NCBI GenBank assembly: GCA_017406745.1
Contig: JAFQXY010000008.1
Span: 1-32,884 of the forward strand
Direction: 5' to 3'
Length of the DNA: 32,884 nucleotides
DNA from: Candidatus Saccharimonadota bacterium
GTDB taxonomy: Bacteria; Patescibacteriota; Saccharimonadia; Saccharimonadales; Saccharimonadaceae
The first letter of the stretch is position 1. The number at the start of each line of letters is the position of its first letter. A program made the position numbers and the translations under genes. Below the pieces are notes generated by a model, which made no database searches, had not been told where the DNA came from, and was given only the letters and a program-made list of their open reading frames with translations. Shown here in pieces: positions 1 through 32,884 of this stretch.

Positions 1-1
1 C

Positions 2-601
2 GCCACGCTTAGAGACACCAGAAGTACAGGGTATAACTATACCGTAGCCAAAATAGGTAATTTATGCTGGATGACACAAAATCTCATGCTAGGTAGTAGC
101 TCTACCGTAGCTCTCACTAGCGCCACTAGTAATGTCTCCTCCTCTGGCTACACCCTCCCAGCTAGAGGCACATCCGGAACTAGCTATAGTGGCCAGTATG
201 TTTGGGGTAATGATACGCAATGTACTAGCAGTAGTACCACTGCCTGTGCTGGCTATTATTCATACGCTACTGCTACAGCAGGCACTAATCCATCCAGTGG
301 CACATCTAGCTACGACATCTGCCCAGCAAACTGGCGACTACCTACATCAGCAGAACTAACTACCCTTGAAAAGACCTATACTTCAGGCGCCACTTTAACA
401 GCCAGTCCCTTCCTTGGCGTCTACGCCGGCCGCTACAACAATAGCTCGTTCTACGATGGCGGGTCGGTCGGCTACTACTGGTCGTCTACTGCCTACAATA
501 GTAGCCTCGCCGACCGCCTGTACTTCGGTAGTAGTAGTGCCGGTATCAACGGCACCACTAAGTACTACGGGTACTCTATCCGTTGTGTGGCTAAGTCTTA
601 G
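2..601 (+). CDS. FISUMP-domain surface protein, C-terminal part (5' end outside window)
   Basis: The reading frame is open to the left edge, so the Met at 71 is internal and this is only the last 199 codons. The visible part is one complete FISUMP (Fibrobacter succinogenes major paralogous) domain. It opens with DTRSTGYNYTVAKIGNLCWM, continues with the DICPANWRLPTSAEL block, and closes with GYYWSS, LYF and YSIRCV. The fold is C-type-lectin-like, and such domains are found on surface or adhesive proteins. No LPXTG or C-terminal anchor follows; the protein stops 4 residues after RCV. From about 415 to 594 the codons are strongly NNC (TAC, GCC, GGC, CGC, CTC, GTC, GAC), unlike the first half. 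Such C-terminal lectin modules are frequent diversity-generating retroelement targets. The family call is firm; the ligand is unknown. Confidence 0.85.
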   Translation, partial: ATLRDTRSTGYNYTVAKIGNLCWMTQNLMLGSSSTVALTSATSNVSSSGYTLPARGTSGTSYSGQYVWGNDTQCTSSSTTACAGYYSYATATAGTNPSSGTSSYDICPANWRLPTSAELTTLEKTYTSGATLTASPFLGVYAGRYNNSSFYDGGSVGYYWSSTAYNSSLADRLYFGSSSAGINGTTKYYGYSIRCVAKS

Positions 602-615
602 CCGTCCGCCCCTAA

Positions 616-640
616 GCTACCAAAACTTTTGGCAGGTAGC
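616..640 (+). other. Hairpin just after the FISUMP stop codon
   Basis: GCTACC (616-621) pairs with GGTAGC (635-640), and the AAAA/TTTT inside can extend the stem. The following T-tract is poor, so this could be a weak terminator or the small hairpin sometimes found next to variable regions of diversity-generating retroelements. The sequence does not decide between them. Confidence 0.4.
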
Positions 641-680
641 CACACGTACTTTTCTAGCATCAAGTATGATTTAAGCAAGA

Positions 681-981
681 CCAAACAACCCAATTTACCT
701 ACATTGAATAAGCCCAGCATCCTTATCATTGCAAGATTAATCCCAAGCCATTTTAAACAATAAAAAGTGCGAACCAGACTAATTTTTACAACAGTTACAG
801 ATGAGTATCCTGTACTGTAATACAGGTACGAATCTGCCTAACTGTTGTGAAAATTATTACTGCGTGAGCACTTCTGTTTAAAATGGCTTGGATTGATCTC
901 AAAAGATAATTTCAATGCCTACCTAAAATTATTATTTTTTATTAGGCGCGAAGTGAACCGTAGGTGAATTGGGTTGTTTGG
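681..981. repeat. 301-bp imperfect hairpin element with 22-bp terminal inverted repeats (MITE-like)
   Basis: Positions 681-702 and 960-981 are inverted repeats matching at 21 of 22 bases, beginning CCAAACAACCCAATT. Inside, CCAAGCCATTTTAAACA near 753 pairs with TGTTTAAAATGGCTTGG near 875. Further in, 781-796 pairs with 841-856 (15 of 16), and at the tip CCTGTA pairs with TACAGG around 809-825. The whole unit therefore folds back on itself with asymmetric loops. It carries no credible ORF and ends 5 bases from the cysS stop. A non-autonomous transposon fits best; a structured RNA is possible. I see no clear target-site duplication. Together with the hairpin at 616-640 it fills the gene-free stretch 602-986. 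Confidence 0.65.
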
Positions 982-986
982 TATTT

Positions 987-2399
987 TTACCCCGCATACT
1001 CCCACACCGTCCCCTCGGCAGTATCGCGCACAGCAATTCCCTGTGTTAATAGTTTATCTCGCAATTCGTCTGCCCGTGCAAAATCCTTGTTCGCCCGTGC
1101 AGACTCTCGCTCACGAATCAAATCAACTTGAGCGGTATTAATATCTGGCGACTCCTTAATTAATCCCAACCCAAACAACCTATCCACCAAAACCCAATCA
1201 TCATAAGATAGATCAGAGTTATCAATTATCGCAAACGCTTCCGCTGAGTTTAAGTTATTCCCTACTGCAGACAAAACTTCCGTAAAAACCCCACTGTTCG
1301 ACTTAGCCCCAGCCCCAGTTTCAATCTCAGCCCCAGCCTTATTACCAGCCTCACCTTTAGCATCACTAACCCCAGCCCCACGTTGATATGTTAGCGCTAT
1401 CTTGTTTCGCCAATTCAGCCTCCGCGCTTTAGCTCCTGCCAAAGATTCAAAAGTAAAATTACGCGTACCTTGATAATGCCCAGATAACACCCACATTTTA
1501 AAATCTAAAGCCGAAAACCCCCGCTCCGCCAAATCAGATAATAAATACACGTTCCCCAAAGATTTAGAAATCTTCTCACCATCTATGGTAATAAAATTAC
1601 AGTGTAACCACGTCCGCGCCAACTCACGTCCATACGATGCATAAGTTTGCGCAATTTCATTAGTATGATGCACTGGCACGTGGTCTATCCCGCCAGTGTG
1701 AATGTCTATTGGCTCACCTAGTTCTTCGTGGATAATAGTGGAGCATTCCAAATGCCACCCAGGGTATCCGGGGCGCCCCAAGTAATCCCAGCGCATAATG
1801 TGCTTTTCACCAGGTTGGATAAATTTCCAAACAGCAAAATCCGAAGCATTACGCTTTTCGCTAGAAAAACCTACACGCGCCCCCGCTTGCAACCCCGCCA
1901 AATCCAGCCGTGCAAAATCTGCATAACGGTCAAATTTTGCTGTATCAAAATACACTCCATCGCGCGTTTCGTAAGTAAACCCATGCTCTGTCATTAAATC
2001 TACCGCCCGCATATCCGCCTCAATATAATCCGTAGCATGTGCGATTACATCTGGTTGTACCAAATCCAATAAATCCCACCCCCGCATAAAATCATCACCA
2101 TAAAACTTCGCCACTTCATAAGGTGTTTTACCATCGCGCTCGGCGCCTTTTTCCAGTTTATCTTCTCCCTCATCGCCATCGGATACCAAATGTCCTACAT
2201 CGGTAAAATTCAAAACTCTCCGCACAGCATGCCCCTCGGCGCGCAAAGCCCGCACCAGTAAATCCCAGTAAATATATGCCGCATAATTCCCAATATGCTG
2301 ATAACCATATACTGTCGGGCCACAGGTATAAATCTTTACATCCTCACCAAGGGGCTTAAACTTTTCTATTTTTTTAGTAGCTGTATTAAATAATCTCAT
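987..2399 (-). CDS. cysS: Cysteinyl-tRNA synthetase
   Basis: This class I aminoacyl-tRNA synthetase charges tRNA-Cys in the cytoplasm. The 470-residue length is normal. The HIGH-like motif is in GPTVYGYQHIGN (about 27-38) and the KMSKS motif is KISKS at 276-280. The active-site zinc ligands are all present: C26, C219, H244 and E248, with the family's spacing (25 and 4 residues between the last three). A low-complexity Ala/Gly/Glu-rich stretch lies between the catalytic core and the C-terminal helical region. The ATG at 2399 has a good GGAGG ribosome site four bases upstream. A -10-like TATAAA lies at 2415-2420, abutting a 19-bp palindrome. Confidence 0.97.
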   Translation of the reverse strand: MRLFNTATKKIEKFKPLGEDVKIYTCGPTVYGYQHIGNYAAYIYWDLLVRALRAEGHAVRRVLNFTDVGHLVSDGDEGEDKLEKGAERDGKTPYEVAKFYGDDFMRGWDLLDLVQPDVIAHATDYIEADMRAVDLMTEHGFTYETRDGVYFDTAKFDRYADFARLDLAGLQAGARVGFSSEKRNASDFAVWKFIQPGEKHIMRWDYLGRPGYPGWHLECSTIIHEELGEPIDIHTGGIDHVPVHHTNEIAQTYASYGRELARTWLHCNFITIDGEKISKSLGNVYLLSDLAERGFSALDFKMWVLSGHYQGTRNFTFESLAGAKARRLNWRNKIALTYQRGAGVSDAKGEAGNKAGAEIETGAGAKSNSGVFTEVLSAVGNNLNSAEAFAIIDNSDLSYDDWVLVDRLFGLGLIKESPDINTAQVDLIRERESARANKDFARADELRDKLLTQGIAVRDTAEGTVWEYAG

Positions 2400-2414
2400 A
2401 AATCCTCCATTTAT

Positions 2415-2440
2415 TTTATACTGTTGTAAAAATTACAACA
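2415..2440 (-). promoter_or_regulatory. cysS promoter with overlapping palindrome (possible operator)
   Basis: On the minus strand TATAAAAT (from 2420 downwards) is a plausible -10. Immediately upstream the perfect palindrome TGTTGTAATTTTTACAACA (2422-2440) fills the spacer up to the -35 position. A protein bound there would block RNA polymerase. Near-identical palindromes occur at 12192-12210 and 13601-13619. No regulator gene is identifiable in the window. Confidence 0.4.
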
Positions 2441-2460
2441 CTAAACATCGCCTGCGTACA

Positions 2461-3225
2461 CTACGAAACATCATTAATAATATCCTCCAATACCCCTACC
2501 ATTTTACTATATTTATCTTTAGACATCCCATGTCGTCCAGCTGTTTTTATGGCAACCAAATATTTGGAGTTTTCTTTTAAAATATGCGGTATATTTTTTG
2601 CGCCAATAAATCTATCCATCTCGCCATAGATTATAGTGGCATGGGTTTTTAAATTAATAAAACGCCCATAATTATACTTATTTAAAACTATTTTGTCTAT
2701 AGAATTATTAAAAGACTTCTCTTTTAAAATTTTATGATTGTTTATGCTCACGGCATCTTTAAATAGCTTAATGCCTATCATAAATTTAGGATTCTCGATA
2801 TCCTCTGGACGATATACTGGTGGAGAAACCAAAATCAAATGTTTACAAGATTTCTTGTAAGTGTCTGCATACCGTATGGTGATCAAGGCACCCATCGAAT
2901 GTCCTACCAATACTAGTGGCGTATCTAAGTGCAGATTATTTATAGAATTATGTAGTGCAGTTATTTGATCGTGAAAATCGTAATTTAAATCATCCGAAGT
3001 ATAACTTTTGCCAGACCCCAGTAAGTCAAAAGCCACAAAACGCACATTTTTGAGTGAAGCCGTCCCCTCTAGATATTTTATAGTATTAGTAAAACAGCTC
3101 GCATCAGTGGCAATTCCGTGCACAAAAACCACAGTCACAACTGGAGTTTTACTTGCACAGTAATCATGAACTTTTTTTAATTCTAGCTGTACTTCTCTAG
3201 GTTTAAAACGTTTGAATATTCCCAT
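2461..3225 (-). CDS. Alpha/beta-hydrolase
   Basis: A 254-residue alpha/beta-hydrolase-fold enzyme. The oxyanion region is VVFVHGIATD (32-41). The nucleophile elbow is GHSMGA with S110, the acid is D204 in YGEMDRFIG, and the catalytic His is H232 in GRHGM. The substrate is not predictable; esterase, lipase or peptidase are all possible. There is no signal peptide, so it is probably cytoplasmic. I start at the ATG at 3225 (MGIFKRF) because an AGGAG ribosome site lies four bases upstream; an in-frame start 12 bases earlier lacks one. It overlaps the end of the DHH phosphoesterase gene by 23 bases, suggesting translational coupling. Confidence 0.9.
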   Translation of the reverse strand: MGIFKRFKPREVQLELKKVHDYCASKTPVVTVVFVHGIATDASCFTNTIKYLEGTASLKNVRFVAFDLLGSGKSYTSDDLNYDFHDQITALHNSINNLHLDTPLVLVGHSMGALITIRYADTYKKSCKHLILVSPPVYRPEDIENPKFMIGIKLFKDAVSINNHKILKEKSFNNSIDKIVLNKYNYGRFINLKTHATIIYGEMDRFIGAKNIPHILKENSKYLVAIKTAGRHGMSKDKYSKMVGVLEDIINDVS

Positions 3226-4216
3226 GCTTCTCCTCACTAAAGTCTGCTAATAATTCTGGCACTACATGTACCAAATCCGTCACTACGTCTTCGTAAGTAG
3301 TATCGTAAGTTCTAAAACCAGAAGCATATGGATGTCCACCACCACCAAAATACCCCGCAATTTTATCAGCAATGGGTGCTTCTATGGTACACCGTATTTT
3401 GCCAGTTACTTTGCCATCTGGGTATGTCTTTATGGCTACGCCAACTTTTACGCCCTCCACCATGCGTATTTCTTCCAAAATTAATACATTGGGATTATAT
3501 TCGTCTGAATATTCGCGGATTTCATCCCAAGTAATATGTACGGTGGCTAACTCGCCATCCAAAGAATAATCAATCTTTTTGATTAAATCAGCCTTATAAT
3601 CCAAGATTTGCGGAGTTTTTTTCATGAACTCGCGCCGTCGCTCCTCTAGCCCTGCCACATCGGCACCAAGTTTTGTTAGCTCTGCACATATTTCAAAAGT
3701 CCGTGCCGTCACACCAGAGCTAGTAAGCCCAAGCGTATCAGACATAATCCCCTGCATCAGCGCCTCCGATGCAGATTTGCCAATAGGCATATTTTGCGCA
3801 CTTGCTATTTCGTAAATTAATTCACAGCACGCTGGGCGAGTTTCTATAATTGTCTCGTGCGGAAAATTCAAATCGTCTTCGGTTTCGTGGTGATCTAGCA
3901 CCAGTACTGGCGCATTATACAATCTATTGCGAATTGCCGTATCGCCTAGTAGTTTGGATAATAATATCTCCGCAGCTGTATCTACTATAATGTATCCATC
4001 GGCCTTAAAATCAAAATCAATTTCCACTCGCGCCCAATCAGCAAAATAGCGCAGATATTTTGGTATATCTACTGGGCAATATAAACTAACTTCTTTATCT
4101 GCCAAAATATAGTCCAGCGCAATTGCACTACCTAGCGAATCGCCATCAGGATTTTCTGCCTGTATAACACAAATACGATTCTTGTCTTTAACAAAATCTA
4201 AAAAACTCTGATACAT
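3203..4216 (-). CDS. DHH/DHHA1 phosphoesterase, NrnA-like
   Basis: A 337-residue DHH-family protein. It has NPDGDS (D24, D26), VDT (D80), the signature LDHHETE (D108-H109-H110) and the DHHA1 motif GGGGHPYASGF near residue 305. Family members of this length are NrnA-type oligoribonucleases/3'-phosphoadenosine-5'-phosphate phosphatases using Mn2+; related proteins degrade cyclic dinucleotides or linear dinucleotides, so exact substrate is uncertain. I start at 4216 (MYQSFLDF), not at the upstream in-frame ATG at 4294, because the earlier part would overlap the divergent gene, and because a TGC-TATAAT box ends six bases before this ATG. The message is probably leaderless. Confidence 0.9.
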   Translation of the reverse strand: MYQSFLDFVKDKNRICVIQAENPDGDSLGSAIALDYILADKEVSLYCPVDIPKYLRYFADWARVEIDFDFKADGYIIVDTAAEILLSKLLGDTAIRNRLYNAPVLVLDHHETEDDLNFPHETIIETRPACCELIYEIASAQNMPIGKSASEALMQGIMSDTLGLTSSGVTARTFEICAELTKLGADVAGLEERRREFMKKTPQILDYKADLIKKIDYSLDGELATVHITWDEIREYSDEYNPNVLILEEIRMVEGVKVGVAIKTYPDGKVTGKIRCTIEAPIADKIAGYFGGGGHPYASGFRTYDTTYEDVVTDLVHVVPELLADFSEEKHGNIQTF

Positions 4217-4222
4217 AATATC

Positions 4223-4231
4223 ATTATAGCA
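4223..4231 (-). promoter_or_regulatory. Extended -10 of the DHH gene (leaderless)
   Basis: TGC-TATAAT reads on the minus strand. Six bases separate it from the ATG at 4216, so transcription should begin at or next to the start codon. No ribosome site is present. Confidence 0.7.
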
Positions 4232-4263
4232 CATTTGTGAATTATCCCTTAAGTCAAAAATTG

Positions 4264-4272
4264 TGATACAAT
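4264..4272 (+). promoter_or_regulatory. Extended -10 of the HAD/pgsA operon (leaderless)
   Basis: TGA-TACAAT ends at 4272, seven bases before the ATG at 4280. It is back-to-back with the DHH-gene promoter in a 63-bp divergent gap. Confidence 0.65.
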
Positions 4273-4279
4273 AAATAAT

Positions 4280-4711
4280 ATGAGTATTTTCCACGCAGAC
4301 AAAAAATTTGAACGTTTTGAGGACGTTACCCCAAAATTACTCAAACAAGAAAAAGTCAAATTGCTTTTATGCGATTTAGACAACACTTTGCGTTTGCACT
4401 CCGAAAAAGAGCCTGCCGATGAGCTCGCCGACTGGATAGAAGATTGCCGCTCTGCTGGAGTTATGGTAGTAATTATTAGTAATAATGGCCGTAAAAAAAT
4501 GATGCAAAAATTCTGCGAACCTTTGCAAATCCCCTGTGTTTGGTGGGCGCGCAAGCCCATGCGTACCAAATTAATTGAAGCCATGCAAGATTATAATTTT
4601 AAACCTAGCGAAACTATTATGCTGGGCGATAAATGGTCTACAGATGTTCTTGCCGCCAAATTTGCCGGCGTTCGCGCCTGGAAAGTAGACCATCGGAAAA
4701 AAGTAGTATGA
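4280..4711 (+). CDS. HAD-IIIA phosphatase, YqeG/Gep4-like; probable phosphatidylglycerophosphatase
   Basis: A 143-residue HAD-superfamily phosphatase. The motifs are DLDNT (D32 nucleophile, D34), ISNN (S67), the RKP lysine K92 and GDKWSTD (D117, D122). Sequence pattern and size fit the YqeG family, whose yeast relative Gep4 dephosphorylates phosphatidylglycerophosphate. The stop codon overlaps the pgsA start as ATGA (4708-4711), so the two are translationally coupled, and cdsA lies next to them. By inference this is the enzyme that converts PgsA's product to phosphatidylglycerol. The upstream TGA-TACAAT box suggests a leaderless message. Confidence 0.85.
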   Translation: MSIFHADKKFERFEDVTPKLLKQEKVKLLLCDLDNTLRLHSEKEPADELADWIEDCRSAGVMVVIISNNGRKKMMQKFCEPLQIPCVWWARKPMRTKLIEAMQDYNFKPSETIMLGDKWSTDVLAAKFAGVRAWKVDHRKKVV

Positions 4712-5268
4712 CGAAAACCCAACCTAACAGTTTAAATCTTCCTACAATCTTAACTTTTGTACGTATTGCTTTGGTAATACCGTTCATGATTTGCTTCTTT
4801 ATCAATACTTTACCAGCGCAAATTATTACTATCGTGTGTTTTATTATGGCATCGTTGACTGACTATATAGATGGTTACCTTGCTCGCAAAAACCACCAAG
4901 TCACCATCATGGGCGCCTTTTTAGACCCTCTTGCTGACAAAATATTAATAAATCTTACATTTCTGGCGCTCGTTTATGTAAGGCTAGTGCCATTATGGGT
5001 GTTTGCCATAATCTTAATTCGTGATTTTGCGATAGACGGCATACGCATGATATCCGCCCAAAAAGGCATATCACTTCCAGCCGTCAAATCTGGCAAAATT
5101 AAAACCTTTTTTCAGATGTGCACAATCATACTAATATTGCTGAATATAATTTTTCAAAACCCAGTCTTTGCCACTATGAATAATACTCTACTATATATAG
5201 TGGTATTTCTTACAATCTTCTCTGGCGTTGAGATTTTCGCAAAAGGCTGGAAGCAATTAAGCAAATAA
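4708..5268 (+). CDS. pgsA: CDP-diacylglycerol--glycerol-3-phosphate 3-phosphatidyltransferase
   Basis: A 186-residue integral membrane enzyme that makes phosphatidylglycerophosphate from CDP-diacylglycerol and glycerol-3-phosphate. The complete CDP-alcohol phosphotransferase signature D-x2-D-G-x2-A-R-x8-G-x3-D-x3-D is present with D52, D55, D73 and D77. Several hydrophobic segments lie around it. I place the start at 4708 (MTKTQPNSLN), inside the ATGA overlap with the HAD gene; a longer in-frame start at 4633 would run through that gene in another frame. The 3' end overlaps the convergent cdsA gene by 12 bases. Confidence 0.95.
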   Translation: MTKTQPNSLNLPTILTFVRIALVIPFMICFFINTLPAQIITIVCFIMASLTDYIDGYLARKNHQVTIMGAFLDPLADKILINLTFLALVYVRLVPLWVFAIILIRDFAIDGIRMISAQKGISLPAVKSGKIKTFFQMCTIILILLNIIFQNPVFATMNNTLLYIVVFLTIFSGVEIFAKGWKQLSK

Positions 5269-5943
5269 CGCTATTACAAACAATACTGTTGCACTAAACG
5301 CAGTAGAGTCAATGCGATCTAAGAACCCACCATGCCCTTCTGTGCCACCCACAACATATTCCAACTTAGCAAAATATTTATTTTTTATTACAATCTCGTT
5401 GGAATCCTTTATTTTGAATTGACGCTTTAAAAAGCTCTCAAACAAATCGCCCACTAATGCGAATAATCCACAAAATAGAAAATAATAATCTGTATCTACT
5501 CGCCCTTGGGTAATCATGAAAATCGCAACCAGTATTACGGAGATTATCAGCCCACAAAACGTACCTTCCCAAGTTTTGTTTTTGGAAATATGCGGAAACG
5601 GACGTGATTTTTTAAAAATCTTTCCGCCAATGGCCTTACCACATAGATATGCAAAAATATCGTACCCACACACACCCAAAATAATATACCAAAAATGTAT
5701 CAAATCCGTACCAGCCACCCAGATGGAACTTATCACCAAGAAAATAATCTCTAGTATCGCCAACAGCGCTTTTTTTATCTTGAATCCATGTTGAAAAAAA
5801 CTTAATAATTCTATGCCCGCCACCAGGGCAAACAGACTATACAAAATCTTAAACGGAATCATATTAAAAGTATACAGCGCAATTATGGCTACCACAAATA
5901 TACCCAACCCACACCAGAGCCTAACCACGAAGTTCTTATCCAT
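5257..5943 (-). CDS. cdsA: Phosphatidate cytidylyltransferase
   Basis: A 228-residue membrane protein that activates phosphatidic acid with CTP to give CDP-diacylglycerol, the substrate of the neighbouring PgsA. Conserved parts are NKTWEGTFCG, GDLFESFLKRQFKIKD and GHGGFLDRIDS near the C-terminus, with several membrane helices. In the family signature only a few residues separate the K-D pair from HGG; here there is an insert of roughly 20 residues rich in N, K and I. The ATG at 5943 follows a TGA-TATAAT box by six bases, so the message is probably leaderless. The gene is divergent from the acyl ligase. Confidence 0.93.
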   Translation of the reverse strand: MDKNFVVRLWCGLGIFVVAIIALYTFNMIPFKILYSLFALVAGIELLSFFQHGFKIKKALLAILEIIFLVISSIWVAGTDLIHFWYIILGVCGYDIFAYLCGKAIGGKIFKKSRPFPHISKNKTWEGTFCGLIISVILVAIFMITQGRVDTDYYFLFCGLFALVGDLFESFLKRQFKIKDSNEIVIKNKYFAKLEYVVGGTEGHGGFLDRIDSTAFSATVLFVIALFA

Positions 5944-5949
5944 ACATAA

Positions 5950-5958
5950 ATTATATCA
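5950..5958 (-). promoter_or_regulatory. Extended -10 of cdsA (leaderless)
   Basis: TGA-TATAAT on the minus strand, six bases before the ATG at 5943. In the same gap TTTTAAGCT occurs twice, at 5960-5968 and 5971-5979. The 11-bp period puts both on one helical face, which is compatible with a protein-binding site. Confidence 0.7.
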
Positions 5959-5994
5959 CTTTTAAGCTATTTTTAAGCTTTTTCTAGGAAAAAA

Positions 5995-6003
5995 TGCTAA
6001 AAT
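5995..6003 (+). promoter_or_regulatory. Extended -10 of the acyl-ligase gene (leaderless)
   Basis: TGC-TAAAAT ends six bases before the ATG at 6010; no ribosome site is present. Confidence 0.65.
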
Positions 6004-6009
6004 AAATAT

Positions 6010-7746
6010 ATGTCTGAGTTTTTCTATGGCAAAATACGTAATTTTCTCTACAAAATAGAAGCCAAATTGGAGCGCAATAAAAACGGCTATATCGACAAGC
6101 TCCCCAAAGATATCCACTATTTTGAAGGTGGGTTATATGATGCAGTTTACGAATCCGCTTGCAAATATCCACACAATATCGCTATAGAATATTTCGAAAC
6201 CCAATTCACCTACAAAGATTTAATTAAAAAAATTAACAAAGTAGCTAGCGCTCTCAAAGCTAGTGGCGTAGAAAAGGGCGAGCGTGTCACCATCTGTATG
6301 CCCAATACACCAGAAGCTGTTTATATGTTTTATGCAGTTAATGAAGTTGGCGCCGTGGCCAATATGATTCACCCACTTTCTAGTGAAAAAGAAATCGAGG
6401 AATATCTCAACCGCGCCCACTCCAAAATTATTCTATGCATTGATATTTCTTACCCCAAAGTAGAGGCCATCATCAAGAATACCGATATAGAACAAGTTAT
6501 AGTAGTTTCGGCCACCCGCTCAATGAGTTACGTGGTAAGATTTGTTTACTGGATCACCAAGGGGCGCAAAAATCACATCAAAAAATCTCAACATGTTATC
6601 ACCTGGAATAAGTTTTTGGCGCGTGCCGGTAAGTTTATTGGCAACCCGCACACCAGAGTTAATTCAAAAGACCCAGCCGTGATCCTCTACTCTGGCGGTA
6701 CCACCGGCAAGCCCAAGGGCGTAGTATGTACAAACCTTAATTTTAATTCTCAAGCGCTAGGTGCCAAATATCTTGTGCCGGAGCTACTAAGGTCGCGCTA
6801 CTCTATGCTTTGCTTTTTGCCTAATTTTCACGCTTTTGGGCTTGGTGTATGTATGCATATCCCACTCTATTGCGGTATGCGCATGGTATTAATCCCACAA
6901 TTCAACGCCAAAAAACTAAAAAATTACATCAAACGTTATAATATTAATATTCTAGTTGGCGTGCCTACAGTGTTTGACTTTTTTACCAGAATTAAATTTG
7001 GCAAAAATGATTTAAGACACATCAAAGGTGTAGTGTCTGGCGGTGATATGATTAACCAGTCAACCAAAGACAAGATTAATCGTTTTCTTCGTGCGCATGG
7101 TTCAAAAGCAATTATTCATAATGGCTACGGACTCACCGAAGCCTCTGGTGGCATGATTTTCTCTCCAGCCTCCATTGCTAAAGAGTCAGATGTGATAGGC
7201 TACCCACTACCAGATAGCGAAGTACTAATTCTAGACCCAAAAACCAACAAAGAAGCCCCTATTGGTGAGCCAGGCGAAATCTTAGTCCGCGGTCTTACCG
7301 TAATGAAGGAATATTTAAACAACCCACGCGAAACAGCCAACGCCTTTACCACCTTTAAAAACAAAAAATGGCTCCGCACCGGCGACATCGGCTACGTAGG
7401 TGCCAAAGGTGCAGTTTATTTTAAAGGGCGCATCAAACGCATGATTATTACCAATGGTTATAATGTCTACCCTACCAATGTGGAAGACGCTACGCTCAAA
7501 TCCAAATTAGTAGAAAAGTGCGCTGTGCTAGGCGTACCAGACCAACTACGTGGCGAACGCGTCAAGGCTTTTGTGGTACTCAAAAAAGACGTACACGAGC
7601 GTACCGCTCGTAAAGATCTCGCCAGAATCTACAGACAATATCTTGCTAAATATGAAACCCCTCGCGAAATATCGTTTATTGCAGATCTCCCCAAAACCAA
7701 GCTGGGCAAAGTAGACTATCAAGCGTTAGCTATTTTGGGTGATTAA
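6010..7746 (+). CDS. AMP-forming acyl-CoA synthetase/acyl ligase
   Basis: A 578-residue ANL-superfamily enzyme that activates a carboxylic acid as its acyl-adenylate. The phosphate-binding motif SGGTTGKPKG begins at S228. GYGLTEASGG follows, then LRTGDIG with the hinge GRIKRMI and GYNVYP. The C-terminal catalytic lysine is K567 in KTKLGKVDY. The length and motifs fit long-chain fatty-acid ligases. Its place beside cdsA, pgsA and the HAD phosphatase suggests activation of scavenged fatty acids for phospholipid synthesis, since CPR genomes generally lack fatty-acid synthesis. The thiol acceptor (CoA or a carrier protein) is not known. Confidence 0.9.
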   Translation: MSEFFYGKIRNFLYKIEAKLERNKNGYIDKLPKDIHYFEGGLYDAVYESACKYPHNIAIEYFETQFTYKDLIKKINKVASALKASGVEKGERVTICMPNTPEAVYMFYAVNEVGAVANMIHPLSSEKEIEEYLNRAHSKIILCIDISYPKVEAIIKNTDIEQVIVVSATRSMSYVVRFVYWITKGRKNHIKKSQHVITWNKFLARAGKFIGNPHTRVNSKDPAVILYSGGTTGKPKGVVCTNLNFNSQALGAKYLVPELLRSRYSMLCFLPNFHAFGLGVCMHIPLYCGMRMVLIPQFNAKKLKNYIKRYNINILVGVPTVFDFFTRIKFGKNDLRHIKGVVSGGDMINQSTKDKINRFLRAHGSKAIIHNGYGLTEASGGMIFSPASIAKESDVIGYPLPDSEVLILDPKTNKEAPIGEPGEILVRGLTVMKEYLNNPRETANAFTTFKNKKWLRTGDIGYVGAKGAVYFKGRIKRMIITNGYNVYPTNVEDATLKSKLVEKCAVLGVPDQLRGERVKAFVVLKKDVHERTARKDLARIYRQYLAKYETPREISFIADLPKTKLGKVDYQALAILGD

Positions 7747-7753
7747 AATCTCA

Positions 7754-7792
7754 ACCAAAGTAGTTTTAGCTGTCAATTCTCTAAAGTTTGGT
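7754..7792. terminator. Possible shared terminator between convergent ligase and recR genes
   Basis: AACCAAA and TTTGGTT form an inverted repeat spanning the 34-bp convergent gap and the end of recR. The loop is long and the T-tracts are poor, so the call is weak. Confidence 0.3.
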
Positions 7793-8386
7793 TCTATTTT
7801 CTAACGCCGCAGATAGTGTAATTTGATCGGCATAAGATAAATCTACACCCAGTGGCAACCCACGCGCCAACCTAGTTAATTTTAATTCAGGTTTTTTGCC
7901 GTGCAAGACTTTTTCTAATAGTAACGCCGTAGACTCACCCTCTACCGATGGGTTTGTAGCTATAATTACTTCTTGCACATTGTCGTCTTCTACTCTCTGC
8001 ACTAGTTCGGCGATATGTAATTGATCTGGTGTAATGCCGTCTATGGGCGAGATAGCCCCACCCAGCACATGATATGTGCCACGAAAACCCTTTGTTTGCT
8101 CTATGGCGTAAATATCCAAAGGCTCCTCTACTACCAGTACCGTAGTCTTATCGCGCTCCGGATCAGTGTAAAAAGGTGATAATTCTTCGCTAGCATCCAC
8201 CAAAGCAAAAGTTACTGGGCAAGATTTTACGCCACTGTGTAATTTATCTAAAGCACCAGCAATATTTTCTGTGATTTTTTCATTAGAACGAAAAAGATAG
8301 TAAGCATAACGCTCTGCCGTACGCGGACCAACACCAGGTAGCATTCCTAGTGCATCAATCACATCGGTTAATGCTTGCGGTAACAT
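7781..8386 (-). CDS. recR: Recombination mediator RecR lacking its zinc finger
   Basis: The 201-residue length and order of parts are typical of RecR, which acts in RecFOR loading of RecA at gaps. An N-terminal helix-hairpin-helix holds LGMLPGVGPRTAERYA (13-28). A Toprim domain starts at VLVVEEPLD (83-91) and includes EGESTA. Between them the family normally has a four-cysteine zinc finger at about 55-72. Here only C56 remains; the rest reads PVTFALVDASEELSPFY. The region is kept in length but the metal ligands are gone. The gene follows ybaB with a 7-base gap, a common bacterial pairing. Confidence 0.93.
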   Translation of the reverse strand: MLPQALTDVIDALGMLPGVGPRTAERYAYYLFRSNEKITENIAGALDKLHSGVKSCPVTFALVDASEELSPFYTDPERDKTTVLVVEEPLDIYAIEQTKGFRGTYHVLGGAISPIDGITPDQLHIAELVQRVEDDNVQEVIIATNPSVEGESTALLLEKVLHGKKPELKLTRLARGLPLGVDLSYADQITLSAALENRTKL

Positions 8387-8393
8387 CTTTTAT

Positions 8394-8699
8394 CTACATC
8401 CCAGGCAATCCACCCATGCCTAGCCCGCCCATCAATGGCTTCATTTTGTCCGTGGCGATTTCTTGTGCCTTAGCAAAACCATCGCGCATACAATTTTCTA
8501 TCCATCGCTCTAGTTCGTGTATATCGTCCAAATCAATTTTTTCTGGATCAATAGATACCTTTTTTACCTTTAGCTCGCCATTGATTTGCACCACTACTGC
8601 GCCATCACCGGCTTCTACTTCTACGATTTCATTTTTTAGCTCTTTCTGAGCCTTGCGAAGCTGATTTAGTAGCTTCATTTGGTCCATAGTTTGTCCCAT
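8394..8699 (-). CDS. ybaB: YbaB/EbfC-family nucleoid-associated protein
   Basis: A 101-residue DNA-binding protein. It starts with an N-terminal helix containing MKLLNQLRKAQKELKNE, followed by EVEAGDGAVVVQINGELKVKKVSIDPE, the conserved beta hairpin and dimer region of the family. It ends with a glycine/methionine-rich tail. The AAGGAG ribosome site upstream of the ATG at 8699 overlaps the stop of the preceding membrane-protein gene. Location next to recR is the usual arrangement. Confidence 0.93.
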   Translation of the reverse strand: MGQTMDQMKLLNQLRKAQKELKNEIVEVEAGDGAVVVQINGELKVKKVSIDPEKIDLDDIHELERWIENCMRDGFAKAQEIATDKMKPLMGGLGMGGLPGM

Positions 8700-8702
8700 A
8701 TA

Positions 8703-10133
8703 TTACTCCTTTACAGTATATAAATATATTATATCAGAATTATCCTTTAGTGGCGAGGTGATAATTTGTTTTAAATGATATTTCTCTGGCGTTTTCGAAT
8801 CACGCAAAATGGCCACCTCTTCAATGCCGGCTGGTACCGAATCCGCCACGGTGATATTTGTAGATTCTTCCAATATTTTATAGAAATCATAATGTTCCCC
8901 CACTACCAAAGTTTTATTATCTAAGTTTTTCCTAATTATTTTTAAATCATAGCTAAATTGGTTGGCTACTTCTGGATTATAGCGATATCCATAAACATAT
9001 TGCGCCAAGCTTGGTAAAATAATAAATGCAAATAATATAGTTAGTGGCACTAGCGCAGCGATACGCGCATAAGGGTTTTCCGGGAATAAGCCATACCATT
9101 TTTCCAGTAAATATTTCAAACCATGAGCCACCAAGATCGAAAGTGGCAAAAGTATAAATACAATTACACTGGGGTTAAAGCCAACAATGATTAGTGTAAA
9201 AAGTAATAATCCCGAAGCAATTGAATTGCGTGAAGCAAAAAAACCTTTAGTAGTAGAGAATAACCCAATCAGTGCCAAAGCTAGCATTGGCACACTTATT
9301 AGTGGTGACAAGAACACACTCCCCTCTATTGGCCACAAAGAAAAAGCCACTGAGAGCGCCGTAGCTATATTTGGCAAAAATCCCGACAGTGTGAAGTTTT
9401 GTGCAAATAATAATTCCATAATAGTATTAGGGTGGTGTATAACGTTAAGTAGTAACGCTACCATACCGCCCAAAATGATCAACCCCACTAATGCCAAAGG
9501 TAGTTTTGGTAAGCTTTTTACCACAAAGCGCAAATGTGGTTGTAAAAACACAAACAGCACGCAAAAAACCGCAAAATACAACATATACGGTGTAAATACC
9601 GACGCCAACAATGCTATAGCAAACAAAAAACAATAAGATGGTTTTGGGCGTTTTTCTCCTTGGATTTTTGACCCCAACCACAGTAATAACGCAGGCCAAA
9701 ATACCACCATAATTAACGGCGTTCCATTACCCGCCAAAAACAAAAATGGCGTAGATAGCACTACTAAACATGAAGCCAGTAAAGAAACATTGCTCTTAAA
9801 CCAGCGGTTAAGTAATAAAATCAGTAATAGCCCAAAAAACAACCCAACAACAATGCTGGGTAACTTTATTGCGTAGACTGTTAAGCCAAAGCACATAATA
9901 GATAATTTTTGCAAAACTCTGTAAGGCAAATCTACCAAATCGCCAGTAAACGGTGCATCTACAGACAATTGGTACGAATTTACCGCCGAATTAATCTCTG
10001 CTTCAGACAGCCCATATTGTGCAAATATAGGTAGCAAAAACAACAAGGCAATAAATGCCACCCCTAGTAGTATATACCCAATCACAAACCGGTATCTATA
10101 CAAAAAAAGTTTAGAGATAATAATTTTCTTCAC
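8703..10133 (-). CDS. Multi-pass membrane protein, GT-C glycosyltransferase-like
   Basis: A protein of 476 residues with about ten or more hydrophobic segments. The first periplasm-side loop carries YGLSEAEIN followed by VDLPYRVL and then a string of short helices. That pattern resembles ArnT/PMT-type GT-C enzymes, which use polyprenyl-phosphate sugars, but the usual acidic pair is only partly matched. Function is therefore tentative. I start at the GTG at 10133 (VKKIIISKLF) because a TGC-TATAAT box ends exactly six bases upstream; an upstream in-frame ATG at 10217 would cross the promoter. A -35-like TTGCAA lies 16 bases further up. Confidence 0.65.
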   Translation of the reverse strand: MKKIIISKLFLYRYRFVIGYILLGVAFIALLFLLPIFAQYGLSEAEINSAVNSYQLSVDAPFTGDLVDLPYRVLQKLSIMCFGLTVYAIKLPSIVVGLFFGLLLILLLNRWFKSNVSLLASCLVVLSTPFLFLAGNGTPLIMVVFWPALLLWLGSKIQGEKRPKPSYCFLFAIALLASVFTPYMLYFAVFCVLFVFLQPHLRFVVKSLPKLPLALVGLIILGGMVALLLNVIHHPNTIMELLFAQNFTLSGFLPNIATALSVAFSLWPIEGSVFLSPLISVPMLALALIGLFSTTKGFFASRNSIASGLLLFTLIIVGFNPSVIVFILLPLSILVAHGLKYLLEKWYGLFPENPYARIAALVPLTILFAFIILPSLAQYVYGYRYNPEVANQFSYDLKIIRKNLDNKTLVVGEHYDFYKILEESTNITVADSVPAGIEEVAILRDSKTPEKYHLKQIITSPLKDNSDIIYLYTVKE

Positions 10134-10139
10134 ATTACC

Positions 10140-10148
10140 ATTATAGCA
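10140..10148 (-). promoter_or_regulatory. Extended -10 of the GT-C-like gene (leaderless, GTG start)
   Basis: TGC-TATAAT on the minus strand, six bases before a GTG at 10133. The same spacing at a GTG codon is useful evidence that the spacing, not the ATG, is the conserved element. Confidence 0.7.
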
Positions 10149-10216
10149 CGCAAGTATTTTTTTGCAAATGATACCACCACGCCAAAATGGCACCACACCA
10201 AAGCCATAAAGGAGCA

Positions 10217-11584
10217 TTATTCCCTAGTAGGATCTAGTGACATAAAACGTAGTAATTCCGGATGAAAATATAATTCAATTTTGCCTACGGCGCCGTGGCG
10301 GTGTTTTGCCACCAAAAGCTCGGTGATATGTGTTTCTTCGTAATTATCGTCATTTTGCCGGTAATAATCTGGGCGGTGTAAAAACATCACCAAATCGGCA
10401 TCTTGTTCAATAGAGCCAGATTCACGCAGATCTGATAGCACCGGCCTTGGATCATCTCGCCCAGTCACGTTACGTGAGAGCTGTGCCAAAGCAATTACTG
10501 GTATTTCTAGCTCACGCGCCAAAATCTTTAACCCGCGAGAAATTTCCGTTACCTCCTGCACGCGATTACCAGCGTATCTATTAGAACCTTGTATTAGCTG
10601 TAAATAATCCACAATCACTATGCCAATATCATGGTCGTGCATAGCACGGCGAGCCTTATTGCGTAGCTCTACTATGGTCATAGAGCTAGTATCATCAATA
10701 TATATAGGGAGTTCATCCATTTCGGCCATTGCGTCTCCAATTTTAGCAAATTCATCATCAGTTAAATTACCAGTACGAATATTCCAGTTGTTTACGCCAG
10801 ATACATCCGATATCATTCTGTCTACGATCTCGTTGCTCGCCATTTCCATAGAGAAAAACAGCGCGCCTTTGCCGTTAATACTAGCAATATTATAAGCAAG
10901 GTTCTGCGCAAAAGTAGTCTTACCCATTGCTGGACGTGCGCCAATAATTATCAAATCACCCTTTTGGAAGCCAGCCGTCTTCTTATCTAAATCCCTAAAA
11001 CCAGTCTTTAGCCCGCGCAACGCACCCTTATTTTTGTGTAGTTCCTCTATCCTGTCAAAAGCGTCCGCTAGTAGTTGATCCATAGAAGAATAATCGCTTT
11101 TGACAACTTTGTCAGATACTTCAAAAAGCTCTTTTTCAGCGGTACCAATTAATTCGCCTACATTTACTCCGTCTTCGTATGCTTTATTGGCAATTTCCGT
11201 ACCGGCCTTAATTAGCCTGCGTCTGGTAGATGTTTTTTCTACGATCTCTGCGTATGCTGTTGCATGGGCAGAAGTAGGTACAAAATTAGTTAGTTCTGCC
11301 AAATATGGCGCACCACCTACGGCTTTCAACTTTTTTATATTTTTCAACTCATTGGTTAGGGTAAGTAAATCTATTGGGCGATGTTGGTCATACAGGCTAG
11401 CCATAGCGCCAAAGATAATTTGATGACGTTCCTCATAAAAATCCGACGGTTTTACAATTGTCAAAACCTCAGGCAGTACATTTTCGGATAGCATCACTGC
11501 ACCTAGTAGTGATTGTTCCGCTACGATATCTTGCGGTGGTACTCTGCCACCAGCATCACTAAAACGGGTCTTCTCCTCCATCAT
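10217..11584 (-). CDS. dnaB: Replicative DNA helicase DnaB
   Basis: A 455-residue hexameric helicase that unwinds DNA at the replication fork. The N-terminal domain (DIVAEQSLLGAVMLSE) is followed by the RecA-like motor. The Walker A motif is GARPAMGKTT (K222) and Walker B is IVIVDYLQLI. Further conserved blocks are AQLSRNVTGRDDPRP, SDLRESGSIEQDAD and LLVAKHRHG. Two adjacent ATGs (11584 and 11581) are possible starts, with GGAGG and GAGG sites upstream. The 5' end overlaps the end of dnaX by 26 bases, so both replication proteins are probably coupled. Confidence 0.97.
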   Translation of the reverse strand: MMEEKTRFSDAGGRVPPQDIVAEQSLLGAVMLSENVLPEVLTIVKPSDFYEERHQIIFGAMASLYDQHRPIDLLTLTNELKNIKKLKAVGGAPYLAELTNFVPTSAHATAYAEIVEKTSTRRRLIKAGTEIANKAYEDGVNVGELIGTAEKELFEVSDKVVKSDYSSMDQLLADAFDRIEELHKNKGALRGLKTGFRDLDKKTAGFQKGDLIIIGARPAMGKTTFAQNLAYNIASINGKGALFFSMEMASNEIVDRMISDVSGVNNWNIRTGNLTDDEFAKIGDAMAEMDELPIYIDDTSSMTIVELRNKARRAMHDHDIGIVIVDYLQLIQGSNRYAGNRVQEVTEISRGLKILARELEIPVIALAQLSRNVTGRDDPRPVLSDLRESGSIEQDADLVMFLHRPDYYRQNDDNYEETHITELLVAKHRHGAVGKIELYFHPELLRFMSLDPTRE

Positions 11585-12947
11585 TTTTTACCTCACCTCC
11601 CATTATATCAGAAATTTTAGCTAGCAGACCATCGTTTTTGGTATTTTTTGGACTTTCGCCAAATTCATGAACAACAATTTTTATCCCGCTCGCTACACTA
11701 GTTAAAATCTGTTTATTTGCATCTTTAGATAATATATTATAAACAAACTTATGATTAGGGTAGATATCTAAGGTGTTACCGTTAAGCTCGTGGGTAGTTT
11801 TTAGTAGTTGAGAATATATTGTATCACTTAAATCTTTTATTTTTGCAACATAGGCGCCCCAGTTAAAATCCGTGATACCAGTGCTGGTATTTATGCCGTT
11901 AATATTGGTATTTGCAGTGCCAATGTTGGTACTTTTAGTGCTAACATTGGCGATTGTGGCACCAGCTTTCACTACACTAGTTTTGACACCCGTATTTCTA
12001 GAGGTAGTCAAGCAAGACGGCTCATAAGCTAACGCTACTAATAGTTTTGCCTCACCAAAAGGATCTTTAATCTCAGGCAACTTGGCCAGTAGTGGCAATA
12101 ACTCTTCTTTTGGATTATCAACAATCTGTTTTATCATTTCTTCTGCCAAAGTTTCTGGCTTTATTCCACTAGACAACAATTCCTTTAAAAGTGTTGTAAT
12201 TTTTACAACATCACCAACTATGTAGTCGGCCAATAAATTAGCAATTTTTTCATCATCTGGCAAGCCCATAGCGCCCATTACCTTTTCTTTGGTAATTTCG
12301 TTTGTACCATCAGACAATGTAGATATTTGGTCTAACAAGCTCAAAGAATCGCGAAACGACCCACCTCCACGCTTGACTACTACCGTCAGCGCCTCATCAG
12401 TAATTTTTATACCTTCTTTTTCGCAAATAGTTTTTAGGTGCGATTCCATAGTGGCTGTATCTGCTAGTCTAAAAATATAAGTCTGCGCTCGCGAAGTAAT
12501 AGTCACGGGTACTTTGTGCGCATCCGTGGTGGCCATAATAAATATTACATGGCTAGGTGGTTCCTCCAAAGTTTTCAGTAGTGCATTAAAAGCCTCTTTT
12601 GTAAGCATGTGCACTTCATCAATAATATAAACTTTGTATTTGCCAGTAGTGGGAGCAATGTTCGCTTTTTCGCGTAGCTCTCGTATATTGTCTATGCCAC
12701 GGTTAGATGCTCCATCTATCTCGATAATATCAATATAATCATCTTCTATTTGATAATCAAAATTATTTACTGCATGCGCAAAAATTCGTGCCACACTAGT
12801 TTTACCAGTGCCCCTAGGCCCGATAAAAAGATAAGCATGAGAGATTTTGCCTTGCTCCAAAGAACTAGCCAAAACCTTTGTCACTTGCTCTTGTCCTACA
12901 ACCTCGGCAAGCTTTGTAGGCCGGTACCGCCTATACAAACTTTTCAT
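11559..12947 (-). CDS. dnaX: DNA polymerase III subunit gamma/tau without its zinc module
   Basis: A 462-residue clamp-loader ATPase. Walker A is GPRGTGKT (43-50), Walker B is IIDEVHML, and the SRC-like motif TITSRAQTYIF follows. In most bacteria a four-cysteine zinc module sits just after Walker A. Here residues 60-72 run straight from AHAVNN to IDIIEIDGASNRG with a short acidic linker and no cysteine. A threonine/asparagine-rich low-complexity segment lies between the core and the C-terminal region. The TATAAT at 12954-12959 ends six bases before the ATG and overlaps the upstream gene's stop codon. Confidence 0.96.
   Translation of the reverse strand: MKSLYRRYRPTKLAEVVGQEQVTKVLASSLEQGKISHAYLFIGPRGTGKTSVARIFAHAVNNFDYQIEDDYIDIIEIDGASNRGIDNIRELREKANIAPTTGKYKVYIIDEVHMLTKEAFNALLKTLEEPPSHVIFIMATTDAHKVPVTITSRAQTYIFRLADTATMESHLKTICEKEGIKITDEALTVVVKRGGGSFRDSLSLLDQISTLSDGTNEITKEKVMGAMGLPDDEKIANLLADYIVGDVVKITTLLKELLSSGIKPETLAEEMIKQIVDNPKEELLPLLAKLPEIKDPFGEAKLLVALAYEPSCLTTSRNTGVKTSVVKAGATIANVSTKSTNIGTANTNINGINTSTGITDFNWGAYVAKIKDLSDTIYSQLLKTTHELNGNTLDIYPNHKFVYNILSKDANKQILTSVASGIKIVVHEFGESPKNTKNDGLLAKISDIMGGEVKNDGGEDPF
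12192..12210. repeat. Palindrome copy inside dnaX
   Basis: The exact 19-bp palindrome TGTTGTAATTTTTACAACA lies within the dnaX coding sequence, encoding part of GDVVKITTLL on the minus strand. It is identical to the copy upstream of cysS. Confidence 0.7.
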
Positions 12948-12953
12948 AACAAT

Positions 12954-12959
12954 ATTATA
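12954..12959 (-). promoter_or_regulatory. dnaX -10 box overlapping the upstream stop codon
   Basis: TATAAT ends six bases before the dnaX ATG at 12947. Its TAA is the stop codon of the preceding gene (12955-12957). Confidence 0.55.
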
Positions 12960-13473
12960 ATGCAGCCTCTACCGCCGCCCATGTAGCTTCGTCATTGTTG
13001 GCGGGAATAGTTACGCTTACCTGCGACCCATTGCGCAAGTGGAAATATGTTACCGATGCATACAAAATCTGATATTCCTTACCAGCAACTTCTACAAAAT
13101 ATTTATCATCGTGGTGTGTGAGCGTGCCTATTACTGTTTTGCGTTCCACTGGCCCAATTTGCTTATATAGGAATTTACCATCATCCGTAATTGTAAGTTT
13201 CATAATGTCGCCCTCCACCAACTTAGACTTAGAAGCGTAATTTGCAGGTACAGGATAGTTTTTGCCGTCTGGCCCAATCATAATTTGACCGTCAAAGATA
13301 CCTTCCACAATCTTGCCGTCTGGGCTACTAACAACTGTTTCTCTTGGTGCAGTAATAGTTTCACCGTCACCAAGGATAGAGACTAGAAGCTCTTTTGCGG
13401 CAGACAAATTAGTCTCAGCTTCGCCAATCAAGCTACGTAATCTTTTTATTTGTTTTTCTGGTATTTCAGACAT
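12955..13473 (-). CDS. Conserved-looking hypothetical with a tandem beta-domain repeat
   Basis: A 172-residue protein that I do not recognise. Residues 1-35 form a charged helix (KQIKRLRSLIGEAETNLSAAKELL). Two similar modules follow. One runs from IVEGIFDGQIMIGPDGKNY to KLTITDDGKF; the other runs from VIGTLTHHDDKYFVEVAGKEY to VSVTIPANN. Each has the pattern G-x-aromatic, Y-x-(V/I), Y-A, L-x-x-G, (V/L)-T-I, like small beta-barrels that could bind nucleic acid. Position directly before dnaX suggests a replication or nucleoid role, but this is only contextual. The ATG at 13473 follows CGAGGTG closely; a GTG at 13476 is also possible. Confidence 0.75.
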   Translation of the reverse strand: MSEIPEKQIKRLRSLIGEAETNLSAAKELLVSILGDGETITAPRETVVSSPDGKIVEGIFDGQIMIGPDGKNYPVPANYASKSKLVEGDIMKLTITDDGKFLYKQIGPVERKTVIGTLTHHDDKYFVEVAGKEYQILYASVTYFHLRNGSQVSVTIPANNDEATWAAVEAAL

Positions 13474-13510
13474 CACCTCGCATCCCGTCTAAATATATAG
13501 TATTAATATT

Positions 13511-13539
13511 ATATTATATCTTTATCATCGTAAAGTCAA
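13511..13539 (-). promoter_or_regulatory. Sigma70-type promoter of the hypothetical/dnaX/dnaB group
   Basis: TTGACT (13534-13539 on the plus map) and TAATAT (13511-13516) are separated by 17 bp on the minus strand; an overlapping TATAAT gives 15 bp. The leader is about 30 bases. Confidence 0.6.
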
Positions 13540-13600
13540 GAGCTTTATTTAATTTTTTATTAAAAGTTTTCCACCATTTTAACATCGGTAACGCCAAAAG

Positions 13601-13619
13601 TGTTGTAATTTTTACAATA
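13601..13619. repeat. Third copy of the TGTTGTAATTTTTACAACA palindrome
   Basis: TGTTGTAATTTTTACAATA matches the copies at 2422-2440 and 12192-12210 in 18 of 19 positions. It lies 16 bases beyond the stop of the serine-hydrolase gene and, read on the minus strand, is followed by CACTTTT. It could be a weak terminator or a protein-binding site. Confidence 0.6.
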
Positions 13620-13634
13620 AGCATCCACTATATT

Positions 13635-14672
13635 TTAGCTTGCATTTTTTACGGCGCTTTCTATCATTGTCCCCAGCTCTCTAATCTTATGGTAATCCAC
13701 CCGATTTGTCATCACCACCAACACAAAAGTACGATCTAAATCCTTAAAATGCACAATGGCAGAATCATGATAAATGTTCCAATATTTATCATCGGCATTG
13801 TAATCCCACCCTACTTTATTATATACATCTACCGCACTAGAAAACCCGCTCGGCAAACCCTGTCGCCAATTATATTCTGTAGTGGGCTGGTTCAAAAACG
13901 AATCCCACATTTTTGCCAGTAAATTGCTGTCCGTAATATCTGGGTGTTGGTAAAATCTCCGCATTATGCGAGTAATATCTTCTGCATTGGAAACTAGCCC
14001 AGAAATATCCGATCCTCTAATTCCCCACTCGCCATATATAATATTATCTAATTTATCTGAGCCAATTTTAGCCCACAAAGTTTCTGCACAAGCAGAATGT
14101 GATTCACGGATAGCCAAATCTAAACATTTTAAAATTGTATACCCCGTACTACCCGCTGGGGTATCGGCCTGCCAAACCCCATCCTGTATTAGCCTATAAC
14201 CCTCATACACCACGAATAATTTATAAAGAGAAGCCGTGTTGTATGACTCGGTAGAGTTATATCGCACTGCCCACTCTTTGCGATCCAAATCATAAATTGC
14301 CACGCTCTTATTGCCAGACACTCCACCAGCCCAAGCCTCCACTACAGATTTTAGCTCTATAGCCGGCGGCAATTCTTTGTCCAAATCGACACTATCACTA
14401 GAGTTATCGGCGCCATCATTATTATCTTCATACCCCAGATTATCGGAACTTTCAGACGCGCTTCCTTCATTTGTTAAATCCTCATTTACAGTGTCTTTTT
14501 GTCCTAAATTACTGATTTTCAGCAATAATACAACCAAAAACGCCACTGCCAATAGTATGCACACCAACAACAATGCATAATCACGCCGTCTAATTGGCGA
14601 AGCATTCGGCATACTAATATCGCCTAATGGCTCCTCTACGGCCTTTCGCTGGCTAATCTTTCTATGAACCAT
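13635..14672 (-). CDS. Membrane-anchored serine hydrolase, class A beta-lactamase-like fold
   Basis: A 345-residue protein. A transmembrane segment at about 33-52 follows a short basic cytoplasmic tail. An acidic Ser/Asp/Asn linker (60-100) leads to an external catalytic domain. The domain has the S-x-x-K motif as SLYK (S148, K151), SHS (191-193) in place of SDN, and KVG (286-288) in place of KTG. This resembles the beta-lactamase2 family, whose members include cell-wall peptidases; true beta-lactamase activity is not implied. The 5' end overlaps the CapA-like gene, so the pair is probably one operon. Confidence 0.82.
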   Translation of the reverse strand: MVHRKISQRKAVEEPLGDISMPNASPIRRRDYALLLVCILLAVAFLVVLLLKISNLGQKDTVNEDLTNEGSASESSDNLGYEDNNDGADNSSDSVDLDKELPPAIELKSVVEAWAGGVSGNKSVAIYDLDRKEWAVRYNSTESYNTASLYKLFVVYEGYRLIQDGVWQADTPAGSTGYTILKCLDLAIRESHSACAETLWAKIGSDKLDNIIYGEWGIRGSDISGLVSNAEDITRIMRRFYQHPDITDSNLLAKMWDSFLNQPTTEYNWRQGLPSGFSSAVDVYNKVGWDYNADDKYWNIYHDSAIVHFKDLDRTFVLVVMTNRVDYHKIRELGTMIESAVKNAS

Positions 14673-16123
14673 TTTGCATTATTTTCATCCATTAATTCTG
14701 TTTGCATATTACCATCGTATACGGTAGGTAAAATCTTAGTTTGTAGCAATTTGCCATCATAGAAATAATGCGCCAATATCAAGCTTCTAGTGGTACCGGG
14801 CCACCAAACTTGGTCAAAGAACAAATTACCTAGCCCGTAGTAAATTACTCCATCACCATACAATTCAAAAGTTTGTGGCTGATGTGCCGAAGTACCCACC
14901 ACCACATCTGCCCCCAAGTCAATCAAATGGCGGAAGAACCCTACTTGATCACCAGCAGAGGAATCTGCGTAATCACAAGTGTTATCTTCTACTTCCGATA
15001 CATAAGCACTACACTCGTAATATTGTATATCTACAATAACAATATCACCGCGCGCCTTAGCAGTTTTTATTTGTTCTTCTGCCACTTCCTCATAATATTG
15101 ATTAGCACCAGGAGTATTATCTAAAGTGGCACCCCCAGTAGATTGATTAAATGCCAACATCGTGATATCAGTATTTTTTTCATTAATTTCTAGTGGCGTG
15201 CTTGCTTCAGAGGCTGTTTTACCACCGCCTACAATTTTTATCCCATTATCAATATAAGTATCAATAGTTTCTAGTGCAGATTCATCGCCACAATCTTGAT
15301 TGTGGTTGCCAGTTAACTCTACAATATCTAGCCCAATAGCCGTAAGCGTTGCCACAAATCTTTTATCTGAGCTTATATTATCGCCTGTAGCAAAATCCGA
15401 AAAAGAGGATTCGTTGGAAGTATGGGTTAAATCAAAACTACTTAAAAATCCACCGATTTTCTCGGCAAAATAGTTAGCGTCGCCCACTTGGTATAATTTT
15501 TTATTCATACCGCGCGACAAAGCCGTAACACCAGTCTGCGCAAAAGTTAGTACGCTATCTTTACTAGGATATTGCCTAGAAAAACTACTATCTACTATTG
15601 GCTTGATTTCTTCGTCAAATTTCTCAGACTCAAAACTCACAATTCTATATACGGCACCAGTATCAAAATTATCCAAATAATAATTATTATTTATGCTTAG
15701 TAATTTTTGCTTAAAATCTAATTCTGATATATCTATCATTTTATAATTAACGTCTGCTACGTAGGCATCGGCAAACAAAAACTCCGGCTCACTCACATCA
15801 ATATTATCATCTAGATTATAAAAATCTGTTACTGGCACCATTACTTGATACAAATATTCGCCATTTGCTAGACTGGGCAATTCAAGCTCGTACCGCGCCG
15901 ATATCTTTACGTCTTTATCTAGTTCCACTTCATCGGTGAAAATCTCCTCTAGTTTGGCTAGTTCTTCACTAGATAGATTTTCATCATAATACACTACTCC
16001 AGGTACGTAAAAAATGCCAGTTTTTGTAAAAAATTGCACACCAAAAAAAGCAAGCGCAAACACAAAAACAAAAATCACTACACCACGCATTCCCCACCGC
16101 ACCTTAGACACACGTCTTCTCAT
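14636..16123 (-). CDS. CapA/PgsA-type (PGA_cap) metallophosphatase-fold membrane protein
   Basis: A 495-residue protein with one N-terminal membrane anchor (about residues 13-30) and a large external domain. The C-terminal half has the PGA_cap signatures: ELTGNHNQDCG, KIVGGG, TMLAFN, then DLGADVVVGTSAHQPQ and YYGLGNLFFDQ. The family is related to poly-gamma-glutamate capsule proteins, but in most lineages its function is unknown. No other capB/capC-like genes are nearby. I start at the ATG at 16123 (MRRRVSKVRW), because a TGT-TATAAT box ends six bases upstream; the in-frame ATG at 16156 would lie upstream of that box. Confidence 0.88.
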   Translation of the reverse strand: MRRRVSKVRWGMRGVVIFVFVFALAFFGVQFFTKTGIFYVPGVVYYDENLSSEELAKLEEIFTDEVELDKDVKISARYELELPSLANGEYLYQVMVPVTDFYNLDDNIDVSEPEFLFADAYVADVNYKMIDISELDFKQKLLSINNNYYLDNFDTGAVYRIVSFESEKFDEEIKPIVDSSFSRQYPSKDSVLTFAQTGVTALSRGMNKKLYQVGDANYFAEKIGGFLSSFDLTHTSNESSFSDFATGDNISSDKRFVATLTAIGLDIVELTGNHNQDCGDESALETIDTYIDNGIKIVGGGKTASEASTPLEINEKNTDITMLAFNQSTGGATLDNTPGANQYYEEVAEEQIKTAKARGDIVIVDIQYYECSAYVSEVEDNTCDYADSSAGDQVGFFRHLIDLGADVVVGTSAHQPQTFELYGDGVIYYGLGNLFFDQVWWPGTTRSLILAHYFYDGKLLQTKILPTVYDGNMQTELMDENNAKWFIERLASERP

Positions 16124-16129
16124 ACTCAC

Positions 16130-16138
16130 ATTATAACA
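16130..16138 (-). promoter_or_regulatory. Extended -10 of the CapA-like gene (leaderless)
   Basis: TGT-TATAAT on the minus strand, six bases before the ATG at 16123. Confidence 0.7.
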
Positions 16139-16160
16139 CACAAAAATAATATACAAAATA

Positions 16161-16169
16161 TGGTATAAT
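16161..16169 (+). promoter_or_regulatory. Extended -10 of the GH97-like gene (leaderless)
   Basis: TGG-TATAAT ends six bases before the ATG at 16176. It shares a 52-bp divergent gap with the CapA-like promoter, so each gene's -35 region overlaps the other's promoter. Confidence 0.7.
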
Positions 16170-16175
16170 GAACTT

Positions 16176-18140
16176 ATGTTTAAATGGGCATGGCGTCAGA
16201 AAAACGAAGCAGAACGCGAAATATTTTCACCTAACAACCGCATCAAATGCGTCTTTAATCTCAAGAACAGTCAAGTTTTTTATCGTGTCTACAAAAATGA
16301 CAAGCTCATTATAAAACCATCGCGCCTAGGGTTTGTAGTTTGTGGTGAAACACCACTTAAAGACCAGCTAAGCCTAGTTCGCACCACCACCAAAAAGCAC
16401 AACGAAACCATTGAGCTACTTTGGGGCGAAGATCACCTCATCCCAAACAATTATTCCGAGTCCGCGTTTTTCTTGGCCGAAAGCAAAAACTCCCGTCGTC
16501 TTTACACTATACGTTTTAGGGTATTTGATAATGGAGTGGCTTTTCGCTACGAAATACCACCTCAGCCCAAGTTTCAGCGCATTACTATAGCAGATGAACT
16601 CACTGAGTTTAACCTAGACCTTAATACTACAGCTTGGAAAATTCCCGCCTATCAGCCAGATCGTTACGAATACAGTTATGAAAAAAGCGCCGTTTACGAT
16701 TTACGTCGCCCAGTACATACTCCACTTACCCTCCGCACCCCAAACGGCTACTATCTTAGTATCCACGAAGCATCTTTATATAATTATGGTGCAATGACTA
16801 TTCAGCTCAATCAAAACCAAGTTTTGCAATCTGATATCACCCCGCTTTCGGACGGCACACGCGCCCACGTAGATTTGCCGTTTCAAACCCCTTGGCGCCT
16901 CATCATGATTGCCGATTCCGCTATTGAACTTACTACCAATCGACTTATTTATGCACTCAACGACCCTCCATCCGCAGATTTTAGTTGGGTCAAACCCCTC
17001 AAGTTTATCGGAATATGGTGGGCAATGTACGTAGGTGAGTGGACTTGGGCCCCAGGCGAACGTCACGGGGCCACCACAGAACACGCCAAAGAATATATCG
17101 ACTCTGCCACTAGGCTTGGCATTTCGGGTCTCTTGATAGAGGGTTGGAATGATGGCTGGGAGGGAGATTGGCTTAAAAATGGCATCCACAATAATTTCAC
17201 CAATTCCACTCCAGATTTTGATTTTCCTGCCGTAGCGCGCTATGCCACCGCACATAATATCGAACTAGTGGGCCATCATGAAACAGTGGGTTTTATAGAC
17301 AATTACGAAGCCCAAATCGAATCCGCCTATAATTATTACGCCAGTAATAATGTACATTATATTAAAACCGGTTATGCTGGCAGTATGATGACCATAAATG
17401 GTCGCCGTGAATATCATCATTCACAGCTCGGCGTTTTACATTATCAAAAAACCATCGAACTCGCAGCCAAAAAACATATCTGTCTGGATATTCACGAGCC
17501 TATCAAAGGTACTGGCATAGAGCGCACTTGGCCTAATCTACTTAGCCGTGAAGGCGCCCGTGGCCAAGAATACGAAGGTGGCACACTTAGCCCATCACAC
17601 GCTTGTTTTTTGCCGTACACTCGTCTACTTGCCGGCGGTATGGACTATACCAATGGTATTTTTGATTTAGATAATAATGCCAAACGTATTAATACTACAT
17701 TAGCACGCCAAATCGCATATTTTATTACAATTTATTCCGGCATGGCCATGGCAGCAGACCGTCCATTTATTTACGAAGAACGCTTCCCGCAAGTATTTGA
17801 TTTCATTCGTACCGTACCCATAGATTTTGAACGCACGTTACCATTAGCCGGCGAAGTTGGTGAATATTATATAGTAGCACGCCAAGCGCGTGGTTCACAA
17901 GATTGGTATATTGGTGGAGTTGCCGATGAATACGGTCGCCGAGCCACTATTAGCCTAGATTTTTTGCCGGATGGGGCATATTACGCCAAAATTTATTCCG
18001 ACACCCCCGAATCCCACTACCGCGATAACCCATTTGCTATTTCAATATCAGAAAAACACGTAGGCAAAAACGATTTGCTAGACATATTTATTGCACCGGG
18101 CGGCGGTTTTGCTATTCAACTCCGCAAAATTAATCCTTAA
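16176..18140 (+). CDS. Glycoside hydrolase family 97-like alpha-glycosidase
   Basis: A 654-residue protein with the GH97 layout. An N-terminal beta-sandwich spans about 1-270. The TIM barrel begins at FIGIWWAMYVGEWTWAPG and includes GLLIEGWNDGWEGDW, GHHETVGF, YIKTGYAG, LDIHEPIKGTG and REGARGQEYEGG. A C-terminal beta domain follows. Characterised members (such as SusB) are alpha-glucosidases or alpha-galactosidases. Unlike secreted SusB, no signal peptide is visible, so it should act in the cytoplasm. The message appears leaderless. Its 3' end overlaps the convergent sortase gene by 11 bases. The exact substrate is not predictable. Confidence 0.88.
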   Translation: MFKWAWRQKNEAEREIFSPNNRIKCVFNLKNSQVFYRVYKNDKLIIKPSRLGFVVCGETPLKDQLSLVRTTTKKHNETIELLWGEDHLIPNNYSESAFFLAESKNSRRLYTIRFRVFDNGVAFRYEIPPQPKFQRITIADELTEFNLDLNTTAWKIPAYQPDRYEYSYEKSAVYDLRRPVHTPLTLRTPNGYYLSIHEASLYNYGAMTIQLNQNQVLQSDITPLSDGTRAHVDLPFQTPWRLIMIADSAIELTTNRLIYALNDPPSADFSWVKPLKFIGIWWAMYVGEWTWAPGERHGATTEHAKEYIDSATRLGISGLLIEGWNDGWEGDWLKNGIHNNFTNSTPDFDFPAVARYATAHNIELVGHHETVGFIDNYEAQIESAYNYYASNNVHYIKTGYAGSMMTINGRREYHHSQLGVLHYQKTIELAAKKHICLDIHEPIKGTGIERTWPNLLSREGARGQEYEGGTLSPSHACFLPYTRLLAGGMDYTNGIFDLDNNAKRINTTLARQIAYFITIYSGMAMAADRPFIYEERFPQVFDFIRTVPIDFERTLPLAGEVGEYYIVARQARGSQDWYIGGVADEYGRRATISLDFLPDGAYYAKIYSDTPESHYRDNPFAISISEKHVGKNDLLDIFIAPGGGFAIQLRKINP

Positions 18141-18624
18141 CTTTAGCCATCACTATCAATCTATGCGTAGCATCTTGATTAGGTAGCATATCACCAGCAC
18201 AAGTCATAATTGCTAAAGTGTCAATATCTGCCGGCGCTAATAAAAGACTCATGCTTACATCTTCTTTTTTTAAAATCTCCCTACCATATATTATATATTC
18301 ATTATCATTATATATAATAATATCTCCAGCGCGCACTTGATTCAGATTTTTAAATACTGCTCCAGAATGCCCAACGAGCAAAGTTTTATTATTATTTCGG
18401 TTATAACTTCCTACGATGTCTTCTGGTGTGTTTAGTTTATTTTTATCCAAAGTAAGCGCTGTTACATCAGAAACCAAATCTATGCTGGGGATCATCAACT
18501 GCGCGTCTATTGTATATGAAGTAGCCTCTGCCGGTTGCAATCCTATTATCAAATAAATCGCAAACACTACTATATATATAGTAGCTAAAACCTTGCGTAA
18601 ATCTGGCCTATGCCTTAACTCCAC
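18130..18624 (-). CDS. Sortase
   Basis: A 164-residue cysteine transpeptidase of the envelope. A transmembrane helix occupies about 13-30. The catalytic triad is H86 in LLVGHSG, C142 in IMTCAGD and R155 in HRLIVM. Sortases join sorting-signal proteins to the cell wall or to each other. The short length and TCAGD pattern fit the class D/E/F group better than class A. The GTG at 18624 has a strong AGGAGG site six bases upstream and a TGC-TATAAT box 17 bases upstream, so unlike its neighbours it has a leader. No LPXTG protein is visible in this window. Confidence 0.9.
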   Translation of the reverse strand: MELRHRPDLRKVLATIYIVVFAIYLIIGLQPAEATSYTIDAQLMIPSIDLVSDVTALTLDKNKLNTPEDIVGSYNRNNNKTLLVGHSGAVFKNLNQVRAGDIIIYNDNEYIIYGREILKKEDVSMSLLLAPADIDTLAIMTCAGDMLPNQDATHRLIVMAKVKD

Positions 18625-18641
18625 AATCCTCCTTTTATTTC

Positions 18642-18650
18642 ATTATAGCA
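18642..18650 (-). promoter_or_regulatory. Extended -10 of the sortase gene
   Basis: TGC-TATAAT on the minus strand, 17 bases from the GTG; the short leader carries AGGAGG. This is a useful contrast to the leaderless genes. Confidence 0.65.
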
Positions 18651-18702
18651 TAAACATTTAAAAATGCTACACAAATCTACTTCAAATTTGGCAGGTAAAA
18701 AA

Positions 18703-19275
18703 TTATATCCCGGGGCTAAATTTTTTTAATCTTGTTTCGTGCAATTTATAATTAGTATCATGAGATTCTACTTCCGCCCAAAAACTTTTCGAATGATCTG
18801 GATGGTTAATATGCGCCAATTCATGCACGATTACATAATCACGCAATACCGATGGCACATTCATTAAGCCAATATTTAGACTAATAGTTATTTCGTCTTG
18901 CTTGCTATTTGGGTTTTTTCTGTGCGTACACGAACCCCACCTAGTATTTGCATGAGAAAACTTAACTTTATCGTATCTATAACCGTATAATTTAGCAAAA
19001 TATTCTAACCTATATGGTAGATATTCCCTAGCTTTTTTTGCTAATATTTTTTTTTGGTAATCGCGTGATCTTTGCTCGGCTGGATTTTTTATGGGTAGCT
19101 TCTCGCGAATCATTTTGCGATTTCGATTTAAAAACCTTTTTGCTAAAAACTCAGACGTGTGATTTGGTACGCTCATCTGCAAACGCCCAGAAGTATTGAT
19201 CGAAAACCTAATGTTTTTTGCCAGAGCGCTTTTGCGTACAACAACTTCACCGAATTCGGAATCTTTTAATATCAT
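18703..19275 (-). CDS. YgjP-like (DUF45/M48-type) metallopeptidase
   Basis: A 190-residue protein with the zinc-protease motif HELAH (H151, E152, H155) followed by NHPDHSKSFWAEVE, which supplies the third ligand region. The family block TRWGSC (111-116) precedes it. These proteins have the YgjP/WSS1-like fold. Some associate with restriction systems, but most are uncharacterised. No restriction genes are near. There is no signal peptide. The gene begins 17 bases after the kinase gene's stop and is probably co-transcribed with it. Confidence 0.88.
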   Translation of the reverse strand: MILKDSEFGEVVVRKSALAKNIRFSINTSGRLQMSVPNHTSEFLAKRFLNRNRKMIREKLPIKNPAEQRSRDYQKKILAKKAREYLPYRLEYFAKLYGYRYDKVKFSHANTRWGSCTHRKNPNSKQDEITISLNIGLMNVPSVLRDYVIVHELAHINHPDHSKSFWAEVESHDTNYKLHETRLKKFSPGI

Positions 19276-19292
19276 TTTGTTAGATCTCTAAA

Positions 19293-19790
19293 TTATGATT
19301 TTTCGGCGTCCGCCAAGCCCGCTAATACATGCCTAGCCTGTGTTTCGAACGTATGTTTACCAGACAAAATAATTGGTTTTTCAAAATCTGCAGGAGCCTC
19401 CAACCCAGCCATTAGATCATCATAAGCATCTTTAGCTTTTGATACAGACTTATAGCGCTGTTTCAAACGTAAGCGGATAGTAGCAAGGTCGGTTTGTATC
19501 CAAACTAATGATGGCGTATACCCAGCCTCACGCAAGATATTACGTACCTCACTGCGCTCTTTTTCAGAGCCTAACCCACCTTCAATCACAAGAGTCTTGC
19601 CAGTGCGTGCCAGTAACTCAATTATTAGTAAAATGTTTTTACGAGTTAAACGATTTTTTTCCTTTAACTGGTCAAAATCGTAATAAGCAAGGTCAAACTT
19701 TTTAGCGAATTTCTCGGCAAAAGTGGTTTTGCCACTACACGGCGCACCAAACACCAGTAGTACTCGTCGTTTATTCTTTTTACCTTCCAT
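19293..19790 (-). CDS. P-loop AAA_33-type kinase
   Basis: A 165-residue protein with Walker A GAPCSGKTT near the N-terminus. YYDFDQLKEKNRL, VIEGGLGSEKER and VWIQTDLATIRLRLKQR follow, the pattern of small nucleotide/zeta-toxin-like kinases. The phosphate acceptor cannot be told from sequence. A TGT-TACAAT box at 19800-19808 ends nine bases before the ATG, so the leader would be very short or absent. Confidence 0.8.
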   Translation of the reverse strand: MEGKKNKRRVLLVFGAPCSGKTTFAEKFAKKFDLAYYDFDQLKEKNRLTRKNILLIIELLARTGKTLVIEGGLGSEKERSEVRNILREAGYTPSLVWIQTDLATIRLRLKQRYKSVSKAKDAYDDLMAGLEAPADFEKPIILSGKHTFETQARHVLAGLADAEKS

Positions 19791-19838
19791 AATAATACTA
19801 TTGTAACATAGATTTTTATGAAAACCAACAAAATTGCA

Positions 19839-19925
19839 CTAACTCACTGCATCACGTACACTTTTTATTTGTAAAATAGTTATTCCAATTTTATCACAAT
19901 ATTCGGCTGGAGTGAGATAATTCAT
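19839..19925 (-). pseudogene. Possible transposase C-terminal remnant
   Basis: A 28-codon frame starting at 19925 begins MNYLTPAEYCDKIGI. NYLTP-x-EY is the usual C-terminal ending of IS3/IS481/IS30-type transposases. Nothing upstream of it in frame looks like an integrase core, since the deacetylase gene takes over at 19940. It could be a decayed insertion scar or chance similarity. Confidence 0.3.
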
Positions 19926-19939
19926 CGTAATCGAAGACC

Positions 19940-21028
19940 TTAATTATTCACGCCATGATGAGCATTAAAAGAGTCTGCTGTTAATTTTTCAAAAATAAAT
20001 CCATTATCAATACCGTATTGCACAATTCTTTCTACTGCTTCCACTGAAAAAGATTTTACATCGTGTTGCAAAACTACAGATTCTCCGCCGATTTTTAAGG
20101 CTGAAATTACATTATTATACACTTCATCCGCCGTAGTTGCTCCGCCAGCATCTTTTGAATCTACGTTCCAGTCAAAATAATTAAATCCACGTTCATCCAT
20201 TAGTGCTGTTAGTGCGCTCATAATATGTTTTCCGCCATCGTAATTTCTACTCACCAAATTAGAACTACCACCGGGAAAACGCATCAATTTAGAAGTATAT
20301 CCTGTAATACGCGCCACGCGCTCTTGCACTGCAATTAAATCCGCCCAAAAATTATCCACACTTGCGTAAATGTAAGCATAGTTATGTGATGCTGTATGCA
20401 AACCTATTGCATGGCCCTCATCATATTCACGAGCGATTATTGCATCATCGCCATTGTTGGTTACAAAAAAGGTAGCTTTTATATTATACTTTGCTAGCAC
20501 ATCTAGTAGCATAGCGGTGTAATCCCCCGGCCCATCATCAAAAGTTAGATAAATCGTACCGTGGTATTCTAGTACGTTAATTTTACGCCGGACTTTGGCA
20601 GCGTTACCAAAATTATCCGTAGCAGAATAAAAAACACGATACACCCCAGCCGTATTTACGTCTACTTCACCCTCCATTTCTACCGCCACTTCGCCACAAG
20701 CATCAATCGCCGTAGCCCCCAACTCTGTGTATTCGCCCCTACCGGCCACCAAAGTTATAATTTCATCACCATTGATAGTAATTACTGGTGCTTCTTCATC
20801 TGGTTGGCAAACATTCTGTTGTTCCGCAACTTTTGTCATCACAGTGCTAGTTACGAGTAACACCGCCAAAACTATAGATAAAGCCACAATCCCCAAACAC
20901 CCTAGTCTCAACAACCTTCTTTTCCACCATCTGCGATGTCGCATCTTCAAAGTCTTTTGCACTGCAAACTCCGGCGCTATCTGCTTATCGTCATCCAGCT
21001 TTCCTACTTTTCTGTTTCTTCGCCCCAT
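19940..21028 (-). CDS. Membrane-anchored polysaccharide deacetylase with an Ig-like domain
   Basis: A protein of 362 residues. A basic cytoplasmic tail and one transmembrane helix (about 44-66) lead to a DUF5011-like Ig domain (VITINGDEIITL to RRKINV). The C-terminal NodB-type deacetylase domain has TFDDGP, the metal-binding GLHTASH, RFPGG, DWNVDSKD and LQHD. It probably removes acetyl groups from peptidoglycan or another wall glycan. I start at 21028 (MGRRNRKVGK): a TATAAT ends seven bases upstream, while the longer in-frame start at 21166 would lie inside the tRNA-Trp gene. Confidence 0.92.
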   Translation of the reverse strand: MGRRNRKVGKLDDDKQIAPEFAVQKTLKMRHRRWWKRRLLRLGCLGIVALSIVLAVLLVTSTVMTKVAEQQNVCQPDEEAPVITINGDEIITLVAGRGEYTELGATAIDACGEVAVEMEGEVDVNTAGVYRVFYSATDNFGNAAKVRRKINVLEYHGTIYLTFDDGPGDYTAMLLDVLAKYNIKATFFVTNNGDDAIIAREYDEGHAIGLHTASHNYAYIYASVDNFWADLIAVQERVARITGYTSKLMRFPGGSSNLVSRNYDGGKHIMSALTALMDERGFNYFDWNVDSKDAGGATTADEVYNNVISALKIGGESVVLQHDVKSFSVEAVERIVQYGIDNGFIFEKLTADSFNAHHGVNN

Positions 21029-21035
21029 TACTTTA

Positions 21036-21041
21036 ATTATA
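21036..21041 (-). promoter_or_regulatory. -10 box of the deacetylase gene (leaderless)
   Basis: TATAAT on the minus strand, seven bases before the ATG at 21028, without the TG extension. Confidence 0.55.
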
Positions 21042-21049
21042 TAAAAAAA

Positions 21050-21071
21050 TGGCAGGGGTGGCAAGACTTGA
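21050..21071 (-). repeat. Duplicate of the 3' end of tRNA-Trp
   Basis: Twenty-two bases are identical to 21117-21138, which is the tRNA-Trp 3' end including the encoded CCA, acceptor strand and part of the T arm. The copies are 67 bp apart. In this copy the adjacent T-loop-like TTCGAAT does not form a proper T stem, so it is not a second tRNA. It resembles the attachment-site duplication left by tRNA-targeting integrases, with the cargo lost. Confidence 0.7.
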
Positions 21072-21116
21072 TTCGAAGAACAACGTCTTGTTTTTTTGTG
21101 CGTTCTGTCAAGAACG

Positions 21117-21192
21117 TGGCAGGGGTGGCAAGACTTGAACTCACGACACATGGTTTTGGAGACCACTGCTCTACCAACTGAGCTACACCCCT
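21117..21192 (-). tRNA. trnW: tRNA-Trp (CCA anticodon)
   Basis: A 76-nt cloverleaf on the minus strand. Acceptor strands AGGGGTG and CACCCCT pair fully, followed by G and an encoded CCA. The D arm contains AGCTCAGTTGGTAGAGC. The anticodon loop is CTCCAAA, giving anticodon CCA for UGG. The T arm has GTGAG/CTTGC with two wobble pairs. A TATAAT -10 lies upstream at 21218-21223. The gene sits inside the gap between the deacetylase and GT4 genes; otherwise I see nothing in 21224-21320. Confidence 0.95.
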
Positions 21193-21320
21193 ACATTAGC
21201 GCACGAAGTACACCGTAATTATATCTGCGTACACTTACCCTTGCATAGTTACTCCTAAATAAGCTATAATCTGATTTTATCATAAAGTTTACAAAAAATC
21301 CACACAAAACATTAAAATTA

Positions 21321-21329
21321 TGCTAAAAT
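21321..21329 (+). promoter_or_regulatory. Extended -10 of the GT4 gene
   Basis: TGC-TAAAAT ends five bases before the ATG at 21335 and eight before the one at 21338. The message is probably leaderless or nearly so. Confidence 0.6.
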
Positions 21330-21334
21330 AAAAA

Positions 21335-22561
21335 ATGATGAAAATACTAATGCTTGGTTGGGAACTCCCACCGCACAATAGTGGCGGTCTTGGCGTAGCC
21401 TGTTTAAATATGGCGCGCGCACTCTCGCGCGAGGGCGCCGATATAGATTTTGTTGTTCCCTACAAGGCCGAACACCCAAATACTAATTTTATGCATATTC
21501 TGCATGCTACCAAGCTAGATCCTATTTATCGTTATGGCGGTGGCTCTTACGCTAGCCTACAGATTTTAGAAAAAATTATTCCCAATGATTCTCACGAACT
21601 AGTTTCTATCCGCGACATCCAAAAAACATACTGTGAGTTTATCCAAAAATATCTTATGCATTTTAAACCAGATGTTATCCACGCTCACGACTGGCTCACC
21701 TACGAAGCCGGTATGCTTGCCAAGAAAAACTACGGCATTCCGCTCATTGCACACGTCCACGCTACCGAATTCGACCGCGCTGGTATGCACACCGGCAATC
21801 CCCTTATTCACGAAATAGAATACGAAGGCTTAATGCTCGCCGATAAAATCATTGCCGTATCAGAAGCCACCAAACGCATTATCCATGAAAAATATCATAT
21901 CCCACTTAGCAAAATAGAAGTTATTTACAATTCACTAGACGATGATTACGATAATCAGCAATATGATTTCAACAAAAATACCTACAATTATTTATGCAAT
22001 CTCAAAAACCAAGGTTATACTATAGTTTCTACCGTGGGGCGTTTTACAATTCAAAAAGGTTTGGTGCCGTTTATGCATGGCGCCGCTTTGGCCATCCAAA
22101 AACACCCCAAACTAATGTTTGTCTTTGCCGGCAACGGCGAAGAACGCAACGAGCTAATCAGTCTTTCAGCCGAACTCGGCATCGCCAAAAATGTAATTTT
22201 TACAGGATTTATTCGCGGGCGCAAGCTACGCGATATCTATTCAATTTCCGATATTTTTGTGATGAGCTCTATTAGCGAGCCGTTTGGCCTTACTGCATTA
22301 GAGGCCGCCCACCATGGCGATGCACTTATTCTCACCAAACAATCTGGTGTTTCTGAAATTATCTGGTCTTGTTTAAAATATGATTTTTGGGATCAGCAAA
22401 AACTCGCCGATCAAATTTGTGCCATAGCCACACACCCTGCCCTCCGCCAAAGTTTGCAAGAAAACGTCAAAAAAGAATATCGCCAAATTTCGTGGTCAAA
22501 TGTTGCTAAAAAATGTCTAAAGGTTTATAATAATACTATATCTAAACATAAAAGGAATTAA
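21335..22561 (+). CDS. GT4-type glycosyltransferase, glycogen synthase-like
   Basis: A 408-residue GT-B enzyme. The N-terminal domain starts MLGWELPPHNSGGLG, the donor/acceptor glycine loop of starch/glycogen synthase-like enzymes. VIHAHDWLTYEAG and HVHATEFDR follow. The C-terminal domain has GRFTIQKG and the nucleotide-sugar motif SEPFGLTALEAAHHG with its E-x7-E pair. It probably transfers glucose from a nucleotide sugar to an alpha-glucan or glycolipid. It is followed by a GH57 enzyme five bases after its stop, the common pairing in glycogen-type clusters. Two ATGs (21335 and 21338) compete as starts. Confidence 0.87.
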   Translation: MMKILMLGWELPPHNSGGLGVACLNMARALSREGADIDFVVPYKAEHPNTNFMHILHATKLDPIYRYGGGSYASLQILEKIIPNDSHELVSIRDIQKTYCEFIQKYLMHFKPDVIHAHDWLTYEAGMLAKKNYGIPLIAHVHATEFDRAGMHTGNPLIHEIEYEGLMLADKIIAVSEATKRIIHEKYHIPLSKIEVIYNSLDDDYDNQQYDFNKNTYNYLCNLKNQGYTIVSTVGRFTIQKGLVPFMHGAALAIQKHPKLMFVFAGNGEERNELISLSAELGIAKNVIFTGFIRGRKLRDIYSISDIFVMSSISEPFGLTALEAAHHGDALILTKQSGVSEIIWSCLKYDFWDQQKLADQICAIATHPALRQSLQENVKKEYRQISWSNVAKKCLKVYNNTISKHKRN

Positions 22562-22566
22562 TTAGG

Positions 22567-23763
22567 GTGCGCGCAATTTGTCTATATCTTCATATTCATC
22601 AACCTATCCGCTACCGCGAATATTCCATTTTTGATGTCGGCAACGATTCCAATTATTATCATGATAATTACAATGGTCGCCAAAGCAACGAACGTATTTT
22701 TAGAAAAGTTATGCAAAAAAGCTATAAGCCCATGCTAGCTTTACTTCGCTATAATATGCAAAAATATCCAGATTTCAAAGTATCCTTTTCTATTACCGGT
22801 ACATGGTTAGAGCAGGCCGAAAAATGGGCGCCCGAGCTAATTGCCGAAATCCGCGAAATGGTTGAGCGTGGTCAATGCGAGATTGTTGGCGAAACCTATT
22901 ATCACTCGCTAGCCTTTTTCTTTAATCATGATGAGTTCAATGCTCAAGTAGATGCACATTCCGCCAAAATCAAAGAATTATTCGGTGTCACCCCAAAAGT
23001 ATTTCGCAACACCGAATTCGCCTATAATGATAATCTTGCCCACTGGGCAGATAGCAGAGGCTACAAGGGCATTCTTGCCGAGGGTTGGGATAAAGTCCTT
23101 GGTTGGCGTAGCCCTAACTATGTCTATCGTCCAGCAGGGTGCCAACACACCAAGCTCCTTCTCAAAAATTACCGTCTTTCCGATGATATCGCTTTTCGTT
23201 TTTCTAATCGTGGTTGGAGCGAGTGGCCACTCACCGTGCCAAAATATCAAGATTGGCTCAACATGGAGTGCTTACGTGGTAATCTTATCAATCTATTTAT
23301 GGATTTTGAAACTTTTGGCGAGCATCAGTGGCGCGATACGGGTATTTTTGACTTCATGGATACGCTCATCAACTCTTGGCTGGGCGAATACGAAAATAAG
23401 TTTGTTACTGTATCCGAAGCTTGCGACATGATGCCATCGGCCGGCGAAATATCCATGCCAGAAACCATCACTTGGGCAGATACCGAACGCGACCTTTCTG
23501 CTTGGCTCTCTAATTCCATGCAACATTCCGCCATGCACGATTTATACAATATTCGTGATCAAATTCTTGCCACCGGCAACGGCCAGCTTATCCATGATTG
23601 GCGCCTGCTTACCACTTCAGACCATCCATATTCTATGTGTACCAAATATTGGAACGATGGCGATGTCCATGCTTACTTCTCAGCCTATGCCTCGCCATAC
23701 GAATCATTTATGTATTTTATGAACGTCCTCCGCGATATTGAATATCGTTTAAGTATGCTATAA
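22567..23763 (+). CDS. GH57 alpha-amylase/glucanotransferase family protein
   Basis: A 398-residue family 57 enzyme acting on alpha-glucans, probably in the cytoplasm because no signal peptide is seen. The first motif is LHIHQP (H9, H11). The nucleophile is E150 in RNTEFAYND and the acid/base is D246 in MDFETFGEH. WGW-type residues (LGWRSPN, RGWSEW) lie between. The start is a GTG at 22567, with AAAGGAA about ten bases upstream. Together with the preceding GT4 enzyme it likely builds or trims a storage glucan; amylase versus branching activity cannot be separated from sequence alone. Confidence 0.9.
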   Translation: MRAICLYLHIHQPIRYREYSIFDVGNDSNYYHDNYNGRQSNERIFRKVMQKSYKPMLALLRYNMQKYPDFKVSFSITGTWLEQAEKWAPELIAEIREMVERGQCEIVGETYYHSLAFFFNHDEFNAQVDAHSAKIKELFGVTPKVFRNTEFAYNDNLAHWADSRGYKGILAEGWDKVLGWRSPNYVYRPAGCQHTKLLLKNYRLSDDIAFRFSNRGWSEWPLTVPKYQDWLNMECLRGNLINLFMDFETFGEHQWRDTGIFDFMDTLINSWLGEYENKFVTVSEACDMMPSAGEISMPETITWADTERDLSAWLSNSMQHSAMHDLYNIRDQILATGNGQLIHDWRLLTTSDHPYSMCTKYWNDGDVHAYFSAYASPYESFMYFMNVLRDIEYRLSML

Positions 23764-23764
23764 T
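23756..23764 (+). promoter_or_regulatory. Extended -10 of gpsA, overlapping the GH57 stop
   Basis: The TGC-TATAAT box contains the TAA stop (23761-23763) of the GH57 gene. It ends ten bases before the gpsA ATG, allowing a leader of only a few bases. Confidence 0.6.
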
Positions 23765-23774
23765 AAAATAGACT

Positions 23775-24545
23775 ATGAGGATTACAATTTTAGGTCGCGG
23801 CGCCTATGGCGTAGCATTAGGAAATATTTTAGAAGAAAACAAAAACACCGTTATTTATTATGATATAAAAGACGACACCCCTCTAGAAGACGCCCTCCAG
23901 GACGCCGAAGCCATTTTAATGGCTGTTCCATCAGAAGCAGTACCAGCGTTATTGCCAAAACTTCCTCACCACCTACCACTCGTAGTAGCCACCAAGGGTA
24001 TTTTAGACATAGCCACTTTTGCTGATTTCGCCGACCTTACCATCTTAAGTGGCGCCGGTTTTGCCACAGATTTATCCACCAAAAAACCTACCGTTCTTAC
24101 TATTACCAACATTTTAGTATCTACTTGGTTTCTACAAGATTGGCTAGAGTTTCAAATTACCGATGACATAGCCGGCGTACTTATGTGTGGCGCTCTTAAA
24201 AATGTTTATGCCATGGAAGCTGGTCGACTAGGATTAAAACGTGACACTCTCGAATGGGCGGAGTTTTTAGGTAAAACCCTCCATGAAATGCGCGAGATTC
24301 TAGCTATCAATGATGCCGACCCAAACACAGTCAATCTTAGCTGTGGCAAAGCAGACTTAGAATTAACTTGTGGGCTCCCCTCACGCAATTACGAATTTGG
24401 CACCCTTATCGCCCAAAACCCCAATTATCATCCCCAAAACACCATAGAGGGGCTTACTACATTGCAAAAATTAAAAAATGGAGCGATTGTTATACCCAAA
24501 AATGCAGATATCTTAATTAAAATTATGGAGGAAAAATGGGATTAA
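23775..24545 (+). CDS. gpsA: Glycerol-3-phosphate dehydrogenase [NAD(P)+], short form
   Basis: Makes sn-glycerol-3-phosphate for phospholipids from dihydroxyacetone phosphate. The Rossmann motif is GRGAYG (7-12). ILMAVPSEAV, the substrate-loop LSGAGFATDL (91-100) and GALKNVYAMEAG with catalytic K142 all match the family. NAVTVNLSCGKADLELTC-like residues near the C-terminus resemble the usual GxGDLxLTC. At 256 residues it is much shorter than the typical 320-340, with material missing from the N-terminal domain between the second strand and the VPS motif and elsewhere. Active-site pieces are kept, so it is probably a compact functional enzyme. Confidence 0.88.
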   Translation: MRITILGRGAYGVALGNILEENKNTVIYYDIKDDTPLEDALQDAEAILMAVPSEAVPALLPKLPHHLPLVVATKGILDIATFADFADLTILSGAGFATDLSTKKPTVLTITNILVSTWFLQDWLEFQITDDIAGVLMCGALKNVYAMEAGRLGLKRDTLEWAEFLGKTLHEMREILAINDADPNTVNLSCGKADLELTCGLPSRNYEFGTLIAQNPNYHPQNTIEGLTTLQKLKNGAIVIPKNADILIKIMEEKWD

Positions 24546-27500
24546 ATACCAAACAACGCGAAGCCGTAGAATATCTAGAAGGTCCACTACTGGTACTGGC
24601 TGGCCCAGGCACTGGCAAAACACAATTATTATCCGAAAAAGTTGCCTACATTTTAAAAACAACTGATACTTTGCCCGAGAATATCCTCTGCGTCACATTT
24701 ACCGAATCTGGCGCCCAAAATATGCGCGAACGCCTCAAATCTATTATTGGGCGCGATGGCCTCAAAGTCAATATTAGCACCTACCATGTACTAGGGCAAG
24801 AAATCCTCTCCGAATATCGCAATTATTCCGAAGATTACGATCGCAAATTAGACAGCGTTATTGACGAAGTCACTCAATATAAAATTATCAAAAACATCCA
24901 AGCTAAACTATCGGGCAAGGATATTTTAAGAGGTGACAATGTAAAAGATATCATTAGTGTAATCTCCGAATCCAAATCCGCCAGCCTATCCGCTAGCGAT
25001 TTGCAAAAAATTGCTGAGCAAAATCTCCAAGACTCTGAAGTGATATCAAAGGCTATTTCTCCACTATTATTAAATATTGTGCCACGTCAATTTCGTGAAT
25101 CATACGACAAAGCCTACCAGCCAATTTACGAAATCTTGCAAAATTATCTCGAACTAGACCCATTACTTCCCAGAGTAGAACGTTCCATCGTGGGGCTAGC
25201 TCGCGACCTAAAGACTGCCATATTAGAAGCCGAATCCACCGAAAAAATCAAACCTTTATCTGGCTGGAAAGATACTTATTTTGAAAAAGACCATAAAGGT
25301 AATTATCGCCTCAAAGATCGTGTTGCCAACAAAAAATTACTTAGTATTGCTAACATCATGCAACAATATGAAACTTACCTGCACGAACAAGGTTTATACG
25401 ATTTTGACGACATGATTCAAGAAGCCGTCCGCATACTCGCCAAAGACGAGGGGTTTCGTCTTACTCTTAGCGAACGCTATCAATTTATTATGCTGGATGA
25501 GTTTCAAGATACCAATCCATCACAATTTATGATAATCAAGCAACTCACCAACTATGAAAAGCCAATGATAATGGCCGTAGGCGATGACGACCAAGCTATT
25601 TATGAATTTCAAGGCGCTCTCTCCACCAATTTACTAGATTTTCAAAAACATTACTCTGCTAATGTTATCGCTCTCACCGAAAACTATCGTAGCACTCAAG
25701 AAATCCTAGATTTCTCAAGCCAAATCATCCGCCAAGCCCCAGACCGTTTTGCCGACAAAGAGCTCACCGCTCACAAACCCGCCCCCCCAAAATCTCAAAT
25801 TATCCGCAGAGAATTTTTATCCTCGGAGTTAGAGTATGCTTGGATTGCTAGCCAAATCGCAGAACTTATTAAAAATGGCGTATCCCAAAGCCAAATTGCT
25901 GTCATATCATATAAAACCAAATATTTCCTACCTTTACTACCATTTTTGAAATCTTATCCCGAAATCAAAATTGCCTACGAAAAACGCGACAATCTCTTGG
26001 AAGACGAAAAAATCCACGAACTATTAACTATTGCGCGTTTTGTTTATGAGTTGGCCAACGAGCGCAAGGTAGATACATCTCTACTAGAAATCCTTGCATA
26101 TCCGTATTTTAAATTACCCATGCTAGAAGTAGTGCGTTTGGCCGGCGTAGCCAAGCACGAGCATAAGTCACTCTACGATGTAGCAAGCGCGTCCGAAAGT
26201 TCCGATATAACAGAGGTAACAACATGGCTGGCAGATTTAGTCGCCAAATCTTTCAATGAGCCACTAGAGATTTTCCTAGATTACCTTACCGGCGTTACTG
26301 AGTTAAACGGCTACCGCTCGCCATTTTTGGCCTATTATACTAAAGATGGCGGATACGAAGCATTTACTCTGTACGAAAACTTGTCCGCCCTTAAGGGGCG
26401 CCTAGTCAAACACTTCGGCGAAAAACCTCTCCGCCTGCGCGATTTAATAGAAATGATTACAGATTATATCGAGGCTGAAATCCCCATCAATGTCACCAGC
26501 CCATATCGCGACGCAGACGAATCCGTCCAGATTTTATCTGCCCACAAAGCAAAAGGGCTAGAGTTCGAACACGTTTTTATGTTATCAGTAGACCATGTGG
26601 CGTGGGGTAAGGGTAAAGGCAATAATAATCTCCTAGCCCTCCCCAAAAACCTCGCTTTTATTCGCCATACCGGCACCACCGATGGTGAAAAACTCCGTAT
26701 ACTTTACGTAGCGCTTACTCGCGCCAAAACCCACCTATATCTCACCAATTCTTTGCACGATTTTAATGACAAATCCCCAGATAGGCTAGAATATTTAGAA
26801 GAATACATCCAAAAAGACCCAGACACCGGCACAGAATCTATTATTTCGCCATTTTTGCCCACCAAAAACGTTATTTTAGACTACATAGAAGGCGCGTTAC
26901 CAAGTTCCGCACCTAATACTTCAGAAAACTCCAATACCACAGAGCTAATTATCCAAAATCGCACCGCCAATCTACAAAAATGGCTTCATCCCTATATAGA
27001 ATTAGCTCCAGATATGCGCACCATTTACAAAGAACGTGTCCAAAATTACCGCATGAGCGCCACCGCCCTTACCAATTTTATAGATATAGTCTATGCTGGC
27101 CCTGTCCAATTTTTCAAATCTTATCTACTACAAGCCCCTCGCGAGCCAGAAACCGAATCGCTCATCTACGGCATTTTAATACATTCCACTTTTGAAGCTG
27201 TCACCAACGAGCAATTAACAGATGAACAAGCCATAGATTATTTCCTTGCCGAGTTAGAAAAGCAAGATATTTCTGTGGATACTCGCCAAGCGCTCCGTGA
27301 AAAGGGTCTAGCAGACCTCAGCATTGCGCTTAGAGAGTTTGGCAAAATCTTACGTGACGGCAAAGCCGAAGTAGATTTTGCTTCAGAAAAACTCGTAGTC
27401 AACGGAGTACCAGTTACCGGCAAAATTGACCACATCATAGTAGATGACGCTACTAAGACTATCGAAATCTACGATTTTAAAACTGCCGGCTACCACAAAG

Positions 27501-27844
27501 AAAAATGGCAATCGCACGCTACTTTATATAAATATATGCTCCAGCTCGAATTTTACAAAATGTTACTTAATAATTCTCGCAAATATAATAAATATAAAGT
27601 AACTCGCGCGCATATATTATTTGTAGTACCAGATCGCGATGGCGAAGTATATGACAAAATCTACGATTATTCAGAAACCGAATATCAGCAATTTATCAAT
27701 TTGCTTACCGCTGTCTATTCAGAAATATTCACCCTTAATTTTATGGATGATTCAGACATTTTTATAGAACCAGATGAATCTCGCAAGCTCAAAGACATCC
27801 AAGATTTCATTGCGCTACTGCTTGAGAAAAATACCAAAAAATAG
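24536..27844 (+). CDS. UvrD/AddA-type helicase with C-terminal RecB-like nuclease
   Basis: A 1102-residue superfamily 1A helicase fused to a nuclease. Helicase motifs in order: Walker A AGPGTGKT (K28), LDEFQDTNPSQ (D321, E322), VGDDDQAIYEFQG, TENYRSTQEIL, SAHKAKGLEFEHV and LYVALTRAKTHLYL. The C-terminal PD-(D/E)XK nuclease has H883 in LIHSTFEAV, D965 in GKIDHI, and D980-x-K982 in YDFKTA, then a QLEFYK block. No iron-sulphur cysteines are present, as in AddA rather than AddB. It probably processes double-strand ends in recombination. The ATG overlaps the gpsA end and has GGAGG upstream. Confidence 0.93.
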   Translation: MGLNTKQREAVEYLEGPLLVLAGPGTGKTQLLSEKVAYILKTTDTLPENILCVTFTESGAQNMRERLKSIIGRDGLKVNISTYHVLGQEILSEYRNYSEDYDRKLDSVIDEVTQYKIIKNIQAKLSGKDILRGDNVKDIISVISESKSASLSASDLQKIAEQNLQDSEVISKAISPLLLNIVPRQFRESYDKAYQPIYEILQNYLELDPLLPRVERSIVGLARDLKTAILEAESTEKIKPLSGWKDTYFEKDHKGNYRLKDRVANKKLLSIANIMQQYETYLHEQGLYDFDDMIQEAVRILAKDEGFRLTLSERYQFIMLDEFQDTNPSQFMIIKQLTNYEKPMIMAVGDDDQAIYEFQGALSTNLLDFQKHYSANVIALTENYRSTQEILDFSSQIIRQAPDRFADKELTAHKPAPPKSQIIRREFLSSELEYAWIASQIAELIKNGVSQSQIAVISYKTKYFLPLLPFLKSYPEIKIAYEKRDNLLEDEKIHELLTIARFVYELANERKVDTSLLEILAYPYFKLPMLEVVRLAGVAKHEHKSLYDVASASESSDITEVTTWLADLVAKSFNEPLEIFLDYLTGVTELNGYRSPFLAYYTKDGGYEAFTLYENLSALKGRLVKHFGEKPLRLRDLIEMITDYIEAEIPINVTSPYRDADESVQILSAHKAKGLEFEHVFMLSVDHVAWGKGKGNNNLLALPKNLAFIRHTGTTDGEKLRILYVALTRAKTHLYLTNSLHDFNDKSPDRLEYLEEYIQKDPDTGTESIISPFLPTKNVILDYIEGALPSSAPNTSENSNTTELIIQNRTANLQKWLHPYIELAPDMRTIYKERVQNYRMSATALTNFIDIVYAGPVQFFKSYLLQAPREPETESLIYGILIHSTFEAVTNEQLTDEQAIDYFLAELEKQDISVDTRQALREKGLADLSIALREFGKILRDGKAEVDFASEKLVVNGVPVTGKIDHIIVDDATKTIEIYDFKTAGYHKEKWQSHATLYKYMLQLEFYKMLLNNSRKYNKYKVTRAHILFVVPDRDGEVYDKIYDYSETEYQQFINLLTAVYSEIFTLNFMDDSDIFIEPDESRKLKDIQDFIALLLEKNTKK

Positions 27845-27850
27845 TATAAT
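27845..27850 (+). promoter_or_regulatory. Candidate promoter of the zinc-finger gene leader
   Basis: TATAAT begins at the base after the helicase stop codon. It would give an mRNA leader of about 130 bases. No clear -35 is visible. Confidence 0.4.
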
Positions 27851-27870
27851 CATAGCTGGAATCGTTTTGA

Positions 27871-27957
27871 TATGATTTGCTGTGAGTTATCATTTTGAAG
27901 ATATCTGTCAAAATCAATAATCAAAATGGGCTGCGGTGTGGAAACCCAGCAATCATA
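27871..27957 (+). promoter_or_regulatory. Structured 5' leader with competing hairpins
   Basis: TATGATTTGCTG (27871-27882) can pair with CAGCAATCATA (27947-27957), closing a multi-hairpin structure. Inside, ATTTTGA (27892-27898) can pair with either of two TCAAAAT copies (27908-27914 or 27921-27927). GCTG..CAGC with GGT/ACC (27930-27950) forms another hairpin that uses the same CAGC as the closing stem. The helices cannot all form together, which is the layout of a switch or attenuator. No known riboswitch class is recognised. Confidence 0.4.
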
Positions 27958-27990
27958 CAAATACGGTTTAGTAATCTTTGAGGAGGTGAT

Positions 27991-28161
27991 ATGGTGAAGC
28001 GCAACGTCTGGTACAAATGTCCCTATTGTGATGCGCCGTTCTTGAGCCCGTATGAGTTGGCGATACATCTATTGTCATGTAATCCCGCCATGGCCGGTGG
28101 CGCACCTAACGATTTGCGCCTGCGGGTGTCCCATCGTGCGCACAAGCGCATCTCGTTCTAA
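27991..28161 (+). CDS. Small C2HC zinc-finger protein (56 aa)
   Basis: A short gene in the gap between the helicase and L33 genes. It begins MVKRNVWYKCPYC and has C10, C13, H26 and C30 with spacing C-x2-C-x12-H-x3-C, the spacing of classical zinc fingers (with Cys as the last ligand). The basic tail ends HRAHKRISF and holds more His and Arg. It is preceded by a nearly perfect ribosome site AGGAGGTGAT directly before the ATG, and followed by a strong terminator. At about 54 percent G+C it is richer than its surroundings. It may bind nucleic acid. I know no named family for it. Confidence 0.75.
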   Translation: MVKRNVWYKCPYCDAPFLSPYELAIHLLSCNPAMAGGAPNDLRLRVSHRAHKRISF

Positions 28162-28180
28162 GTCCCTTTCACCCTATCAC

Positions 28181-28216
28181 AATGGCAAGACTATTTCAGT
28201 CTTGCCATTTTCTTTA
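28181..28216 (+). terminator. Strong rho-independent terminator after the zinc-finger gene
   Basis: A perfect 12-bp stem AATGGCAAGACT / AGTCTTGCCATT with a five-base loop is followed by TTCTTT. It separates the zinc-finger unit from the rpmG promoter. Confidence 0.85.
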
Positions 28217-28221
28217 ACCTG

Positions 28222-28230
28222 TGCTATAAT
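28222..28230 (+). promoter_or_regulatory. Extended -10 of rpmG
   Basis: TGC-TATAAT ends ten bases before the ATG at 28241; no ribosome site lies in the short leader. Confidence 0.65.
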
Positions 28231-28240
28231 GTATCTAATT

Positions 28241-28450
28241 ATGGCAAAGAAGAATAATACCAAGCGAAAACTAGTTGGGCTCGTATCTGAGGAATCTGGC
28301 GTGCGCGCTTACTACACCAAGAAAAACACCATGAATACTCCTGATAAGCTAAGCCTAAGGAAGTATGATCCGGTGCTCCGTAAGCACGTTCTCTTTGTAG
28401 AAACCAAAAAGAACCTCGGTCGCAACGAAGTCAAAGAAAAGAAAAGATAA
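28241..28450 (+). CDS. rpmG: 50S ribosomal protein L33, zinc-free form
   Basis: A 69-residue basic protein with the L33 pattern: KRKLVGLVSEESGVRAYYTKKNT, then LSLRKYDPVLRKHVLFVE. Many L33 proteins bind zinc through two CxxC pairs. Here the positions are VSEESG and YDPVLRKH, with no cysteine at all, so this is the C-minus type. A C-terminal extension KKNLGRNEVKEKKR is lysine-rich. It has its own promoter and terminator. Confidence 0.93.
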   Translation: MAKKNNTKRKLVGLVSEESGVRAYYTKKNTMNTPDKLSLRKYDPVLRKHVLFVETKKNLGRNEVKEKKR

Positions 28451-28480
28451 CCCCTCTCACAACCGGGGGTTATTTTTTTT
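28449..28480 (+). terminator. Rho-independent terminator of rpmG
   Basis: The stem AACCCC / GGGGTT starts at the rpmG stop codon and is followed by A and eight T residues. Confidence 0.85.
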
Positions 28481-28495
28481 ACATCATATCCCCTC

Positions 28496-28524
28496 TTTAC
28501 AATTCCCCGCTTCTCTGATATAAT
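28496..28524 (+). promoter_or_regulatory. Full sigma70-type promoter of rpmE
   Basis: TTTACA (28496-28501) and TATAAT (28519-28524) are separated by 17 bp, with TGA before the -10. The ATG follows 11 bases after the -10, so the leader is only a few bases. Confidence 0.75.
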
Positions 28525-28535
28525 AGATAACAATT

Positions 28536-28874
28536 ATGAGTAACAAAGAATTACATCCCAAAGATTATCGCGAAGTCGTCTTCACAGACGAAGCCGCTGG
28601 CTTTTCGTTTTTAACCAAATCCACAGCGAAAAGCACCGAAACCACCAAGTGGACTGACGGCAAAGAATATCCTTTAGTTAAAATCCAAATATCCTCTGCC
28701 TCTCACCCATTTTTCACTGGTGAAGAAAAGATTATCGATACCGAAGGGCGCGTAGATCGCTTCAAGGCACGCACCGCCAAGGCCGAAAAACTCAAATCCG
28801 CCCTCGAAAACAAGGCTAAAAAAGCCGCCAAAGAGGCCGAGAAAAAAGCCAAAGCCGAAGAAAAATCCAAATAA
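28536..28874 (+). CDS. rpmE2: 50S ribosomal protein L31, type B (zinc-free)
   Basis: A 112-residue protein. The L31 type B core covers about 1-75: LHPKDYREVVFTDEAAGFSF, TTKWTDGKEYPLVKIQISSASHPFFTG and DTEGRVDRFKAR. The CxxC zinc motif of type A is absent. After the core there is an Ala/Lys/Glu-rich helical tail of roughly 35 residues, common in CPR ribosomal proteins. The gene has its own promoter and a terminator after the stop. Confidence 0.92.
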   Translation: MSNKELHPKDYREVVFTDEAAGFSFLTKSTAKSTETTKWTDGKEYPLVKIQISSASHPFFTGEEKIIDTEGRVDRFKARTAKAEKLKSALENKAKKAAKEAEKKAKAEEKSK

Positions 28875-28881
28875 TTTCCAC

Positions 28882-28904
28882 AATACGCCCTAGCGGCGTA
28901 TTTT
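28882..28904 (+). terminator. Terminator of rpmE2
   Basis: The stem AATACGCC / GGCGTATT with a five-base loop is followed by a short T-tract that begins in the stem. Confidence 0.6.
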
Positions 28905-28972
28905 GGTATTAAATATTCATTACATAAACGAAGGATATAAAGAATAGATCTAGGCGCCCCTACATACAACTT

Positions 28973-29653
28973 TCACAACCTTTGCAACATTTGGCTAGGC
29001 GTTCTATAACTTATACTTAAGTGTACACGATGGTAGTTGTAGAAGTCAATATACGAAAGTATTTTATCGTCCATTTTCTTCAATGACTCACTCTCTAGAT
29101 AATAGTTTCCGGTACATTCTTCTTGAAGCGTGCGATTAAATCTTTCTATATGGGCATTATCATTTGGTCTACCTAATCTGGTATGGCGAATCTTTATTCC
29201 TCTTTTCTCTAATCTATCTGAGAAATAATTACTAAACTCTAATCCATTATCACTCTGGACCATTTTAAATTTAAAGCCAAAATATTGTTCTGCCTCTAGT
29301 ATCGTGTTCAATGAGTTAATTGGTTTTATTAATTGGTCCCGTACATCTAGAACTAATTGCACAAGATCTTCTGATAAAGTATGCGGTGATTTAGGAGCGG
29401 CAGAAAGCGAATGTATATCCCATTTGCACAATTTGTATTTATAAGCCGATACACCTAAATATTTACGTCTCACAGGATTTTCTAGTTCTATATGATTATT
29501 CTGGACTAGCCATTTTTGATACCATCTCCAAATAGTGGTCCTGTTTACTCCAAAGCGATCTGCTACTACTCCTACTGGTTTTTTCTCTATAACCAGCATT
29601 TTCATAGCTTTTCCTCTTGATTTTTCTATATGTTTACCTGTACTATATGACAT
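28973..29653 (-). pseudogene. IS481-like transposase with internal deletion
   Basis: A 226-codon frame. It has an N-terminal helix-turn-helix (KPVGVVADRFGVNRTTIWRWYQKW) and the second half of an rve integrase core: the second Asp in VQSDNGLEF and the Glu in NDNAHIERFNRTLQEE. The stretch that should carry the first catalytic Asp (about 100 residues in relatives) is absent. The frame jumps from LVLDVRDQL to INSLNTILEAEQYFG. At the junction TTAATTGGT occurs twice, at 29316-29324 and 29329-29337. The DDE triad is incomplete, so it should be inactive although the frame is open. Confidence 0.85.
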
Positions 29654-29718
29654 AGGTAGATTCTCCTTTTATTAAGTGATATTGATATAAGTATAGAATC
29701 TACCTATTTTAATGGCAA
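29652..29718 (-). promoter_or_regulatory. Transposase promoter inside a start-codon-blocking inverted repeat
   Basis: On the minus strand TTGCCA (29713-29718), 17 bp and TATACT (29690-29695) form a good promoter, starting RNA near 29683. A perfect 13-bp inverted repeat, 29695-29707 and 29652-29664, places its second arm over part of the AAGGAG site and the start codon. The first arm lies upstream of the transcription start, so only read-through RNA from outside would fold and hide the start. Confidence 0.7.
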
Positions 29719-29816
29719 TATCCTTACCATTTTATGTTGCAAAGGTTCTGAGATAATACGGTGGTTTTGTTTTTTATAATTATTTAGTTTAATATGCGAA
29801 ACAATTCGGCGTTATT

Positions 29817-32800
29817 TTAGCTTGTACGCAAACAGCGTACTGAAAATCCACGATCCTTATCATAATTGTATAGTTCGACTGTGCTTCCATCAAAGACGAG
29901 TGAAACGCCATAGGGGCCAGAATTTCGACCAGATGTCCAAAAATAACCAAATGAGTAAGTGTTATAAATGTAACCAGAGTGATAAAAACCGTCAACCTTT
30001 GAAAGTGAACCATTGGTTTTTAAATCACTCCTCCAGGTACCATTCTCTGCTTCGCTACTATTTGGAAGTCTCCAACCAAGTGGACAGATATCACCTGCAG
30101 AATTTGATGAGTCATTGGAACATGTAGAAGTATTGGATGTAGAATTAGTGCGCGCAGTAGCTGCTGGCCAATTATAATAATACCAACTACCAGATTTTTT
30201 CATACGAGGAATACAATAATCGTCTTGAGTGCTAGACCATGATGAGCTAGGAAGAGTATAATCCGTCTTAACGTTAGAGTCTGCAGTAGTTAGGGTAGTA
30301 CCACCTGGAAGTTGCAAATTACTCGTCATCCATAGTGTTTTTGTGTTCTTGAGAGAAATCATTTTGACGGTGTAACTAATCCCTGTACGTTTGTCTATAA
30401 GTGATGTAGTTTCTCCTACTGCCATATTAGCAAAATCTGTGGAAGAGAAAGATTGCATACTCTTTGGCTCGGGAATAACCCAGGGGGAGGTAGCCGTACC
30501 GCTACCGCTACTTATTTTTGTTCCAGAGATAAGAGAAATCACTGGTCGGACGCCAAATGTGAGGCTCACATTAAAATTGACGAGTCCGCTGCTCGAATAC
30601 AAGCTATATTCAAAAGCGTCACCAGACGGGTGTCGGTAATCTGGAGAAAGAAGCCAGAAGCTCGAGCCAGAATGCAAGTATGAGTTGTAGCTAGAACCGG
30701 AGCCGCCAGCTCCAGCAAAGCTGGCTTCATCGGCAGTAAGAAGAGCGGTGGGGTATTTAAGCTGGTTAGATACACCAGTACTACCAGATACGTAACGGTA
30801 TAAATCTACGGTACTACGTGGACAATTAAGACTAGGCGCTTTAGCAAAGCTACTGTTTCTAATATAAGCACCAAAGTACGCAGTAGCACTAGAAGTAGCG
30901 TATGGTGGGATAGTAGTAAGTGCTGTTGTACCAGTATCATTTGAGAAGACGGAGCGATCATTACAATATCCTGCGCTGGCCTCTAGTTTACTAGTCCAAC
31001 TGGTCATGTTATTTGCATACCAAGTGTCTTCTATGTATTTCTTGATGTTGGAACGTTCATTATTGGTAGATGGGCTAGAATCACTACCAAATACTGTATC
31101 CACGCTAGTAGAAGTGGTAGAATCTTGGAGGCTCTGCGTATTGTTGAATGTGTAACCTACACGGTTGATGTTATAATACCAAGTAGACTGCGCAGAATTA
31201 CCTTTGAGACCAAACGCCTGAGTAGTAAGTTGAGTATTAGTGGTGGCATTGGCACAAGAATTAGCAGTAGTACCACCAGAATAAGAGCCATTATAAATCA
31301 TCTTTACGCCACCACTACCTGTGGTGCGCACTATTCTCCAGCACATATCGCCTAGTTTTACATAGTTTGGATAGTTCATAGAGTTGCCATTACTGCCATA
31401 AGTACTACTGGTACCATCTAGGTCTGTGTCTAGGATACCACGGTAGTAGTAGATAGGATTAGAAGTAGAGGCGTCACTGGCGGTACCAAATACACTGGAG
31501 TTATATGTCCAGACTCCAGAAGTAGCTTTGGTGGGGTTAGTCTTAATACCGGTAGTGGCATTAGTATCATTAGTCTGATTGCCACGAGTAAGAGAAGCTA
31601 CTGCATCATAGAGATTAGCATTGGCGCTAGATCCCCATACGGCATAGAGAGTCATATTGCCTGTAGGAGTGATGGATTGGCTGGGACGATATTCTGGCGA
31701 TGTAGCACTGGAGCTAGTAGCCCAGCCTTTGAAATAGTAGTCAGTTCTAGTGAATGCGTTGTCTGCAAGGGTGATATTACTACCACCTTCTATTGTTTGG
31801 TCCGCTATAGCGCCGGTGCCACCATTAGAATCATATCCAATAGCATAGTGGATAATTTGACTGGCAATAGTTACTGCTCCGTCCCCAGCGCCCATAGTGA
31901 AAGTGGGGTTGGCAACGTTGATAGAACTTAATACACCGTAACTACCAGTGTTGCTCCAACTATCCAGTTCATAATTACTACTAAATATTGGATATAGGTA
32001 ATAACTTGCATTATAAGCAAGTCCGCTAACACTGTCGCCACTGGTAGATATTGTGCCTTTTAAATCGTCGCCAGAGCAATTACCCTCTACGACACAAATT
32101 TTTACACTAGATGTTTTTGCGTCAGCAAAATTAATGATAAGACTATAAGTATTGGCAGTCCACAGAGCATAGAGAGTAGCAGTATTTATGGTATTTTGGT
32201 TTATACTATAAATACCACTTTTGGCATAAGTAGTGCCACTACACGCTGTGCCACTATTAGTGGTAGCCACGCTGCACCAACCAGAGAACATATAACCTGT
32301 TCTAGTGGGGTTGGCGTTGCTTAGAATAATATTGGCGGAGTTAGTAGAGCCGGTAGTGGCAGATGTAGGCATATTACTTACACTACTATCTCCACTATTA
32401 TCACTATAAGTAATGGCATAAGTAATAGGATTACCTACAGCTTGTAATACATAAGTATTGGTATAAGTACCTGCCGCTTGAGTATTATTTGCTTTAGCAG
32501 CTAAGCCTATAGTATAGTTAGTGGCATTACTACTAGCCGATGAAGTAGTAGCACCATTAGCACTAGTAGTAATATCTATAGTAGTACCTGTTGTAGTAGG
32601 GGAAGGTAAGTAATTAGAGTTTGCTGATGAGTTTAGTTTGCTTGGTCTATAGCCCCATGTACCATTAGTGGTAATAGAGGATGAAGCTGAACTAATGGTG
32701 TTTAGGACTGGACAAGTACCAGTGCTTTTACAATTATTATCTATTTCATTAGTTAGTTTACCATCATTATAAGTAGTATTATCTGGACTAGCAATACTTA

Positions 32801-32884
32801 GAGTATAGCCAGTATAGTTAGTAGTAAATACATTGAATGAAAGAGCATTGTCATTGGTTGCTACTGTGCCACTACTATTATTAG
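29817..32884 (-). CDS. Long modular surface protein (Listeria/Bacteroides repeats, RPVISL-type lectin domain, FISUMP); 5' end outside window
   Basis: The frame is open from 32882 to the stop at 29817, about 1021 residues, and runs off the right edge; the Met at 32372 is internal. In order: a Thr/Ser/Asn-rich region; two Listeria_Bacteroides (Flg_new) repeats ending LYALWT and LYAVWG; a domain with YYYRGILD and MCWRIVRTTG; a lectin-like block ending WLLSPD and GVRPVISL; and a C-terminal FISUMP domain (LWMTSNL, DICPLGWRLP, YFWTSGR, GFSVRCL). It is surely extracellular and probably adhesive. No LPXTG or anchor is at the C-terminus. Codons in 30530-30690 differ from those of the repeat region. 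Confidence 0.88.
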   Translation of the reverse strand, partial: NNSSGTVATNDNALSFNVFTTNYTGYTLSIASPDNTTYNDGKLTNEIDNNCKSTGTCPVLNTISSASSSITTNGTWGYRPSKLNSSANSNYLPSPTTTGTTIDITTSANGATTSSASSNATNYTIGLAAKANNTQAAGTYTNTYVLQAVGNPITYAITYSDNSGDSSVSNMPTSATTGSTNSANIILSNANPTRTGYMFSGWCSVATTNSGTACSGTTYAKSGIYSINQNTINTATLYALWTANTYSLIINFADAKTSSVKICVVEGNCSGDDLKGTISTSGDSVSGLAYNASYYLYPIFSSNYELDSWSNTGSYGVLSSINVANPTFTMGAGDGAVTIASQIIHYAIGYDSNGGTGAIADQTIEGGSNITLADNAFTRTDYYFKGWATSSSATSPEYRPSQSITPTGNMTLYAVWGSSANANLYDAVASLTRGNQTNDTNATTGIKTNPTKATSGVWTYNSSVFGTASDASTSNPIYYYRGILDTDLDGTSSTYGSNGNSMNYPNYVKLGDMCWRIVRTTGSGGVKMIYNGSYSGGTTANSCANATTNTQLTTQAFGLKGNSAQSTWYYNINRVGYTFNNTQSLQDSTTSTSVDTVFGSDSSPSTNNERSNIKKYIEDTWYANNMTSWTSKLEASAGYCNDRSVFSNDTGTTALTTIPPYATSSATAYFGAYIRNSSFAKAPSLNCPRSTVDLYRYVSGSTGVSNQLKYPTALLTADEASFAGAGGSGSSYNSYLHSGSSFWLLSPDYRHPSGDAFEYSLYSSSGLVNFNVSLTFGVRPVISLISGTKISSGSGTATSPWVIPEPKSMQSFSSTDFANMAVGETTSLIDKRTGISYTVKMISLKNTKTLWMTSNLQLPGGTTLTTADSNVKTDYTLPSSSWSSTQDDYCIPRMKKSGSWYYYNWPAATARTNSTSNTSTCSNDSSNSAGDICPLGWRLPNSSEAENGTWRSDLKTNGSLSKVDGFYHSGYIYNTYSFGYFWTSGRNSGPYGVSLVFDGSTVELYNYDKDRGFSVRCLRTS

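Follow-up and report, generated by a model that had tools for sequence, protein, structure and literature searches.

A FISUMP-domain gene of a Candidatus Saccharimonadota bacterium as the probable target of a diversity-generating retroelement whose template lies opposite its reverse transcriptase

Positions 410-613 of the window, by which we mean the whole stretch of 32,884 nucleotides analysed here (a small, gut-associated Candidatus Saccharimonadota bacterium, assembly GCA_017406745.1, contig JAFQXY010000008.1), are, as far as sequence can tell, almost certainly the C-terminal variable repeat (VR1) of a FISUMP-domain protein that is diversified by a diversity-generating retroelement (DGR) on another contig (C24) of the genome. 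The assembly spans 693 kb in 40 contigs and is 85% complete, with the window as contig C37; C37 and C24 are assigned to one organism by binning and by the sequence match. A preliminary description of the window had proposed that positions 411-600 are a DGR target. We found that an adenine-biased near-copy of this region does exist in the same genome, beside a DGR reverse transcriptase (RT), and codon style in raw sequence had in this case led to a real site of targeted mutation.

Results

A variable repeat at the end of a FISUMP-domain gene

The left end of the window contains the following features.

2-601, + strand: FISUMP-domain protein gene (the target gene), truncated at its 5' end by the contig edge, stop codon at 599-601.
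410-613, + strand: VR1, a 204-bp ungapped match (85% identity) to the template at C24:6371-6574.
431-568, + strand: core of hypervariable codons, containing every one of the template's 20 AAY codons, of which 16 are changed (N to Y, R, D, V, L, G or T).
569-601, + strand: conserved 3' block, GGGTACTCTATCCGTTGTGTGGCTAAGTCTTAG, a candidate IMH-like end.
602-613, + strand: GC-rich tail after the stop codon, CCGTCCGCCCCT, common to the template, where its counterpart is CCGTACGCCCCT.
616-640, + strand: weak inverted repeat (6-bp stem, 13-nt loop; z -0.20), no more stable than shuffled sequence.

The target gene scored above the curated cut-offs of both TIGR02145 (65.0 bits, cut-off 41.65) and PF09603 (60.8 bits, cut-off 33.9). 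Its frame encodes 199 aa and is open at the contig's left edge, and the N-terminus of the protein is absent from the window. Of the last 63 codons, 35 (56%) have C as third base (GC3 0.71), versus 44 of the preceding 136 (32%, GC3 0.40), which bears out the proposal that codon style changes over the last ~60 codons; the span marked at that time closely coincides with the template-matching span. The further idea that NNC codons are the DGR sites stood in part: the variable codons are mainly the 20 that read AAC or AAT in the template, but C-ending codons are not all variable and the template is itself rich in them. A GC-rich tail after the stop codon had been described and is indeed present; a small hairpin had also been described there, and this did not hold up when its stem (616-621/635-640) was compared with shuffled sequence.

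A genome search with window positions 390-640 returned C24:6371-6574. Adenines of the C24 copy carry 26 of the 31 mismatches between the two repeats (hypergeometric p 8e-12 over the 204 ungapped bases), and AAY codons of the C24 copy are changed in VR1 in 16 of 20 cases, compared with 7 of 48 other codons. Adenines of the window copy bear just two mismatches, so the bias runs one way. Because the adenine bias holds for the C24 copy and the reverse does not, we conclude that C24 carries the template repeat (TR) and the window the variable copy. The block at 569-601 departs from the TR at 571, 573, 574, 589 and 598, at both adenine and non-adenine bases.

Structure prediction for the window FISUMP protein (pLDDT 81, pTM 0.83) revealed the C-terminal domain of Legionella Lcl as the nearest structure (Z 8.9, rmsd 2.5, 99 residues aligned), and many C-type lectins matched below Lcl at Z 5.5-7.5. 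These moderate scores indicate fold resemblance only. VR1 reaches the stop codon of a target that, by this model, resembles a C-type-lectin-like fold. The changed residues (144-191 of the window protein) sit in C-terminal strands and loops according to the DSSP string of the model.

At window 677-985 lies a near-perfect foldback of about 310 bp (RNA fold -131 kcal/mol, z -15.6). Copies occur elsewhere in the genome (e.g., C39:16324-16657, 92%, and C18:12981-13076), and in three places the foldback lies just downstream of a FISUMP gene. It had no match in Rfam and has the appearance of a small mobile element or a palindromic one. The window also encodes, in what is a small genome, a glycoside hydrolase 97 with GH97 N, catalytic and C domains (16176-18140, + strand).

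The template, reverse transcriptase and accessory gene lie on another contig

A PF00078 profile search of the genome found RTs only on C24 and C31, in agreement with the earlier observation that neither a TR nor an RT is visible in the window. The cassette on C24 is arranged as follows.

C24:6371-6574, opposite the RT strand: TR.
C24:6729-7877, - strand: RT gene, 382 aa, its 3' end 155 bases from the repeat end.
Between the RT gene and VR2: accessory gene, 294 aa.
End of C24, - strand: second variable repeat (VR2), 90% identity to the TR, 9/10 mismatches at A, cut by the contig end.

VR2 is thus on the RT strand, and the TR alone is opposite. The RT carries IGNLTSQ, which fits the DGR RT motif definition (I/V/L)GxxxSQ (PMC3521204), and RYVDD with the catalytic YVDD; key residues are invariant among 17 relatives. 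Its family profile best matched, among solved structures, a DGR RT complex (8ub7_A, E 7.9e-44), far above group II intron RTs, and the RT matched phrog_1423 at E 3e-70. The check proposed in the preliminary description, for a near-copy that differs at its adenines and adjoins an RT gene, had therefore returned both; the lack of an adenine-biased copy or of a DGR RT had been named as grounds for giving the claim up, and this genome contains the two of them.

The accessory protein gave nothing convincing when searched by sequence in Pfam, NCBIfam, PHROGs and PDB. An open reading frame of its family adjoins the RT in 72/80 named relatives. In a model of the sister-species accessory protein (pLDDT 92), residues 187-300 matched Avd and S23 folds at Z 13.0-15.9; the seven best rows were Avd or S23-type, and the next, unrelated row had Z 12.4. 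Such Z values alone are not strong for helical bundles, and we assign an Avd-type fold because DGR Avd entries cluster at the top. By fold only, then, the accessory protein is predicted to carry an Avd-type bundle plus an extra N-terminal domain. A MutS-like (MSL) identity was considered for this N-terminal domain, and no search supported it.

A second DGR of ordinary orientation is present in the same genome on C31, with TR and VR both on the RT strand.

C31:2068-2210, RT strand: VR, one half of an adenine-biased pair.
C31:2469-2611, RT strand: TR, 27/28 mismatches at A.
C31:2921-3382: Avd-like open reading frame (Avd match E 0.0027).
C31:3379-4458: RT.

Off-cassette targets in this genome and a sister species

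The RT of a sister species (G005) is 72% identical to that of C24. Its cassette VR differs from the TR at A in 20/21 mismatches, and it also has an off-cassette FISUMP VR with 22/22 mismatches at A over 181 bp, which is part of a gene that extends into a further FISUMP domain. Genomes G033 and G026 yielded no off-cassette VR. In both the present genome (G000) and G005, the off-cassette VR stands at the start of its contig and the cassette VR at the end of its own, so that their physical separation is putative. The gene cysS adjoins VR1; in ten relatives searched, it lies on another contig than known RTs or at least 50 kb from them. C24 and C37 may be directly adjacent across the contig break in this genome.

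Contig C6 begins within a FISUMP end, and its positions 1-65 match the template at 75% with 10/16 mismatches at A and lack the GC-rich tail; this sequence at the contig edge may be a third target or a decayed one. A larger FISUMP-like protein of 1021 aa with List_Bact_rpt repeats is encoded at the opposite end of the window (29817-32882, - strand) and is open at the contig edge, and the template search gave no match there.

Present or former target

We are highly confident, from comparison of the repeats, that VR1 is a DGR target, and much less confident that it is renewed today. Non-adenine mismatches make up 5/31 in VR1 (16%), versus about 6% in related cassettes, a share that may point to an older or rarely renewed target. 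Positions 569-574 read GGGTAC in VR1, GGATTT in the present TR and GGGAAC in the sister-species TR, which would be consistent with a TR altered since its last copying into VR1.

VR1 could accordingly be a former or second-hand target, derived by gene conversion or duplication from a cassette target or homed by an older template, and no longer renewed. We consider this somewhat unlikely, and it would still make VR1 DGR-derived, so that it overlaps with the explanation we prefer. Besides the excess of non-adenine differences and the shift in the template, it is favoured by the short homology after the stop codon (12 bases common to the TR, compared with about 50 for VR2) and by the weakness of the downstream hairpin: stems of at least 7 bp follow 44% of related cassette VRs versus 14% of TRs. 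A perfect-stem scan after VR2 found only 5 bp, and the off-cassette VR of the sister species likewise lacks a strong hairpin and runs on into coding sequence. Yet VR1 retains a very strong adenine bias and has kept the GC-rich tail beyond its stop codon; the part of VR2 that was read before the contig ends is too short to tell if VR1 derives from it.

It is highly improbable that VR1 is merely a FISUMP paralogue under diversifying selection, with compositional C-ending codons and a likeness to C24 that reflects family homology, even though the genome has 24 PF09603 matches and the family is rich in Asn, Ser and Tyr: the near-copy of VR1 adjoins a DGR RT, and other FISUMP paralogues of the genome (alignments of at least 50 nt) are 59-66% identical to the TR and depart from it at all four bases, with 29-45% of mismatches at A, whereas VR1 has 85% DNA identity and 84% of its mismatches at A. 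Because this control shows that family homology alone does not yield the pattern, it was ruled out as the sole cause of the likeness between TR and VR1.

Template layout across Saccharibacteria

RT homologues were found in 24/60 genomes searched (this genome counted), 23 of them in one genus, and a scan of named genomes yielded 80 RT loci, nearly all from Candidatus Saccharibacteria and mostly from ruminant guts. TRs were detected by adenine bias, and TR/VR pairs were accepted at 75% or more; the share of mismatches at A in the named loci (1348/1440) stems partly from this selection. Among the 63 named loci with a detectable TR, 59 have it downstream of the RT on the opposite strand, an arrangement seen in none of the 70 viral DGRs with a TR, in which TR and RT always share a strand and the TR is upstream in 69. 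Of the 63 loci, 47 place the cassette VR upstream on the strand of the RT and 12 have it inverted downstream; VRs overlap FISUMP homology in 49/63. By a quick method, 4 changes suffice to explain the inverted label on an RT tree with 133 rows, compared with a shuffled mean of 44.

Upstream of the C24 TR is a promoter-like TTAACA-18-TATAAT (11/12), of which one such site is expected by chance, and between the TR and the RT is a 12-bp stem with a T run (z -4.24). Because these elements flank the TR, we infer that the template is transcribed separately and convergently to the RT. It is possible rather than probable, and we put it forward tentatively, that Saccharibacteria share a type of DGR across the lineage: its template RNA would be transcribed independently, convergent to the RT and opposite its own cassette target, its accessory protein would join an Avd-fold bundle to another domain, and off-cassette FISUMP genes would be diversified without the usual target hairpin.

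Discussion

From the TR/VR pair and its adenine bias, the RT, the accessory gene, the layout and the fold resemblance, all read from the sequences and models derived from them, a working scheme can be proposed. The TR would be transcribed from a promoter of its own, convergently towards the RT, and a putative terminator between TR and RT would end this separate, non-coding transcript. The RT and the Avd-fold accessory protein would copy this RNA into cDNA, misincorporating opposite adenines, and the cDNA would replace the homologous end of target genes, namely VR2 next to the cassette and VR1 in the window. In this way the template's Asn codons (AAY) would give rise to many different residues, the lectin-like framework would remain constant, and the varied face of the protein, presumably extracellular, would bind something outside the cell. 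The DGR may still be active today, and in this scheme VR1 would have been homed directly rather than through gene conversion from VR2.

Saccharibacteria are small bacteria for which dependence on other cells is generally assumed. Should the varied faces bind the surfaces of host cells or phages, these would be candidate proteins for attachment or escape. The results tie the large FISUMP family of Saccharibacteria to programmed diversification, and the conserved convergent template raises a testable question: how template RNA is produced and matched to the RT and the targets without co-transcription.

Comparison with known systems

The system is like the DGR of Bordetella phage BPP-1 (bRT, Avd, TR and the mtd VR) in its SQ-motif RT, its accessory protein of predicted Avd fold, its adenine-specific change from TR to VR and its C-terminal VR in a lectin-like fold. 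It differs from BPP-1 in that the TR lies downstream of the RT on the other strand, that the accessory protein (about 260-370 aa) includes an additional N-terminal domain, and that the window VR lacks a strong hairpin and is on another contig.

In the group 4 'inverted' DGRs of Shewanella, Vibrio and Photobacterium, TR, VR and target lie together opposite the RT (Schillinger et al. 2012, PMC3521204), and the RT-inverted pattern has also been counted elsewhere (PMC6642488). As in group 4, TR and RT are on different strands here, so that template RNA and RT mRNA would be separate transcripts; unlike in group 4, most cassette VRs share the strand of the RT, and the TR alone is inverted. On C24, VR2 is on the RT strand, which sets this cassette apart from the group 4 arrangement, while VR and TR are both opposite the RT, as in group 4, in the 12 loci with an inverted downstream VR.

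Roux et al. 2021 (PMC8144416) describe an enrichment of DGRs in CPR and a clade, clade 2, that is restricted to Patescibacteria. The DGR described here resembles clade 2 as a cellular DGR of CPR bacteria, and we make no claim that its RT belongs to that clade; in the main text of that study, the words FISUMP, strand and orientation are absent. No paper containing both 'diversity-generating retroelement' and 'FISUMP' was found in a literature of incomplete coverage.

The use of remote target genes recalls Treponema denticola (PMC4891356), where one TR/RT core likewise serves extra targets elsewhere in the genome; the targets there are of the FGE-sulfatase type, whereas here they are FISUMP proteins. 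Precedents thus exist for DGRs in CPR, for remote targets and for strand-separated TRs, and the conserved layout, with the TR downstream of and opposite the RT, is possibly, and provisionally, the new part.
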